Positions 1 to 64,000 of a stretch of 64,000 nucleotides of DNA are shown here, one piece after another. Both the position numbers and the translations under genes were made by a program. The DNA comes from Flavobacterium okayamense (lineage in GTDB: Bacteria > Bacteroidota > Bacteroidia > Flavobacteriales > Flavobacteriaceae), in assembly GCF_019702945.1 (NCBI RefSeq), contig NZ_AP024749.1, forward strand, positions 186,001 to 250,000. The letters are read 5' to 3'. The notes beneath the pieces are model-generated. The model made no database searches, was not told the origin of the DNA, and saw only the letters and a program-made list of their open reading frames with translations. Every line of letters begins with the position of its first letter. Positions within the stretch are counted from its first letter, which is position 1.

Positions 1-392
1 TGTCCAACACCACCAAATCCGTGACGTTTAACAACCCCTTGAAAACCTTTACCTTTAGACACACCTTGTACGTCTACAAATTCTCCTTCGTTGAATAAAT
101 CAACAGTTAACACATCTCCTAAGTTGTGTTTTTCTTCAAAATACTTGAATTCAACGACCTGCTTCTTAGCAACTGTTCCAGCTTTCTTGAAGTGACCTTC
201 TTCAGCTTTTAACGTTTGCTTGTCAGTCTTGTCATCGAAACCAAGTTGAAGAGCTTCATACCCGTCAACCTCATTGGTTCTGACTTGGGTAACAGTACAT
301 GGACCAGCCTCAATAACTGTACACGGAATGTTTTTTCCGTTTTCGTCAAAGATACTTGTCATACCGATTTTTCTTCCGATTAACCCAGACAT
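1..392 (-). CDS. rplC: 50S ribosomal protein L3 (3' end outside window)
   Basis: Only the first 130 residues are inside the window; the gene runs off the left edge and the C-terminus is not seen. The N-terminus reads [15 protein letters not shown], the typical L3 start, followed by the conserved VIEAGPCTV stretch and [19 protein letters not shown], the segment of L3 that reaches towards the peptidyl transferase centre of the large subunit. L3 is an early-assembling 23S rRNA-binding protein. It is normally the second gene of the S10 operon, but here a terminator and its own promoter separate it from rpsJ. Identification is secure from the preserved N-terminal motifs. Confidence 0.96.
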
Positions 393-466
393 ATTTAACA
401 ATTATTAATTAATATTCTTATTTTCAAACACATCACATATAGATGCACTTACTCAATTTGAGGGTG

Positions 467-498
467 CAAATATATAATTTTATTTTAAATCAAACAAA
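467..498 (-). promoter_or_regulatory. Promoter of rplC and the downstream ribosomal operon
   Basis: On the minus strand a perfect Bacteroidota -7 box TATATTTG (467-474) is preceded, 20 bases upstream, by a TTTG -33 box (495-498). This predicts transcription starting about 70 bases before the rplC ATG, after the rpsJ terminator. Seen in sequence; activity is inferred. Confidence 0.75.
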
Positions 499-557
499 TT
501 TAATTAGTTAAGTATTTTTTTGTCGAAAAATTCTTAACCAAGTTGATTCAAAATAGT

Positions 558-597
558 AAAAAAAAACCGCTGAATCTTTCAATTCAGACGGTTTTTT
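558..597 (-). terminator. Rho-independent terminator after rpsJ
   Basis: Downstream of the rpsJ stop the minus strand forms an AACCG/CTGAAT stem with one bulged base and a six-base loop, followed by a run of nine T. It closes the str operon before rplC. Confidence 0.8.
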
Positions 598-616
598 ATA
601 TCTGTTTAAAATATTA

Positions 617-922
617 TCAAACTTTGATCTCTACTTCAACACCACTTGGTAACTCTAATTTCATTAAAGCATCAATAGTTTTTGAAGAAGAACTATAAAT
701 ATCTAATAATCTTTTATATGAGCTCAATTCAAATTGCTCTCTTGATTTTTTGTTTACGTGCGGAGAACGTAATACAGTAAAAATCTTTTTATGCGTAGGT
801 AACGGAATTGGACCAGTTACAACTGCACCTGTACTTTTTACAGTCTTAACGATTTTCTCAGCTGATTTATCAACTAAGTTATGATCGTATGATTTTAATT
901 TTATTCTAATTTTTTGACTCAT
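617..922 (-). CDS. rpsJ: 30S ribosomal protein S10
   Basis: 101 residues, the standard S10 length. It starts [18 protein letters not shown] and contains the signature GPIPLPT, followed by [18 protein letters not shown], the loop region that contacts 16S rRNA in the head of the small subunit; in transcription antitermination S10 also acts as NusE. It is the last gene of the str operon, 11 bases behind fusA, and is followed by a strong terminator instead of running directly into rplC. No anomalies. Confidence 0.98.
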
Positions 923-933
923 CTTTTTAAAAA

Positions 934-3072
934 TTAAGCATTAGCACCTTTAGCTTTCTTAATAACTTCTTCAGAAATATTAGAAGGAGTTTCTGCATAG
1001 TGAGAAAATTCCATAGTTGAAGTTGCTCTACCTGAAGACAATGTTCTTAAAGTAGTTACGTAACCAAACATTTCAGAAAGTGGAACAGAAGCTTTAATTA
1101 CTTTTGAACCTGCTCTATCATCCATATTGTTTACTTGACCTCTTCTTCTATTTAAATCCCCAACGATATCACCCATATTTTCTTCTGGAGTTAACACCTC
1201 TAATTTCATGATTGGCTCAAGGATCACAGCACCAGCAGCTTTTGCTGATTCTTTATATCCTAATTTAGCAGCCAATTCGAAAGAAAGAGCATCCGAATCT
1301 ACAGGGTGGAAAGATCCATCCGTTAAAGTTACTTTTAAACTATCAACTTCATAACCTGCTAAAGGCCCTGATTTCATAGCTTCTCTGAAACCTTTTTCTA
1401 CTGCTGGAATATATTCTTTTGGCACGTTACCACCTTTAACTTCGTTAACGAATTGTAATCCCATTGGAACTTTTCCATCAACTTCGTCAGCAGGTCCAAT
1501 TTTGAATACGATATCACCAAATTTACCACGACCACCAGATTGTTTTTTATAAACTTCTCTATGCTCAGCTTGTCTTGTGAATGCTTCTTTGTACTCTACT
1601 TGTGGCTCACCTTGATTAACCTCTACTTTAAACTCACGACGCATACGGTCAACAATGATATCTAAGTGAAGCTCACCCATTCCAGAAATAATTGTTTGTC
1701 CTGAAGCATGATCAGTTCTCACTGTAAAAGTAGGATCCTCCTCCGCTAATTTAGCTAAAGCCATACCCATTTTATCAACATCAGCTTTTGTTTTAGGCTC
1801 AACTGCAATACCGATTACTGGATCAGGGAATACCATTGATTCTAACACGATTGGGTGTTTTTCATCAGATAAAGTATCACCAGTTTTGATATCTTTAAAT
1901 CCTACAGCTGCTCCAATATCTCCAGCTTCAATATACTCAATTGCATTTTGCTTGTTAGCGTGCATTTGATAGATACGAGAGATACGCTCTTTGTTTCCTG
2001 AACGGTTGTTCAATACATAAGAACCAGCATCTAAACGTCCTGAATAAGCACGGAAGAAAGCCAAACGACCAACATAAGGGTCAGTAGCAATTTTAAATGC
2101 TAAAGCCGCGAATGGATCATTTACAGATGGTTTTCTTGAAATAGGCTCATCAGTATCAGGGTTTGTTCCTTCAATAGCTTCTTTATCTAATGGAGAAGGT
2201 AAGAATTTACAAACTGCATCTAACATGAACTGAACTCCTTTGTTTTTGAATGAAGATCCACATAACATTGGAATAATAGCCATATCGATAGTCGCTCTTC
2301 TTAATGCATTGTTGATTTCTTCCTCAGTAATAGAGTCTTCATCTTCCATGAATTTCTCTAATAAGTTTTCATCATATGCAGCAACCTCTTCGATTAACTG
2401 TTGTCTATATTTCTTAGTATCTTCAATCATATCGTCTGGAATAGCAACGATATCGAAAGTAGCTCCTTGAGTTTCATCATGCCAAACAATCGCTTGGTTT
2501 TTGATTAAGTCAACTACTCCTCTGAAATCAGCCTCATCACCAATAGGTAAAACTAAAGGCACAGCGTTTGATTTCAACATATCTTTAACTTGCTGACATA
2601 CAGCTAAGAAGTTAGACCCTTGACGGTCCATCTTGTTAACAAATCCCATACGAGGAACTTTATAGTTATCAGCTAATCTCCAGTTAGTTTCTGATTGAGG
2701 CTCAACACCATCTACCGCAGAAAACAAGAACACTAAACCATCTAATACACGTAAAGAACGATTTACCTCTACTGTAAAGTCAACGTGACCTGGAGTATCG
2801 ATAATATTAAAGTGGTAACCTTGAGTTTCTGAAGTTGGCTTACCTTGCTCAGTTGGGAAGTTCCACTCACAAGTTGTAGCAGCTGAAGTAATTGTAATAC
2901 CTCTTTCTGCCTCTTGCTCCATCCAGTCCATTGTAGCGGCACCTTCGTGAACCTCACCAATTTTGTGAGTTTTACCAGTATAGAATAAAATACGCTCAGT
3001 TGTTGTAGTTTTACCCGCATCAATATGAGCTGCAATACCGATATTTCTTGTATATTTTAAATCTCTTGCCAT
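934..3072 (-). CDS. fusA: Translation elongation factor G
   Basis: 712 residues, full length for EF-G, the GTPase that drives ribosomal translocation and, with RRF, recycling. G1 is [12 protein letters not shown] (residues 15-26), the switch I region contains [12 protein letters not shown]3 is DTPGHVDFT (92-100) and G4 is NKMD (146-149). Domains II to V follow in order, with the domain IV loop around GGRGKFGDI and the C-terminal [15 protein letters not shown]. It sits between rpsG and rpsJ in the conserved str operon order. No tuf gene follows, which is common in Bacteroidota. Confidence 0.98.
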
Positions 3073-3092
3073 TTTGTTGTGTTCTTTATGAA

Positions 3093-3569
3093 TTAAAATC
3101 TAAAGTGAGAGAATGCTTTGTTCGCCTCAGCCATTTTGTGAGTATCCATTCTTTTCTTAACAGCAGCACCTTCTTCTTTAGCAGCAGCTAAAATTTCAGA
3201 AGCTAAACGTGCAGCCATTGATTTCTCATTTCTTTTTCTTGCATAAAGAATCATCCATTTCATCGCCATAGAAATTTTTCTATCTGGACGAATAGGCATA
3301 GGAATTTGGAATGTAGCACCACCCACACGACGAGAACGTACTTCTACGTGAGGCATAACATTTGTTAAAGCGTCTTTCCAAGTTTCTAAAGCAGATTTTT
3401 CTTCATCTTGTTTTTTATTTTCAACGATTTCCATTGCATCGTAGAAAACTTTAAAAGCAACTGATTTTTTACCATCCCACATTAAGTTATTCACGAAACG
3501 TGTTACTAACTGATCGTTAAACTTTGGATCTGGTAAAAGAGGTCTTTTTTTGGCCTGTCTTTTTCTCAT
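3093..3569 (-). CDS. rpsG: 30S ribosomal protein S7
   Basis: 158 residues, the normal S7 length. It begins [19 protein letters not shown] and has the S7 signature [18 protein letters not shown], the 16S rRNA-binding surface, ending in [14 protein letters not shown]7 nucleates assembly of the 30S head and in other bacteria autoregulates the str operon. It lies 20 bases before fusA and 25 bases after rpsL, consistent with a single transcript. Confidence 0.98.
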
Positions 3570-3594
3570 GTCTTTTCTTTAAAAGTTTTTAAAA

Positions 3595-3975
3595 TTACTT
3601 TTTGTCTTTAGGGCGTTTAGCACCATATTTAGATCTTCTTTGTAAACGACCGTTAACTCCGGCTGTATCCAAAGCACCACGTACGATGTGGTATCTAACT
3701 CCTGGTAAATCTTTTACCCTTCCACCTCTAACTAATACTATCGAGTGCTCTTGTAGATTGTGTCCTTCTCCTGGGATGTAAGCATTTACTTCATTACCAT
3801 TTGTCAAACGCACACGCGCAACTTTACGCATTGCTGAGTTTGGTTTTTTAGGTGTTGTAGTGTAAACACGCGTACAAACCCCTCTTCTTTGAGGACAAGA
3901 ATCTAAAGCAGCCGATTTACTCTTCTTAGTTATTTTGGCTCTTCCAGTTCTTACTAATTGTTGAATTGTTGGCAT
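3595..3975 (-). CDS. rpsL: 30S ribosomal protein S12
   Basis: 126 residues. It contains the universally conserved [19 protein letters not shown] and [14 protein letters not shown] blocks that form the decoding-centre side of S12. The two lysines whose substitution usually gives streptomycin resistance (in PKKPNSA and GRVKDLPG) are unchanged, so the sequence predicts a wild-type ribosome at these sites. It is the first gene of the str operon and has a strong promoter about 50 bases upstream. The extra C-terminal KRPKDKK tail is unremarkable. Confidence 0.98.
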
Positions 3976-4024
3976 AATTACTAATAAATTAATACTTTTT
4001 TTAACTACCCTATTTTAGGGACGG

Positions 4025-4055
4025 CAAAGGTAGAAATTATTTTTTATAATCCAAA
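4025..4055 (-). promoter_or_regulatory. Promoter of the rpsL-rpsG-fusA-rpsJ operon
   Basis: Minus strand: perfect -7 box TACCTTTG (4025-4032) and -33 TTTG (4052-4055), separated by 19 bases. This is one of the best matches to the Bacteroidota primary sigma consensus in the window and is correctly placed for rpsL. Confidence 0.85.
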
Positions 4056-4195
4056 CCCTTAATTATTTAATTTTCAACACACTTCCATTTTATCAAAAAT
4101 AACAACCCAATTTTATTTGTATTTAAAATTTAAATTAGCCAATTGTAAACAATACCAAATAATTAATGAAATGAAATAAAATTCATTTTTTACGT

Positions 4196-4203
4196 TACTT
4201 TTG
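4196..4203 (+). promoter_or_regulatory. -7 box abutting the start codon of the Omp85-like gene
   Basis: TACTTTTG matches TAnnTTTG exactly and ends only four bases before the ATG at 4208, so the transcript should start at or next to the start codon (leaderless mRNA). Confidence 0.55.
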
Positions 4204-4207
4204 AAGT

Positions 4208-5872
4208 ATGAATAAAATATGCATTCTTTTATTTTTCTTTATAACGCAAAATATATTTGCGCAAAAATTCTATTTAAAAATAGAAGGAAGTTCGATAAAA
4301 GAAACTCATATAATCGACAGTTTAGATTATATAAAGCAACATCTATCAGTTGCATCAATTTTAGAAGAACAAAAAACATTTGAAAACAAACTTTTAGCAA
4401 ATGGATACTTTTCACAACAATTAATAGAACAGAAAAAAATTAACGACAGCAGTTTTGTTTTTAGATATAAAATAAACAATCCCATAAGTGCAATTATTGT
4501 AAAAACTAAAAACCTAACAGATGAAGAAAGAGAACTTTTAGCAATTGACAAAGATTCTGTTTCAATTCTTCCCTCTGAAATAGAGAATTGGATGAAACTT
4601 AAACTGGGATTACTGGAAAGAAAAGGATATGCATTAGCCAAACTTCAACTTGTAAATCAAAAAAACAAAGACCTATATATATATAGTGATTTAAAATTAT
4701 CTCTTAATATTAAAAGACAAGTCAACGATTTAGTAATTTTGGGTTATGACAAGTTCCCTAAAAATATAAAGCAAAATTGGTTGCGAAAATTGCGAAATCG
4801 AACTTTTAATCAAGAATTAATTAATGAAGTCAGTAATGACATTGAGAATTTTCCTTTTGTAACACAAACGCGCTCGCCCGAAATACTTTTCACAAAAGAT
4901 TCTACTAAAATATATGCCTACTTAGAAAAAACAAAACCCAATAAATTTGATGGTTTTATTGGTTTTGCAAACGATGAAAAAAACACCAAATTAACATTCA
5001 ACGGTTACCTCGATTTGAATTTAATCAACATTTTAAATTCTGGTGAAAAGTTTAATTTATATTGGCGAAACGATGGAAACCAACAAACTTCATTTAATAT
5101 TGGAACTGAAATTCCGTATTGGTTTAAAACTCCATTCGGAACAAAAGCCAATTTAAAGATTTTTAAACAAGACAGTACATTTCAAAACACCCAATTAAAC
5201 TTAGATGTTGGTTATTATTTTAGCTATAACAAAAAACTTTATTTAGGATATCAAAGTATTAATTCTGTAGACATTCAGAGTGTAAACAGTATAAATCTTA
5301 ATGATTTTAGCAGTAAGTTTTACACGTTAAACTTTGACTATGTGAAACGGAATAATACAGATTTTCTATTTCCTGAAAAAACAAATTTTTATTTTAAAAT
5401 AGGAACAGGTAATAGAACCATTACCGCACAAAATACTAATCAGTTTTTTGGTGAGCTTACTATTAGTCATAATTTATATTTAAACAATAAAAATGTAATT
5501 TCTATAAAAAATCAATCGTATTATCTCGAAAGTGAGAATTATGTGATTAATGAATTGTATCGTTTTGGCGGAATTAATTCTATTCGAGGTTTTAGAGAGA
5601 ATACTTTACAGGCAAATTTCTTTTCTGGAATAATGGCAGAATATCGCTATTTATTAACGCCTTCACTTTATGTCCATTCGATTACAGATTATGGCTATTT
5701 TCAAGATAAAACCACCAATTTACAAGGAAGTTTATTAGGTTTAGGATTTGGCTTCGGTATATTAACCCAAAATGGATTATTCCAATTAGTTTATGCTAAT
5801 GGAAGTACAGATGACCAAGCTATTAAACTATCCAATTCTATTGTTCAAATTAGCTTTAAGACGAATTTTTAA
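4208..5872 (+). CDS. Omp85/BamA-TamA-like outer-membrane barrel protein
   Basis: 554 residues with a cleavable signal peptide (MNKICILLFFFITQNIFAQ). Residues about 20-240 look like a periplasmic region with POTRA-type repeats (for example VNDLVILGYDKFPKNIKQ followed by LRKLRNRTFNQELINEV). The C-terminal half is rich in alternating aromatic strands and holds RFGGINSIRGFRENT, matching the RGF motif of the lid loop in the Omp85 superfamily, and it ends IVQISFKTNF with a terminal phenylalanine as in outer-membrane barrels. BamA itself is usually longer with five POTRA domains, so this is more likely an accessory TamA/ShlB-like member, role unknown. It stands alone upstream of rlmB. Confidence 0.75.
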   Translation: MNKICILLFFFITQNIFAQKFYLKIEGSSIKETHIIDSLDYIKQHLSVASILEEQKTFENKLLANGYFSQQLIEQKKINDSSFVFRYKINNPISAIIVKTKNLTDEERELLAIDKDSVSILPSEIENWMKLKLGLLERKGYALAKLQLVNQKNKDLYIYSDLKLSLNIKRQVNDLVILGYDKFPKNIKQNWLRKLRNRTFNQELINEVSNDIENFPFVTQTRSPEILFTKDSTKIYAYLEKTKPNKFDGFIGFANDEKNTKLTFNGYLDLNLINILNSGEKFNLYWRNDGNQQTSFNIGTEIPYWFKTPFGTKANLKIFKQDSTFQNTQLNLDVGYYFSYNKKLYLGYQSINSVDIQSVNSINLNDFSSKFYTLNFDYVKRNNTDFLFPEKTNFYFKIGTGNRTITAQNTNQFFGELTISHNLYLNNKNVISIKNQSYYLESENYVINELYRFGGINSIRGFRENTLQANFFSGIMAEYRYLLTPSLYVHSITDYGYFQDKTTNLQGSLLGLGFGFGILTQNGLFQLVYANGSTDDQAIKLSNSIVQISFKTNF

Positions 5873-5873
5873 A

Positions 5874-5908
5874 AAACTTCTAACTTCTAACTTTTAACTT
5901 CCAACTTT
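5874..5908 (+). repeat. Five-unit heptad array upstream of rlmB
   Basis: Five consecutive 7-bp units of the form NAACTTN, with the central C at 5877, 5884, 5891, 5898 and 5905. The units resemble partial -7 boxes (TAnnTTT) and lead straight into the rlmB -7 box. Similar phased arrays lie upstream of mpl and of tRNA-Arg. Confidence 0.7.
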
Positions 5909-5912
5909 AATT

Positions 5913-5920
5913 TATCTTTG
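5913..5920 (+). promoter_or_regulatory. -7 box of rlmB
   Basis: TATCTTTG, a perfect TAnnTTTG box, ends four bases before the rlmB ATG. This predicts a leaderless rlmB message. No clear -33 TTTG; the heptad array occupies that place. Confidence 0.6.
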
Positions 5921-5924
5921 CCAA

Positions 5925-6659
5925 ATGGAAAAAGAACAACAAATTTTTGGAATTAGAGCTATTATTGAAGCGGTTCAAGCAGGTAAAGAAATAGACAAAG
6001 TTTTTGTACAAAAAGATCTTCAAGGTGATTTAATGAAAGAATTACTTAAAGTTCTAAAACAAAATGGTGTTAATTTTTCCTATGTACCTGTTGAAAAACT
6101 AAACCGATTAGGAGACCGAAATCATCAAGGAGCTGTTGCAAGCATCTCTCCTATTTCATTTGCCGATTTAGACGAATTAATTATGTCTTTATTAGACGAA
6201 GGCAAAAACCCTTTATTCATCGTTTTAGACGGAATTTCCGATGCTCGTAATTTTGGAGCAATCATTAGAACTGCAGAATGTACTGGCGTAAACGGCATTA
6301 TTGTTCCGAAACAAGGTAGCGCTCCTGTGAATGGTGATACGGTTAAAACAAGTGCTGGTGCTGTTTTTAACATTCCTATTTGTAAAGTAGACCATGTGAA
6401 AGATGCTGTTTTTCATTTACAATCGAGCGGCATTAAAACTGTTGCTGCAACTGAAAAAACTAACAACAATGTTTACGATATCGATTTTACTGAACCCGTT
6501 GCTATTGTAATGGGAAGTGAAGACAAAGGTGTAAATCCTTCCGTTTTAAAAGTGGTCGACGAAAAAGCGAAATTGCCTATGTACGGAACAATTTCTTCTT
6601 TAAATGTTTCTGTAGCTTGCGGTGCTTTTTTATATGAAGTAGTTAGACAAAGATTGTAA
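5925..6659 (+). CDS. rlmB: 23S rRNA (guanosine-2'-O-)-methyltransferase RlmB
   Basis: 244 residues, SpoU/TrmH family. An N-terminal L30e-like substrate-binding domain (FGIRAIIEAVQAGKEIDKVF) is followed by the knotted SPOUT catalytic domain. The three family motifs are present: NFGAIIRTAECTG with the catalytic arginine, IVMGSEDKGV that binds S-adenosylmethionine, and SLNVSVACGAFLYE near the C-terminus. RlmB methylates G2251 (E. coli numbering) in the peptidyl transferase loop. TrmH or an uncharacterised paralogue is the alternative, but the L30e domain favours RlmB. The start codon lies immediately behind a -7 box. Confidence 0.9.
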   Translation: MEKEQQIFGIRAIIEAVQAGKEIDKVFVQKDLQGDLMKELLKVLKQNGVNFSYVPVEKLNRLGDRNHQGAVASISPISFADLDELIMSLLDEGKNPLFIVLDGISDARNFGAIIRTAECTGVNGIIVPKQGSAPVNGDTVKTSAGAVFNIPICKVDHVKDAVFHLQSSGIKTVAATEKTNNNVYDIDFTEPVAIVMGSEDKGVNPSVLKVVDEKAKLPMYGTISSLNVSVACGAFLYEVVRQRL

Positions 6660-6691
6660 TTTAAAATTCGTTGATTTGATGATTTGAAAAT

Positions 6692-7450
6692 TTATTTTTT
6701 CAAAAAATCATAAATCACTTTCATAGATAAAGTGAAATAATTTTTAATTTCATTTTCACCTTCTTTAATTTTTGGTGGCGGATTAAAATTTCCGCTTTCA
6801 TCAAAGTTACGAATAAATGGATCTTCTTCGGGTTTAAAATTTGGATGTTCCCAATTATACATAATCGGTTTTCCAAATTGTGGTGTTCGAATTACTAAAG
6901 CCATTGCTAATCCAGTTACAAATCCGCTTAAATGTCCTTCCCAAGATATTCCATTTTCGATTTCTGGAAACATATACCAAACCATTCCGCCATATAATAG
7001 AACTACTAAAAACGAAACGGCCATTAAGCGATAGTATTTGGTAAAAATTCCTTTAAAAAAAATAAAACTCACCAAGACATAGATTAATCCACTTGCGCCA
7101 ATGTGATAACTTGGTCTCCCTAAAAGCCATGTTCCTAGACCTGAAAATAAAATTCCGAAAACCAAAACTAAAAAGGCTTGTTTTCTATAAAAGAAAAATA
7201 AAATAGGAAGTAAAACTAAAAGTGCGAGTGAATTATTAACCAAATGTTGGAAATCGCCATGTAAAAATGGACTAAAAAGAATTCCTTTTAAACCAAATGT
7301 TTCTCTCGGATAAACGCCTAAATGATGGAAATTTTCGTAAAATTTTGTTTCATACCAAAAAACAGTCCAAATACTTAAAAGAAAAAGTAAAGGAACAATT
7401 AATACAATTGGCTCAAACTTAAATTGATGATCTTGAATAATTCGTTTCAT
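6692..7450 (-). CDS. Rhomboid family intramembrane serine protease
   Basis: 252 residues with about six hydrophobic helices. The rhomboid active site is complete: HGDFQHLVNNSL (His69, Asn72/73) in the second helix, catalytic Ser120 in GASG, and His173 in EGHLSG. The protease cleaves membrane proteins within the bilayer; its substrate cannot be told from sequence. The soluble tail after residue 190 (DPFIRNFDESGNFNPPPKIK) is typical of the flavobacterial form. It is monocistronic, convergent with rlmB and divergent from the Crp/Fnr gene. Confidence 0.9.
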   Translation of the reverse strand: MKRIIQDHQFKFEPIVLIVPLLFLLSIWTVFWYETKFYENFHHLGVYPRETFGLKGILFSPFLHGDFQHLVNNSLALLVLLPILFFFYRKQAFLVLVFGILFSGLGTWLLGRPSYHIGASGLIYVLVSFIFFKGIFTKYYRLMAVSFLVVLLYGGMVWYMFPEIENGISWEGHLSGFVTGLAMALVIRTPQFGKPIMYNWEHPNFKPEEDPFIRNFDESGNFNPPPKIKEGENEIKNYFTLSMKVIYDFLKK

Positions 7451-7465
7451 TATTTAGAAAGTAGT

Positions 7466-7473
7466 CAAATATA
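7466..7473 (-). promoter_or_regulatory. -7 box of the rhomboid gene
   Basis: Minus-strand TATATTTG, a perfect -7 box ending 15 bases before the ATG. No obvious -33 element. Confidence 0.55.
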
Positions 7474-7553
7474 GCACCAAAAAATATTTTATGCTTTTTT
7501 GTCATGTTTCCAATTTGATGTTTATTTTTAAGCCTTATTATTTCAATTCAAAA

Positions 7554-8117
7554 ATGGATAAACTAAAAAATATTCTAAAAGAGAAAGTTGAGATTTCTGA
7601 AAGTGATTGGAAATTTATAGCATCTAAACTTCAAATTGCAACTTTAAAAAAGAAAGAATTCCTTACTGAAACAAATGCTATAGAACAAAATATCTATTTT
7701 ATTTTAGAAGGTGTTTTCAGAATTTACATAGAACTTCCCGAGAAAGACGTAACTTCTGATTTCGGTTTTCCAAATAAATTTATCAGTAGTTATTCGTCAT
7801 TTCTTACCCAAAATCCGAGCGTGGCGTGCATTCAAAGTTTAACCAAATCGAAAGTGATTTTTATTACAAGAGAAGATTTAGACGAAATTTATAAAAACAC
7901 GTCGTGTGGAGAATCTATAGGAAGAGTTTTCGCAGAAGAATTCTTTATGTATAAATCTAAAAGAGAATTAAGCTTTATGAAAGATTCGCCAACAGAACGT
8001 TACTTAAACTTATTTAAAGAACAACAAAACCTAATTCAGGAAATTCCACAAAAGTATTTAGCGTCTTATATTGGCATTACGCCACAAGCCTTGAGTAGAA
8101 TTCGTGCAAAAATATAA
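7554..8117 (+). CDS. Crp/Fnr family transcriptional regulator
   Basis: 187 residues from the chosen ATG; the frame is open further upstream, but the preceding 21 codons are not Crp-like and MDKLKNILKEKVEISESDW is a typical beginning. An N-terminal cyclic-nucleotide-binding-type jelly roll (NIYFILEGVFRIYIEL) is followed by the long dimer helix and a short helix-turn-helix ending YLASYIGITPQALSRIRAKI. No cysteines suitable for an Fe-S cluster are placed as in Fnr. Such short members usually control nearby genes; here the next gene is the YiaA/B-like protein. The effector is unknown. Confidence 0.85.
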   Translation: MDKLKNILKEKVEISESDWKFIASKLQIATLKKKEFLTETNAIEQNIYFILEGVFRIYIELPEKDVTSDFGFPNKFISSYSSFLTQNPSVACIQSLTKSKVIFITREDLDEIYKNTSCGESIGRVFAEEFFMYKSKRELSFMKDSPTERYLNLFKEQQNLIQEIPQKYLASYIGITPQALSRIRAKI

Positions 8118-8201
8118 ATACATTCAAATTTGTTAACCGAAGTTCATTGTTTGACCTTCTTCTTGTTCCTTTCTTTGCTTTAGAAATTTAAAACTAAAAA
8201 C

Positions 8202-8669
8202 ATGGAAACAAATCAAGTAAACAATTTAGAACAATCGAATACAAAAACGAAAGAAATTATTATTGTTCAAAAACCAACAGATGCATTCATTGGCGCTGCA
8301 TGGGTTTCTTTACTAACCGGAATGGTTTCTTATTGTATCGGACTTTGGAATGCGCAAATGGAGTTAAATGAAAAAGGCTACTATTTTACTATTTTATTGT
8401 TTGGGTTATTCTCTGTAATTTCTGTTCAAAAATCAGTTCGAGATAGAGCGGAAGGAATTCCCGTAACCGATATGTATTATGGAATAAGTTGGTTCACAAC
8501 TATCGCATCAATTACATTATTAGTAATTGGACTTTGGAATGCCGATTTAGAATTAAGCGAAAAAGGATTTTATGGCATGTCTTTCTTGTTAAGTTTATTC
8601 TCGGCAATTTCTGTACAAAAAAACACAAGAGATGTATTACTTGCTAAAAATTCGGTTATTCACGAATAA
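8202..8669 (+). CDS. YiaA/YiaB family inner-membrane protein
   Basis: 155 residues with four predicted transmembrane helices arranged as a tandem duplication. The first copy holds GLWNAQMELNEKGYY...FSVISVQKSVRD and the second GLWNADLELSEKGFY...FSAISVQKNTRD. This is the YiaAB two-helix domain, function unknown. A strong terminator follows at once, so it forms a single-gene unit or pairs with the Crp/Fnr gene 84 bases upstream. Confidence 0.85.
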   Translation: METNQVNNLEQSNTKTKEIIIVQKPTDAFIGAAWVSLLTGMVSYCIGLWNAQMELNEKGYYFTILLFGLFSVISVQKSVRDRAEGIPVTDMYYGISWFTTIASITLLVIGLWNADLELSEKGFYGMSFLLSLFSAISVQKNTRDVLLAKNSVIHE

Positions 8670-8691
8670 ACCAAGTAATAAATAATAACAT

Positions 8692-8726
8692 AAGGTTTGA
8701 AATTAAATTTCAAACCTTTTTCTTTT
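8692..8726 (+). terminator. Rho-independent terminator after the YiaA/B gene
   Basis: A perfect 13-bp stem AAGGTTTGAAATT / AATTTCAAACCTT with a tiny loop, followed by TTTTCTTTT. Confidence 0.85.
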
Positions 8727-8746
8727 ATATAAAATTGAAAAAAGTT

Positions 8747-8754
8747 TACTTTTA
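8747..8754 (+). promoter_or_regulatory. -7-like box abutting the rarA start
   Basis: TACTTTTA differs from TAnnTTTG only in the last base and ends four bases before the ATG at 8759, the same spacing as at rlmB and the Omp85-like gene. Confidence 0.4.
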
Positions 8755-8758
8755 CACT

Positions 8759-10036
8759 ATGGAAGCACCTTTAGCAGAACGCATACGACCACAAAATTTA
8801 TCCGAATATATTAGCCAATTACATTTGGTTGGCGAACAAGGTTCGTTAACGCATCAGATAGCGAAAGGTATCATTCCAAGCTTAATTTTATGGGGACCTC
8901 CAGGAACGGGAAAAACTACTTTAGCTCAAATTATGGCTGAAGAAAGTAAACGTCCTTTTTATCAATTGAGTGCTATCCATTCTGGTGTTAAAGAAGTGCG
9001 TGAAGTAATTGAAAAAGCCAAACAAAGCGGCGGACTTTTCACTTCTAAAAATCCTATTTTATTTATTGATGAGATTCATCGTTTTAGTAAATCGCAACAA
9101 GATTCATTACTAGCAGCCGTTGAAAAAGGTTGGGTTACGTTAATTGGTGCTACAACTGAAAATCCAAGTTTTGAAGTTATTCCCGCTTTATTGTCAAGAT
9201 GTCAGGTTTATGTTTTAAATCCGTTTACGAAAGAAGATTTAGAAGCATTATTACATCGAGCAATTGCAGTAGATGAATTTTTGAAAACTAAAAACATTCA
9301 ATTAAAAGAAACCGAAGCTTTACTGAGACTTTCTGGTGGCGATGGTAGAAAACTATTAAATGTATTTGAATTAGTCATCAATGCAACTGATGGTGATGAA
9401 ATTGAGATTACTAACGATAAAGTGATGCAATTGGTTCAAAAGAATACGGTTTTATATGACAAGACAGGCGAACAACATTACGATATAGTTTCAGCGTTTA
9501 TAAAATCGATTCGTGGAAGTGATCCAAATGGTGCCGTGTATTGGTTAGCAAGGATGATTGAAGGTGGTGAAGATGTTAAATTCATAGCTAGAAGAATGCT
9601 AATTTTAGCAAGTGAAGATATTGGAAATGCAAATCCGACTGCCTTAATTATGGCGAATAATACGTTTCAAGCAGTAACCACTATTGGTTATCCCGAAAGT
9701 AGAATAATTTTGAGTCAATGTGCTATTTATTTAGCCACTTCTGCAAAAAGTAATGCGAGTTATATGGCTATTGGAAAAGCGCTACAATTAGTCAAACAAA
9801 CAGGAGATTTACCCGTTCCTATGCATTTGCGAAATGCACCAACGAAACTCATGAAGGATTTAGGTTATGGTGATGAATATAAATATTCACATGATTTTCC
9901 TAACAACTTTGCCGAACAAGAGTTTTTGCCAACTGAAATTTCTGAAACTACATTTTTTGAACCTGGTGAAAACGCACGCGAACGGGAATTGCGTCAGTTT
10001 TTAAAAAATCGATGGAAGGATAAATACAACTACTAA
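8759..10036 (+). CDS. rarA: Replication-associated recombination protein RarA (MgsA)
   Basis: 425 residues from the chosen ATG ([20 protein letters not shown], the family's usual start; a TTG eight codons earlier is rejected because it would lie in front of the promoter). AAA+ ATPase: Walker A GPPGTGKT (46-53), Walker B ILFIDEIH (100-107), sensor 1 GATTENPS, arginine finger in LLSRCQVY. The C-terminal tetramerisation domain includes the [10 protein letters not shown] and [12 protein letters not shown] blocks. RarA acts at stalled replication forks together with RecA and SSB. It converges on the next gene with a 4-bp overlap of stop codons. Confidence 0.95.
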
Positions 10037-10749
10037 AACTTCACGCTAACTTTCTCAGAAATTAATTTTCCATCTTGGTAATATTCAAAATACCAACCGT
10101 TAATTTTCTTTAAAAATGTTCCTTGAATTTCACCTTTTTTACCAATAAAAACATCATTCATTGAAGTGCTTTGTATTAAATAAATAACTTTAGGCTCTTC
10201 ATCTACTAATTTATAACCGTTTTCGATTGGTATCGCAAATAATTGATTCGGGTTAGTTGTTTTTTGTGGTGTTGCCGGAATAACCTCAACAGCTATAACA
10301 TCTTCAATTTGTGTTGGTTTACTTTCAGCTTTATTTTTAAAATTCAATTGTCCTTTTAATGATGTAAGTGCAAATCGAAAGACTTCATTATAAGCTACTT
10401 TTAAAGACTTCTCACGACTACTACCTTTAAAACTCTCCAACAGAACTTTATTTTGACAATCCTTGATTTGAACAACAACATTTGTTGTAAAAAGTTTATT
10501 ACTTTCAATTGCATCTACAAAAAAAGCTTTACAACGATTATTTGCTAAGTATTCTGGCAATTCATCTGTATCATAATAAACAGTAAAACCTTCTGTTTCA
10601 AAAAAAGATTTCATTAATGAATTCAAATTATATTGATCAGCTTCTTTTAAGAAATCAAATTTACTAGGTACTATAACATATTCATATTTCTCTTGTGAAA
10701 AAGAAAAAAAAGAAACTAATAAAACTATTATTAAACTAATTTTTTTCAT
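10033..10749 (-). CDS. Secreted protein of unknown function
   Basis: 238 residues, not assigned to a characterised family. The signal peptide MKKISLIIVLLVSFFSFSQ indicates export. The mature N-terminus (KYEYVIVPSKFDFLKEADQYN) and the DELPEYLANNRCKAFFVD stretch look like a compact alpha/beta domain of about 110 residues, then a linker with ESKPTQIEDVIAVEVIPATPQ and a C-terminal part with short beta segments (GEIQGTFLKKINGWYFEYY). It is the last gene of the ABC/DUF3299/nucleotidase operon, its ATG overlapping the nucleotidase stop by one base. A role linked to the transporter is only an inference. Confidence 0.7.
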   Translation of the reverse strand: MKKISLIIVLLVSFFSFSQEKYEYVIVPSKFDFLKEADQYNLNSLMKSFFETEGFTVYYDTDELPEYLANNRCKAFFVDAIESNKLFTTNVVVQIKDCQNKVLLESFKGSSREKSLKVAYNEVFRFALTSLKGQLNFKNKAESKPTQIEDVIAVEVIPATPQKTTNPNQLFAIPIENGYKLVDEEPKVIYLIQSTSMNDVFIGKKGEIQGTFLKKINGWYFEYYQDGKLISEKVSVKF

Positions 10750-11435
10750 TATAAAATTTTTTTAAGTTCTAACAAATGATTCACTTGAATCAAATCTTTA
10801 TTGACTTGTATATTTTCAGCATTAAAAAAGATAGCATCCATACCAAAATCTAAGGCACCCTCAACATCCGCTTCTAAGCTATCGCCTATCATTAAACTTT
10901 CCCTTTTTGTTGCTTTTGCCAAAGATAAGGCAAAATCGAATATGTTTGGATGTGGTTTTTTTACACCTGCCATTTCAGAATTGGTAACCGATTTAAAATA
11001 ATGTTCAATATTTGAATTCTTCAATTTCTTATCTTGAACAAAATGAAAACCATTTGTAATAATGTGCAATTCATATTTGGGTTGCAAATATTCTAACAAT
11101 TCAATAGCTCCATCAAATAAATGATTACTATTAGGTAAATGTGTAATATAATCTTCAGAAAGTTGGTTTACTAATGTTCTTGAAACTTCTACGTTTAGAA
11201 TATCAAAAACGTCTTTTAAACGATAATAACGTAAATCTTCATGTGAAATTTGATTGACTTGATATAATTTCCAATAATATTGATTTCTTGGAATATAATG
11301 CTTTAAGAATTCATCGGTCGAAAAATCAAATCCGTGCTGTTTAAAAATTACATCAAAAGCAACAGCAGAATTTCTATCGAAATCCCAAAGAGTATGATCT
11401 AAATCGAAAAAAAGGTGTTTTTTGTTTCGAAACAT
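10749..11435 (-). CDS. yjjG: YjjG family noncanonical pyrimidine nucleotidase (HAD superfamily)
   Basis: 228 residues. All four HAD motifs are visible: FFDLDHTLWD with the nucleophilic Asp (residues 9-18), HIITNGF, the lysine in GVKKPHPNIFD, and MIGDSLEADVEGA. The cap domain between motifs I and II and the LWDFDRNS sequence match YjjG. These cytosolic enzymes dephosphorylate modified or noncanonical nucleoside monophosphates, keeping them out of nucleic acids. It is translationally coupled (1-bp overlaps) to both neighbours in an operon with an ABC transporter, a setting I cannot explain functionally. Confidence 0.85.
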   Translation of the reverse strand: MFRNKKHLFFDLDHTLWDFDRNSAVAFDVIFKQHGFDFSTDEFLKHYIPRNQYYWKLYQVNQISHEDLRYYRLKDVFDILNVEVSRTLVNQLSEDYITHLPNSNHLFDGAIELLEYLQPKYELHIITNGFHFVQDKKLKNSNIEHYFKSVTNSEMAGVKKPHPNIFDFALSLAKATKRESLMIGDSLEADVEGALDFGMDAIFFNAENIQVNKDLIQVNHLLELKKIL

Positions 11436-11920
11436 TATTTTCCTGCAGTAATTACAGCATTTTCAACATGATAAATCCAATCTTCTACGTCGTTGTCATT
11501 ATAACGAAACGTCCCTTTTAACGTAACATATTGATCGGTTTTTAATTTTGGTAAATCACCTTTGAATTTAATTCCCATAATGGTTTCTGGCCCCGATTTT
11601 CCACAGAAAAAACATGACGCAAAAACGTTTTTACTGATTGCATAATTCTTATTATCGATAGGAATTATGAAACCTGTAATTATAACAGGCTTACCTTGTA
11701 ACGCTTTTAATTTCGGATTGATTACAGGAAACATCACCTCACCATATTTCTTATCTGGTTTTTTCTGATAATCAATCTGTCCTAATAATTTCCAAGTTAA
11801 AGTGTCGGCAAAAACAACTTTTTCAGTTGATTTTTCTACTTTACTTGTATTATTTTCTGTAAAACTAAATGTTACTATTGAAAGAATCGTTACTACTGTT
11901 AATGTATATATTTTACGCAT
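11435..11920 (-). CDS. DUF3299-like secreted protein
   Basis: 161 residues with signal peptide (MRKIYTLTVVTILSIVTFSF). The core WKLLGQIDYQKK...VMFPVINPKLKALQGKPVIITGFIIPI resembles DUF3299, an OB-like domain; a CFFCGKSGPE motif follows, in which two cysteines could form a disulfide or bind metal. DUF3299 proteins are often found beside MacB-type permease/ATPase pairs, including zinc-regulated loci of gammaproteobacteria, and the same partners occur here upstream. It overlaps the permease stop by 8 bp. Metal-related function is inferred from context. Confidence 0.7.
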   Translation of the reverse strand: MRKIYTLTVVTILSIVTFSFTENNTSKVEKSTEKVVFADTLTWKLLGQIDYQKKPDKKYGEVMFPVINPKLKALQGKPVIITGFIIPIDNKNYAISKNVFASCFFCGKSGPETIMGIKFKGDLPKLKTDQYVTLKGTFRYNDNDVEDWIYHVENAVITAGK

Positions 11921-13178
11921 TTGCTAATGTTTTTGAAATATTTAATGTATATGCTTTTACGGCCGGAATTAATGCAGCAACTATTCCTACAAGCAATGTG
12001 AGTGCTAACAACCAACCTTCTTTGTTCCAAATAAATTCGTACGGATTAAAACTCAATTTAAAGTCGGCTTCCGATGATTTTGAAATGAGAACTAATGCTA
12101 TTCTTCCCAAAATCGTACCAAAAATAAAACCAACAATACACAAAAGCAAACTTTCTATTAAAACAAGTTTTAATAATTGCAATCTTCCTGCTCCATTCAC
12201 TCGTAATAAGGCAAATTCACTTTTACGTTCTTTTAAGGTATTAAACAACGCAATAAATATCGAAATTCCTGAAATCAGCATTATTCCGTAGGCTAAATAA
12301 CGAAGTGCATCAATCCCAACACCAAATAATGTAAATAATCTATTAATTTCAATTGCAGGTGAAGCCGCTTGCATTTTGGTATTTTGAGGAATAATACGTT
12401 GCCAAGTCAATTTTGCCATTGGATTACGCATTTGCAATAAAACTGAAGTAATCTCCATTCCTGGCTCATCCATAGTTAAATCAGCAGCTTCGTGATGCTC
12501 GTGTTCATGTTCGTCGCCTTCTTCATGAACATGACCTTCTTCTCCATGTGCAGGATTTTCGTGTCCTTGATGGTGCATTTGCCATACACTTGGAATAGTA
12601 CACAAAATTAAATTATCTACTACTTTGCCAGTCTGTTTTGCAATTCCTACTACTTTATAAGCATAATGATCATGAACTTCACCTTCTTCGCTATCGCCGT
12701 GTGAACCAAAAAATTCATCTCCAACATTCAAAGTTAGTTTTTGAGCAATTTCACTTCCAATAACTACTTCAAAGTTATTATCGAAAGTTTTACCTTCAGA
12801 AAATTCTACTTTAAAATGATTAAGATAATCCTGATTTGTTCCTAAAATTTTGAAACCTTTATAATTATCTCCAAATGCTAATGGAATGGCTTTTTCAACC
12901 ATTGGGTTTTGCATCCATACTTTTGCCGAATCTAAACTAATATTCCCTGTTGGAGCATCGACTTGATAAATAGACGATAAAATTAATTGTAACGGACTTC
13001 CTTGCGCGCCCATCACTAAATCTATTCCGTCTAAATTATTGGTAAATTTCTCTTCGAACTGTTTTTCTAATAAAATTAAAACCGTAATAATGGCAACACT
13101 TGAGGTTAACAAAATAATACTCAAAATAGTATTCAACGGTTTGAACCAAATATTTCGCCAAGCTAATTTTGTAATCAT
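11913..13178 (-). CDS. FtsX/MacB-like ABC transporter permease with histidine-rich loop
   Basis: 421 residues. One N-terminal helix (residues 15-37), a long extracytoplasmic MacB-type core (about 40-280), then three helices in the FtsX domain including LFNTLKERKSEFALLRVNGA, the classic FtsX signature. Residues 202-229 contain ten histidines among Glu and Gly, and a smaller cluster lies at 160-171, suggesting divalent metal (zinc?) sensing or binding on the periplasmic side. It pairs with the ATPase upstream (1-bp overlap). MacB-like systems move or sense substrates mechanically and need not be importers. Substrate unknown. Confidence 0.85.
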   Translation of the reverse strand: MITKLAWRNIWFKPLNTILSIILLTSSVAIITVLILLEKQFEEKFTNNLDGIDLVMGAQGSPLQLILSSIYQVDAPTGNISLDSAKVWMQNPMVEKAIPLAFGDNYKGFKILGTNQDYLNHFKVEFSEGKTFDNNFEVVIGSEIAQKLTLNVGDEFFGSHGDSEEGEVHDHYAYKVVGIAKQTGKVVDNLILCTIPSVWQMHHQGHENPAHGEEGHVHEEGDEHEHEHHEAADLTMDEPGMEITSVLLQMRNPMAKLTWQRIIPQNTKMQAASPAIEINRLFTLFGVGIDALRYLAYGIMLISGISIFIALFNTLKERKSEFALLRVNGAGRLQLLKLVLIESLLLCIVGFIFGTILGRIALVLISKSSEADFKLSFNPYEFIWNKEGWLLALTLLVGIVAALIPAVKAYTLNISKTLANA

Positions 13179-13807
13179 TATACCATTGTTATTTTGTTAA
13201 TAAACTTCTCTTTAATTCTAGCATCGTGCGTAACAATTACCAATGCTGCTTTGTATTCTTTAGATAAATCTGTCAATAACTGAATTACTTTTTCTGCATT
13301 TTTATCGTCTAAACTAGATGTAGGTTCATCGGCTAAAAGCACTTTTGGATCATTCATTAAAGCACGAGCTATTGAAACGCGTTGCTGCTGGCCAATACTT
13401 AGCTGACTTGGCAATTTATTGGCTTGATTTGCAATATCTAATTTTGCTAGCAATTCTTTTGCTCTTGTTGCATTTTTCTTTCCTGTTGCTAACCAACTCG
13501 CCATTTCTAAATTTTCTAGAACCGTAAGCGAAGCCACAAAATGTGATTTTTGCAATACTAAACCAATATTTTTTCCACGAAATTTATCCCCTTTTGATTC
13601 TGATAAAGAAACCATATTAACTTTATCAATTAAAATTTCGCCCGTTTTTGGTTTTAATAAACCAGCTAAAATATGTAAATAGGTCGTTTTCCCTTTTCCT
13701 GAATCACCTGTTATTATAATGGTGCTACCTGCCTCACAATACAAATCGGGCATGTGAAACAGTTGGTCTTTTGAATAGGAAAATGTAATTCCTTTAGTGC
13801 TTATCAT
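13178..13807 (-). CDS. ABC transporter ATP-binding protein (LolD/MacB type)
   Basis: 209 residues. Walker A GDSGKGKT (34-41), a Q-loop at LVLQKSHF, signature LSIGQQQR (136-143, Ile in place of the usual second Gly), Walker B VLLADEP (156-162), and the H-loop VIVTHD. The short length and the context with an FtsX-like permease place it in the MacB/LolD/FtsE group. It is the first gene of a five-gene minus-strand operon whose stops and starts all overlap. Confidence 0.9.
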   Translation of the reverse strand: MISTKGITFSYSKDQLFHMPDLYCEAGSTIIITGDSGKGKTTYLHILAGLLKPKTGEILIDKVNMVSLSESKGDKFRGKNIGLVLQKSHFVASLTVLENLEMASWLATGKKNATRAKELLAKLDIANQANKLPSQLSIGQQQRVSIARALMNDPKVLLADEPTSSLDDKNAEKVIQLLTDLSKEYKAALVIVTHDARIKEKFINKITMV

Positions 13808-13876
13808 TCTCTAGTTATGAAATTTTAAAGTGCCTGCAAGATAATCAATTCAATAGAAAATAATCCTTAAGAAAAT

Positions 13877-14560
13877 CTAAAAAATTCCTTCATCTACAAA
13901 ACTATAATAACTCTTTTCAGTAATAATTACATGATCTAAAACTTGAATATCTAAATTCTTTCCAGCTTCTTTCATTTTCTTGGTAATTTGAATATCGGCT
14001 TCGCTGGCTTGTAACTTCCCTGAAGGATGATTGTGCGACAAAATAATGGAAGTGGCATTGTGTTCCAAAGCAAGTTTAAACACAATTCGGATATCTACAA
14101 CTGTTCCTGTAATTCCGCCTTTGCTAATTTGTGTTTTGTAAATGACTTTATTTGAATTATTGAGAAACAATACCCAAAATTCTTCGTGTGGCAATTCACC
14201 AATTAACGGTTGCATAATATCGAAAACCGCTTTACTCGAAGTTATTTTCTTGAGTTCGATGACTTCTTCTTCTCGTCTTCTTCTTCCTAATTCTAAAGCG
14301 GCGGCAATGGAAATCGCTTTAGCTTCTCCAATTCCTTTGAAATTCATCAATTGTTGAATGGATAATTTTCCGAGAAGATTTAGATTATTTTGCGAACTGG
14401 CTAAAATGCGTTGGCACAATTGAACGGCACTCTCGTTACGAGAACCCGAACCAATAAGAATAGCTAAAAGTTCAGAATCTGATAAGGAAGATTTTCCTTT
14501 CAATAGAAATTTTTCACGTGGGCGATCGTCCTCGGCCCACTGATTGATTGGCGTGTACAT
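13877..14560 (-). CDS. radC: RadC family JAMM/MPN+ protein
   Basis: 227 residues. An N-terminal helix-hairpin-helix (LMNFKGIGEAKAISIAAALELG) is followed by the JAB1/MPN domain with an intact metalloprotease-type JAMM motif: HNHPSGKLQASEAD with His176, His178 and Asp189, and an upstream glutamate in HEEFWVLFL. RadC proteins were once thought to act in DNA repair, but their biochemical role is unsettled. It has its own promoter and does not appear to be mobile-element associated here, unlike many radC copies. Confidence 0.92.
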   Translation of the reverse strand: MYTPINQWAEDDRPREKFLLKGKSSLSDSELLAILIGSGSRNESAVQLCQRILASSQNNLNLLGKLSIQQLMNFKGIGEAKAISIAAALELGRRRREEEVIELKKITSSKAVFDIMQPLIGELPHEEFWVLFLNNSNKVIYKTQISKGGITGTVVDIRIVFKLALEHNATSIILSHNHPSGKLQASEADIQITKKMKEAGKNLDIQVLDHVIITEKSYYSFVDEGIF

Positions 14561-14586
14561 AAAATTTTATTTGGCGTTTAAAGAAA

Positions 14587-14594
14587 CAAATGTA
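14587..14594 (-). promoter_or_regulatory. -7 box of radC
   Basis: Minus-strand TACATTTG, a perfect TAnnTTTG match 26 bases before the radC ATG. The DUF1287 gene starts in the opposite direction 55 bases away. Confidence 0.55.
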
Positions 14595-14649
14595 TAAAAA
14601 GATTTGATACTAAAAAGATTAGACAATCGTTTTTAATTAAAAAGACACA

Positions 14650-15312
14650 ATGAGATTATTTAGCATTATACTCCTATCAATATTTCTTTTAAACTGTAAA
14701 AAGGAAAGTAAACCAGTTTTTACTCAAAAAATTGAAATAGAAAAACCGAAAGAAGTTTATTTGTTAGAAAATCCAACGGATTTTTATCAAAAACTATCGA
14801 ATGCTGCCGTTTCTATAATTGATCCTGAAGTTGTTTATACACCAACTTACGTTGGGATAAAATATCCAAATGGAGATGTTCCTGCAAAAACTGGAGTTTG
14901 TAGTGATGTGGTCATTAGAGCGTATCGAAAATTAGGTATTGATTTACAAAAAGAAGTTCATGAAGACATGAAAGCTAACTTTTCATTGTATCCAAAAACT
15001 TGGGGATTGAAATCTACCGATAAAAATATTGACCATCGAAGAGTTCCAAATTTAGAAACGTTTTTTGAACGAAAAGGTAAAAGTTTACCCATTACTCAAA
15101 ACGCTAACGATTACAAAGTTGGCGATATTGTTACTTGGCGACTTTCAGGTGATGGCATTCCACATATTGGAATTGTAACGCATTTAAAATCAAATCCCGA
15201 CGCTTCAGGAGGAAAACGAAATAAAATTGTCCACAACATAGGAAGTGGACAAGTTTTAGAAGATTGCCTTTTCAATTGGAAAATTGTTGGGCATTATCGT
15301 TTTGGGAAGTGA
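14650..15312 (+). CDS. DUF1287 lipoprotein, NlpC/P60-like fold
   Basis: 220 residues. The lipobox FLLNC puts a lipidated Cys at residue 16. The conserved region includes GVCSDVVIRAYRKLGIDLQ with Cys84, VHEDM, and GIPHIGIVTH with His172. This Cys-His arrangement is typical of DUF1287, whose members belong to the papain-like NlpC/P60 superfamily and are probably envelope peptidases or amidases acting on peptidoglycan. It faces radC divergently and converges on mpl with a 2-bp gap; mpl recycles peptidoglycan peptides, a suggestive but unproven link. Confidence 0.82.
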   Translation: MRLFSIILLSIFLLNCKKESKPVFTQKIEIEKPKEVYLLENPTDFYQKLSNAAVSIIDPEVVYTPTYVGIKYPNGDVPAKTGVCSDVVIRAYRKLGIDLQKEVHEDMKANFSLYPKTWGLKSTDKNIDHRRVPNLETFFERKGKSLPITQNANDYKVGDIVTWRLSGDGIPHIGIVTHLKSNPDASGGKRNKIVHNIGSGQVLEDCLFNWKIVGHYRFGK

Positions 15313-15314
15313 TA

Positions 15315-16670
15315 TTAACTAATTAACTCTTTTACCTCATCAAAATTCAATCCGCCGTAGTTACCAGAACTCATTAGTAATAAGGCTGAATTATCTAAAT
15401 TTTGGTTGAAAAGAAAGTCTTTGAATTCGGTTGGGTTTGTATAAATTATCAAATCGTTACGTTCAAATGAATTGGCAATTTGGTCGTAGGTTACTTCTTC
15501 TAATTGTTTAATTTTAACAGCATCTGGCGAATAGAAAACCACCGCAACATCTGCAGCATCTAAAGCGCCTTGGTATTCTTTTAAAAACTCGGCATTTAAA
15601 CTACTATAGGTATGCAATTCTAAACACGCAACTAATTTTCTATCGGGATATTGATTTTTTACTGCTTTTGTAGTTGCTGAAACCTTACTTGGCGAATGCG
15701 CAAAATCTTTATACGCAACCTTATTTGAACTTTCTGCAATTTTCTCTAAACGTTTGCTTGCTCCTTTAAAAGTAGCAATTGCTTCGTAGAATTCGGCTTC
15801 ATCGACACCCATACATTGGCAAATCCATTTCGCTCCAGCTAAGTTGTTTAAATTGTGTGCTCCAAAAACCTCAATTGGCATCGCACCATCCGGCGTTTCT
15901 AACAATGTAGTTCCATTTTCAACTGAATATTCCGGTGTTTGGTAAGCAATTTTACGAATTTGGTTTTCACATTCTTCCGCCACTTGCTTTACTATTGGAT
16001 CTTCTTCATTATATACCAAAATTCCACCTTTAGTAATTAAATTGGTAAAAATTCTAAATTGGTCTACATAATTATCGAATGTTGGAAACACATTAATATG
16101 ATCCCAAGCAATTCCTGAAATTAGAGCAATATTGGGTTGGTACAAATGAAACTTAGGACGCAAATCGATAGGAGATGTTAAATACTCATCGCCTTCTAAA
16201 ACAATAAATTCATTTTCTTCAGTTAAATGCACCATGGTATCAAAACCTTCTAATTGCGCACCCACCATATAATCAACCTTAACATCATGATAATTCATCA
16301 CGTGCAAAATCATAGAAGTAATGGTTGTTTTTCCGTGAGAACCGCCAATTACAACACGCGTTTTATCTTTCGATTGTTCGTATAAAAATTCAGGATACGA
16401 ATAGATTTTTACGCCTAATTCTTGAGCACGTAGCAATTCGGCATTGTCTTTTTTGGCATGCATTCCTAAAATTACCGCATCTAAATCGGAGGTGATTCTT
16501 TCGGGAAACCAACCTAATTCAATGGGCAACAAACCTTTTTTCTCTAAACGCGATTTTGACGGTTCAAAAATTGCATCGTCGCTTCCAGTTACTTGATATC
16601 CTTTTTCGTGTAAGGCTAAGGCTAAGTTGTGCATGGCTGCTCCGCCAATGGCTATGAAGTGTACTCTCAT
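15315..16670 (-). CDS. mpl: UDP-N-acetylmuramate:L-alanyl-gamma-D-glutamyl-meso-diaminopimelate ligase
   Basis: 451 residues, Mur ligase family. The N-terminal Rossmann start VHFIAIGGAAMHNLALAL and the ATP loop GGSHGKTT (109-116) are clear; the central domain holds VLEGDEY and DHINVFPT, and the C-terminal domain has KDFAHSPSKVSATT. The sequence departs from MurC (present elsewhere in the window) in the way Mpl does, and the tripeptide ligase reuses murein peptides from the cytoplasm. Presence of Mpl agrees with meso-diaminopimelate in the wall. A heptad repeat array lies directly upstream. Confidence 0.92.
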   Translation of the reverse strand: MRVHFIAIGGAAMHNLALALHEKGYQVTGSDDAIFEPSKSRLEKKGLLPIELGWFPERITSDLDAVILGMHAKKDNAELLRAQELGVKIYSYPEFLYEQSKDKTRVVIGGSHGKTTITSMILHVMNYHDVKVDYMVGAQLEGFDTMVHLTEENEFIVLEGDEYLTSPIDLRPKFHLYQPNIALISGIAWDHINVFPTFDNYVDQFRIFTNLITKGGILVYNEEDPIVKQVAEECENQIRKIAYQTPEYSVENGTTLLETPDGAMPIEVFGAHNLNNLAGAKWICQCMGVDEAEFYEAIATFKGASKRLEKIAESSNKVAYKDFAHSPSKVSATTKAVKNQYPDRKLVACLELHTYSSLNAEFLKEYQGALDAADVAVVFYSPDAVKIKQLEEVTYDQIANSFERNDLIIYTNPTEFKDFLFNQNLDNSALLLMSSGNYGGLNFDEVKELIS

Positions 16671-16673
16671 ATT

Positions 16674-16708
16674 ATAAGTCGAAAGTGAAAAGTAAAAAGT
16701 AAAAAGTT
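16674..16708 (-). repeat. Five-unit heptad array upstream of mpl
   Basis: Five consecutive 7-bp units, NAAAGTN on the plus strand, with the G of each AAGT at 16678, 16685, 16692, 16699 and 16706. Read in the direction of mpl the units are ACTTTTT-like, close to tandem TAnnTTT -7 boxes. Confidence 0.7.
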
Positions 16709-16730
16709 TTAAAACCTTCTCTTATAATTC

Positions 16731-17414
16731 TCACAAATTAAATTCTTTTTTTAATTGTTTGGCTTTGTCTGTATACTTAAGCTTGTTCAAATATAAGTCA
16801 TATAATTTTTCAAACGTAGTTTTTGAATTGCCAATTTTATGTGCTAAACTGTAATTCTTTTCCGCACTTTGATAACGTTTAAAATAGACATCGATGTAAC
16901 CTTTTGCTAAATAGCCATCTACTTTGGAGAGATTCAACAATTCTGATGCATATTTTTGTGCTTTCTTTTCGCTTCCACCAATAATTCCCGGAAGTTCTAT
17001 ATACAACATAACCAGTGCCCAACGCGTATCGATATGTTTTTTGTCGAGTTCTGCCGCTTTTAAAAATGCATCTTCAACATCACCTATAAGACCTAAAGCT
17101 TTCCATTTAGAACTTTCTTTGGCTTTCATCCCTAAAGCGCCACCATATTTATACCAATAATTCGCATTTTGTGGGAACTTTTCGCGAAGGCTTTTATATT
17201 TTGCAATGGCAGAATCCCAATTCTTCAAGTGTCCAAAAATATCTCCTAAATATTCAATCGCTTGATAATTATTTGGATTTTGAACTATAGCTTTTTCAAA
17301 ATTATTTTGCGCTAATTCCCATTTTTTTTCTGCAAAATATTGTTTCCCTAATTCGAAGTTTGATTGGGAAAATAGTTGAAACGTAACTAAAAAAAAGAAA
17401 ATTATTTTTCGCAT
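16731..17414 (-). CDS. Secreted tetratricopeptide repeat protein
   Basis: 227 residues from the chosen ATG, which begins the signal peptide MRKIIFFFLVTFQLFSQ; the frame is open 24 codons further upstream, but that part is not signal-like and crosses a promoter. At least three TPR units can be read, for example NFELGKQYFAEKKWELAQNNFEKAIVQNPNN, split by YQAIEYLGDIFGHLKNWDSAIAKYK, and later AKGYIDVYFKRYQSAEKNYSLAHKIG. It probably acts as a periplasmic protein-protein interaction module; partner unknown. It lies upstream of mpl on the same strand and divergent from the CarboxypepD_reg gene. Confidence 0.8.
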   Translation of the reverse strand: MRKIIFFFLVTFQLFSQSNFELGKQYFAEKKWELAQNNFEKAIVQNPNNYQAIEYLGDIFGHLKNWDSAIAKYKSLREKFPQNANYWYKYGGALGMKAKESSKWKALGLIGDVEDAFLKAAELDKKHIDTRWALVMLYIELPGIIGGSEKKAQKYASELLNLSKVDGYLAKGYIDVYFKRYQSAEKNYSLAHKIGNSKTTFEKLYDLYLNKLKYTDKAKQLKKEFNL

Positions 17415-17420
17415 AGTTGT

Positions 17421-17428
17421 CAAATTTA
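17421..17428 (-). promoter_or_regulatory. -7 box of the TPR gene
   Basis: Minus-strand TAAATTTG, a perfect -7 box that ends six bases before the chosen ATG, again predicting a message with almost no leader. Confidence 0.5.
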
Positions 17429-17487
17429 TAAAAACAAAAAATAATGCTTTAATAATTTTAATATTTTTACTTAATATTAATTCCATT

Positions 17488-18630
17488 ATGTTAAGAATAC
17501 TAATTTTCCTTATTTCAATATCTGTATTTTCTCAGACACAATTTACTGGTAAAATAATTGACATCAAAAGTAAACAACCCTTACTAGGTGCATCAATTTA
17601 CATACCAAATACAAGTATTGGTACCTCAACTGATATTGACGGAAAATTTGTTTTAGTGGTACCCACAAGAAATATTGAAATTGTAGTAAGTTATGTAGGC
17701 TACAATACAATTAATGTTAAACTTGACTTAACAGAAATTAACGAGTTTAGCAAAACAATTATGATGAGAGAAAAAAGCAATCAACTCGATGAAGTAATTG
17801 TTACTAAACAAAAAATAGATGAAGAATGGAGAAGACAATTTAAGTTATTCAAATATCATTTTATTGGGAACAGTACTGTTGCAGAAAAAGTTGAGATTTT
17901 GAATAAAGAAGACATTTTTTTTACAGAAGTAAAAGATTCCACAAGTTATTCATTACAAGCCCAGTCAAACAAACCCTTAATTATTATTAATAAAAAACTT
18001 GGATATAAACTGACTTATGATTTAATAGAGTTTAGTGTTTTTAGATCAAATGACAATCCTCAAAAATCTGTTTACTATGGCTACTCATTTTTTGAAGACA
18101 TTATTGAAAAGGAGAAGTTAAATTATAAAAAAACAATTATTAACAGACAAAAAGCTTATAATGGCTCTTTAAACCATTTTATAAAATCTGTTTATCAAAA
18201 TAAAATTATTGAAAATGGTTTTGTTGTAAATGAATTTATATTAAAAGAAAACCCAGAATATCCTTCTAAAGAAAGGCTTACCTATCTTAAAAATGAAGCA
18301 AAAAAAACGGGTAATTATGATAGTCTAAGAAATTTACCTAATAAATTTCAAAAAATAATTGGACGTGAATATTCAAAACAAAATTTTGTAATTGGCCTCG
18401 ATGAAAAGCAGTATTTGAGTTTTAAAAATTCAATACAGATTAAATACAATGAAGAATGCGATAAAAATTACAAAACTAAATTTGATTTTCAGTTGTCTTA
18501 TATATCATTAACTGAAAAAGTAGAGATTTTTGAAAATGGTAATTTTTACAATCCTTTACATATGATTATTTACGATTATATGTCATGGAAGAAAATGGGA
18601 GATGCCCTTCCATATGATTATGAGCCATAA
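17488..18630 (+). CDS. CarboxypepD_reg-like domain secreted protein
   Basis: 380 residues with signal peptide (MLRILIFLISISVFSQ). Residues about 18-100 form a carboxypeptidase-regulatory-like beta-sandwich (GKIIDIKSKQPLLGASIY, STDIDGKFVL, VSYVGYNT), followed by LDEVIVTK, the linker that precedes a plug in TonB receptors. Here no plug or barrel follows; instead there is a mixed 280-residue domain with SLQAQSNKPLIIINKKLGY, found in other Bacteroidota proteins of this type, function unknown. It precedes the macroglobulin gene on the same strand with a 62-base gap, so co-expression is likely. Confidence 0.8.
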   Translation: MLRILIFLISISVFSQTQFTGKIIDIKSKQPLLGASIYIPNTSIGTSTDIDGKFVLVVPTRNIEIVVSYVGYNTINVKLDLTEINEFSKTIMMREKSNQLDEVIVTKQKIDEEWRRQFKLFKYHFIGNSTVAEKVEILNKEDIFFTEVKDSTSYSLQAQSNKPLIIINKKLGYKLTYDLIEFSVFRSNDNPQKSVYYGYSFFEDIIEKEKLNYKKTIINRQKAYNGSLNHFIKSVYQNKIIENGFVVNEFILKENPEYPSKERLTYLKNEAKKTGNYDSLRNLPNKFQKIIGREYSKQNFVIGLDEKQYLSFKNSIQIKYNEECDKNYKTKFDFQLSYISLTEKVEIFENGNFYNPLHMIIYDYMSWKKMGDALPYDYEP

Positions 18631-18692
18631 AAAACATTTTCTCTTCCCAACCTTTTTTAAAAAAATTCACTCTATATATAAAACAGCTAATC

Positions 18693-21600
18693 ATGAAAAA
18701 AATAATTACACTTTTATTCATCTTCCTAAGCACATTTGTTTTCTCACAAAAAGTTGAAAAAGAGTGGCAAAAAGTTTATCAATTTGAAAATGATGGAAAA
18801 TTTTCTTCAGCACAAAAAGAATTGATTAAAATTAAAAAAAAAGCAAATAGGAAAAAATACGATAAAGAATTAATAAAGTGTTTTCTTTATGAATCCAAAA
18901 TTCAAATGTTTAACAATGAAAACGCTAAACAAATAATAATTAAAAACTTAAAAACCGAAATCGGAAAACAATCACCAGTTCCTAAATCTGTACTTCATTA
19001 TATTTTAGCTACCATTTTAAAAGATTACAAAAGAACAAACCAAAATAAAATCTCTCAACGTTCTAAAAACATTCAAAAAAATGATTTAGATTTTACTACT
19101 TGGAGTTTATCAGATTTTGAAAATGAAATCCAGATAAACTATGAGGAAATTTTTAAGTACAAAATTGAACTTTCAAAAGTATCAATTGCTGATTGGAAAT
19201 CTATATTTGATATACCCTCTTACATTGATGGAAAAGAATATAGCTTATATGATTTTTTCTATGAAAAAAATCTCGAAAATTTAAAATCTAATGTTAAGTT
19301 ATGGAATTTAAATTCAGCGAATTATCTAACAAATTTAGAACAATTATCTATACAAAAATCTGAAAACTTCATTAACACAAATCTTGATTTTATATTAGAT
19401 CAAGATTTAAAAAAAGTAATTCAAAATATTCGAGATTATGAAAAATTTTATCTTACAAAGGATATTCAAAAATTAGAATTTTCATATTTTAAAAGAATAG
19501 AATATATATTATCAATTACCGAATCAAATCAGCTTCCAAAAGAATTAATTGAACTTGAAAAAAATACAAAAAACGAAACATTAAAGCAACTTGTAAGACT
19601 ATACAAAGCTGAAAATTTAATTCAAATTGGAACTCAAAAAAAAGAAGCTAATTATCAAAAAGAGGCTATTAAAATTCTTGATACTATACTAAAATCGAGA
19701 GTGCATCCAAATATTTTAGCTGATGCAGAAAGAAAAAAACTTCTTTTAACAAATAAATCGCTATCACTTGATTATAATGACCAGATATATTCTAATCAAA
19801 ACCATAGAGCTTTTGTTAGGTTCAAAAATATTGATACTGTTAAAATTAATTATTATAGACTTCCTGAAAAAAATGATTTAGAACTCAATAATTATTTTTA
19901 CAATTATTCCAAAAAAAAAGATTCTTTAGTTCTTGATTATATTAAAAAGCATAAACCTATAAACTCTTCAATTATAAAATTACCAAATCAGTTTGATTAT
20001 TTTGAACATACTACTGAAATAATTTTAGACAACCTTGAAACTGGAAATTATTTAATCTTTTTGGAAACTAACAATAGTATTCCTAATGAAAATGCATATA
20101 CATATGACACAATAAATGTAACCGATTTTTTTGTTGTTGAAGATGAAGATAATTACAACAACAATCTTTATATTTTAAATAGAAAAACTGGTCAACCCAT
20201 TGAAAACACTAAAATTATAAGTGAACAACAAACAGTTAGAACTGACAGTAATGGAAAGGCTAGTTTGAAAAAACTTAATTATGAAAAAGATAAAAAATAT
20301 AAAAATGAAATATTAATTTATAAAGATAACGACTCTATATATTATGAATATAATCGAGGTTTTTATTACAATTTTGAAGATGAAGATGATATAATTTTCG
20401 AATCTAAAGTACAACTTTTTACTGATAGAGGAATTTACAGACCTGGTCAAAAAATATTTTTCAAAGGAATTGTTGTACAAAATAAAAATTACAAAAAAAG
20501 TGTTGTCCCTTTTGTTACTGTTAAAGTTATAATAGAAGATGCTCAAGGAGAAGAATTAAAAGAATTTGAAATTCAAACAAATGAACTTGGTTCCTTTAAT
20601 TCAGAATTTCAAATCCCCAAAAACATCTTAACTGGTCAATTCAGAATTTACATTGCAGAGCCGGATAATTATGAAAATGATAAAGATTATTATGATTTAA
20701 AAGAAGATGAGCATTCATTTTGGGACAATGTAGAGTTTGATGAATGGCAAAGTAAAATTTATTTTCAAGTTGAAGACTATAAGAGACCAACTTTTGAAGT
20801 TAGTTTCGATAAAATTAAAGAAAATTATGCAATAGGTGATACTTTAAAAATTACAGGTAACGCAAAAGCACTTGCAGGAAATAATCTTACAAATGCAATA
20901 GTAAAATATAATATTTCAAAAAACACTTTATTAACAAATGGTTATGTTCCATATGAACCTAATTATATAGTTGAAGAAACAAACACTGATGAAAAAGGCA
21001 ATTTTAAAATAAGTTTCCCTGCAATTCAAAATAATATATCAATCGATAGTATTATCGCTCAAGATTATATTATTGATTTAGAAATCACTGATACCAATGG
21101 TGAAACAAAGAGCGCTAAACAATATGTTCATGTAAACAAACATATGCTTGATTTAAATTTAGATATTAAAAATAAACTTTATAAAGAAGATGTATTAACT
21201 GCAAATATTAATACTACAACAAAAAACAATTATCCAATACCTACTAAAGTTGAAATAGAAATCTATCATGATGATAGAAAAAATTTCAAAAAAGAACGAG
21301 TTTGCCAAATTCCAGAAATTCAAACTATTAGTAAAGAACAATTCAGTCAATTATTTCCTTATGAGCCTTATGATGAGAATGATTATAAAGAAAATCTAAT
21401 TTTGGTTAAATCTACTTCCCTAAATACTGCAATTAACTCAAATTTAGATTTATCATTTTTAAAAGAACTCAAAAATGGTAATTATAAAATAATAGCCAAA
21501 GCTAAAGACATTAAAGAAAATGAATTTAAAGTAGAAAAAATCTTTAATCTAGATTCTAAAATCAATCCAAATTTAGAAACTAAACTTTTTAGTTTTAAAT

Positions 21601-24600
21601 ACATCCCAAAAGAAAACAGCGACATCATAGAAATTGAATTCACTTCTGCCATTAAAGACTTATGGATTACAACCCGTTTTTTTGATGGTCAATCTAACAC
21701 CTTCAATACTAGAATTGATCAACTAATAAATGGAAAAAAGATAATTCAAATAAAAAAACCAACAAAAGTAATCTATGATTTAGATTTTAAATTTCAATTT
21801 TCTTCTGTTTGGGAGAATCAGACACATGATGAACAATTTAGTTTAAAAACAAAAGAAACAGAAAAAGATTTACTAATAAATATAGAAAGTTTAAAGAACA
21901 AAATTGAACCTGGTAGTAATGAAAATTGGTCTTTTAAAATAAATAACACCAAATTAGAAGCAGAAGTATTAGCATCAATGTATGACACTTCAATTGATCA
22001 ATTTAAAAATTCAAATTGGGAAAAAATATATTTAGAAAACAATCAATATCCAAATTTTCCTCGTTTTTATGATTATAAAAAAGAATTAAAACACTTATTA
22101 TTAAATAGTTTTAAAAATTACAGCCTAATTTTTAAATATCAAGACATTGACCCTATAGATATTAAATGGTTTGGTTTTAACTTCAATCACTTAAATTATA
22201 ATCAATATAAGAAAGCTTATGACTTCTACGTCCCTAAAGGATATAGAAAAATAACTGGAGTTGTTTCTGATGATTTAGGTCCTGTTGCTGGTGCTAGTGT
22301 AATTGTAAAGGGAACAAGTAGAGGAGTAACTACAGATTTTGATGGTAACTTTGTAATAGCCGCAAAACCAAATGAAACACTAGAAGTTTCTTATGTAGGA
22401 AATACACAAGAAGTTAAAATTGGAAAAAATGATATTTATAATGTTACTTTAACTTCAACACAATTAGAAGAGGTTGTTGTGAGTGCTCTTGGCATAAAAC
22501 GATATGTAGATGAATCAACATCTTCATACACAGTTATTAAATCAAACGAAATAAATCAATTTGGAAATCAAAATATAGTACAAGCATTAAAAGGAAAAGT
22601 TTCTGGCTTGACAATTACAACAAGTTCTAACAGTATCAACTCTTCAACAAGAATTGTTTTGAGAGGAAATAGGTCTATATCAGGAAATAATGACGCATTG
22701 GTTGTGATTGATGGTGAAATTTCATCTGCAGATGAACTTCAAAAACTAAGCGCAGATAGTATTGATGAAGTTCAAGTTTTAAAAGGTGCACAAGGAGCCG
22801 CCTTATATGGAGAACAAGGAGTTAACGGAGTTATTATTGTTACTACAAAAAAAGCCTTAAAAGAATTATCCAATTTAAAGACAAGAACAAATTTTAATGA
22901 AACTGCATTCTTTTATCCAACCCTAAAAACAGATAAAGAAGGAAAAATTTCTTTTAATTTTACAACTCCTGAATCATTAACCAAATGGAAATTACGATTA
23001 TTTGCTCATAATAAAAATTACGAAACAGGTTTTTTAGAATCATCAATCATTTCACAAAAAGAAGTAATGGTTCAAACCAATATGCCAAGATTTTTTAGAG
23101 AAAATGACAATATAAAAATATCGGCAAAAATAGTAAACATGACTGATGAAACTAAATCGGGGGTTGCGATGCTAATGCTATTTAATGCAGAAAATAATGA
23201 AACAATAGATTCAATTGCATTAAACAATGATAATCTTAAAAATTTTAGCTGCAAACCAAAAGAAAGTGTTCCTGTAAATTGGACAATTTCAATCCCTAAA
23301 AACATAAGTGGTTTACAATATAAAATAGTAGCAAAATCTAGCAATTTCTCAGATGGTGAAGAGAATATTATTCCGGTTTTAAGCAATAAGATTCTTGTTA
23401 CAGAAAGTAGACCTATTTGGCTAAAAGGAAATGCTAAAAAAGAAATTGTTTTTGAAAAACTTTTAAATAACTCATCTACAAGTTTAGAGAATCAAAAATA
23501 CACACTTGAATATTCTTCAAATCCTCTTTGGATTGTTTTACAATCACTACCCTATTTAATGGAATTTGAACACGAATGTGCTGAACAAACTTTTGCTAGA
23601 TATTATGCTAATTTAATTGCTGGAGAAATTATTGAAGATAATGAGAAAATAAACTCCGTATTAGAATCGTGGAAAAATAATGATGTAAGCTCTAAATTTA
23701 ATTTCAATGAAGACTTAAAGTCTATAGCGTTAAATGAAACTCCATGGCTTTTTGATGTAGAAAGTGATGAAGAAAAAAATATGAAATTAGCTCTTTTACT
23801 GGATTTAAATAATCTTGAAAAAAACCAAGAAAACACTTTAAACAAATTATTAGAAAAACAAAATATAAATGGTTCTTTTTCATGGTTTAAAGGAGGAAAT
23901 GAAAATATTTTTATTACTCAACATATTTTAGCTGGGTTTGGACACTTATCACAAATGTTCCCACATAAAAAACAAGAGTTTAAAAAAATAACTTATAAAA
24001 CAGTAGTATACTTAGATAATAAATTCATTTCTGATAATTCTATAAATAAAAAATATTCAAATAATTATTTGAATTTACATTTTTGGTACGCCAGAAGTTT
24101 TTATTTAGAAGATTTTCCTATAAATGAAAATTTAAAAATAATTTTTAATAAACAATTTGAAAGCTTTAAAAAAGAGTGGCTAACTTACTCTTTATATCAA
24201 AAAGGTTTAGCCGCTATATGTTTGCAAAGAATAGGCGAAAAAGAATGGGCTAAAAAAATAATTACACACCTTAAAGAAACTGCTTCTGTTAATGAAGAAA
24301 AAGGCATGTATTGGCTTGAAAATGATCATGGTTACTATTGGTATCAATCACCAATTGAAACACAAGCAATTTTAATTGAAGCTTTTGATGAAATTGAAAA
24401 AGATAAAAAATACATAGAAGAATTAAAAACTTGGCTGTTATTTAAAAAACAAGCAAATCATTGGCCAACTACTAAATCAACATCAGAAGCGATTTACGCA
24501 TTATTATTGCAAGGTGAAGATTGGTTATCTGAAAAAGAAAATGTGAAATTTGTAATTGGCAATTCAAAAATTTCATCAAAAAAAATTACTGAAAGCGAAA

Positions 24601-25181
24601 AACAAAATGAAACTGGTTACACTAAAATCAATTGGAATAAAGAGGACATTAGTAACGACATGGGTAAAGTTTCAATAAACAATAAAGGTGAAGTTCCTGT
24701 TTTTGGTGGTATTTATTGGCAATATTTTGAAAATTTAGAAAATGTTAAAGCTGACAGTACTTTAGTTATTAATATTAATAAGAAGCTTTTCAAAAAAATA
24801 AAAACACCTGAAGGAAATAACTTAGTTGAAATAACAAATAACAATATTAAAACTGGAGATTTAATTACAATAAAATTAACCGTAAGGGTAAAAGAAAATC
24901 TTGAATTTGTTCATTTAAAAGATTCTCGAGCTTCTTGTTTTGAACCTATTGATGTTATTTCAGAATATCAATATGAAGATGGAGCATATTTCTATAAAAG
25001 TACTAGAGATACTGCAACTCACTTTTTCTTCGATGATTTAAGTAAAGGAACTTATATTTTAGAATATGATGTAAGAATAACTAACTTAGGTAGTTTTACA
25101 GATGGCATAGCAACAATACAAAGTATGTATGCTCCTGAATTTAACAGCCACTCTTCTGCTTCTAAGATTACTATCGAATAA
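18693..25181 (+). CDS. Alpha-2-macroglobulin family protein with inserted CarboxypepD_reg and TonB plug domains
   Basis: 2162 residues with a non-lipoprotein signal peptide. The MG2 domain starts near residue 570 (LFTDRGIYRPGQKIFFKG). Residues about 1187-1270 are a CarboxypepD_reg domain (ITGVVSDDLGPVAGASVIV, TDFDGNF) and about 1280-1390 a SusC/RagA-type plug (VQALKGKVSGLTI, QGAALYGEQGVNGVIIVTT). The macroglobulin resumes at RTNFNETAFFYPTLKTD, the domain that in known macroglobulins follows the bait region. The thioester motif C1629-A-E-Q is intact, with the helical thioester domain reaching about residue 1925. The family traps proteases; the plug insert is unusual. No pbpC neighbour. It has a strong terminator downstream. 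Confidence 0.92.
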   Translation: MKKIITLLFIFLSTFVFSQKVEKEWQKVYQFENDGKFSSAQKELIKIKKKANRKKYDKELIKCFLYESKIQMFNNENAKQIIIKNLKTEIGKQSPVPKSVLHYILATILKDYKRTNQNKISQRSKNIQKNDLDFTTWSLSDFENEIQINYEEIFKYKIELSKVSIADWKSIFDIPSYIDGKEYSLYDFFYEKNLENLKSNVKLWNLNSANYLTNLEQLSIQKSENFINTNLDFILDQDLKKVIQNIRDYEKFYLTKDIQKLEFSYFKRIEYILSITESNQLPKELIELEKNTKNETLKQLVRLYKAENLIQIGTQKKEANYQKEAIKILDTILKSRVHPNILADAERKKLLLTNKSLSLDYNDQIYSNQNHRAFVRFKNIDTVKINYYRLPEKNDLELNNYFYNYSKKKDSLVLDYIKKHKPINSSIIKLPNQFDYFEHTTEIILDNLETGNYLIFLETNNSIPNENAYTYDTINVTDFFVVEDEDNYNNNLYILNRKTGQPIENTKIISEQQTVRTDSNGKASLKKLNYEKDKKYKNEILIYKDNDSIYYEYNRGFYYNFEDEDDIIFESKVQLFTDRGIYRPGQKIFFKGIVVQNKNYKKSVVPFVTVKVIIEDAQGEELKEFEIQTNELGSFNSEFQIPKNILTGQFRIYIAEPDNYENDKDYYDLKEDEHSFWDNVEFDEWQSKIYFQVEDYKRPTFEVSFDKIKENYAIGDTLKITGNAKALAGNNLTNAIVKYNISKNTLLTNGYVPYEPNYIVEETNTDEKGNFKISFPAIQNNISIDSIIAQDYIIDLEITDTNGETKSAKQYVHVNKHMLDLNLDIKNKLYKEDVLTANINTTTKNNYPIPTKVEIEIYHDDRKNFKKERVCQIPEIQTISKEQFSQLFPYEPYDENDYKENLILVKSTSLNTAINSNLDLSFLKELKNGNYKIIAKAKDIKENEFKVEKIFNLDSKINPNLETKLFSFKYIPKENSDIIEIEFTSAIKDLWITTRFFDGQSNTFNTRIDQLINGKKIIQIKKPTKVIYDLDFKFQFSSVWENQTHDEQFSLKTKETEKDLLINIESLKNKIEPGSNENWSFKINNTKLEAEVLASMYDTSIDQFKNSNWEKIYLENNQYPNFPRFYDYKKELKHLLLNSFKNYSLIFKYQDIDPIDIKWFGFNFNHLNYNQYKKAYDFYVPKGYRKITGVVSDDLGPVAGASVIVKGTSRGVTTDFDGNFVIAAKPNETLEVSYVGNTQEVKIGKNDIYNVTLTSTQLEEVVVSALGIKRYVDESTSSYTVIKSNEINQFGNQNIVQALKGKVSGLTITTSSNSINSSTRIVLRGNRSISGNNDALVVIDGEISSADELQKLSADSIDEVQVLKGAQGAALYGEQGVNGVIIVTTKKALKELSNLKTRTNFNETAFFYPTLKTDKEGKISFNFTTPESLTKWKLRLFAHNKNYETGFLESSIISQKEVMVQTNMPRFFRENDNIKISAKIVNMTDETKSGVAMLMLFNAENNETIDSIALNNDNLKNFSCKPKESVPVNWTISIPKNISGLQYKIVAKSSNFSDGEENIIPVLSNKILVTESRPIWLKGNAKKEIVFEKLLNNSSTSLENQKYTLEYSSNPLWIVLQSLPYLMEFEHECAEQTFARYYANLIAGEIIEDNEKINSVLESWKNNDVSSKFNFNEDLKSIALNETPWLFDVESDEEKNMKLALLLDLNNLEKNQENTLNKLLEKQNINGSFSWFKGGNENIFITQHILAGFGHLSQMFPHKKQEFKKITYKTVVYLDNKFISDNSINKKYSNNYLNLHFWYARSFYLEDFPINENLKIIFNKQFESFKKEWLTYSLYQKGLAAICLQRIGEKEWAKKIITHLKETASVNEEKGMYWLENDHGYYWYQSPIETQAILIEAFDEIEKDKKYIEELKTWLLFKKQANHWPTTKSTSEAIYALLLQGEDWLSEKENVKFVIGNSKISSKKITESEKQNETGYTKINWNKEDISNDMGKVSINNKGEVPVFGGIYWQYFENLENVKADSTLVININKKLFKKIKTPEGNNLVEITNNNIKTGDLITIKLTVRVKENLEFVHLKDSRASCFEPIDVISEYQYEDGAYFYKSTRDTATHFFFDDLSKGTYILEYDVRITNLGSFTDGIATIQSMYAPEFNSHSSASKITIE

Positions 25182-25217
25182 AAAAAAAACTCCAACGTTT
25201 GTTGGAGTTTTTTTTTA
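25181..25217. terminator. Bidirectional terminator between macroglobulin and HMA genes
   Basis: Stem ACTCCAAC / GTTGGAGT with a GTTT loop, flanked by nine A on one side and nine T on the other, so it can stop both converging transcripts. It touches the stop codon of the HMA gene. Confidence 0.85.
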
Positions 25218-25556
25218 TTTAAGTCTTTCATACTTACAACAACCATGTAGATTGTTATAATCTTCCTCAGTTGCTTTAAAGTCTTCTGTATCGTGACCAA
25301 CTTTTGCAATTGCCTTTTTAATATCGGCTAATGAGCATTTATTTTCATCATAAATTACATGAATATCATGATGATCAACATGCCAATCAGCACTTTTTAC
25401 GCCTTTTACAGAAAAAGCAGCTTTTTCAATGCGCTTTTCGCACATCTCGCAATTTCCATTTACATTAAATTCTGCTTTTTTGTTTTTACTTTTTTTCTCT
25501 TGTGCTACTGTTACAAAAGAAATCAGCATTAATAGAATTACTACTATTTTTTTCAT
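25215..25556 (-). CDS. Exported heavy-metal-associated (HMA) domain protein
   Basis: 113 residues with signal peptide (MKKIVVILLMLISFVTVAQ). A single ferredoxin-like HMA domain follows with the metal-binding GNCEMCEKRIEKA motif (Cys36, Cys39), as in CopZ/Atx1-type copper carriers, and a C-terminal HGCCKYER with two further cysteines. Being exported, it would handle metal in the periplasm, not the cytosol. It is the last gene of the putative metal operon, 20 bases behind the TonB receptor. Copper is the likeliest metal; mercury or zinc cannot be excluded. Confidence 0.85.
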   Translation of the reverse strand: MKKIVVILLMLISFVTVAQEKKSKNKKAEFNVNGNCEMCEKRIEKAAFSVKGVKSADWHVDHHDIHVIYDENKCSLADIKKAIAKVGHDTEDFKATEEDYNNLHGCCKYERLK

Positions 25557-25576
25557 TTTTTAATTATTTTATATTG

Positions 25577-27817
25577 TTATTTAATTTTAAATCGTAAACC
25601 AGCATAATACATTTGACCAAATAATGGTCCGTATACTAAACTACTATCAAAATATGTTCCAAATGGGTTATCTGCTCCAATTATAGCATTACTTTGTTTG
25701 TAATTTGTAATATTTTCTCCACCAACATATACTTCAAAGGTACTCGAAAATGTTCTTGTTATTTGAGCATTTAATGTTCCAAACGATGACGAATAATCAT
25801 CTAATTGGTATTGTGGTAAATTTGTTGATGTATCTGGCAAACGTTGCTTTCCTAACCAATTATATGTAGCATCAAACTTCCATTGTTGGCCTTTTTCTTT
25901 AATATGTGTTTCGAAAGCTGCATTTGCAAAGAATCGATGTTTCGCTTGCAAAGGTCTTTCTAATTTACCCACTAAATAATCACTTTGCACATCATAATAT
26001 TTATAGGCCGAACGCAAGGTAAAGTGCATAATAGGTGTTACACTAAATTCTGCTTGAAAACTATTCGCATAACTTTTCCCATCTAAGTTATGAAAAACTA
26101 CTTGTTGCGGACTTACATCTAAATCAACAACAGCCTGATTTTGAAAATCGGTTCTATAATAATCCAAAACAATTTCAGATTCTGCTCCAAATATTTTGAA
26201 TTTTTGAATAAAATTTAAACCATAATTCCAAGCAATTTCTGGATTTAAACCATATAACTTTCCGTCATTATTAAGAATTGAAAACTGACGATTTGATGCA
26301 AAAAGTTGTTGGTTTTCAGCAAAAATATTAGCTGCACGTTTACCTCTTCCAGCTGAAAGTCTTAAAACAGCTTCTTTCCATGGATTGTAACGAATATGCA
26401 AACGAGGTGTAACAAATGTTCCTAATCGATTATGATTATCTACACGAACTCCAGCTACAACACTTAAATTATCTAAGTTATCATAAGTATATTCAAAAAA
26501 TGCACCTACAGAGTTATCAATTCTAGAAAAATCTTCCGCAAAGTTTACGGCAATAAATTCATTATAATCGTCGTAAGAAACGTTTAAACCAGTTGCAAAT
26601 TTATTCTTGGTATTATTAATAATAGAATTATAAATTAAATTGGAATACCAACTTTTTTGATGAATATTATATTGGTTTAAACCAAAATACGAATCTTGTT
26701 TGTGCGATTGAAATGAGTTTTGAAGTCCAAAACTTTTGTAAGGTTCATCTGGAAAAACATATCCTGTTTTATTAGAAATTTCTATTTTTTCAGTATTTAC
26801 TTCACTTCCCCATGCATTTATAGTAAATTTATCTTTTTCGGGATCAAAATCTACTTGTCCTGCTTGTTTTTCGTCACGCATATATCGAACGTTTAAAAAG
26901 CTTACCCAACCTCTTTCTGCATCGGTATATTGCCAACGATTTAAAATATTAATTTGTTTCCCAACTGGATTATCTAAAAATCCATCATCGTTCATATCAT
27001 TCTTAAATTGGCGTGTATTTCCATGCACAAATAATGAAGAGCTCAACTTATCGGAATACTTTTGATTGAAATGAGTATTCAATTCAAAACGTCCATCTTG
27101 AGAACCATAAGCATTTAAAAAGAACGGAATATCGTTAGCTGGTTTTAATAATTCGTAATTGATTTGTCCCGAAATACTTTCGTAACCATTAATTACACTT
27201 CCTGCTCCTTTTGTAATTTGAATACTTTCTACCCAAGTTCCCGGAATATATGATAACCCGTAAGCTTGTGAAGCACCACGAACAGATGGAATATTTTCTT
27301 CTGCAATTAAAATGTATGGACTCGTTAAACCTAACATTTTAATTTGACGATTACCTGTTACAGCATCAGAGAAATTAACATCGATGGAAGGATTTGTACT
27401 AAAGCTTTCCGAAAGATTACAGCAAGCAGCTTTTAACAACTCTTTGCTTCCCATTTTTTGAACATTGGTTGCTTGAATTAAAGAATGTTCTGTACTTTTT
27501 TGAGTTTTAGTTACCGTAACTTCATTCAAATTCGTAACTTCTTCTAAAACAATAGTAATAAAATCAGAATTTAAAATTTCTACTTTTTGAGTTTTAAACC
27601 CTATATAGCTCACTAATAAACTATTAGTTTCTTCAGTTTTAATAATACTAAATTGTCCATCTACATCAGTTGATGCTCCTATGGATGCATTTTGCCAAAA
27701 AACATTGGCGCCTAATAAAGGTTGATTATTGGTGTCTACTACTTTTCCTTTTATAGTTTCTTGTGCATTTCCAAAAAAACCAAATATGAAAAGTAATATA
27801 CTTAGTGTATATTTCAT
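25577..27817 (-). CDS. TonB-dependent receptor, probably metal-related
   Basis: 746 residues. Signal peptide, then a CarboxypepD_reg domain (IKGKVVDTNNQPLLGANVFW) and LNEVTVTK, a plug domain (about 110-230) containing LLKAACCNLSESF with a Cys-Cys pair, and a 22-strand-type barrel ending LRFKIK. It lacks the SusC signature and is of the siderophore/metal receptor type. The Cys pair in the plug, together with a Cys-rich exported protein upstream and an HMA protein downstream, suggests a metal such as copper as cargo. The start codon lies six bases behind a perfect 15-bp inverted repeat. Confidence 0.9.
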   Translation of the reverse strand: MKYTLSILLFIFGFFGNAQETIKGKVVDTNNQPLLGANVFWQNASIGASTDVDGQFSIIKTEETNSLLVSYIGFKTQKVEILNSDFITIVLEEVTNLNEVTVTKTQKSTEHSLIQATNVQKMGSKELLKAACCNLSESFSTNPSIDVNFSDAVTGNRQIKMLGLTSPYILIAEENIPSVRGASQAYGLSYIPGTWVESIQITKGAGSVINGYESISGQINYELLKPANDIPFFLNAYGSQDGRFELNTHFNQKYSDKLSSSLFVHGNTRQFKNDMNDDGFLDNPVGKQINILNRWQYTDAERGWVSFLNVRYMRDEKQAGQVDFDPEKDKFTINAWGSEVNTEKIEISNKTGYVFPDEPYKSFGLQNSFQSHKQDSYFGLNQYNIHQKSWYSNLIYNSIINNTKNKFATGLNVSYDDYNEFIAVNFAEDFSRIDNSVGAFFEYTYDNLDNLSVVAGVRVDNHNRLGTFVTPRLHIRYNPWKEAVLRLSAGRGKRAANIFAENQQLFASNRQFSILNNDGKLYGLNPEIAWNYGLNFIQKFKIFGAESEIVLDYYRTDFQNQAVVDLDVSPQQVVFHNLDGKSYANSFQAEFSVTPIMHFTLRSAYKYYDVQSDYLVGKLERPLQAKHRFFANAAFETHIKEKGQQWKFDATYNWLGKQRLPDTSTNLPQYQLDDYSSSFGTLNAQITRTFSSTFEVYVGGENITNYKQSNAIIGADNPFGTYFDSSLVYGPLFGQMYYAGLRFKIK

Positions 27818-27823
27818 GTGTTT

Positions 27824-27874
27824 ATAAATTTTTAATGTTTGAAAGATTTTACTCTAAAGACATTAAAAATTTAT
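27824..27874 (-). repeat. Perfect 15-bp inverted repeat before the TonB receptor gene
   Basis: Arms 27824-27838 and 27860-27874 are exact reverse complements (ATAAATTTTTAATGT) with a 21-base loop. The distal arm covers the stop codon of the upstream gene and the proximal arm ends six bases from the receptor ATG. No T-run follows, so it is not a standard terminator; it may be an mRNA hairpin, processing site or operator. Confidence 0.8.
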
Positions 27875-28266
27875 GCGTAAAAAACGAGTTGGCAATATAA
27901 TTTGTAAAGTGGTGGCGAATTAGATTCGCTATAATTTTCAATTAACTTTTTATTATTAATTGAAATTATTTGATTTTGAAAATTAAAATCGAATTGTTGA
28001 GTCGGAACAAATTGCCCTAAGTCTAAACTTAATGATTTTACAACAAAATTATCCGATTTTTTTTCAGCCTTTATGGAAGTTTCAGAACAACATTTCTTTT
28101 TCACATCCTTTTTTATGCAACAACAATTAGAATCATCACCACTTGGAGTTGAATAGTCTAATGAGACAGAAGCAACTTTATCATGACAATAATGAATATT
28201 GACAGCCAATCCTAAATTGGAAATCAATATAAAAAAGGATAATATGAAACCTGTTATCTTGTTCAT
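27871..28266 (-). CDS. HYC_CC_PP family exported protein
   Basis: 131 residues from the chosen ATG (MNKITGFILSFFILISNLG, a signal peptide); a TTG four codons earlier lies inside the -7 box and is rejected. The three name-giving motifs are present: HYC at residues 25-27, cysteine clusters CCC (48-50) and CC (59-60), and SPPLYKLYCQLVFY at the C-terminus. The family is widespread in Bacteroidota, with no established function; the cysteines suggest metal binding. It is the first gene of the operon with the TonB receptor and HMA protein. Confidence 0.82.
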   Translation of the reverse strand: MNKITGFILSFFILISNLGLAVNIHYCHDKVASVSLDYSTPSGDDSNCCCIKKDVKKKCCSETSIKAEKKSDNFVVKSLSLDLGQFVPTQQFDFNFQNQIISINNKKLIENYSESNSPPLYKLYCQLVFYA

Positions 28267-28275
28267 TATGAAATG

Positions 28276-28283
28276 CAAAGTTA
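28276..28283 (-). promoter_or_regulatory. -7 box of the metal operon
   Basis: Minus-strand TAACTTTG, a perfect -7 box ending nine bases before the chosen HYC_CC_PP start codon. Confidence 0.6.
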
Positions 28284-28315
28284 ATAAACTGAAAATAATA
28301 AAGCGTTAAATTTAC

Positions 28316-29671
28316 CTAAATTTCAAATACTTGGTTTAATGCTGGAATTAAACATTCATAATCACAGACTTCTTCAATTGTTTGTTTTAAACCTTTTGAC
28401 GCTTCTTTTTCGCCATGAACTAAAAATATTTTTTGAGGTTTTGAATCTAAATCGGATAACCAATTAATCAAATCTTTTTGATCGCCATGTGCCGACAATC
28501 CTTCAATTAAAAAAACGGAAGCTTTAACTTGATAATATTTTCCATACATTTTAATTTCTGGCTCACCTTCTAGCAATCTTCTTCCTCGAGTTCCTTCAGC
28601 TTGATAACCTACTAATAAAACTGTATTTTCAGGTTTATCGATATAACGTTCTAAATATGAAAGTACTCTTCCGCCAGTTATCATTCCGCTTGCAGCAATT
28701 ACAACTTTTGGTCGTTTGTCATAAATCGCTTCAATGGTATCTTTATAATCAGAAATTAACGTAAACATTCTACACATTTCTTCACATTCATGTGGTGTTA
28801 ATTTATGCCATTTTGTATTCTCTAGAAATAGATGTAAAACATCAATTCCCATTGGTGTATCTATTATATAAGGAATATTTGGAATTTTGTCTTCTTTTTT
28901 AAGTTGCCAAATCAGATACATCATGGTTTGTACTCGTTCTACAGCAAAACTCGGAATAATAACATTTCCACCTCGTTGAAAAGTATTATTAATGAATAAT
29001 TCTAAATCTTGCAGCGATGTATTTTCAGGATGAACTCTATTTCCGTAAGTACTTTCTAAGAAAACATAATCGGCTTGTTTTGGTTTTATTGGAGGAAATA
29101 ATAATACATCATCATCTTGGCCAACATCTCCAGAAAAAACAAGCTTCTTACCTTCAATACTTAACGAAATGGAACAAGCTCCTAAAATATGTGATGCATA
29201 AAAAAAGTTAAAAGAAACAGAATCAGACAACTTTATTTCTTCATTAGGATTTACCGATTTTAATAACGGAAATACTTTCTCTGCATCGGCAATTGTATAT
29301 AAAGGTTCAGCGGGATCGTGTTTTGAATAATGCTCTTTGTTTGCTTTTTCGGCTTCTTCTTCCTGAATTTTAGCGCTATCTAATAGAATTAACTTAGTAA
29401 TTTCTTTAGTTGGAGCTGTACAAAATATTTTCCCTTCAAATCCATATTTTACTAATAATGGTAACCAACCGCAATGATCTAAATGTCCGTGTGTAAGAAT
29501 TACAAAATCTATTATACTTACATCAAATGGTAATGGTTCTCGATTCAGTAATCTCAATTCTTTTAAACCTTGGAACAAACCACAATCTATCATTACATTA
29601 ATTTCATCGGATTCTATTAATGTTTTAGAACCTGTAACGGTTTCTGTCCCTCCAAAAAAGTGAATTTTCAT
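28316..29671 (-). CDS. MBL-fold beta-CASP nuclease (RNA-specificity domain type)
   Basis: 451 residues. The metal centre is complete: THGHLDHCGW (His61, His63, Asp65, His66), ASHILGAC, and SGDVGQD. A beta-CASP insertion follows, and the RMMBL segment SAHGDQKDLINWL and LVHGEKEASKGL closes the fold. These features identify the CPSF/Ysh1-type group of nucleases that process RNA and also act as 5'-3' exonucleases in archaea and bacteria. It is not RNase J, which has a different length and C-terminus. It starts two bases behind the ATP-cone nuclease gene, so both are almost certainly cotranscribed. Confidence 0.88.
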   Translation of the reverse strand: MKIHFFGGTETVTGSKTLIESDEINVMIDCGLFQGLKELRLLNREPLPFDVSIIDFVILTHGHLDHCGWLPLLVKYGFEGKIFCTAPTKEITKLILLDSAKIQEEEAEKANKEHYSKHDPAEPLYTIADAEKVFPLLKSVNPNEEIKLSDSVSFNFFYASHILGACSISLSIEGKKLVFSGDVGQDDDVLLFPPIKPKQADYVFLESTYGNRVHPENTSLQDLELFINNTFQRGGNVIIPSFAVERVQTMMYLIWQLKKEDKIPNIPYIIDTPMGIDVLHLFLENTKWHKLTPHECEEMCRMFTLISDYKDTIEAIYDKRPKVVIAASGMITGGRVLSYLERYIDKPENTVLLVGYQAEGTRGRRLLEGEPEIKMYGKYYQVKASVFLIEGLSAHGDQKDLINWLSDLDSKPQKIFLVHGEKEASKGLKQTIEEVCDYECLIPALNQVFEI

Positions 29672-29673
29672 AC

Positions 29674-30501
29674 CTAGTTATTTAAAAGTTGGTGACATTC
29701 ATTTAATACTTTTTTCAATCGATTTTGACTCAGTTTTAAATTAGTTTTACTTTTTCCAAAATGAATAAAATCGTAAACTGTTAAAATATCTTCAAGAAGA
29801 AGTATTTCTTTTTCCGCTTGAGTTATTGTTGTTAAACAAGTTATAGGAAAAACTCGGTAATGTGTAATAATATCTTTTAAACTATTATTTTCTGGATAAT
29901 TCCAACTTAATAAATTTAATTCGCTACAAACTCCAAATTTTACTGCATCTTCTGTAAACTTATTATTAGTTACAATCCAACATTTTGTAAACTGTTGATT
30001 AGATGAAAAGAAATTGTAATCTCTGTTCTTTAAATCGTTAAATCTAGACAAAATATACATCGGAACTTTTACATCGGTTTTGGTTTCTTGGCTCCCGTGG
30101 AATTTACATTCTATCATAGCTAAATGCATATCTTTTTGAACAACAACATCTAGTTCGTGTGAAACACAATTCCCTTCTACAATTAAATTTGTTTTAGTTG
30201 AATAATCTTGTAATTCAAATATTCTAGCGATAAATTTTTCAAAATAAAATCCGGCTGGACCTAACAGCTGAATTCCTTTTTTTAAGCTATATCGAGCTGC
30301 ATTAGAGTTTGATCTAGTCCGAAGTTTTTGAAAAGCTAACCTGAAAATCTGCTTAGAAGTTGCTCCATCTTGAATTTTTGATTCTATTTCAGAAACTATA
30401 GCGTTAGCTAATTCATAATTAGCACCAGAATTGATAAGTGATCTAATTAATTTTTGTCTATCGAAGTTAACCCATTCACCAGATTGCTTTTTAATTTTCA
30501 T
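29674..30501 (-). CDS. ATP-cone domain fused to a restriction-endonuclease-like (Mrr type) domain
   Basis: 275 residues. Residues 1-75 match the ATP-cone (KKQSGEWVNFDRQKLIRSL, then RTRSNSNAARYSLKKGI), the nucleotide-sensing domain of ribonucleotide reductases and NrdR. From about 85 a PD-(D/E)XK fold follows, with Glu88 (FYFEKFI), Asp118 (HELDVV) and Glu131-Cys-Lys133 (MIECKFH) in the right order. The combination suggests a DNA or RNA nuclease gated by ATP or dNTP level. It is tightly coupled to the beta-CASP nuclease gene and lies 31 bases behind the XrtF partner gene. Substrate and role are unknown. Confidence 0.82.
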   Translation of the reverse strand: MKIKKQSGEWVNFDRQKLIRSLINSGANYELANAIVSEIESKIQDGATSKQIFRLAFQKLRTRSNSNAARYSLKKGIQLLGPAGFYFEKFIARIFELQDYSTKTNLIVEGNCVSHELDVVVQKDMHLAMIECKFHGSQETKTDVKVPMYILSRFNDLKNRDYNFFSSNQQFTKCWIVTNNKFTEDAVKFGVCSELNLLSWNYPENNSLKDIITHYRVFPITCLTTITQAEKEILLLEDILTVYDFIHFGKSKTNLKLSQNRLKKVLNECHQLLNN

Positions 30502-30517
30502 GTTATAAAACTATAAC
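30502..30517. repeat. Small palindrome at the start of the ATP-cone nuclease gene
   Basis: GTTATA / TATAAC arms with a 4-base centre directly abut the ATG. The size and position fit a repressor operator or a weak hairpin; chance is possible in this AT-rich DNA. Confidence 0.35.
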
Positions 30518-30532
30518 ACTAATTTACGAAAA

Positions 30533-30970
30533 TTATCGATTCAGTTTTTGGTAATAAAAAGCTGGTATAAAAAGAATTAAAAAAATTGGCTGAATTAAAA
30601 ATCTTCTAGTGTAAAACAATAATAAATAATCATTAACAAATTTTAATTCAATAAAAAATAGAATTATTAAAACAATAAATAAGAATACAAAAAGTAATAG
30701 CGAAAGTTTAGTTATATTTTTATCCTTAAATAAAATATATAACATGCCAATTGAAATTGCAGTATTTAAGAAGTATCTCAAAAATAAATTTAAAAGTAAC
30801 TTGAAAATATCATAATTCGGTAATTCTTTGTTTTGAAAATCTGTTTTAAAGAAATCTAAAAAAGGATCATAAAATATTCTTGCTTCAAATAAACGGATAC
30901 AAACTAGAAGTAGAACCAAAATCCCAATTATTGCTAATTTATATTTATCCTTCAATATTTCGTTTAGCAT
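30533..30970 (-). CDS. Exosortase F system-associated membrane protein
   Basis: 145 residues with four predicted membrane helices. The sequence IRLFEARIFYDPFLDFFK near the first helix and FYTRRFLIQPIFLILFIPAFYYQK at the end are characteristic of the small protein that accompanies exosortase F in Flavobacteria. It overlaps the xrtF reading frame by 26 bp, so translation is coupled. Its role, possibly helping the exosortase or its substrate, is unknown. Confidence 0.85.
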   Translation of the reverse strand: MLNEILKDKYKLAIIGILVLLLVCIRLFEARIFYDPFLDFFKTDFQNKELPNYDIFKLLLNLFLRYFLNTAISIGMLYILFKDKNITKLSLLLFVFLFIVLIILFFIELKFVNDYLLLFYTRRFLIQPIFLILFIPAFYYQKLNR

Positions 30971-31502
30971 AACCTGAAAATTTAGTAACCCATAAAATCC
31001 ACAAAAGAAAAACTATACCATATATGAAGAGCGGAAAAATAGTACCATGTAATAATTCTTCATGTTTAGGATAATAATACAAAGCATATGTTAATAGTGC
31101 AATCCTAATTATATTTAAAATATAAATGAGTAAAGAACCTACAATTATATACAATGTTGTTTTTTTAAGACCATTAGAAAAAGCAAAAATAAAAGCTGCA
31201 AATAAAATAATAACACTTATTGCATTACATCCTTCTATAATTCGTGCTGAATATTTTTCTTTAAAAAAGATTTTCATCGACGGTTCAAAATCGTGATGAT
31301 ACGTACTTGCTTCGCCTCCAAAAAAATTAATTACTCCAACAGTTTGGTGAGCAACCTTTTCTGAAATAGTATCTACTTCAAGTCGATTCGTATCAAATTG
31401 ATTTAAATACAATTTATAAATGAGTGCAAAAGCAATATAAAAAACCAAAAATTTACCTAAAAAAGAAAAAAATGGCTTGTATTGGTTGTATATAGATTTC
31501 AA
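30945..31502 (-). CDS. xrtF: Exosortase family protein XrtF
   Basis: About 185 residues with several membrane helices. The exosortase/archaeosortase active-site triad is present: Cys in RIIEGCNAISV, Arg in LNIIRIALL, and His in LLHGTIFP. No ATG is available at the 5' end. I chose the TTG that gives MKSIYNQYKPFFSFLGKF, because a longer frame to 31520 would begin inside the -7 box. Exosortases cleave and anchor or transfer proteins with C-terminal sorting signals; no substrate with such a tail is recognisable in this window. It forms an operon with its partner gene and probably the two nucleases downstream. Confidence 0.88.
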   Translation of the reverse strand: MKSIYNQYKPFFSFLGKFLVFYIAFALIYKLYLNQFDTNRLEVDTISEKVAHQTVGVINFFGGEASTYHHDFEPSMKIFFKEKYSARIIEGCNAISVIILFAAFIFAFSNGLKKTTLYIIVGSLLIYILNIIRIALLTYALYYYPKHEELLHGTIFPLFIYGIVFLLWILWVTKFSGYAKRNIEG

Positions 31503-31517
31503 AAGAGTGAATTTTAA

Positions 31518-31525
31518 CAAAAATA
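31518..31525 (-). promoter_or_regulatory. -7 box of xrtF
   Basis: Minus-strand TATTTTTG, a perfect -7 box 15 bases before the proposed TTG start. A matching plus-strand box for the GAF gene lies about 26 bases to the right, giving a divergent promoter pair. Confidence 0.55.
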
Positions 31526-31551
31526 AATATTTTAATGAATCATTTTATAAA

Positions 31552-31559
31552 TATTTTTG
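31552..31559 (+). promoter_or_regulatory. -7 box of the GAF-domain gene
   Basis: Plus-strand TATTTTTG, a perfect -7 box 16 bases before the ATG at 31576. Confidence 0.55.
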
Positions 31560-31575
31560 CAAAAAAATTTCAATC

Positions 31576-32028
31576 ATGAATTTTGATTCATTAAAACCCC
31601 AAATCAAAACTTTAGTTTCATCTGAAGCAACTAGAGATGAAAAACTATTAGAAGTTTGCAAATTTTTAAATCAAGAAGTCCCATATTATAACTGGGTTGG
31701 TTTTTATTTTGCAAACCATGAAAACAAAACATTACATCTTGGCCCATATGTTGGTGCTCCAACAGATCATACCGTAATTCCATTTGGAAAAGGAATTTGT
31801 GGACAAGTTGCAGAATCTAATGAAAATTTTGTTGTTCCAGATGTAAAAGCTCAAGACAACTATATAGCCTGCAGTTTTACAGTAAAATCGGAAATTGTAA
31901 TTCCTTTATTTGTAAATGGAATTAACATTGGTCAAATCGATATCGATTCGCACGAAATAGACCCTTTCACAGAAGCCGATGAACGATTCTTAGAATTTGT
32001 AAATCAGGAAATTGCAACTCTATTTTAA
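31576..32028 (+). CDS. GAF-domain protein, free methionine-(R)-sulfoxide reductase-like
   Basis: 150 residues from the chosen ATG (MNFDSLKPQIKTL); the open frame upstream is promoter sequence. A single GAF domain of the fRMsr (YebR) type: NWVGFYFANHENKTLHLGPY, GKGICGQVAES, and NYIACSFTVKSEIVIPL. Cys75 and Cys99 correspond by spacing (24 residues) to Cys94 and catalytic Cys118 of the E. coli enzyme, but the third cysteine (Cys84) is replaced by His65. The enzyme would reduce free Met-R-sulfoxide with thioredoxin, perhaps using the Cys75-Cys99 disulfide. It is monocistronic. Confidence 0.85.
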   Translation: MNFDSLKPQIKTLVSSEATRDEKLLEVCKFLNQEVPYYNWVGFYFANHENKTLHLGPYVGAPTDHTVIPFGKGICGQVAESNENFVVPDVKAQDNYIACSFTVKSEIVIPLFVNGINIGQIDIDSHEIDPFTEADERFLEFVNQEIATLF

Positions 32029-32076
32029 ATCAATCAAAAAAAATAAATTTTATAGTTTAAAATTCATTTTTTATTA

Positions 32077-32084
32077 TAACTTTG
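32077..32084 (+). promoter_or_regulatory. -7 box of rpsO
   Basis: TAACTTTG, a perfect match, about 57 bases before the rpsO ATG; the remaining leader is long enough for S15 autoregulation, but no known structure could be recognised. Confidence 0.6.
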
Positions 32085-32141
32085 CACCCGAATTAGGATA
32101 GACTTAATTCATACATAAAAATCATTTAAAAAAATATTGGA

Positions 32142-32411
32142 ATGTATTTAACTAAAGAAACTAAAGCTGACATCTTCGCTAAACACGGAGGAAAAGCTGA
32201 AAACACTGGTTCTGCTGAAGGACAAATTGCATTGTTCACTTTCAGAATCAACCACTTAACTGGACACTTAAAACAAAATCGTCACGATTACAACACTGAG
32301 CGTTCGTTAGTGAAATTAGTAGGTAAAAGAAGAAGTCTTCTTGACTACTTAAAGAAGAAAGATATCAACAGATATCGTGAGATTATTAAAGAATTAGGTA
32401 TTAGAAAATAA
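32142..32411 (+). CDS. rpsO: 30S ribosomal protein S15
   Basis: 89 residues, the usual S15 length. The signature TGSAEGQIALFTFRINHLTGHL, followed by HDYNTERSLVKLVGKRRSLLDYLK, includes the 16S rRNA-binding residues. S15 binds the central domain junction early in 30S assembly. It precedes pnp, an ancient pairing, with a GGGGC hairpin between the two. Confidence 0.98.
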   Translation: MYLTKETKADIFAKHGGKAENTGSAEGQIALFTFRINHLTGHLKQNRHDYNTERSLVKLVGKRRSLLDYLKKKDINRYREIIKELGIRK

Positions 32412-32417
32412 TCAACT

Positions 32418-32440
32418 AAAGGGGCTTTGCGCCCCTTTTT
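32418..32440 (+). terminator. Terminator or attenuator between rpsO and pnp
   Basis: AAAGGGGC / GCCCCTTT stem with a TTTGC loop, then TTTTT, immediately after the rpsO stop. Partial readthrough into pnp is possible, as known in other bacteria. Confidence 0.8.
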
Positions 32441-32548
32441 GTTTACAAAAAAAGACAGAAAAAAGTTTGGTTTTTCATTGGGTTTCAAGCAACTAACAAC
32501 AACACACAACAACACAACTACCCTTTGTTTAATTAAGAATTCAAATTT

Positions 32549-34720
32549 ATGATTCCTAAAGTAACCCAAGAAATTATCGATTTAGGAGATGGAAGAACTA
32601 TCTCTATCGAAACAGGTAAATTAGCCAAACAAGCAGACGGTTCTGTCGTGGTTCGTATGGGCGACGCGATGTTATTAGCAACTGCAGTATCAGCCCGTAC
32701 AGCCAATCCAGGAGTAGATTTCCTACCGTTAACAGTAGATTACCGTGAAAAATTTGCTGCAGCAGGTCGTTTCCCAGGTGGTTTCTTCAAAAGAGAAGCT
32801 CGTCCTAGTGACCAAGAAGTATTAACGATGCGTTTAGTAGACCGTGTTTTACGTCCACTTTTCCCAGATGATTATCATGCTGAAACTCAAGTTATGATTC
32901 AATTAATGTCTCATGACGAAAATGTAATGCCTGATGCTTTAGCAGGTTTAGCTGCTTCAGCTGCACTAGCAGTTTCTGACATTCCTTTTTACAACCTTAT
33001 TTCAGAAGTAAGAGTTGGTAGAGTTGAAGGTAAATTAATTATCAACCCTAACCGCGAACAATTAGAACAATCAGATTTAGATATGATGATTGGTGCTTCT
33101 AAAGATTCTGTTTGTATGGTTGAAGGTGAAATGAAAGAAATCTCTGAAGCTGAAATGATTGAAGCAATTAAATTTGCTCACGAAGCTATCAAAGTACAAA
33201 TTGTAGCACAAGAAAAATTAAGAGCAGCTTTAGGTTCTCCAGCTTACAGAGAATACGAAGGTGAGTTAGAAGACGAAACTGTTAAAGCTAAAGTTAAAGC
33301 AGCTGCTTACGATAAATATTATGCAATTGCGCAAGAAGCTTCTTCTAAACAAGAAAGAGGTGAAAAATTTGCAGAAGTTAAAGAAGAAGTAAAAGCTTTA
33401 TATTCTGAAGAAGAATATGCAGAAAATACAGATTTAGCCGAGCTTGTTTCTAAATATAATTACAAAATTCAAAAAGAAGCTGTTCGTAATGTAATTCTTG
33501 AAAAAGGAATTCGTTTAGATGGTCGTAAAACTACAGAAATTCGCCCGATTTGGTGTGAAGTAGATTATTTACCATCAACTCACGGTTCAGCAATTTTTAC
33601 TCGTGGTGAAACACAAGCTTTAGCAACTGTAACTCTTGGAACTTCAAGAGAAGCTAATCAAATTGATTTACCATCAGAACAAGGAGAAGAAAAATTCTAT
33701 TTACATTATAACTTCCCTCCATTCTCAACTGGTGAAGCAAAACCTTTAAGAGGTACTTCACGTAGAGAAGTTGGACATGGAAACTTAGCACAACGTGCTT
33801 TAAAAGGAATGATTCCTGCTGATTGCCCTTACACAGTACGTGTGGTTTCAGAAGTATTAGAATCTAATGGTTCTTCTTCTATGGCAACAGTATGTTCGGG
33901 TACTTTAGCATTAATGGACGCAGGTATCCAAATCTCTAAACCAGTTTCAGGTATTGCAATGGGATTAATTACCGATGGTGAAAAATTTGCTGTATTATCT
34001 GATATTTTAGGTGATGAAGACCACTTAGGCGATATGGATTTCAAAGTAACAGGAACTGCTGATGGTATTACAGCTTGTCAGATGGATATCAAAATCGATG
34101 GTTTACGTTATGACATCATGGAACAAGCTTTAGCTCAAGCTCGTGACGGACGTATGCATATCTTAGGAAAATTAACAGAAACTATTGCTCAGCCAAGAGC
34201 TACTGTTAAACCAAAAGCTCCTAAGATTATTATGAGTTCAATTCCAGCAAGTTTGATTGGTGCATTCATTGGTCCTGGTGGAAAAAATATTCAAGAATTA
34301 CAAAAAAATACTGAAACAACTATCGTTCTTAACGAAGATGGTGATAGAGGAATCGTAGAAATTTTAGGAACAAATCAAGCTGGTATTGATGCTGTTTTAG
34401 CAAAAATTGAAGCTATGATTTTCAAACCTGAAATTGGCGAAGCTTATGAAGTAAAAGTAATTAAAATGTTAGATTTTGGCGCAGTTGTAGAATACACAAG
34501 AGCTCCTGGTCAAGAAGTTTTATTACACGTTTCAGAATTAGCTTGGGAAAGAACAGAAAAACCAAGCGATGTAGTTAACTTGGGTGATGTTTTCATGATT
34601 AAGTATTTAGGAGTTGATCCTAAAACAAGAAAAGAAAAAGTTTCAAGAAAACAATTATTACCTCGTCCACCGAGAGAGGACAAAAAACCAATAGAGAAAA
34701 AAGAAAATCCTCAAGGTTAA
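32549..34720 (+). CDS. pnp: Polyribonucleotide nucleotidyltransferase (PNPase)
   Basis: 723 residues, full length. Two RNase PH domains (the second with [13 protein letters not shown] and [19 protein letters not shown]), then a KH domain ([18 protein letters not shown], about residue 568) and an S1 domain ([19 protein letters not shown]). PNPase degrades RNA 3' to 5' with phosphate and can add tails. It follows rpsO as in many bacteria. A TACCCTTTG sequence 20-odd bases before the start resembles a -7 box with one extra base, so an own promoter is possible. A strong terminator follows. Confidence 0.97.
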
Positions 34721-34746
34721 TTCACTATATTAATTCAATAAGGACT

Positions 34747-34774
34747 GCCCTCATTTTATGAGGGCTTTTTTATT
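34747..34774 (+). terminator. Rho-independent terminator after pnp
   Basis: Perfect 8-bp stem GCCCTCAT / ATGAGGGC with a TTT loop and a T-run. Confidence 0.9.
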
Positions 34775-34861
34775 TGAAAAAATTTTTAAAGTTTTTGTAA
34801 CTTTTTGGCAACCTTATACGTATAACAAACAAAAGCATAAAAAAACAGAAGGAATAAATAA

Positions 34862-35725
34862 ATGAGACAGCTTAAAATCACCAAGCAGGTAACTAATCGT
34901 GAAACTGCTTCCCTAGACAAATACCTACAAGAAATTGGTAAAGTTGACTTAATTACTGCAGATGAAGAAGTAGAGTTAGCACAAAGAATTAAAGCTGGTG
35001 ACCAAAGAGCTTTAGAAAAATTAACTAAAGCTAATTTACGTTTCGTAGTATCGGTTGCTAAACAATATCAAAATCAAGGACTTACATTACCCGATTTAAT
35101 TAATGAAGGAAACTTAGGTTTAATTAAAGCAGCTCAACGTTTTGATGAAACTCGAGGATTTAAATTCATTTCATATGCAGTTTGGTGGATTCGTCAATCT
35201 ATCTTACAAGCTTTAGCAGAACAATCACGTATTGTACGTTTACCATTAAACAAAATTGGTTCTATCAATAAAATTAACAAAATGTATGCGTTGTTAGAGC
35301 AATCTAGCGAGCGTGCTCCTTCGGCTGAAGAAATTGCTAAAGAACTTGATATGACTGTAAATGACGTAAAAGAATCTATGAAGAATTCTGGTCGTCATTT
35401 ATCAATGGATGCACCTTTAGTAGAAGGTGAAGATTCAAACCTATATGATGTATTACGTTCTGGAGAATCACCAAATCCTGATAGAGAGTTAATTCATGAA
35501 TCATTACAAACTGAAATTGAAAGAGCTCTAGAAACATTAACGCCAAGAGAAGCAGATGTGGTACGTTTATACTTCGGTTTAGGTGATCAACACCCAATGA
35601 CATTAGAAGAAATAGGAGAAACTTTTGATTTAACTCGTGAACGTGTTCGTCAAATTAAAGAGAAAGCTATCAGAAGACTAAAACACACTTCTAGAAGTAA
35701 AATATTAAAAACATATTTAGGATAA
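34862..35725 (+). CDS. rpoD: Primary RNA polymerase sigma factor (RpoD/SigA type)
   Basis: 287 residues. It starts [22 protein letters not shown], the conserved start of the Bacteroidota primary sigma. Region 1.2 ([21 protein letters not shown]), region 2 ([36 protein letters not shown]), region 3 and region 4 ([20 protein letters not shown]) are all present, while region 1.1 and the long non-conserved insert of E. coli RpoD are lacking. This divergent sigma recognises the TTTG/TAnnTTTG promoters seen across the window. It is monocistronic with a terminator on each side. Confidence 0.95.
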
Positions 35726-35781
35726 TACCTAATAACAATTACAAACAGTTTAATAACTGTTCGTTTTTTGATTGATGATTG

Positions 35782-35813
35782 AAACTCCGGCTGATTACCG
35801 GAGTTTTATTTTT
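35782..35813 (+). terminator. Rho-independent terminator after rpoD
   Basis: Stem AAACTCCGG / CCGGAGTTT with a 7-base loop and a TATTTTT tail. Confidence 0.88.
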
Positions 35814-35829
35814 ATTTATAAATTAGGTT

Positions 35830-35837
35830 TATATTTG
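35830..35837 (+). promoter_or_regulatory. -7 box of rpe
   Basis: TATATTTG, a perfect -7 box 19 bases before the rpe ATG, lying just behind the rpoD terminator. Confidence 0.65.
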
Positions 35838-35856
35838 CACTACAAAACAACAACAC

Positions 35857-36516
35857 ATGAAAAATACAATTATTGCCCCATCCGTTCTTGCAGCTGATTT
35901 TGCTAATCTTCAACGTGATATTGAAATGATTAATGAAAGTGACGCCCAATGGTTTCACATAGACATTATGGATGGCGTATTTGTTCCAAATATTTCATTT
36001 GGAATGCCAGTTTTACAAGCAATTGCTAAACATGCTAAAAAACCTCTAGACACACATTTAATGATTGTTGACCCTGATCGCTATATTAAAACATTTGCTG
36101 ATTTAGGTTGTTCAACTTTAACTGTTCATTACGAAGCTTGTACACATTTACACAGAACATTACAAGCCATAAAAGATCATGGAATGAAAGCAGGAGTTGC
36201 ATTAAACCCGCATACAAATGTTAGTTTACTTGGAGATGTTATAAATGATATTGACTTAGTGTGCTTAATGAGTGTTAATCCAGGATTTGGTGGACAATCT
36301 TTTATTGAAAACACCTATAAAAAAGTAAAACAATTAAAAGAGATTATAACTCGTAATGACGCTTCTACATTAATTGAAATTGATGGGGGTGTAACCAATA
36401 AAAACGCAAAGCAATTAGTTGATGCTGGTGCCGACGTTTTAGTTGCAGGGAGTTATGTTTTTGGAGCTGAAAATCCAAAACACACTATTAGTGATTTACT
36501 TTCAATTACAAAATAA
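35857..36516 (+). CDS. rpe: Ribulose-phosphate 3-epimerase
   Basis: 219 residues, standard length. TIM-barrel signatures: IAPSVLAADFANL at the start, WFHIDIMDGVFVPNISFG with metal-binding His and Asp, HLMIVDPDRYI, MSVNPGFGGQSFIE, and EIDGGVTNKNAKQLVDAGADVLVAGSYVF at the phosphate site. The enzyme interconverts ribulose-5-phosphate and xylulose-5-phosphate in the pentose phosphate pathway. It is flanked by its own promoter and a palindromic terminator. Confidence 0.96.
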   Translation: MKNTIIAPSVLAADFANLQRDIEMINESDAQWFHIDIMDGVFVPNISFGMPVLQAIAKHAKKPLDTHLMIVDPDRYIKTFADLGCSTLTVHYEACTHLHRTLQAIKDHGMKAGVALNPHTNVSLLGDVINDIDLVCLMSVNPGFGGQSFIENTYKKVKQLKEIITRNDASTLIEIDGGVTNKNAKQLVDAGADVLVAGSYVFGAENPKHTISDLLSITK

Positions 36517-36541
36517 AAAAAGCTCCTTAAGGAGCTTTTTT
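36515..36541. terminator. Bidirectional terminator between rpe and the CBS gene
   Basis: A near-perfect palindrome, GCTCC TTAA GGAGC, flanked by A-run and T-run. It overlaps the last base of rpe's end and the stop codon of the convergent CBS gene. Confidence 0.85.
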
Positions 36542-36959
36542 AATATTGGTCAATTAAATATTTAATCAAATCAGTTGTAGTAACAATCCCAACTAATAAT
36601 TCATCTTCACAAACGGGAAGTGCATGAAATTCTTTAGTTGCTAAAATTTCAGCAGTTTCTTTAATTGTTGTATCTGGAGAAACTTTTACAAGATTTTTAG
36701 CCATTACTTGTTCAACAGTAAACATATTATAAACTGTTGTGTCTACTACTTCTTCATCGTCATCAACAGCGTCTGCAAAAGAAATTCGTAACAAATCTGT
36801 ATAACTTAGCATTCCAATAATCTTGTTTCCGTTAACTACTGGAATATGACGAATATAATGTTTCTTAAAAAGCATTTCCGCCTTAGTTAAATCATCAGAA
36901 GTATTCAACTTAATAACATTTTTCGTCATTATAGTCGAAACAGGAACTCTATTTTTCAT
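36540..36959 (-). CDS. CBS-domain pair protein
   Basis: 139 residues made of two CBS motifs: VSTIMTKNVIKLNTSDDLTKAE...HIPVVNGNKIIGMLSYTDLL, and VEQVMAKNLVKVSPDTTIKE...ALPVCEDELLVGIVTTTDL. They form a Bateman module that usually binds adenine nucleotides. No enzymatic domain is attached, so it is probably a stand-alone energy sensor whose partner is unknown. It has its own -7 box. Confidence 0.88.
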   Translation of the reverse strand: MKNRVPVSTIMTKNVIKLNTSDDLTKAEMLFKKHYIRHIPVVNGNKIIGMLSYTDLLRISFADAVDDDEEVVDTTVYNMFTVEQVMAKNLVKVSPDTTIKETAEILATKEFHALPVCEDELLVGIVTTTDLIKYLIDQY

Positions 36960-36982
36960 CTCCTTAGTTTTTAATTACTATA

Positions 36983-36990
36983 CAAATTTA
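36983..36990 (-). promoter_or_regulatory. -7 box of the CBS gene
   Basis: Minus-strand TAAATTTG, a perfect match 23 bases before the ATG. Confidence 0.55.
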
Positions 36991-37047
36991 AGAAACAAAA
37001 AAGAGGATTTTAGAACGCTAAATCATTGATTATTAATTAATTTTTTC

Positions 37048-37851
37048 TTATTTTATAGGTTCAGAAAAATTAATCATAACTTTAACTTTTTCAAAAAGTT
37101 GCGGAAATTCTGACTGAAATCGAATTGGAGTTTCAAAAAAGTGTTCTAATAAAACCGCAATAAATTCAAATTCATTTGTGTAAGCGTAAATTCTAAAATA
37201 ATCAGAATCGTGTAATCGTTTCAAATTTGCTGGATGCTTAACTTGTTCCATTATTTCATCGTAAGTAACCGCAAAAATTGTAGCCGAAGTATCTGTGTTT
37301 TTTAACCCTTGATAATGTAACACATGTCCAAACTCATGTAAACCTAAATTCAAATTATCATTTGAAATTTCATATCCTTCCAAAAAGTGTTTCCAAGAAA
37401 AAACAATAGCTTGCATCATTGGGTTAAATTCTCCTTTATGATAATCGTCACTAAAGCTTGAATAATAAACATCAGGATAGATAATTACTTTTTCTATTAC
37501 GGTGAACATATAATTTCGCATACCAAAAGTTAACATAATTGCAGTAGCAGAAATTAAAACCTTCATCCTATCTGTGATTTCTAAATCTTCCTTTCCGATG
37601 AACTCATAATTTTCTATAAAAGAAGCGACTCTATGCTCAAAATATCTTTTATGTTTATGAGAAAGTTTATTATAAAATTCGAATTCCTTATTTAAAATTT
37701 GCAGTTGGTGTAAACTTAATTTTTTTGGAAATGGATAAAAATGTACATAAATAGGTTTACGAAAGAAAAAAGCATAAATAGGCTCTATAATTACATTGTA
37801 AGCAAATAAGCTTATGAAAATAACACCAATAAAAATTAAAAAATATTGCAA
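37048..37851 (-). CDS. Zinc-dependent peptidase, MtfA-like (M90)
   Basis: 267 residues. An N-terminal membrane helix (residues 3-22) precedes a soluble domain with the metalloprotease motif HEFGH (172-176), followed by TNEFEFIAVLLEHFFETP, which supplies the downstream acidic ligand of the MtfA family. MtfA in E. coli is a cytosolic aminopeptidase linked to the Mlc glucose regulator; this membrane-anchored form is common in Bacteroidota, with unknown substrate. No ATG exists near the 5' end, and the start is taken as TTG, just after the terminator hairpin of the upstream gene. Confidence 0.82.
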   Translation of the reverse strand: MQYFLIFIGVIFISLFAYNVIIEPIYAFFFRKPIYVHFYPFPKKLSLHQLQILNKEFEFYNKLSHKHKRYFEHRVASFIENYEFIGKEDLEITDRMKVLISATAIMLTFGMRNYMFTVIEKVIIYPDVYYSSFSDDYHKGEFNPMMQAIVFSWKHFLEGYEISNDNLNLGLHEFGHVLHYQGLKNTDTSATIFAVTYDEIMEQVKHPANLKRLHDSDYFRIYAYTNEFEFIAVLLEHFFETPIRFQSEFPQLFEKVKVMINFSEPIK

Positions 37852-37852
37852 A

Positions 37853-37912
37853 AAATAAGTGAGGTTAAATTATTGTCGCTAATTTAAAAAAATAGGCCAA
37901 ACTAACCTCACT
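37853..37912 (-). terminator. Probable terminator after the MotA/TolQ/ExbB-like gene
   Basis: Ten-bp perfect inverted repeat AGTGAGGTTA (37858-37867) / TAACCTCACT (37903-37912) with a 35-base loop. On the minus strand the second arm is followed by TATTTTTT. The loop is long, so it could instead be an operator for the peptidase gene. Confidence 0.5.
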
Positions 37913-37920
37913 AAAAAAAA

Positions 37921-38268
37921 TTATTTTTCTAAAAATGTTAAAACAATTATACCCGCTCTGCCTATTAAAAAAGTAAAAAAAGCAAATACAACTGGTAAAA
38001 AAGTAACTTTTAAACCTCCAGCTAATATTTCAACAGAAACATTACCTACACTTTGTATAGCATCAAAAGCCTGTATTAATCCTAAGGCTTGTCCTAACAA
38101 ACCCCAAACCAAAACAAATAAACTTATCGAGGATATTAATTTAATTGTTTTGCTATTATCATTTCGTTTTAATAAACCTTTTACTATCAATAATAGAACA
38201 ACAATTAATAGTAAAACAATAGGTACCATAAAAAAAGGACCGCCTTCTGTAATTCTGTTTAAAATCAT
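37921..38268 (-). CDS. Short MotA/TolQ/ExbB-like membrane protein
   Basis: 115 residues with three hydrophobic helices: FFMVPIVLLLIVVLLLIVKGL, ISLFVLVWGLLGQALGLIQAF, and LKVTFLPVVFAFFTFLIGRAG. The glycine-rich second helix and the AGGLKVTFLP stretch resemble the conserved channel part of MotA/TolQ/ExbB proton channels, but the protein is about half their length and lacks the large cytoplasmic region. No ExbD/TolR/MotB partner is adjacent, so it is not a complete energy-transducing system here. It may be a stand-alone flavobacterial variant. Confidence 0.7.
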   Translation of the reverse strand: MILNRITEGGPFFMVPIVLLLIVVLLLIVKGLLKRNDNSKTIKLISSISLFVLVWGLLGQALGLIQAFDAIQSVGNVSVEILAGGLKVTFLPVVFAFFTFLIGRAGIIVLTFLEK

Positions 38269-38328
38269 ATTTTCATTTTTTAATTATTAATAGCACGAAG
38301 ATATCCTATTAACAATTTCAAATTTTAG

Positions 38329-38442
38329 TTTTGCGACAGATGAAGCAACTTGAACGACAAACAACCAAATTTACATTGAAAACTTCAAAAAAAGCAATTT
38401 TTATAACTAAATCCCTTAAAAAAAACGTTATCCGTCGCAAAA
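38329..38442. repeat. Separated 9-bp inverted repeat upstream of the LytS-like kinase gene
   Basis: TTTTGCGAC (38329-38337) and GTCGCAAAA (38434-38442) are exact reverse complements 96 bases apart in the divergent intergenic region. The GC-bearing core is unusual in this AT-rich stretch; paired binding sites for the nearby LytTR regulator are one possibility. Confidence 0.4.
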
Positions 38443-38480
38443 TAAAGTAACAACTTTAAGTTTTTAATTATCTTGGTAAA

Positions 38481-39545
38481 ATGATTTCTAAAACCCTAAA
38501 TACAACCAAATCTTTCTTACTCCATTTATTTTTTTGGGTTGGCGTTTGGTTCTTTTTTGTTTACTTTTTTAGTTACAATTCAAATGACACACATTACATC
38601 ACTTGGTTTTCCAGTTTATTACTTCCCATAGCAATAATAGCAACTTATTGCACTATATATATATTAATACCAAAATACTTACTTACTAAACAATATTTTA
38701 AATTTGGCTTGTACGGATTTTATTCTTTAGTAGTATCAACCTACTTAATAGTATTAGCTATTTACGGAAGTTTCATTTTTATCACCAATTTAAATATTTC
38801 TGAAGTTCCGCCAATGGGAAGAAATTTCATCTTCATCTTTATATTGGTTTATCTTATTGTAGGATTGGTCAGTTTTATTTTCATTTTAAAACACAACTTT
38901 AACGATAGAGACAAATTAAAAAACCTCGAAAACAAAATTTTAGAAACCAATCTTCAAATTAAAGAACAAGAATTACAATATTTAAAGAAACAGATTCATC
39001 CTCATTTTTTATTTAACACTTTAAATACTATATACGCCTTTGCCTTAAAAAAATCAGATTATACTCCCGAAATCATTTTAAAACTTTCTAATCTATTAGA
39101 TTATATTCTATATCAGGTTCAAAAACCAAAAGTTCTATTAACTGATGAAATTGAACATATTAAGGAATACATTGATTTGGAAAAAATACGATTTGAAGAC
39201 CGACTGAAAGTGACTTTTAAAACAAATAACATTCCTGAAACCATAGAAATTGCACCGATGATTTTTATTCCTTTTATAGAAAACGCATTCAAACACGGTA
39301 GCATAATTGAAGGATATTTATTGATTGATATAAACTTGTTTCTTTTAGAACCGAACCAAATACAGTTTTCCATTAAAAACAGTTACATTGAAAATTCTGA
39401 AATGAATTCAGATGGAATTGGGCTAAACAATATTACCAAACGATTGGATTTATTATATCCTAATAATTATAGTTTACAAAAATTAACTGAAAAGAATACT
39501 TTTATCATTAATCTAATTATAAACAAATCAAACACTTATGAATAA
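38481..39545 (+). CDS. LytS/YehU-type sensor histidine kinase
   Basis: 354 residues. Four transmembrane helices in residues 10-135 form a sensor with little exposed surface, then a coiled-coil (KLKNLENKILETNLQIKEQE), the His_kinase domain with phosphoacceptor block QIHPHFLFNTLNTIYAF, and a GHKL ATPase with N-box FIPFIENAFKHG and G-box DGIGLNNITKRLDLLY. It partners with the overlapping LytTR response regulator (8-bp overlap). The signal is unknown; helices without a periplasmic domain suggest membrane or quinone-state sensing. Confidence 0.92.
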   Translation: MISKTLNTTKSFLLHLFFWVGVWFFFVYFFSYNSNDTHYITWFSSLLLPIAIIATYCTIYILIPKYLLTKQYFKFGLYGFYSLVVSTYLIVLAIYGSFIFITNLNISEVPPMGRNFIFIFILVYLIVGLVSFIFILKHNFNDRDKLKNLENKILETNLQIKEQELQYLKKQIHPHFLFNTLNTIYAFALKKSDYTPEIILKLSNLLDYILYQVQKPKVLLTDEIEHIKEYIDLEKIRFEDRLKVTFKTNNIPETIEIAPMIFIPFIENAFKHGSIIEGYLLIDINLFLLEPNQIQFSIKNSYIENSEMNSDGIGLNNITKRLDLLYPNNYSLQKLTEKNTFIINLIINKSNTYE

Positions 39546-40251
39546 AGCAAATTGCATAATAGTGGATGATGAAATGGCAGCACGTGAAATTTTAGAATCT
39601 TATGTATCGCAAACAACTCCTTTAAACTATTGTGGAAATTGTAAAAACGCAATCGAAGCTTTTGCAATACTAAACAAAATGCCAATCGATTTAATTTTTT
39701 TAGACATTAATATGCCTGAAATTTCTGGTTTGGCATTTGCAAAATCTATCAATAAAAACATAAAAATAATTTTCACAACAGCACATAGAGAACACGCCTT
39801 AGACGGTTTCGATTTACAAGCCGTTGATTATTTATTAAAACCCATTTCATTTGAACGTTTTTTAAAAGCCGTAAACAAATTTTTGGGAGAAAACAGTATT
39901 TCAAATTTTTCAAATCTAAAAGAAATTGAAATAGAAAAAAATGATTTTCTTTTTGTTCGAGCTGATAGAAAAATGGTAAAAATTGATTTTTCTGACATTC
40001 TATATATTGAAAGCTTGAGCGATTATATAAAAATAAATACATCAAAAAAAACTATTATCACAAGAGAAACAATTTCAAACATAGAAGCAAAGCTTCCTGT
40101 CGATCTATTCATAAGAATACATCGTTCTTACATTATTTCACTAAACAATATCGAATCTTTTACAAGTGAATTTATAGAAATAAATAAAACAGCTTTACCA
40201 ATAAGTAGGAGTTACAAAAAAAGCGTTTTGGAAATACTTGAAAAATTTTAA
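39538..40251 (+). CDS. LytTR family response regulator
   Basis: 237 residues. Receiver domain with acidic pair IIVDDE, phosphoacceptor Asp56 in IFLDINMPEISGL, and the lysine in YLLKPISFERF; then a LytTR DNA-binding domain (about 140-237) with FVRADRKMVKIDFSDILYIE and IRIHRSYIISLNNIESF. LytTR regulators bind short direct repeats and often control adjacent genes for envelope or secreted products; the nearest downstream gene, on the opposite strand, encodes a secreted repeat protein. Translationally coupled with its kinase. Confidence 0.93.
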   Translation: MNKANCIIVDDEMAAREILESYVSQTTPLNYCGNCKNAIEAFAILNKMPIDLIFLDINMPEISGLAFAKSINKNIKIIFTTAHREHALDGFDLQAVDYLLKPISFERFLKAVNKFLGENSISNFSNLKEIEIEKNDFLFVRADRKMVKIDFSDILYIESLSDYIKINTSKKTIITRETISNIEAKLPVDLFIRIHRSYIISLNNIESFTSEFIEINKTALPISRSYKKSVLEILEKF

Positions 40252-40306
40252 AAATCGTCTACACATTAATTGTATACAGCTAAAAATAAAAAAATATTAT
40301 AGCTAA

Positions 40307-41287
40307 TTATCTTTTTATTTGAATTAAGTTTACATCTCTTTGATATACATCATATGTACCCGAAGTTATTCCTACACCATTAGGATAAAAAGCCAATCTG
40401 TAATAATAAGTACCTGGAGCCAAAGCCGAATCAATGTAGCTAATGTGTCCTCCTCCACCAAAACCAAGAGCCGCACTTACACCTCCATTTGGAGTTTCAA
40501 TATAACAAATCCCACTAGTATATGTAAGAATAGTTGGTGCAGGAAATGCCGGATTTGTATCTCTTTGTAAAACCATAAAATAACCTCCAATTGAACTATT
40601 ACTTCCGTTTAGTGAACCACCAAAAACTCTTGCGAAAGCACTAATAAAAACGGCAGAATTATTAACTCCATTACCATCTACAATTGTAATACTATTTGTA
40701 GTTCCTGTTATCGGGGTCATAACTAGATTAGTATATGGAATACTTTGTATCGTTCCAGAATGAACTCCTATCATTTCTTGATTTACAAAATCGCCATTAA
40801 ACAAAATATCACCCTGAACTTCTAAAGTGTGTGACGGATTATTTGTACCAATACCTACATCTCCACCTGATTCAACTCTAAGTTTTTCAGTATTATTTGT
40901 TCTCACAACAAAATCACGATTATCTGTTGTTCCAATAAAATTATTAGTTGGGTTTGTACCTGTATTTCCAGTTAAAGACCAATCATTATTATCATTATTA
41001 GTAATTAACTTTTGCCATTGAGAACCATTCCAAAAATAAAACCCAATACCTTGTCCACCCGTAACTGTAGCATTTGTGTTGTAAACCAATAAACCTGTAG
41101 CTGGCATATTAACCGGTGTAATACCATTTGTTACATTACCTAAAGCAACTCTATTTATCAACAAACCCTTTGTTGTGTCTTCTAAATGTAATGTAGAACT
41201 AGCATTAGGGGAAGTTGTACCTATACCTACTTGAGAATAAACATTAGCAAATACTAATAAAAAGCTAATAAAACTTAAAACCTTCAT
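40307..41287 (-). CDS. Secreted protein with tail-fibre-like GIGT repeats
   Basis: 326 residues with signal peptide (MKVLSFISFLLVFANVYSQ). Two copies of the Bacteroidota motif VGIGTTSPNASSTLHLED and VGIGTNNPSHTLEVQGD surround a segment with GLLVYNTNATVTGGQGIGFY and FYFWNGSQWQKL, as in fibre or surface proteins annotated as hypothetical. The C-terminal half (IVDGNGVNNSAVFISAFARV onwards) is a beta-rich domain resembling a trimeric tail-fibre tip. No type IX sorting domain or lipobox is seen. Function is unknown; regulation by the adjacent LytTR system is speculative. Confidence 0.7.
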   Translation of the reverse strand: MKVLSFISFLLVFANVYSQVGIGTTSPNASSTLHLEDTTKGLLINRVALGNVTNGITPVNMPATGLLVYNTNATVTGGQGIGFYFWNGSQWQKLITNNDNNDWSLTGNTGTNPTNNFIGTTDNRDFVVRTNNTEKLRVESGGDVGIGTNNPSHTLEVQGDILFNGDFVNQEMIGVHSGTIQSIPYTNLVMTPITGTTNSITIVDGNGVNNSAVFISAFARVFGGSLNGSNSSIGGYFMVLQRDTNPAFPAPTILTYTSGICYIETPNGGVSAALGFGGGGHISYIDSALAPGTYYYRLAFYPNGVGITSGTYDVYQRDVNLIQIKR

Positions 41288-41373
41288 AATTTACAATTTA
41301 TTGTAAATCAAGAGAGTATGGCAGATTACTTGGAGAGATAAAAATACAAAAAACTTTCAATAAATCTGCATAT

Positions 41374-41403
41374 AAAAAAACACCAAGTAAACTTGGTGTT
41401 TTT
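41374..41403 (-). terminator. Terminator after tRNA-Arg
   Basis: Stem CACCAAG / CTTGGTG with a TAAA loop, bounded by A and T runs; reads correctly on the minus strand downstream of the tRNA. Confidence 0.8.
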
Positions 41404-41417
41404 ATTTTTAATTTTTT

Positions 41418-41494
41418 TGGTGACCCCGAAGGGATTCGAACCCCCAACCAACGGAGCCGAAATCCGTTATTCTATCCAGTTGAACTACGGAGCC
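41418..41494 (-). tRNA. tRNA-Arg (anticodon UCG), with encoded CCA
   Basis: A complete cloverleaf on the minus strand. The seven-base acceptor stem GGCTCCG pairs with CGGGGTC using two G-U pairs, followed by discriminator A and genomically encoded CCA (41418-41420). The anticodon stem ACGGA/TCCGT surrounds the loop TTTCGGC, giving anticodon UCG, and the T-arm carries GTTCGAAT. It should read CGA and possibly other CGN arginine codons. It is a single tRNA with its own terminator. Confidence 0.96.
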
Positions 41495-41503
41495 AATATA
41501 ACT

Positions 41504-41578
41504 TAAAAGTATAAAGTCAAAAGGTAAAAGTTTTTTTAACCTATTTTACTTTTAACTTTTTCCTTTTTACTTTCTTCT
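41504..41578. repeat. Inverted pair of heptad arrays upstream of tRNA-Arg
   Basis: Four AAAGT-type units have their G at 41509, 41516, 41523 and 41530; five CTTTT-type units have their C at 41549, 41556, 41563, 41570 and 41577, all exactly 7 bp apart. The two arrays are inverted, and 41513-41531 pairs with 41555-41573 over 19 bases with two mismatches. Located between the tRNA and the YqeY gene stop. Confidence 0.65.
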
Positions 41579-41581
41579 ATT

Positions 41582-42031
41582 TTAAGCTAAAAGCTTTTTA
41601 ACTATAGTCGAAATGGTTTTACCGTCAGCTTTTCCTGCTAATTGCTTAGACGCAGCTCCCATAACTTGACCCATTGCAGCCATTCCAGAGAATCCACCAT
41701 CGGCAATAATTTTAGAAACTTCTGCTTCTACTTCTGCTTCTGAAAGTTGTGCAGGCAAGAATTTTTCAATTACTGCAACCTGTGCTAATTCTGGTTCTGC
41801 TAAATCTGCTCTTCCTTGTTCTGTATAAATTGCAGCACTATCTTTTCTTTGTTTTACTAACTTTTGCAATAATTTTATTTCTTCGTCAGCAGACAATTCA
41901 TCTTTAGCACCTGATTCTGTTTTAGCTAAAATAATTCCTGATTTTATGGCTCTTAAAGCTTCTAAAGCTACTGCATCTTTTGCTTTCATTGCTTCTTTCA
42001 TTTGATCCATAATTTGTTTTTCTAAACTCAT
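41582..42031 (-). CDS. GatB/YqeY domain-containing protein
   Basis: 149 residues. YqeY fold: an N-terminal part MSLEKQIMDQMKEAMKAKD, KLVKQRKDSAAIYTEQGRADLAE, and a C-terminal tRNA-binding-type helical domain with MGQVMGAASKQLAGKADGKTIS. The C-terminal domain is related to the tail of GatB in the Glu-tRNA(Gln) amidotransferase, but the catalytic part is missing. The physiological role is unknown. It follows ftsZ in many Bacteroidota and has its own promoter, overlapping the ftsZ terminator. Confidence 0.9.
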   Translation of the reverse strand: MSLEKQIMDQMKEAMKAKDAVALEALRAIKSGIILAKTESGAKDELSADEEIKLLQKLVKQRKDSAAIYTEQGRADLAEPELAQVAVIEKFLPAQLSEAEVEAEVSKIIADGGFSGMAAMGQVMGAASKQLAGKADGKTISTIVKKLLA

Positions 42032-42063
42032 ATTATGATTTTTTTATATTCATTAATAAAGTG

Positions 42064-42071
42064 CAAAAATA
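42064..42071 (-). promoter_or_regulatory. -7 box of the YqeY gene
   Basis: Minus-strand TATTTTTG, a perfect -7 box placed in the T-tract of the ftsZ terminator, about 32 bases before the YqeY ATG. Confidence 0.55.
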
Positions 42072-42100
42072 AAAAAAATCCCGATAAAATCGGGATTTTT
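42072..42100 (-). terminator. Terminator of the division and cell-wall cluster
   Basis: Perfect 8-bp stem ATCCCGAT / ATCGGGAT with an AAA loop, followed on the minus strand by a run of T, 20 bases after the ftsZ stop. Confidence 0.88.
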
Positions 42101-42120
42101 GTAGGTATAGGGTCTATGGT

Positions 42121-44094
42121 TTAATCTACATTGTCATGTAGAAAAGAATTATTTGATCGTAATTGTAAATCATCATTACTATCAGTTCCTAAACTCATTC
42201 GCGACTGATTATTTTCTTGTGGCGTTGATGTAACATCTACACCCATTCTTTTATAAGCCGGAACTTTTTCATACTCATCGATATGAGATGACGAATTATT
42301 AAATTTATAATTGAATTCTTTCATTTTACGCTTACGCTCTTCAGCTCTTGCTCGTAAAGTTTCTTCAATCGTCATTTCGAAAGGTGAAGTATTCTCTAAA
42401 TTTTCAGCATCTTCAAATTTTGGCTGCTCAGATTTCTTAACTTCAAAGTTTAATGCCTCATCAACTGGTTCCGCTACTTTAGCAGCCGGAGTTGAAGCCG
42501 TTAATTCTTTTTCTTTTTCTAAATAATCTTCTAATGAATATTTAATTACACCTTCTTTATTAACTTCAGTAACTGGAACAACATTAATAGGATCTTTTAC
42601 CTCCATTTGTTTTGTTTCTTCCGTTAACTCGAAAATTGTTTTTTGTTCGTTTGATTCTTTTGGACCGTCAAACAAATCCAATGAAAAATTAAATTCTTCA
42701 GCAACTACAAATTCTGGATCTATAACTTCTATTTCTCTAATCTCTGGAGTAATAATTTGAAATGAAGGAGCAACTTCTGGAGAAACAACTTCAAAAGTCA
42801 CATCTAAATTTTTCAAAAACTCAGTTGTTGGAACCAAATCCATTGAAGGAATTGCATCTTGAATTTCAAATTTAGGTGCTTCAACTTCAACTATTTTCTC
42901 TTCTTCTTCGACATCTAAAGTAAAAACTACTTTATCTTCCACTTCTTCTGCTTTTGGCAATTCCACCTCTTCAGCTTTAGATTCAAAAATTGGTTCGTTT
43001 ACTTCAATATTTTGAATATGCTTTGAAGACAAATCGTGAACGATTTTTTGTTCGTCTTCTAGAGAATGAATTATTCTTTTTGGTTCAGAATTTACAATCT
43101 CTGCTTGTTGATCGATATTAAACCCTGTAGCAATAACTGTTACTGAAATTGCTTCACCTAATGATTCATCTTCACCAACACCCATAATAATGTTAGCACT
43201 GTAACCCGCTTCATTTTGAATAAATTCATTGATTTCTCCAATCTCATCTAATGTAATTTCTGCCGTTTCAGATGTACCTGAAACAATTAATAATAACACA
43301 TTTTGAGCTCCTGTAATTTTATTATCATTTAATAATGGAGAATCTAAAGCACTCACAATTGCTTCTTTTGCTCTATCTGCTCCAGAAGCTATTGCAGAAC
43401 CCATAATTGCTGTTCCACTATTTGCTAAAACTGTTTTTGCATCGCGTAAATCGATATTTTGAATGTAGTGTTGAGAAATAACTTCGGCAATACCACGAGC
43501 CGCAGTTGCTAACACTTCATCAGCTTTAGAGAAACCTGCTTTGAAACCTAAATTTCCGTAAACTTCTCTTAATTTATTATTGTTTACCACAATTAACGAG
43601 TCCACTTGCTTACGAAGTTTTTCAACTCCAAGCATAGCTTGTTCTGAACGGTTTTTACCTTCAAACTGGAAAGGAATAGTAACAATACCAACTGTTAAAA
43701 TATCTCTTTCCTTAGCTAATTGAGCAATTACAGGAGCAGCACCTGTTCCTGTTCCACCACCCATACCAGCAGTAATGAAAACCATTTTTGTGTTGGTGTC
43801 TAACATTTTTTCAATTTCAGCAACACTTTCAATTGCTGATTGATGCCCTACTTCAGGATTAGCACCTGCTCCTAAACCTTCAGTAAGGTTTAATCCTAAC
43901 TGAATTTTATTAGGCACTGGACTATTTTGAAGCGCTTGTGCATCGGTATTACAAACAACGAAATCAACACCTTTGATTCCTTGTTTAAACATGTGATTGA
44001 TGGCATTGCTTCCGCCACCTCCTACACCAATAACTTTGATAACGTTTGATTGGTTTTTTGGCAAATTGAATTCAATACTTGAAAATTCTGACAT
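42121..44094 (-). CDS. ftsZ: Cell division protein FtsZ with long C-terminal extension
   Basis: 657 residues. The tubulin-like GTPase core (about 1-330) has VIGVGGGGSNAINHM, the signature GGGTGTGAAPVIAQLA, and the T7 loop region NIDLRDAKTVLANSG. A further 300 acidic residues rich in Glu, Val and Pro form a disordered linker, ending in basic RKRKMKEFNYKF, VPAYKRMGVD and a short tail. The long linker is normal for flavobacterial FtsZ, roughly 270 residues longer than in E. coli. It forms the division ring, membrane-attached via FtsA, encoded 14 bases upstream. Confidence 0.97.
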   Translation of the reverse strand: MSEFSSIEFNLPKNQSNVIKVIGVGGGGSNAINHMFKQGIKGVDFVVCNTDAQALQNSPVPNKIQLGLNLTEGLGAGANPEVGHQSAIESVAEIEKMLDTNTKMVFITAGMGGGTGTGAAPVIAQLAKERDILTVGIVTIPFQFEGKNRSEQAMLGVEKLRKQVDSLIVVNNNKLREVYGNLGFKAGFSKADEVLATAARGIAEVISQHYIQNIDLRDAKTVLANSGTAIMGSAIASGADRAKEAIVSALDSPLLNDNKITGAQNVLLLIVSGTSETAEITLDEIGEINEFIQNEAGYSANIIMGVGEDESLGEAISVTVIATGFNIDQQAEIVNSEPKRIIHSLEDEQKIVHDLSSKHIQNIEVNEPIFESKAEEVELPKAEEVEDKVVFTLDVEEEEKIVEVEAPKFEIQDAIPSMDLVPTTEFLKNLDVTFEVVSPEVAPSFQIITPEIREIEVIDPEFVVAEEFNFSLDLFDGPKESNEQKTIFELTEETKQMEVKDPINVVPVTEVNKEGVIKYSLEDYLEKEKELTASTPAAKVAEPVDEALNFEVKKSEQPKFEDAENLENTSPFEMTIEETLRARAEERKRKMKEFNYKFNNSSSHIDEYEKVPAYKRMGVDVTSTPQENNQSRMSLGTDSNDDLQLRSNNSFLHDNVD

Positions 44095-44108
44095 AATGTG
44101 GTACTTTT

Positions 44109-45470
44109 TTATTCGGCGTTATCTAAAAACTCTTTAATCTTCTCAATATACTTATCAAAAAATGATCTTTTGATTTTATCTTCAGTAGTCTCATGAACAG
44201 GTTTTTTTTCTTCCTCTTCAACTACTTGCGGCTCTTTTTCTACAGTTTTTGGTTCTTCAAAAACAGGTTCTTCTTTTTTCATTTCTACTAAAGGTGTTGC
44301 ACTCTTAGTATTATTACGAATACTGTTCATTACCAAACCTACTGCAGTAGCATATAATGGACTTGACAATTCTTCTTCAGAATTTCCTGCCAAGTGTTCA
44401 TTCGGGTAACCAATACGAGTGTCCATACCCGTAATGTATTCTACTAATTGCTTAATGTGTTTTAACTGTGAACCACCACCCGTTAATACAATCCCTGCAA
44501 TTAATTTTTTCTTTGGATCATCGTGACCGTACAATTTTATTTCAGCATAAACCTGTTCAATTATTTCCACAACTCTTGCGTGAATAATTTTCGACAAGTT
44601 TTTTAATGAAATTTCTTTAGGTTCACGCCCTCTTAAACCAGGAATTGAAACAATTTCGTTGTCTTTGTTTTCACCTGGCCAAGCTGAACCAAATTTCACT
44701 TTTAATAATTCGGCTTGTTTTTCTATGATTGAACACCCTTCTTTAATGTCTTCTGTAATCACATTTCCTCCAAATGGAATTACAGCAGTGTGACGAATAA
44801 TACCGTCTTTAAAAATGGCTAAATCTGTTGTTCCACCACCTATATCAATTAGCGCCACTCCTGCTTCTTTCTCTTCTTGACTTAATACTGCATCTGCAGA
44901 TGCTAATGGTTCTAATGTTAAACCTGATAATTCTAGACCAGAACTTTTAACACATCGCCCTAAATTTCTGATTGATGCTGCTTGCCCAACTACAACGTGA
45001 AAACTCGACTCTAAACGTCCGCCATACATTCCAATTGGTTCTTTAATTTCACTTTGACCATCAACTTTGAATTCTTGAGGCAAAACATGAATAATTTCTT
45101 CACCAGGCAACATGGCTAATTTATGCACCTGATTAATCAATGAATCAATATCAAGTTCACCAATTACCTCCTCAGCATTAGAACGACTGATATAGTCACT
45201 ATGTTGTATACTTCTAATATGTTGACCCGCAATTCCAACAACTACATCATTAATTTTGTAACCAGAATCGCTTTCAGCTTCTAAAACAGCTTGTTGTATC
45301 GATTGAATAGTTTGCGTAATATTATTTACTACACCTCTATGAACACCTAAACTCTTAGCTTTTCCAACGCCAAGAATTTCTAATTTTCCGTACTCATTTT
45401 TTCTACCAATCATTGCCACAATTTTTGTGGTTCCGATATCTAATCCTACTGCAATAGTGTCTTTGTTCAT
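44109..45470 (-). CDS. ftsA: Cell division protein FtsA
   Basis: 453 residues, actin-like ATPase. IAVGLDIGTTKIVAMIG is phosphate loop 1, VALIDIGGGTTDLAIFKDG phosphate loop 2, and GIVLTGGGSQLKHI the adenosine motif, with domain 1C (QEFKVDGQSEIKEPIGMYG) between. The C-terminus holds a charged linker and a final amphipathic helix SFFDKYIEKIKEFLD for membrane attachment. FtsA anchors FtsZ filaments to the membrane. It lies between ftsQ (7-base gap) and ftsZ in the conserved order. Confidence 0.97.
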   Translation of the reverse strand: MNKDTIAVGLDIGTTKIVAMIGRKNEYGKLEILGVGKAKSLGVHRGVVNNITQTIQSIQQAVLEAESDSGYKINDVVVGIAGQHIRSIQHSDYISRSNAEEVIGELDIDSLINQVHKLAMLPGEEIIHVLPQEFKVDGQSEIKEPIGMYGGRLESSFHVVVGQAASIRNLGRCVKSSGLELSGLTLEPLASADAVLSQEEKEAGVALIDIGGGTTDLAIFKDGIIRHTAVIPFGGNVITEDIKEGCSIIEKQAELLKVKFGSAWPGENKDNEIVSIPGLRGREPKEISLKNLSKIIHARVVEIIEQVYAEIKLYGHDDPKKKLIAGIVLTGGGSQLKHIKQLVEYITGMDTRIGYPNEHLAGNSEEELSSPLYATAVGLVMNSIRNNTKSATPLVEMKKEEPVFEEPKTVEKEPQVVEEEEKKPVHETTEDKIKRSFFDKYIEKIKEFLDNAE

Positions 45471-45477
45471 GATACTA

Positions 45478-46203
45478 TTATTTTTTACAAACTACTTGTT
45501 CTGTAAACATTAAGTTTACTTCTTTATACTGTTTTACTAAAGTATCTTTTACCGCATGATAAAAGAATGCTTTGTAATTCTTCAACTTCTTTTTTACATA
45601 TACAGGATTACCAAAAACGATTTTATAATCGTAATTTCTATTGGTCAGAATAACACTTCCTGAAGGAAGAATCTTCACACCTGTAATGTTTTTGTTTAAG
45701 AAATCATCTTGATTGATTTCGTTCAACAATTCCATGTATTTTGCCGTTCCATTTTCCGCAAGCGAACCAACCACAAGAGGAACTCTCGCAGAAAAATTTT
45801 CGGATAAAGGCATTTTATCTCCTTTACTATCAAGATAATACGAAGTATCACTTGATAAAAATCGGGCAATTGGGGTCTTTTGAATTATTTGCGCACTTAG
45901 AGAACCATCTATTGTTGAAAAAACTTCAGCTTTTTCAATCATCCCGTGATCATCGAGAACAGTTTCTAAAGTATTCAAATCTACTTTATCTTTTTCAACT
46001 TTTAACGAGCCTCCTAAATTTTGTTTCAACAAGTTATTAACTATTTCGTGAGTTATGAACAAATTCTCTTGACCCTTTGCAAATGAAATATTTACGTCTT
46101 CAATTACTCTTTTTTCATTTCGTGTTGATGAAAAAGAATACAAGAAAACCATAACAAATATGATTAATACAAGTCGTATATTATGCCAATTAAACTTTTT
46201 CAT
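45478..46203 (-). CDS. ftsQ: Cell division protein FtsQ
   Basis: 241 residues from the chosen ATG (MKKFNWHNIRLVLIIFVMVF, a membrane helix); a start 16 codons upstream would lie deeper in murC and add a stretch unlike FtsQ. One transmembrane helix is followed by a periplasmic POTRA domain (VNISFAKGQENLFITHEIVN) and a beta domain with IARFLSSDTSYYLDSKGDKMP, matching FtsQ/DivIB. It bridges early and late divisome proteins. It overlaps the end of murC by 14 bp. Confidence 0.9.
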   Translation of the reverse strand: MKKFNWHNIRLVLIIFVMVFLYSFSSTRNEKRVIEDVNISFAKGQENLFITHEIVNNLLKQNLGGSLKVEKDKVDLNTLETVLDDHGMIEKAEVFSTIDGSLSAQIIQKTPIARFLSSDTSYYLDSKGDKMPLSENFSARVPLVVGSLAENGTAKYMELLNEINQDDFLNKNITGVKILPSGSVILTNRNYDYKIVFGNPVYVKKKLKNYKAFFYHAVKDTLVKQYKEVNLMFTEQVVCKK

Positions 46204-47539
46204 ACAACATTTTTTTAATGTCTTTAACCATTTCTCCAATATCGCCTGCACCGATTGTTACTAACACCTCAAAAGTTGATTTTTTTATAAATCCTAACAC
46301 TTCTTCTTTTTGAACCAAATGTTTATTTGTGTTCGTAATTTTATCTAACAACCAGCTTGAAGTTACACCTTCTATAGGCAATTCTCTTGCTGGATAAATT
46401 TCCATCAAGCCTATCTCGTCAAACTTTGATAAACTTTCGGCAAAACCATCTACAAAATCTTTTGTTCTTGAAAACAAATGCGGTTGAAAAATTGCCAACA
46501 CTTTTTTGTTAGGATACAATTCTCTCACTGCTTGGTGCACAGCATTTATCTCGGTTGGATGATGTGCATAATCATCTATATACACTAACTTTTCTTCTCT
46601 AATTTGGAAAGAAAAACGACGACGAACACCTTTAAAAGATGCTAATGCTTTTTTAATATTTTCATTGGAAACACCATAACTTTTAGCCATTGCTAAAGCA
46701 ATTAAAGCATTTGATAAATTATGATGTCCTGGTAAACCAAACTGAATATTCTCAATTATTTCGTTAGGTGTTTTTACATTGAAAACATAAAATCCGTTTT
46801 CAATTCGAATATTTTGAGCTGAAAAAGTAGCTTCTTCATTTATCCCAATTGTATCACCGTTTAATGGAAGTCCGTTAGCGATAAATAATTTTTCACCTTC
46901 TACTTTTGCCGCAAATTCTCTAAACGAATCTTCAATTGCAGATGCATCACCATAAATATCTAAATGATCAGCATCCATTGAAGTGACACACGCTAAATTA
47001 GGATGTAAGTGTAAAAACGAACGATCAAACTCATCGGCTTCAACAACTGTAACAGAAGTTCCAGCACCAATTAAATTTGAGTTGTAATTTTCAACAATTC
47101 CGCCTAAAAAAGCTGTTACATCTACTCCGCTTTCAAACAAAATATGACCTAAAATGCTAGAAGTAGTTGTTTTACCATGTGTTCCTGCGATTGCAAAACA
47201 AAACGTATCTTTGGTAATAATTCCTAAAACTTCGGCTCGCTTTTTAACTACAAAATCATTATCTAAAAAGTAATTCCATTCCGAATGATTTTTAGGAACT
47301 GCAGGAGTTATAACAACTAATGTGTTTTCTTTATTCAAATACTTTTCATCGATAAGCGAAATTTCATCATCGAAATGAATATTCATTCCAAGTGCTTCTA
47401 ACTCATCAGTTAATTGTGTTTTCGTTTTATCGTAGCCCGCAACATTTTTACCCAAGTGCATAAAATAACGCGCAAGAGCACTCATACCGATTCCGCCGAT
47501 ACCAATAAAATAAACGTTATGTATTTGATTTAAATTCAT
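46190..47539 (-). CDS. murC: UDP-N-acetylmuramate--L-alanine ligase
   Basis: 449 residues. Mur ligase with N-terminal YFIGIGGIGMSALARYF (UDP-binding), ATP loop AGTHGKTTTSSILG, VVEADEFDRSF and the C-terminal DDYAHHPTEINAVHQAVRE. It adds the first amino acid of the stem peptide in the cytoplasm. Its stop overlaps ftsQ, and its start abuts murG with no intergenic space, consistent with tight operon translation. Confidence 0.97.
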   Translation of the reverse strand: MNLNQIHNVYFIGIGGIGMSALARYFMHLGKNVAGYDKTKTQLTDELEALGMNIHFDDEISLIDEKYLNKENTLVVITPAVPKNHSEWNYFLDNDFVVKKRAEVLGIITKDTFCFAIAGTHGKTTTSSILGHILFESGVDVTAFLGGIVENYNSNLIGAGTSVTVVEADEFDRSFLHLHPNLACVTSMDADHLDIYGDASAIEDSFREFAAKVEGEKLFIANGLPLNGDTIGINEEATFSAQNIRIENGFYVFNVKTPNEIIENIQFGLPGHHNLSNALIALAMAKSYGVSNENIKKALASFKGVRRRFSFQIREEKLVYIDDYAHHPTEINAVHQAVRELYPNKKVLAIFQPHLFSRTKDFVDGFAESLSKFDEIGLMEIYPARELPIEGVTSSWLLDKITNTNKHLVQKEEVLGFIKKSTFEVLVTIGAGDIGEMVKDIKKMLYEKV

Positions 47540-48643
47540 TTATTGTCTTACTCCAATTAATCTTTCTATTTCGTCTACGATTTGATTTGTTGCATTTGGC
47601 AACGCTTTTTTATGTATTCTTTTGCTTAAATCTTCTTGCAATGTATCGTTTGAAATAAGGTCGGCAAAAGTAACTCTAAATTTATCATCAAGCTCAGATT
47701 CTTTCAATAAAATTGCAGCTTTTTTATCTGCTAAAGCCAAAGCATTTTTAGTTTGGTGATCCTCAGTAACATTGGGTGAAGGAATCAATATTGTTGGTTT
47801 CCCAACGATGCACAATTCTGAAATTGAAGATGCACCTGAACGTGAAATAATAAAATCGGCAGCAGCATAAACAAAATCCATTCTATCTATAAATGCTAAA
47901 ACATGAACATTCTCAACTTCGTTTAAATGTTTATATTTTTCATAATATAATTTTCCACATTGCCAAACAACTTGAATACCTAATTGAAGAATTACATCTA
48001 ATTCTTTTTCAATTAATTCGTTAATTCTTCTCGCACCTAAACTTCCGCCTAAAATCAATAACGTTCTTTTGTCGGCATTTAATTCAAAATACGTTATTCC
48101 TTGCAAACGTTTATCATCTACATTTAATAAATCTTGACGGACAGGATTTCCAGTTAAATGAAGATTTTCTTTTGGAAAGAATTTCTCCATTCCTTCATAA
48201 GCTACGCAAATTGATTTTGCTTGTTTTGCTAATAATTTATTCGTTATTCCTGGATAAGAATTTTGTTCTTGAATTAACGTTGGAATACCTAACATTGAAG
48301 CTACTTTTAAAACAGCTCCACTAGCAAAACCTCCAGTTCCTATTACAGCATCAGGTTTAAACCTTTTTATAATTCTATATGATTTCCATAAACTAGATAA
48401 TAACTTAAAAGGAAATGCTAAATTTTGCAACGTCAATTTTCTTTGAATTCCAGAAATCCAAAGTCCTTTTATTTCATAACCTGCTTGTGGAACTTTTTGC
48501 ATTTCCATTTTATCTTGGGCACCAACGAATAAAAATTCTCCATTTGGAAAACGTTCTTTTAATTCATTAGCAATAGAAATCGCAGGATATATATGTCCTC
48601 CTGTTCCTCCTCCACTAATTATAAATCTATGTTTCTTATCCAT
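47540..48643 (-). CDS. murG: UDP-N-acetylglucosamine--lipid-linked MurNAc-pentapeptide transferase
   Basis: 367 residues. GT28 glycosyltransferase: glycine-rich loop [17 protein letters not shown] near the N-terminus, [14 protein letters not shown], and the UDP-GlcNAc site [15 protein letters not shown], then [21 protein letters not shown] and [11 protein letters not shown] in the C-terminal domain. MurG makes lipid II on the inner face of the cytoplasmic membrane. It is flanked by ftsW and murC with gaps of at most one base. Confidence 0.97.
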
Positions 48644-48644
48644 A

Positions 48645-49925
48645 TTACTGATTTAAAATAGGTTCTAATGGATTTAAACCTTCTTTATCTTCGTCCGTTT
48701 CATTCGCAGAAACTTCTAACTCTTTATTAATAATTCTTTGTAAAGCTTCTTCTCGATTTTTACTTTCTTGTTCATCAAGAGCAACTTCTTCATCTTTTTT
48801 TGTAACACTTAAAATAATTCCAATTGAAATACATGTCATCCAAATTGAAGTTCCCCCAGCACTAATTAATGGTAAAGTTTGTCCAGTTACAGGCAACAAT
48901 TCAACTGCAACTGCCATATTAATTAAGGCTTGAAAGATAATAGGAAAGCCAAGTCCGACTATTAATAATTTACCAAATAAGGTTGATGCTTTTTGCGCGT
49001 TTATAATGAATCTAACAAAAAGCAACAAATAGAAAAATAGTATTGTAACAGCTCCTATTAATCCATATTCTTCAACTATTATTGCAAAAATAAAATCGGA
49101 AGAAGATTGTGGTAAGAAATTTTTCTGAACACTTTTACCAGGACCTAATCCGTGAATTTTACCAGTAGCAATAGCAACTTTAGCTTGCGTTATTTGATAA
49201 TCATCATCTCTTACATCATTTTCCCCATCCAAGAAACTATCCACACGACTAATCCAAGTGTCAACACGGTTAGGCATTGCGTTTGGAAATGCTTTAGCTA
49301 CAAGTATAAAAAAAGTTAATGCGATTATTCCTGCTCCGATAATAACACCTAAATATTTTAATGGATATTGACCAACATAAACCAACATACAAACCATAGA
49401 AAATATTAATGCAGTCGTTGAAAAGTTAGCAGGCAAAACCAATGCTAATACTCCAAAAACTGGTAGCCATAATTCCATAAGCGAATCCTTAAAAGAATAT
49501 TCCTTATCGCTTACTTTTGCCAAATACCTTGCAACGTAAACCATTAAGATTGTAAATGCTAAAGTAGACGTTTGAAAACCTATCCCTACAAACGGAATTT
49601 GAATCCATCGGCTAGCATTTGCACCTCCAATAGTTGTTCCTTGAAACAAAGTATAAATCAATAACAAAATCACTACAGGAATACCTATAATTGATAATGC
49701 TCGAAATATATGATAGGGTACTTTATGAACCCAAAAAATAATAACAAATCCTATAAATAAATGCACAAAATGTTTTAACAAATACCCAATAGTAGAACCC
49801 TTACCAATAACGTAAACCAAATTTGTACTTGCACTGTAAACAGGTAAAAAGGAAATGAGAGCCAATAGCACCACTATTGCCCAAATTACTTTATCTCCTC
49901 TTAATCTGTTTATCAAAAAATTCAT
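48645..49925 (-). CDS. ftsW: SEDS peptidoglycan glycosyltransferase FtsW
   Basis: 426 residues with about ten transmembrane helices, the SEDS fold. Typical blocks are [41 protein letters not shown] with the catalytic-site region, and [25 protein letters not shown], followed by SAGGTSIW. An acidic cytosolic tail follows. FtsW polymerises lipid II at the septum together with FtsI, also encoded in the cluster. The cluster position (between murD and murG) supports FtsW over RodA. Confidence 0.95.
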
Positions 49926-49928
49926 CTC

Positions 49929-51260
49929 TTATAAATTGTGAACTGCATTTTTAAATTGGCGACCTCTATCTTCGTAATTTTCAAATAAATCGAAACTAGC
50001 ACAACAAGGTGAAAGCAAAACCGTATCACCTTTTTCAGCAATTTTTTCAGCAATTTTAACTGCTTCAGTCATTGAAGTAGTTTCCACCATAACATCTACA
50101 ACATTTTCAAATGTGTTAAATAACTTTTGATTATCAATCCCAAGACAAACAATCCCTTTTACTTTTTCTCGAACTAAAGACATTAACTCGTCGTAATCGT
50201 TTCCTTTATCAACACCTCCAACAATCCATACTGTTGGAGTTGTCATACTATCCAATGCAAAGAATGTCGCATTAACATTTGTAGCTTTAGAATCGTTTAT
50301 ATATTGAACACCTTGTATTTTCAATACTTTTTCTAAACGATGTTCAGCACCTTGAAAATTACTTAAACTCTCACGAATGGTTTGTTTTCTAATTTTCATC
50401 AACTGTGCTACTGCTGTTGCAGCCATAGCATTCTTAATGTTGTGTTTTCCCTCTAAAGCTAATTCGTTGATTGGCATAGTAAATAGTTCGTTATTGATAT
50501 AGTTATTTAAATTTTCTTCTTTTATACTTCCTCCGTTTTCTAATTCTTTTAAAATCGAAAAAGGAATTACATTTGCTTTTGTTGTATTGTTTTGTAACCA
50601 CTTTGTTATTTCAACGTCATCATAATCAACAATTAAATAATCATTTTCATCTTGATTCATTGTTATTCTGAATTTTGAAGCGATATACAAATTGTAATCG
50701 TAATTATATCGATCTAAATGGTCTGGGCTTAAATTTGTAATAATAGCAATGTGTGGTTTATAATTTATTATTCCATCTAATTGAAAACTACTCAACTCTA
50801 AAACATAAACATCATGCTTATCTTCGGCTACTTGCCAAGCGAAGCTTTTCCCAATATTTCCACCTAAACCAACATTCAACCCACCTTGTTTAAGCAAATG
50901 ATACGTTAACAAAGTTGTTGTTGTTTTACCATTACTTCCAGTTATTCCAATAGTCATTGCTTTTGTAAACTGAATCGCGAATTCTATTTCAGAAATTACA
51001 GATATTCCTTTTTCAACCAACTTTTTTACGATGGGTGCTTTATCGGGAATTCCTGGACTTTTCATTACTACATCGGCATTAAGAATTAATTCTTCCGTAT
51101 GCTTTTCATCTTCCCATTTTATTCCATTAATTGAAAGAACTTCTCTATAATTATCTTTTATTTTCCCAAAATCAGACACAAAAACATCATATCCTTTCTT
51201 CTTTCCCAGAATTGCCGTTCCAACTCCGCTTTCACCTCCACCTAATACTACTAATCGCAT
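49929..51260 (-). CDS. murD: UDP-N-acetylmuramoyl-L-alanine--D-glutamate ligase
   Basis: 443 residues. It begins MRLVVLGGGESGVGTAILG, with the ATP loop TIGITGSNGKTTTTLLTYHL, LELSSFQLDGI and NLSPDHLDRY in the central domain, and HRLEKVLKIQGVQYINDSKATN at the active site. It adds D-glutamate to UDP-MurNAc-L-Ala in the cytoplasm. One base separates it from mraY and three from ftsW. Confidence 0.97.
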   Translation of the reverse strand: MRLVVLGGGESGVGTAILGKKKGYDVFVSDFGKIKDNYREVLSINGIKWEDEKHTEELILNADVVMKSPGIPDKAPIVKKLVEKGISVISEIEFAIQFTKAMTIGITGSNGKTTTTLLTYHLLKQGGLNVGLGGNIGKSFAWQVAEDKHDVYVLELSSFQLDGIINYKPHIAIITNLSPDHLDRYNYDYNLYIASKFRITMNQDENDYLIVDYDDVEITKWLQNNTTKANVIPFSILKELENGGSIKEENLNNYINNELFTMPINELALEGKHNIKNAMAATAVAQLMKIRKQTIRESLSNFQGAEHRLEKVLKIQGVQYINDSKATNVNATFFALDSMTTPTVWIVGGVDKGNDYDELMSLVREKVKGIVCLGIDNQKLFNTFENVVDVMVETTSMTEAVKIAEKIAEKGDTVLLSPCCASFDLFENYEDRGRQFKNAVHNL

Positions 51261-51261
51261 C

Positions 51262-52482
51262 TTATCTTAGTTTTAATAACACTAATGACGATATGGCTAA
51301 TAGAATTCCAACAATCCAAAAACGAGACACAATTTTACTTTCGTGAAATCCTTTTTTCTGATAGTGATGGTGTAAAGGAGACATTAAAAAAATACGTCTT
51401 CCTTCGCCATATTTTTTCTTAGTGTACTTAAAGTAGCTTACCTGTAACATTACTGACAAGTTTTCTGCTAAAAAGACACCACATATAATTGGAATTAATA
51501 ATTCTTTACGAATGGCAATTGCAATCACTGCAATAATCCCACCAATGGTTAAACTACCTGTATCGCCCATAAAAACCTGAGCTGGATAAGCATTGTACCA
51601 AAGAAAACCAACTAATGCTCCAACAAACGCAGCTATATAAATTGTCATTTCCCCAGAATTTGGGATATACATGATATGTAAATAATCAGAGAAAATGATA
51701 TTACCAGAAACGAAGGCAAAAATACCTAACGTTAAAACCGATATTGCTGAAGTTCCGGCAGCTAAACCATCGATTCCATCGGTTAAATTAGCCCCGTTTG
51801 AAACAGCTGTGATAATAAAAATTACAACTGGAATGAATATTAACCAAGCCCAATTTTCATAACCATCTCCCATAAAAGAAAACACTTCTGCATAATCGAA
51901 AGTATTATTCTTTAAAAACGGAATTGTTGTTTCAGTAGATTTAATTTCTATTGAATTTGTTTTAACTACATTTTCAAATGTATCTTTTTTTAATTCAATT
52001 TCTTTTTTAATGGTAACACCAGGGTGAAAATAAAGAACCGAGCCAACTATTAATCCTAAACCTACTTGACCAATTACTTTGAACCTTCCTTTTAAACCTT
52101 CTTTATCCTTTTTAAAAACTTTAATATAATCATCAATAAAACCAATTGTTCCCATCCAAACTGTCGTTACAATTAGTAAAATCACATAAATATTTTCTAA
52201 TTTGGCTAATAACAAAACTGGAATTAAAGTGGCTAAAATGATAATAACACCACCCATTGTTGGCGTACCTGCTTTTTGGCTTTGTCCTTCTAAACCCAAT
52301 TCACGAACGGTTTCACCAACTTGTTGCTTTCTTAAAAAATCAATTATTTTTTTACCGTAAATTGTTGCAATTGACAACGATAAAATAAATGCCAATGCCG
52401 AACGAAAGGTGATATATTGAAACACTCCTGCTCCAGGAATATCAAAAGCTTTGTCTAAATATTGAAAAATATAATATAACAT
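51262..52482 (-). CDS. mraY: Phospho-N-acetylmuramoyl-pentapeptide-transferase
   Basis: 406 residues, about ten membrane helices. Cytoplasmic active-site motifs are [15 protein letters not shown], the aspartate pair in [28 protein letters not shown], and the histidine cluster [13 protein letters not shown]. The protein is longer than the E. coli enzyme (360) owing to an extended periplasmic loop (about 160-200, [19 protein letters not shown]), normal in Bacteroidota. It forms lipid I from UDP-MurNAc-pentapeptide and undecaprenyl phosphate. Confidence 0.97.
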
Positions 52483-52487
52483 GGCGT

Positions 52488-53951
52488 TTATTTGTTTAAT
52501 TGGTTCAACAATTCTTTAACTATTTTTAAATCGTCAAAATCATGACGAACTCCATTAATTTCTTGATAGGTTTCATGACCTTTTCCTGCAATCAGAATAA
52601 TATCATTAGCTTGTGCGAATTGACAAGCCGTTTTTATAGCTTGTTTTCTATCTAAAATGGAAACTGTTTTTTTGAAATTTTGCGCTTCTACACCTTTTTC
52701 CATTTCTTCGATTATTGTTTCTGGATCTTCCGTTCTTGGATTATCTGAAGTAAAAATGGCTTTTGTGCTTAATTCTGAAGCTATCTTAGCCATTATAGGT
52801 CGCTTAGTTTTATCCCTATCGCCACCACAACCAACAACAGTAATCAATTCTTCGTTTTTTGTACGAATATCATTGATGGTATTCAACACATTTTCTAATG
52901 CATCTGGCGTATGCGCATAATCTACAATAGCTGTAATTTTTCCGTTTGATATAAAATATTGAAATCTCCCCGAAACACTTTCTAGTTCTGAAAGTAAACG
53001 TAAAGCTTCATTTTGTTCAATTCCTAATTCTACTGCAGTAGCATAAATGGCTAATAAATTATACGCATTGAATGAACCAATTAATTTAGTCCAAACTTCA
53101 TTATTGTTTATTTTTAAAAGCAAACCTGTGAACTGATTCTCTAAAACTTGCGCTTTATAATCAGCATAAGATTTTATAGCATAAGCTATTTTCTTTGCTT
53201 TTGTATTTTGAAGCATTACACTTCCGTTTTTATCATCAACATTTGTAATAGCAAATGCCGATTTTGGAAGATTATCGAAATATGATTTTTTCACATCGCG
53301 ATATTCCGCGAATGTTTTATGATAATCTAAATGATCGTGAGAAAGATTGGTAAAAATTCCGCCTTCAAAATGTAAACCTTCAGTTCTTTTTTGGTGGATT
53401 CCATGAGACGAAACTTCCATAAAACAAAATTCACAACCTACTTCAACCATTTCATTTAGATAATTATTGATTGTTAATGAATCTGGCGTTGTATGAGTTG
53501 CTTTGTGTTCTGTTTCATCAACCATAATTTTTACCGTTGAAAGCAAACCAACTTTGTAACCTGCTTTTTTGAACATTTGGTACAACAATGAAGCAATTGT
53601 TGTTTTACCATTGGTTCCTGTGACACCAACCAAACGTAGTTTTGTAGATGGATTATCATAAAAATTATTGGCTAAGTGAGCTAAAGCTTCATTAGAATTT
53701 TCAACTTTTACATACGTAACTCCGTTTATAATTTTATCTGGAAACTTTTCACAAATAATAGCAATTGCTCCTTGATTTACTGCTTTTTCAATAAAATCAT
53801 GTCCATTTGAAAGAGTTCCACGAATTGCTACAAAGACATCATTTAATTCTACTTTTCTAGAATCAAACTCAATTTTATTTACCGCGATATCTGTTGAACC
53901 TTGTACCGCTTCAATAGGAACTTTATATAATATATCTTTTAATACGTTCAC
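52488..53951 (-). CDS. murE: UDP-N-acetylmuramoyl-tripeptide synthetase MurE, meso-DAP type
   Basis: 487 residues. ATP loop [18 protein letters not shown], the central [17 protein letters not shown] and [18 protein letters not shown] blocks, and in the C-terminal domain [10 protein letters not shown]. The DNPR motif marks selection of meso-diaminopimelate; lysine-type enzymes carry a different sequence here. The start overlaps the ftsI stop by 4 bp. Cytosolic; it provides the tripeptide precursor, matching the presence of mpl in this window. Confidence 0.96.
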
Positions 53952-55939
53952 GATAACTCTAAAATGATTGTTTGATTTTTTTGAATAATTTCTCCAGCAT
54001 TAACGGACTGACTTTTAACTTTACCAACTCCATTAACTTTAACTCTTAAACCTAAATTTTCAAGTAACGAAATTGCATCCATTACCTCCATTCCTCTCAC
54101 ATTAGGTATTTTAGTTGCATTTTGATTTATTTTTTCAAATTTGGAGTAGCTATTTTCAACTATATTTAACTCTTTTGAAATATCTTTAATGTGGTTAGTT
54201 GGTGGAGCATCCGTGTAAATCTTTTGAGCAATACGTTTAAAAACTGGTCCTGCCACATCTGCACCATAATACCCTGCTGAAACATTAGGTTTATGTACTA
54301 CTACAATACATGAATACTTTGGATTGTCTGCGGGAAAATATCCCGCAAAAGACGAAACATAATGTAATTTAGATTTATCTCTATAATTTGCTTGCGCTGT
54401 ACCTGTTTTACCAGCCATTGAAAAATCTTTAGAGTACAATTTAGAACCCGTTCCTCTTTTTACAACATTTTCAAGTATAGCTTTAACTTTTGCTAAAGTT
54501 TCATCAGAAGCAATTTTAGGATTGATAACTTCTGTATCGTATTTTTTAACGGTATTATTCCATTCTTTAATCTCTTTTACAAAAAGAGGCTTAACCATAA
54601 CACCATCATTTGCCACTGCATTATATAGTGTTAATGTTTGCAATGGCGTCATTGAAACTCCATATCCGAAAGCCATCCACGGGAGAGATAATCCGTTCCA
54701 AGCCTTTGTATCAGGTTGCGGAATTTTCGGCTTTCCTTCCCCAATTAACTGTAAACCAAGAGGCTTATTTAAACCATAAGAATTAATCCTGTCGACAAAT
54801 TGACTTGGATTATCTGAATAATTATCAGTAATTGCTTTTACCAATACAGTATTTGAAGAAACCTCAAATCCTTTTGCTAAAGAAATTTTCCCGTAACCTC
54901 CTTTTTTTGAATCTCGAACTTTTCTTCCGTAATACTCAATTACCCCCTCGTTAGTATCGTAAACTTTACTTGTGTCAACTTTTTTATCATCAAGCAAAGC
55001 AATTAAATCCATTAACTTAAAAGTAGATCCTGGCTCATGTGATTCCGCTACAGCATAATTCTGAGTTTCATAATACGAACCATTTTCAGCTCTCCCTAAA
55101 TTAGAAATCGCTTTAACTTCTCCAGTTTTAGTTTCCATTACAACCACACAACCATGATCAGCTTCATAATATTCTAATTGTTTTAACAAAGCATGATGCG
55201 CAATATCTTGAATATAAACATCTATAGTAGAAACAATATCACAACCATCTTGTGGTTCTAGTTCGTTTTCATCACTAATAGGTTTCCATTGGTTTTTTGC
55301 AATTTTTTGCATCCAACGGTGACCACTTTTCCCATTAATATATTCACGAAATGCATATTCTAATCCTTTTCCATTAGGAGAACCATCTGCATTTGCTCTT
55401 TCATATCCAATTGTTCTTTGCGCAACCAATCCTATTGGATGCGAACGAACTGTTTTTTGCTCCACAATTAAACCTCCTTTATACGCGCCTTTGTTAAAAA
55501 GTGGAAAGCTTTTTATTCGCATATATTCGGTATAACTTAAATTACGAGCTATTAAATAATATCTGTTTTTTGTATTACGTGCTTTTTGTAATTCATTTTG
55601 ATAAAACCCTGTAGATTTATCAAACATTTTTGCCAACGAATCACATAAAGGTTTAATTAATTCAGAAAAGTTTTCAGTAGATGGCGATAAAGCATCAAAT
55701 CGGATTGTATATTCAGGAATTGAAGTCGCTAATAAACTTCCATCAGCAGAATATACATTTCCTTTATTAGCAGGAATGGTTACATTTTTAACCGTTCTTT
55801 CAGAAGCTATTTTTCTATAATATTCCCCTTCAACCCACTGAATATTATTCAACTTCACTAAAACCAAAATAGCCATCACAAACATTGTGAAAGCCACAAA
55901 ATACATTCTATAGTTAGTATTTTTTTGGTTTACTGCCAT
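53948..55939 (-). CDS. ftsI: Septal transpeptidase FtsI/PBP2-3 with C-terminal PASTA domain
   Basis: 663 residues. One N-terminal membrane helix, a dimerisation domain (RTVKNVTIPANKGNVYSADG), then the transpeptidase with SxxK in EPGSTFKLMDL, SxN in FEVSSNTVLV, and KTG in MAGKTGTAQANY. A single PASTA domain ends the protein (KIPNVRGMEVMDAISLLENL). FtsI crosslinks septal peptidoglycan with FtsW. PASTA-bearing class B PBPs are usual in Bacteroidota and absent in E. coli FtsI. Its start overlaps the ftsL-like gene by 10 bp. Confidence 0.95.
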   Translation of the reverse strand: MAVNQKNTNYRMYFVAFTMFVMAILVLVKLNNIQWVEGEYYRKIASERTVKNVTIPANKGNVYSADGSLLATSIPEYTIRFDALSPSTENFSELIKPLCDSLAKMFDKSTGFYQNELQKARNTKNRYYLIARNLSYTEYMRIKSFPLFNKGAYKGGLIVEQKTVRSHPIGLVAQRTIGYERANADGSPNGKGLEYAFREYINGKSGHRWMQKIAKNQWKPISDENELEPQDGCDIVSTIDVYIQDIAHHALLKQLEYYEADHGCVVVMETKTGEVKAISNLGRAENGSYYETQNYAVAESHEPGSTFKLMDLIALLDDKKVDTSKVYDTNEGVIEYYGRKVRDSKKGGYGKISLAKGFEVSSNTVLVKAITDNYSDNPSQFVDRINSYGLNKPLGLQLIGEGKPKIPQPDTKAWNGLSLPWMAFGYGVSMTPLQTLTLYNAVANDGVMVKPLFVKEIKEWNNTVKKYDTEVINPKIASDETLAKVKAILENVVKRGTGSKLYSKDFSMAGKTGTAQANYRDKSKLHYVSSFAGYFPADNPKYSCIVVVHKPNVSAGYYGADVAGPVFKRIAQKIYTDAPPTNHIKDISKELNIVENSYSKFEKINQNATKIPNVRGMEVMDAISLLENLGLRVKVNGVGKVKSQSVNAGEIIQKNQTIILELS

Positions 55940-56289
55940 ATTTTTAATTTATCTATAAAGCTTTTTTCTTCTGTTAAGTTTTTATTTACTACAATTTTTG
56001 TTGGCGGAACTTCAGCTGGAAAAATATTTCGTTCTTCCATTTTTTTTGAAATCGTTGATTCCATTTTCAGTTTCATCAATTCCGAACGATGGTCAACAAA
56101 TTCAGATTTCAACTCTTTAACCTCGTTCATTAATTCGGTTATTTTATAATTTTTTGCATCATACCAATGGTTATTTGCAATCATTATCATTGCCAAAAAA
56201 ATCAGAAACACAATAAATTTCCAGTTTTTCAAAGCATCATCACTAACCAGAAATTTTGCTTTTAACAGACTGTAAATTCCTTTTTTCAT
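55930..56289 (-). CDS. FtsL-like cell division protein
   Basis: 119 residues. A cytosolic start, one membrane helix (WKFIVFLIFLAMIMIANNHW, about 23-42), then a periplasmic coiled-coil (ITELMNEVKELKSEFVDHRS). The architecture and its place between rsmH and ftsI match FtsL, which is too short and variable to identify by sequence alone. The C-terminal tail IFPAEVPPTKIVVNK is typical of the Bacteroidota version. With FtsB and FtsQ it activates FtsW-FtsI; no ftsB lies in the cluster. Confidence 0.82.
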   Translation of the reverse strand: MKKGIYSLLKAKFLVSDDALKNWKFIVFLIFLAMIMIANNHWYDAKNYKITELMNEVKELKSEFVDHRSELMKLKMESTISKKMEERNIFPAEVPPTKIVVNKNLTEEKSFIDKLKIWQ

Positions 56290-56292
56290 CTT

Positions 56293-57201
56293 TTACAATT
56301 TTTCTGCTACACGCAATTTTGCACTTCTAGCTCTATTGTTAATAGCAATTTCCTCTTCCGTTGGAACAATTAATTTTTCAATAATTTTGAAAGGAACTTC
56401 AAATCGCCCAAACATGTCGCGTTCTGGCTCTCCTTCAAACATTCCATTTCGCATATATCTTTTCACCAATCTATCTTCAAGAGAATGATAAGAGATAACA
56501 CTCAATCTTCCTCCTGGTTTTAAAATCTCAAGCGATTGTTCTAAAAATTCTTTTAAAACTTCTATTTCTTGATTTACTTCAATGCGAATTGCTTGATATA
56601 TTTGTGCTAAAATTTTATTGCTTTTATGAGCTGGAAGAAATTTTGACAACACTTGTTTTAAGTGCTCTGTATTTCTAATTTGCTTATCTTTTCTTGCCGC
56701 AACAATAACATTCGCCATTGCTCCGCCATTTTTTAATTCGCCATACTGAACAAAAACTCTCTTCAAATCTTGTTCATCATATTCATTAACTACATGAAAG
56801 GCACTTAAATCACCACGACGATTCATTCGCATATCTAATTCCGCATCGAAACGTGTAGAAAAACCTCTTTCTGCGACATCAAATTGATGTGACGAAACTC
56901 CGAAATCACCCAGAATCCCATCCACTTCTTTAATCCCATGAAAGCGTAAAAACCTTTTTATATTTCGGAAATTTTCATTTATCAATAAAAATCGGTCATC
57001 TTCAATTGCGTTTTGCAAAGCATCTTCATCCTGATCAAATGCGAACAACCTTCCTTTCTCACCCAACCGGGACATAATCTCTCTCGAATGACCACCACCA
57101 CCAAAAGTTACATCCACATAAACACCATCTGGTTTTATATTTAAACCATCAACCGTTTCTTTTAATAAAACTGGATTATGATATTCCATCTTCGTCGCCA
57201 T
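56293..57201 (-). CDS. rsmH: 16S rRNA (cytosine(1402)-N4)-methyltransferase
   Basis: 302 residues. N-terminal YHNPVLLKETVDGLNI, the S-adenosylmethionine loop YVDVTFGGGGHSREIM, GILGDFGVSSHQFD, and the C-terminal SVISYHSLEDRLVKRYMR, ending AKLRVAEKL, are diagnostic. The enzyme methylates C1402 in the decoding centre. An alternative ATG four codons downstream (MEYHNPVLL) is equally plausible. It overlaps the mraZ coding region by 26 bp, so translation is coupled. Confidence 0.95.
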   Translation of the reverse strand: MATKMEYHNPVLLKETVDGLNIKPDGVYVDVTFGGGGHSREIMSRLGEKGRLFAFDQDEDALQNAIEDDRFLLINENFRNIKRFLRFHGIKEVDGILGDFGVSSHQFDVAERGFSTRFDAELDMRMNRRGDLSAFHVVNEYDEQDLKRVFVQYGELKNGGAMANVIVAARKDKQIRNTEHLKQVLSKFLPAHKSNKILAQIYQAIRIEVNQEIEVLKEFLEQSLEILKPGGRLSVISYHSLEDRLVKRYMRNGMFEGEPERDMFGRFEVPFKIIEKLIVPTEEEIAINNRARSAKLRVAEKL

Positions 57202-57646
57202 TTAAATTACCCATTACATCTTCCGCTAGAGTTGCAAAATCATCAGTTGCATTTTCAATAGCGTTTTCATAAAGATTTTTATCCCAAATCTCAATTATAT
57301 TCACTACAGAAGAAAGCACAATTTCTTTATCAATCTTCGCAAAAACCACCAAATCTTTAGGGATTAACAAACGTCCGTTTGCATCAATTTCAACCACTTT
57401 TACACCCGCAGTAAACCTTCTAATAAAATCGTTGTTCTTTTTAACAAAACGATTCAACTTATTTACTTTTAACATCATTTTATTCCACTCTTCCATAGAA
57501 TACAATTCAAGACAAGGCTGAAAAACCGAACGTTTTAACACAAAACCAGAATTCATATCACCTAACTGCTTCTTTAAAGCAACAGGAACCATTAGACGCC
57601 CTTTAGCATCTACTTTACACTCGTATGTTCCGATGAATGAATTCAC
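57176..57646 (-). CDS. mraZ: Transcriptional regulator MraZ
   Basis: 156 residues made of two SpoVT/AbrB-like swapped-hairpin domains: GTYECKVDAKGRLMVPVALKK and a second with VEIDANGRLLIPKDLVVFA. MraZ forms a ring that binds phased short repeats upstream of its own gene and represses the division and cell-wall operon. It is the first gene of that operon, and three GTGGT boxes spaced exactly 10 bp lie in its promoter, which supports autoregulation. Confidence 0.95.
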   Translation of the reverse strand: MNSFIGTYECKVDAKGRLMVPVALKKQLGDMNSGFVLKRSVFQPCLELYSMEEWNKMMLKVNKLNRFVKKNNDFIRRFTAGVKVVEIDANGRLLIPKDLVVFAKIDKEIVLSSVVNIIEIWDKNLYENAIENATDDFATLAEDVMGNLNGDEDGIS

Positions 57647-57666
57647 TTTTTACCCTTTGATTTAGA

Positions 57667-57674
57667 CAAAAATA
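57667..57674 (-). promoter_or_regulatory. -7 box of the mraZ operon
   Basis: Minus-strand TATTTTTG, a perfect -7 box 20 bases before the mraZ ATG. The -33 area is occupied by the GTGGT boxes. Confidence 0.65.
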
Positions 57675-57684
57675 TAAAATATTT

Positions 57685-57709
57685 ACCACTTTTTACCACA
57701 AATAACCAC
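57685..57709 (-). promoter_or_regulatory. Putative MraZ operator: three GTGGT boxes at 10-bp spacing
   Basis: On the minus strand GTGGT occurs at 57705-57709, 57695-57699 and 57685-57689, each separated by exactly 5 bp. Known MraZ operators consist of three or four TGGG-like or GTGG repeats with 5-bp spacers in the promoter of mraZ, so the match is close in sequence, spacing and place. Confidence 0.75.
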
Positions 57710-57799
57710 TTTGTTAATAAGTTTTTACACTTTCAAAATCAAAATGTTACAAAAAACCAACAAAACACAAACTAAGTAAAGCAGTTAAGGATAAAAATA

Positions 57800-57915
57800 T
57801 TTACAACTATAGACAAACCACTTATCAACAAATTAGGTATATCCAATTTCAAATCAATGAATTACAAAATCATTTTATGAAATTTTAAAATTGAATTAAT
57901 TAAAATAGTTGTAAA
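57800..57915. repeat. Separated 11-bp inverted repeat
   Basis: TTTACAACTAT (57800-57810) and ATAGTTGTAAA (57905-57915) are exact reverse complements 94 bases apart. Function unknown; chance cannot be excluded. Confidence 0.35.
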
Positions 57916-57952
57916 GTATTTTAACACTATTGCTGTATAATTTTAAATTGCG

Positions 57953-57960
57953 TAAGTTTG
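57953..57960 (+). promoter_or_regulatory. -7 box of the alpha/beta hydrolase gene
   Basis: TAAGTTTG, a perfect match 32 bases before the ATG, with a TTG (57930-57932) at suitable -33 distance. Confidence 0.6.
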
Positions 57961-57992
57961 CTGATATTTCAAGATAAATTTGAAATTTATTT

Positions 57993-58748
57993 ATGCTTAA
58001 AAAAGATAAAAAATATACCTATTTTGAAGCTGGCGAAGGAACTCCTATAATAGTATTACACGGACTTATGGGAGGCTTGAGTAATTTTGATGGTGTTGCT
58101 AATTTCTTTCCTAAATACGGCTATAAAGTTGTTATTCCAGAATTACCATTATACACACAAAGCTTATTAAAAACCAACGTAAAAGCCTTTTCTAAATTTG
58201 TTAAAGACTTCATCGTCCACAAAGGATTTGAAAAAGTCATTCTTTTAGGGAATTCATTAGGAGGACATATAGCATTATATCATGCAAAAATGTATCCGGA
58301 ATTAATGAAGGGCTTAGTAATAACTGGAAGTTCAGGATTATACGAAAGCGGAATGGGAGAAAGCTACCCAAAACGTGGAGATTACGAATACATCAAAAAG
58401 AAAAGTGAAGATGTGTTTTATGATCCAAAAGTAGCCACAAAAGAAATCGTTGATGAAGTTTTTGCTACTGTAAATGACAGAATAAAACTTTTAAAAACGT
58501 TAACAATCGCTAAGAGTGCTATTCGTCATAACATGGCAAAAGATTTACCTAAGATGGAAACTCCAACCTGCATTATTTGGGGAAAAAATGATAAAGTAAC
58601 TCCTCCAAACGTTGCTGAAGAATTTAATAAATTATTACCAAATTCAGAATTGTTTTGGATAGATAAATGTGGTCATGCAGCAATGATGGAACACCCTGAT
58701 GAGTTTAACAAACTTTTGCTTGCTTGGTTACAAAAAAACAACATATAA
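57993..58748 (+). CDS. Alpha/beta-fold hydrolase
   Basis: 251 residues. Oxyanion region IIVLHGLMGG, nucleophile elbow LLGNSLGGHIAL with the catalytic serine, acid in IWGKNDKVTPP, and histidine in DKCGHAAMMEHP. This complete triad indicates an esterase, lipase or C-C hydrolase acting on a small substrate; substrate class cannot be told. No signal peptide, so cytosolic. It is followed by a terminator-like hairpin and, after 36 bases in all, by yihA. Confidence 0.85.
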   Translation: MLKKDKKYTYFEAGEGTPIIVLHGLMGGLSNFDGVANFFPKYGYKVVIPELPLYTQSLLKTNVKAFSKFVKDFIVHKGFEKVILLGNSLGGHIALYHAKMYPELMKGLVITGSSGLYESGMGESYPKRGDYEYIKKKSEDVFYDPKVATKEIVDEVFATVNDRIKLLKTLTIAKSAIRHNMAKDLPKMETPTCIIWGKNDKVTPPNVAEEFNKLLPNSELFWIDKCGHAAMMEHPDEFNKLLLAWLQKNNI

Positions 58749-58775
58749 TTATTCCCCGCATGGGGAATTTTATTT
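58749..58775 (+). terminator. Terminator or attenuator between the hydrolase gene and yihA
   Basis: Stem ATTCCCC / GGGGAAT with a GCAT loop and a TTTATTTT tail. As no separate yihA promoter is obvious, partial readthrough is likely. Confidence 0.7.
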
Positions 58776-58784
58776 TAAAAAAAG

Positions 58785-59408
58785 ATGAAGATTACAAGTG
58801 CCGAATTTATTATCAGTAATTCTGATGTGCAAAAATGTCCGAACGAACCTTTACCAGAATATGCATTCATTGGAAGATCAAACGTTGGTAAAAGTTCATT
58901 AATTAACATGTTAACTGGACAGAAAAAATTAGCCAAAACTTCGTCTAAACCAGGGAAAACACAATTAATCAACCATTTTAAAATTAACCAAAATTGGTTT
59001 TTAGTTGACTTACCTGGATATGGTTACGCAAAAGTTTCCAAATCAACAAAAGCTGTTTTTCAAAAATTTATTACTGAATATTTCGAAAAAAGAGAACAAT
59101 TAGTTTGTGCATTTGTTCTAATCGACATCAGACTTGAAGCTCAAAAAATTGATTTAGAATTCATCAACTATCTTGGTGAAAGCGGCGTTCCTTTTTGTAT
59201 TATTTTTACTAAAGCCGATAAAATAGGAAAAGTAAAAGCACAACAAAACATAGCAGCTTATAGAAAAAAAGTCTTAGCAAACGGTTGGGAAGAAATGCCT
59301 CAACACTTTGTTACTTCATCCTTAGATAATTTTGGAAAAGATGAAGTTTTAACTTTTATAGACGATGTAAACAAGCAGTTTTTTGAAAGTAATTCCTTAG
59401 GATTTTAA
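58785..59408 (+). CDS. yihA: Ribosome biogenesis GTP-binding protein YihA/YsxC
   Basis: 207 residues, single-domain TRAFAC GTPase. G1 is FIGRSNVGKSSLINML, G2 lies at the KPGKTQLINHF threonine, G3 is LVDLPGYGYAKVSK, and G4 IIFTKADKIGK. It acts in late assembly of the 50S subunit. The 3' end overlaps the convergent gldC stop by 12 bp. Confidence 0.95.
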   Translation: MKITSAEFIISNSDVQKCPNEPLPEYAFIGRSNVGKSSLINMLTGQKKLAKTSSKPGKTQLINHFKINQNWFLVDLPGYGYAKVSKSTKAVFQKFITEYFEKREQLVCAFVLIDIRLEAQKIDLEFINYLGESGVPFCIIFTKADKIGKVKAQQNIAAYRKKVLANGWEEMPQHFVTSSLDNFGKDEVLTFIDDVNKQFFESNSLGF

Positions 59409-59729
59409 CTCTAGTTTTTCAGCAAAGTAATCACAAAAATCACGCATTGTCGCACTCATTTTCTCATCAGTTGTAGCGCGTTCAAAAGTATCGGCCATTG
59501 CTACTAAAGTTTGATGGAAAAATTGCTTCATTTCATCTACAGGCATATCTTTTGTCCATAAATCGATACGTAAGGTTTCTTTTTGATTGTGATCCCAAAT
59601 AGACAACAACATTGCTTTTGCTTCAGCCGCATCTACTCCACCATCTTTGGCAGACCAAAGTAATTTTTCTGGAACATTATTTTCGTCTAAACCAACTGAA
59701 ATTTTTATATCAGATTTTTTATTTGCCAT
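59397..59729 (-). CDS. gldC: Gliding motility protein GldC
   Basis: 110 residues; a small soluble protein with KKSDIKISVGLDENNVPEKL at its start and LWSAKDGGVDAAEAKAMLLS, IDLWTKDMPVDEMKQFFHQT, as in flavobacterial GldC. It is needed for fully efficient gliding in F. johnsoniae but is not part of the core type IX secretion machinery; its biochemical role is unknown. It is directly coupled to gldB (start overlapping the gldB stop by one base). Confidence 0.93.
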   Translation of the reverse strand: MANKKSDIKISVGLDENNVPEKLLWSAKDGGVDAAEAKAMLLSIWDHNQKETLRIDLWTKDMPVDEMKQFFHQTLVAMADTFERATTDEKMSATMRDFCDYFAEKLELKS

Positions 59730-60685
59730 TATTTTGCAGGTTTGTATTTAGAGTTTTCAAAGATTGTTTTAGCGTCCATTGCTAACATATCTTGCAAAGA
59801 TACATCATTATTTTCCATAAAACTTCTGACAATTTGCCATCCTAACCATTGACCTACTCGACCTGGAGACTCATTATCGATTTCTAAATAAAATTTTGAA
59901 AAAGGTGCATCATTTATAAAACGGAACTCATTTTTTTGATTGCTTTCATAGAGCAAGTTATTTTCTACAAAATAACTCCACATTTGTGCTTCATTTTCTT
60001 CGCACCATTTTTCATGGGTTTCTGAATATCCAATTTTTGCTGCATTTGTAGCTTCCGGTAATAACAAATCTTTTACATACAATTCTTTCCCATAATATAC
60101 CATTTGAGAAAGTAAAGTTCTATCTGAAGGATAAGGAATTCTTGAAAAAGCAAAACTTGAAACCAAATCAGGTAAAATTTGATTTTGATTAAAACGCACT
60201 TTTTGATAATCAGGAAAATCTTTATAAAAACGATGTTTTTCACCTAAATAACAATCTAATGAAATTAAGGCTAATGAATCGGCATAAATTGCCTTAGCAT
60301 CTTTATCAACCTCATTTATAAGCGTTATAATTTTTGGCGTTTTACTTTTTGGAAAATAGTATTCAACTTTGCCGAAAAGCTCACCTAAATCTACTCTTAG
60401 AAAATCGGCATCACCATATTTATTTTGAACTTCTGTATACAATTCTCGCAATAACGGATTGCTTAATTTATTTGTCCAAACCGTATCTTCATTACCAGCG
60501 GGGAAAAAGTATGGGAACTGATTTTTTAATTTCAACAAATCCTCAGGTTGCGATTCATAAAATAATTTATCAAACCTAACTAATTCTACATTAATAGGAT
60601 TTGTATTAACAACCTCAACCTTTTTCTTGTCTTCCCCACAAGAAGCCAAAATTAAAATGAAAGAAAAAAACAAAAGCTTTTTCAT
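59729..60685 (-). CDS. gldB: Gliding motility lipoprotein GldB
   Basis: 318 residues. The lipobox LILASCGEDKKK gives a lipidated N-terminal cysteine. The body matches GldB with NPINVELVRFDKLFYESQPE, FGKVEYYFPKSKTPKI, and near the C-terminus ESPGRVGQWLGWQIVRSFM. GldB is a membrane-anchored lipoprotein required for gliding motility in Flavobacterium. It shares a promoter with gldC downstream and diverges from nadE. Confidence 0.95.
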   Translation of the reverse strand: MKKLLFFSFILILASCGEDKKKVEVVNTNPINVELVRFDKLFYESQPEDLLKLKNQFPYFFPAGNEDTVWTNKLSNPLLRELYTEVQNKYGDADFLRVDLGELFGKVEYYFPKSKTPKIITLINEVDKDAKAIYADSLALISLDCYLGEKHRFYKDFPDYQKVRFNQNQILPDLVSSFAFSRIPYPSDRTLLSQMVYYGKELYVKDLLLPEATNAAKIGYSETHEKWCEENEAQMWSYFVENNLLYESNQKNEFRFINDAPFSKFYLEIDNESPGRVGQWLGWQIVRSFMENNDVSLQDMLAMDAKTIFENSKYKPAK

Positions 60686-60739
60686 ATAGCTTACTAATTT
60701 TTTATTTTTGATGAAATTTAAGTGACTTTAAACTAACGG

Positions 60740-60747
60740 CAAATATA
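60740..60747 (-). promoter_or_regulatory. -7 box of gldB-gldC
   Basis: Minus-strand TATATTTG, a perfect -7 box about 54 bases before the gldB ATG. A weaker plus-strand box TACATTTA for nadE overlaps it (60746-60753). Confidence 0.55.
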
Positions 60748-60773
60748 CATTTATCGTATTAATTAAAATAAAA

Positions 60774-61580
60774 ATGGCAGTTTCAAATACATTTAATTCA
60801 GAAAAAATTAACGAACATATTGTTAAATGGTTATTAGACTATGCTACAAATGCAAAAGTAAAAGGATTTGTTATAGGAATTTCAGGAGGAATTGATAGCG
60901 CTTTAACCTCAACTTTATGTGCACAAACTGGATTACCAACACTTTGTGTTGAAATGCCAATTCACCAACATCAAAGTCATGTTAACAGAGCGGTAGAACA
61001 TATTATACAATTAAAAAATCGTTTTCCAAACGTTAGCAATATTAAAACTGAATTAACTCCTGTTTTTGATTCATTTGTTAACCAAGTTGAACAAAATGAT
61101 GAAAGAAAAACTCTTGACATTACATTAGCAAATACTCGTGCTCGTTTACGAATGACAACTTTATATTATCATGCCGGAATTCATGGTTTGTTAGTTGCAG
61201 GAACTGGAAACAAAGTTGAAGATTTTGGAGTAGGCTTTTATACAAAATATGGTGATGGCGGTGTGGATGTTAGTCCGATTGCAGATTTAGTTAAAAGTGA
61301 AGTTCGAGCTTTAGCAAAATATTTAAATGTTCCTGAAAGTATATTAAAAGCACAACCTTCTGATGGATTATACGAAAATGACTTAACAGATGAAATGCAA
61401 ATTGGCGCAAGTTATGACGAATTAGAATGGGCAATGGAACAAGTTGAACTGGGAAAATCTGCTGAAAATTTCTCTGGAAGAGAGGCTGAAGTTTTTTCTA
61501 TATACAAAAGACTTAACACTATTAACCAACACAAAATGAACCCAATACCTGTTTGTGAAATTCCTAAAAACTTAAAATAA
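60774..61580 (+). CDS. nadE: NH3-dependent NAD(+) synthetase
   Basis: 268 residues, the short form without a glutaminase domain. The ATP pyrophosphatase loop FVIGISGGIDSALTSTL, VAGTGNKVEDFGVGFYTKYG, and DVSPIADLVKSEVRALAKYL are diagnostic, with PSDGLYENDLTDEMQIG near the C-terminus. It makes NAD from nicotinic acid adenine dinucleotide using ammonia. It stands in the conserved gldC-gldB-nadE-regulator-dnaG neighbourhood. Confidence 0.95.
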   Translation: MAVSNTFNSEKINEHIVKWLLDYATNAKVKGFVIGISGGIDSALTSTLCAQTGLPTLCVEMPIHQHQSHVNRAVEHIIQLKNRFPNVSNIKTELTPVFDSFVNQVEQNDERKTLDITLANTRARLRMTTLYYHAGIHGLLVAGTGNKVEDFGVGFYTKYGDGGVDVSPIADLVKSEVRALAKYLNVPESILKAQPSDGLYENDLTDEMQIGASYDELEWAMEQVELGKSAENFSGREAEVFSIYKRLNTINQHKMNPIPVCEIPKNLK

Positions 61581-61617
61581 TCGTAATATTTTAACAAGTA
61601 TTTACATTTTTTTTCAT

Positions 61618-61625
61618 TATCTTTG
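61618..61625 (+). promoter_or_regulatory. -7 box of the LuxR-type response regulator gene
   Basis: TATCTTTG, a perfect match 37 bases before the ATG. Confidence 0.6.
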
Positions 61626-61662
61626 AGAGGCAATTTTGCATTAATTCAAAACTTAATGCTAT

Positions 61663-62292
61663 ATGACAAAGATATGTATCGCCGACAATCTTCCGGTTGT
61701 TGTTCATGGAATTAAATCTTACTTTAAAGACAATCCCCAATTTGAACTATCGAGTCATGCCTCAAACTTAAAAGATTTACTCGATGCGCTTCAATTAAAG
61801 AATATTGACATCCTCATTATGGATATCGAATTAGAAGGTTTCTCAAGCATTCGTGACATTAAAGCGTTAATTAAAGATTTTCCATCGACTAAAATTGTGG
61901 TTTTCTCATCTGTTTCAGAAAAAATGTATGCCCCTACAGCAATTAAAGCTGGCGTAAGTGCATACGTTAGTAAATCTTCAACATTAAAAGAACTTGAAAA
62001 TGTGTTGAAAAAAGTTACTGAAGGAAAAACTGTATTTAGTGATGAAGTTAAAAAACAAATAGAGCTTTTAGGAAGAGGAAAGAAAAAAGAACGCCTTTAT
62101 AAAAAACTTTCCACTCGTGAAATTGAAGTTTTACGTTACCTAAACGATGGTAAGAAAAATAAAGAAATTGCTGAAATTTTAGGTTTAGACGAAAAAACTA
62201 TCAGTACTTATAAACTTCGTTTATTAGCAAAATTGAGTGTCACTAATTTAGTCGATTTATTGAGTAAAGCGAAAACTTTAGATATTATTTAA
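61663..62292 (+). CDS. NarL/LuxR-type response regulator
   Basis: 209 residues. Receiver domain with phosphoacceptor Asp54 in ILIMDIELEGF and lysine in AYVSKSSTLKEL; the N-terminal acidic pair is reduced to one Asp (CIADNLPVV). A LuxR-type helix-turn-helix closes the protein: LSTREIEVLRYLNDGKKNKE, IAEILGLDEKTISTYKLRL. No kinase gene is adjacent, so it is an orphan. It lies between nadE and dnaG, overlapping the dnaG stop by 8 bp in convergent orientation. Targets are unknown. Confidence 0.9.
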   Translation: MTKICIADNLPVVVHGIKSYFKDNPQFELSSHASNLKDLLDALQLKNIDILIMDIELEGFSSIRDIKALIKDFPSTKIVVFSSVSEKMYAPTAIKAGVSAYVSKSSTLKELENVLKKVTEGKTVFSDEVKKQIELLGRGKKKERLYKKLSTREIEVLRYLNDGKKNKEIAEILGLDEKTISTYKLRLLAKLSVTNLVDLLSKAKTLDII

Positions 62293-64000
62293 AAAAATCG
62301 GTTCTAATACGACCAATGCTTGTACTTATAGAAACTTTTAACTTATTGTAATCATTAATAAGTTGCATTACGTCTTGTAATGAAGTTTCTTGATTTTCAT
62401 CTTTTAATCCTTCTACTAATTCTTTTGTAAGATTTTGAATTAAATATTCTCGATATGAAATTAATGTTTCTGAAATTAATGCTTTCAAAACTTCTTCATC
62501 ATCTTTAGATTTAACAAATACTTGTTTCTTTTCAAGCCATCCATCAAGTTCGTACTTGTTTTCATTCATTAAAATATCGATAACGATTTGCTCTGAAGTT
62601 TGGTCCAATTGGTTTAAAAATTCATTTTTTTCAAAATCCCCTTTTTGTAAATAGACATTCAAAATTTGATTGACTAAATTTTTGAAAATTGGATTGGAAA
62701 ACTCAATTTCGTCTTCTTGAAGATTCATATAGATTTTTTCAAAAACCTTTAGAGTTCTCTTTTCAGTAAAATTTTCCTCCTCTCCATCCTCATTAACTCT
62801 TAAATAAGTTTCTTCAAACTCTACATCTTTATTTCCATAAAGAATTAAAACTTCAATTATTTTTCGTTCTAATAAAGCTGAGATTTCTTCTGCAGAAAGC
62901 AAACGTGTTGTAGTTTCATTTCGAATTACTTCAAAAGTTTTCTCTTTTTGTTCTTGTTTGAACTTTTTATTAGCATCTTGAATTTCTTTTTTATCCAATT
63001 GCGCCAATGTATTAAACAAAACATCTTCAGAAATATCCATTATTCGTGAACATTCTTGAATGTATACCTCACGTTTAATCTTATCCGAAATTTTTGAGAT
63101 ACTTACAACCATATCTCGAATTAAATCGGCTTTTTTGATAGGATCATTCTTAGCCTCATCCATTAGTAATGAAGCCTTAAATTGAATGAAATCTTTGGCG
63201 TTATTCTCTAAATAAGAAACTAATTCATCATGTGGTGTTTTCTTTGCAAAACTATCTGGATCTTCACCATCTGGAAAAGCGCAAACTCTAACATTCATTC
63301 CGGCTTCAAGAATTAAATCGATTCCGCGAATTGAAGCTCGCAAACCTGCTGCATCACCGTCGAACAAAACGGTCATATTTGGTGTTAAACGTTTTACCAA
63401 ATTAATTTGCTCAGACGTTAAAGCCGTTCCAGAAGAAGCTACAACATTTTCAATTCCCGTTTGATGAAACTGAATTACATCAGTATAACCTTCTACTAAA
63501 TAACAATTATTTTGTTTGGCAATGGCTTGTTTTGCATGGTAAATTCCGTAAAGAATTTTACTCTTATGATAAATTTCACTTTCAGGTGAATTCAAATATT
63601 TAGCCGCTTTTTTATCGTTGGTTAAAATTCGTCCTCCAAAACCTAAAACACGACCACTCATACTTTGAATAGGAAACATCACTCGACCTTTAAAACGGTC
63701 GAATTGCTTTTCTTCCTTAACAATCGTCAATCCGGTTTTGTCTAAAAATTCTAACTTATATCCCTTACCAAGTGCTTCGCTTGTAAATGCATCCCAAACA
63801 TCTGGCGAATATCCTAAATGGAATTTTTTAATGGTTTCAGTAGTAAAACCACGTTCTTTAAAATAAGACAATCCAATTGCTTTTCCTTCTTCAGTATTTA
63901 ATAAAACATTTTGAAAATACTTACTCGCAAATTCGGATACCAAATACATACTTTCTTTTTCATTAGCCAATTCGGTTTCTTCTAAAGATTGCTCGGTTTC
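62285..64000 (-). CDS. dnaG: DNA primase DnaG (5' end outside window)
   Basis: The reading frame continues to the last base, so the N-terminus with the CHC2 zinc finger lies outside; about 571 residues are seen. The catalytic core is present: FKGRVMFPIQSMSGRVLGFG, TOPRIM motifs YLVEGYTDVIQFHQTG and TVLFDGDAAGLRASIRGIDL, and EDPDSFAKKTPHDELVSYL. The rest is the C-terminal helical region that would contact DnaB helicase. It synthesises RNA primers at the replication fork. An internal TTG near the edge is not the real start. Confidence 0.95.
   Translation of the reverse strand, partial: ETEQSLEETELANEKESMYLVSEFASKYFQNVLLNTEEGKAIGLSYFKERGFTTETIKKFHLGYSPDVWDAFTSEALGKGYKLEFLDKTGLTIVKEEKQFDRFKGRVMFPIQSMSGRVLGFGGRILTNDKKAAKYLNSPESEIYHKSKILYGIYHAKQAIAKQNNCYLVEGYTDVIQFHQTGIENVVASSGTALTSEQINLVKRLTPNMTVLFDGDAAGLRASIRGIDLILEAGMNVRVCAFPDGEDPDSFAKKTPHDELVSYLENNAKDFIQFKASLLMDEAKNDPIKKADLIRDMVVSISKISDKIKREVYIQECSRIMDISEDVLFNTLAQLDKKEIQDANKKFKQEQKEKTFEVIRNETTTRLLSAEEISALLERKIIEVLILYGNKDVEFEETYLRVNEDGEEENFTEKRTLKVFEKIYMNLQEDEIEFSNPIFKNLVNQILNVYLQKGDFEKNEFLNQLDQTSEQIVIDILMNENKYELDGWLEKKQVFVKSKDDEEVLKALISETLISYREYLIQNLTKELVEGLKDENQETSLQDVMQLINDYNKLKVSISTSIGRIRTDFFK

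Follow-up and report, generated by a model that had tools for sequence, protein, structure and literature searches.

A SusC-type plug module at the bait position of Bacteroidota alpha-2-macroglobulins, captured more than once

A bait region carrying a plug module is a widespread variant of Bacteroidota alpha-2-macroglobulins (A2Ms), in which the bait has been derived from SusC-type importers more than once. Here, we describe one such A2M together with its relatives; it is encoded in the window, i.e., the whole 64,000-nucleotide stretch of Flavobacterium okayamense DNA analyzed (G000:C1:186001-250000, from a genome of 2.78 Mb). The module lies at the bait position and is specific to that place, was captured on more than one occasion, resembles the importer resident in the same genome, and evolves under constraint. 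The initial annotation, which had noticed a SusC/RagA-like plug in this protein, was right and understated the case. We infer, with a little less than an even chance in our judgment, that the insert is a decoy bait by which the trap displays the periplasmic face of SusC, an idea that is bold and unproven, and testable. We know of no established answer to what bacterial A2Ms defend against, and if the bait copies a resident nutrient importer, the bait sequence would name the threatened target, which could be tested with one purified protein. No published report of a SusC plug in an A2M bait was found in the PMC literature (titles and abstract starts; most subscription journals lie outside it).

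The features of the A2M gene are collected in Table 1. MG2, A2M, and bMG10 follow in the expected A2M order, CxEQ is present (as CAEQ, intact at residue 1629 as initially reported), and the insert holds every element of the SusC N-terminal module, namely the N-terminal extension (NTE), TonB box, and plug. The SusC/RagA model TIGR04056 covers A2M residues 1185-1402 with its positions 1-220 of 981 at 191 bits, which is under the full-length cut-off of 368, as expected for a module that lacks the barrel, and the signature model TIGR04057 also scored below its cut-off. Pfam and TIGR04056 thus bear out the earlier domain calls (CarboxypepD_reg and plug), and the claim that no barrel follows the plug agrees with the six Pfam families matched in the A2M open reading frame, none of which is a TonB barrel family, the A2M domain coming directly after the plug. 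A chimera produced by misassembly or frameshift was ruled out, as the frame is open over 2162 aa and relatives of similar length and domains occur on many contigs; the nearest named relatives among the protein matches listed are Flavobacterium. By eye, the N terminus carries a Sec-like signal peptide without a lipobox, whereas a second A2M of the same genome (L078, C1:400738), classed as lacking SusC pieces, has a lipobox-like VVSC there. The protein is an exported, probably periplasmic A2M whose bait loop carries a periplasm-facing SusC N-terminal module. E. coli ECAM (YfhM) is anchored in the inner membrane, a difference from the window A2M with its lack of a lipobox.

Table 1. Features of the plug-bearing A2M gene (positions in the window; residues of the encoded protein)
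Feature	Position	Strand	Basis
Alpha-2-macroglobulin (A2M) with SusC-type insert	18693..25181	+	ORF, 2162 aa
MG2, residues 574-659	20412..20669	+	Pfam 64.3 bits
CarboxypepD_reg-like domain (CarbopepD_reg_2) = SusC N-terminal extension (NTE), residues 1187-1263	22251..22481	+	Pfam 51.9 bits
TonB-box segment LEEVVVSALGIKR, residues 1258-1270	22464..22502	+	12/13 residues identical to own-genome SusC L160
TonB-dependent receptor Plug, residues 1274-1380	22512..22832	+	Pfam 52.4 bits, cut-off 23.9
SusC/RagA signature stretch, residues 1357-1386	22761..22850	+	TIGR04057 40.2 bits, below cut-off 46.2
A2M domain after bait region, residues 1404-1488	22902..23156	+	Pfam 64.7 bits
Thioester motif CAEQ, residues 1629-1632	23577..23588	+	
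Bacterial MG10 (bMG10), residues 2031-2149	24783..25139	+	Pfam 103.2 bits

The window A2M shares its fold family, CxEQ motif, and aligned bait place with ECAM/YfhM and with SaA2M of Salmonella. When a Bacteroidota A2M profile was aligned with YfhM by hhalign (probability 100; E 9.8e-59 global, 2.6e-38 local), the entire insert fell opposite YfhM 922-969. In the published structure of cleaved YfhM, bait residues Arg923-Leu942 are disordered, while Phe947-Asn963 are ordered once cut (PMC4498604), so that the aligned range coincides with the published bait and the earlier mapping of the insert to the bait position holds. This mapping rests on the larger profile, since with a smaller alignment (A1) the match was limited to a portion of the next domain (probability 27). 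The baits differ in kind: that of ECAM and SaA2M is described as short and largely disordered (PMC4498604), whereas the window A2M has a SusC module of ~205 residues in this place.

The module is also confined to the bait. A plug HMM built from nine SusCs matched 51 of 181 bait segments at >=10 bits and none of 1659 control segments of equal length that tile the remainder of these proteins, nor any of 1810 shuffled bait segments, ruling out a domain call by chance; at a looser 5 bits, 3/1659 control segments and 5/1810 shuffles also match. An HMM that includes the CarboxypepD_reg-like domain (CTLD) gave 60/181 baits, 1/1659 segments elsewhere, and 0/1810 shuffles at >=10 bits. Bait segments were motif-anchored in 126/181 A2Ms and taken as the 160 residues before the A2M domain in the other 55, for which parts of long inserts may therefore fall outside. 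Short motifs were compared with the remainder of the proteins (326,680 residues): the LYG..NG signature was found in 28 baits, VDG in 35, and GKVAG in 20 with no match in the remainder, the TonB-box motif in 15 baits against one match, and the less specific IRG motif in 26 against seven. Further, the plug match ended at model position 127-130, 10-35 residues ahead of the A2M domain, in all 45 of the 45 plug A2Ms.

Of 7991 candidates scored in a protein search with residues 1100-1500, 2247 reached E <= 0.001, with Plug and A2M models both present in 104 of the best 120 (manual count); the search admits proteins down to ~1190 residues (~1110 for the L227 query below), and lower-ranked matches may include long SusCs. 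The same plug-in-bait architecture occurs in a second A2M clade that includes Hymenobacter, where query L227 (100% match to Hymenobacter aquaticus) yielded 801 proteins at E <= 0.001, most of the best 120 carrying Plug and A2M models and the named ones being mostly Hymenobacter. The bMG10 family was present in 86/198 phylum, 84/120 genus, and 149/197 class genomes. We classed 181 A2Ms (180 retrieved loci and the window's own) from the 400 residues preceding the A2M domain, which put numbers on the occurrence of the plug across Bacteroidota A2Ms, as the initial annotation had proposed: 45 had a plug (30 with CTLD and plug, 15 with plug only), 17 had other SusC pieces (8 CTLD only, 5 CTLD plus plug fragment, 4 plug fragment), and 119 had none, in a non-random sample whose fractions are not frequencies. 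The sample comprised 80 loci from the phylum search (mostly top-scoring), 40 from the genus search, and 60 from the class search, the last 20 of these picked deliberately for lower scores or unusually long frames, plus the window A2M, with 30 short loci (L121-L150) left out. Many such A2Ms bear the JGI label “TonB-dependent SusC/RagA subfamily outer membrane receptor” because the bait holds a SusC module, a misannotation of these traps that is worth correcting. Two plug A2M genes, L096 (G283:C9) and L098 (G243:C3), have short frames (990 and 1016 aa) and are apparently interrupted.

The inserts do not share a single origin. When 88 modules taken from A2Ms, SusCs, and VWA proteins were placed in one tree (204 columns), grouping the 29 long A2M inserts as one clade was rejected (lnL difference 156.5, AU p 6e-5), as was grouping the 24 Flavobacterium-clade inserts (AU p 3e-4), which rules out for the sampled inserts one ancestral insertion followed by decay. 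Plug-bearing baits fall in several separate clades of an A2M tree built without the bait. The window insert belongs to SusC subtype LKGAQGAALYGEQG, and those of L099 and L100, the nearest relatives of the window A2M in the A2M tree (sisterhood support 79), belong to another, in plug trees that have few columns and many open forks. Within the subtype (38 rows), the L106 insert pairs with its own-genome SusC L277 (98/94), the L101 insert falls in a six-row group with its own-genome SusC L268 (96/80), and the window insert groups with SusCs P0124 and P0133 (96/92), its own-genome SusC L160 joining them one level further out, in a group with weak support (84/76). A single clade was rejected for the window insert with L101 (p 3e-4), and the corresponding tests gave p 0.0016 with L106, 0.005 with both, and 0.05 for L101 with L106, values that are lenient because the groups were picked after seeing an earlier tree.

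Inserts also tend to resemble the importers of their own genome. Among 13 A2M inserts from 12 genomes with 34 SusCs, the best match was an own-genome SusC in 7 and another genome's in 6, and shuffling of genome labels gave p ~5e-5 for summed identity and p 1.5e-4 for the best-match count with either model, although match ranks are blurred because several of the 12 genomes are closely related. The comparison covers genomes whose listed over-cut-off SusCs were all retrieved (in some, part of the first-look SusC candidates was scored), and one of its entries, L119, has identities of 0.60 vs 0.44, the second value after merging two match rows. It left out G305 (fragmented assembly) and G068, G118, and G126 (3 of many SusCs retrieved each), and the A2Ms of these last three genomes matched another genome's SusC best (L080 tied to two decimals with the NTE model). 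The window genome appears to hold one SusC over the cut-off, L160, the second G000 locus being the A2M itself; the insert shares with such transporters the NTE, TonB box, and plug, with 63.7% identity to L160 over 204 residues, and differs in having no beta barrel. In some lineages, then, the bait derives from a SusC like the resident one, and several relatives seem to have acquired the module in separate events, each from the importers of its own species, suggesting that the trap may pose as the importer.

Such a pattern could also arise by passive capture, in which an insert-tolerant bait loop receives abundant mobile SusC modules by illegitimate recombination or gene conversion with resident SusCs and gains no SusC-specific function. 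Supply would be ample, each of 12 Flavobacterium genomes having 17 to 40 matches to TIGR04056, many of which cover CTLD or plug parts only; bait segments are highly variable in length and content, and VWA proteins carry a fused copy of the module as well. If the loop took up whatever was at hand, other domains might be expected in it, but beyond A2M/MG families, Pfam matches in the 119 plug-less baits were limited to carboxypeptidase-regulatory families (3 and 2 members) and single matches to four unrelated families, i.e., no other accessory family occurred in more than one bait. The DNA identity of the window insert to its own SusC (64%) is also low for ongoing gene conversion. With the selection and motif results below, which count against it as well, we regard capture without function as unlikely.

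In four related A2M pairs, one of them near saturation (dS 1.5-2.0), dN/dS was 0.19-0.23 for the insert, 0.15-0.19 for MG1-6, 0.06-0.11 for the C-terminal part, and 0.16-0.45 for the linker before the insert; in a fifth pair, the regions outside the insert were saturated. The end branch of the window insert was 0.51 against a tree median of 0.1 (~five times), so the insert is constrained, yet evolving faster than SusCs. Purifying selection speaks against passive capture, and the initial annotation's own alternative of a random, non-conserved insertion does not describe a module that is common, located in the bait, selectively maintained, and captured multiple times. The dN/dS of the linker exceeded that of the insert in three of the four pairs, as might be expected if the insert were a folded spacer and the real cutting took place in the ~90-residue linker before it. 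This would leave repeated SusC capture and the resemblance to the resident SusC unexplained, and we consider it very improbable.

The content of the bait varies while its place stays fixed. Several A2Ms have roughly the C-terminal half of the plug only (e.g., L022, L026, L091, L095, L111, and L115), others lack a plug domain and retain a TonB box (L020, L027, L029, L038, and L040), and in L027, L038, and L072 a GKVAGV-type piece precedes the TonB box, opposite to the order found in SusCs. This mixture of full, half, plug-less, and permuted modules at one place fits a bait for which any SusC-like cut site will do. The TonB-box pattern occurred in 10 of 17 fragment-type baits against a shuffle mean of 0.37, a count that is partly circular, as the definition of the fragment classes rests in part on a match spanning the TonB box. 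A fairer motif test is offered by the 119 baits classed as having no SusC pieces, in which LxEVVV occurred in 5 against 0.26 in shuffles, again arguing against capture without function, and GKVAG in 4 against 0.17; three other patterns (3, 5, and 4 against 1.03, 1.08, and 1.38) stayed within the shuffled maximum. At G311:C1 276700-290500, two adjoining plug A2M genes have different baits, L110 with roughly half a plug plus a TonB-box piece and L117 with the full module.

Variation extends to the thioester. CxEQ follows the bait in 40/45 plug A2Ms, while L018, L088, L092, and L094 have SAEQ instead and no such motif was found in L086. Judged by these motifs, the thioester was probably lost in the four SAEQ proteins while the bait module was retained; together with L086, they indicate that covalent capture is not universal.

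The initial annotation had offered two functional ideas, engagement of SusC/D-type receptors and an unusual bait. The first can be developed into docking, in which the TonB box and plug would tether the A2M to TonB or SusC complexes, for instance in trans beneath a pore that has lost its plug, and so guard the points where proteases could enter; the fit would require a match to the resident SusC. Several observations are consistent with docking. The TonB-box region lies inside the plug match in 29/45 plug A2Ms, and three captures retained 12/13, 12/13, and 10/13 of the TonB-box residues (the least retained stretch in the same captures, from VDG to the signature, kept 7, 6, and 6 of 19). An insert dN/dS of ~0.2 suggests a folded, working domain, the same module occurs in YfbK-type VWA proteins, once behind an anti-sigma-like N terminus (by eye), and a lipobox-like motif is found in just 1/45 plug A2Ms. 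In addition, a two-hybrid assay reported for the Myxococcus transporter Oar found binding between TonB1 and the N-terminal part of the protein (NTE and plug) (PMC6434023). However, the TonB-box part is outside the plug match in 16/45, and half plugs or plug-less TonB boxes, as found in many relatives, would not dock as a whole plug does and argue against the need for a receptor-engaging one. Docking also does not require that the place always be the bait. We think it improbable that the module serves to dock the trap, and of the functional ideas initially proposed, receptor engagement is less likely and the unusual bait fits best.

Under the decoy-bait reading, any protease able to cleave the resident SusC at its TonB box or plug, e.g., one that enters through the importer or acts on it, would cleave the bait insert too. 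The A2M would then close on the protease and bind it via the CAEQ thioester, and recapture of the module time and again would keep the decoy in step with the importers present. A more novel form of this reading is a self-updating decoy, its bait repeatedly overwritten with the cell's own SusC plug and TonB box, so that an importer-attacking protease would reveal itself and be trapped; we see this as a real but rather doubtful possibility. If true, bacteria would possess a counterpart of decoy (“integrated target”) immune receptors, and a new class of attackers that cut TonB-dependent importers would be implied. In SusC Bt1763, the TonB box (VDEVVV) is flexible in solution beside an NTE that is a folded Ig-like domain of no known function (PMC7782687), and such flexibility makes the TonB box a plausible cut site. 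Contact between a protease and a plug is not far-fetched either, as Oar is reported to be needed for export of the protease PopC across the outer membrane (PMC6434023); Oar has the NTE, TonB box, and plug in common with the insert and differs in being a true barrel transporter without an A2M part.

Several points weigh against the decoy. We found no protease with SusC plugs or these baits as its substrate, and a folded NTE and plug may resist cleavage more than a disordered bait. Moreover, 6/13 inserts are not closest to their own SusC, covalent capture is not always kept, and in the 119 baits classed as having no SusC pieces only two of five motif patterns exceed shuffles. The module also occurs where there is no bait, in YfbK-type VWA proteins, which counts against the decoy and indicates uses or a spread of the module's own.

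These VWA proteins share with the A2M a barrel-less CTLD and plug of the same SusC subtype, carried on the N-terminal side and not in a bait, and barrel-less SusC plugs appear as reusable modules. One is encoded in the same genome (L180 55-2241 (-), G000:C1:1538794-1542435), with an N-terminal CTLD and plug, no barrel, and Flavobacterium relatives. Another VWA/YfbK-like protein of 893 aa (L305, ~G216:C1:325564-326193) appears by eye to start with an anti-sigma-like stretch, continue with a membrane helix, and then carry the SusC NTE, TonB box, and plug. M56 proteins of the window genome were considered as further plug carriers and set aside: two were found, and in one (L241, ~G000:C1:2394122-2394502), an M56 peptidase, the C-terminal part resembles half a plug by eye only.

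The A2M gene is flanked directly by genes for a CTLD protein and a TonB receptor, neither of them SusD-like by Pfam (13 of 49 window open reading frames scanned). The former, a 380-aa CarboxypepD_reg-like gene upstream (window 17488-18630, +), was rejected as a conserved operon partner, since among the matches listed, in 19 genomes, it adjoins an A2M only in G264. The latter (window 25577-27817, -) is a TonB-dependent receptor of 746 aa with CTLD, plug, and barrel, whose plug scores only 33 bits in Pfam.
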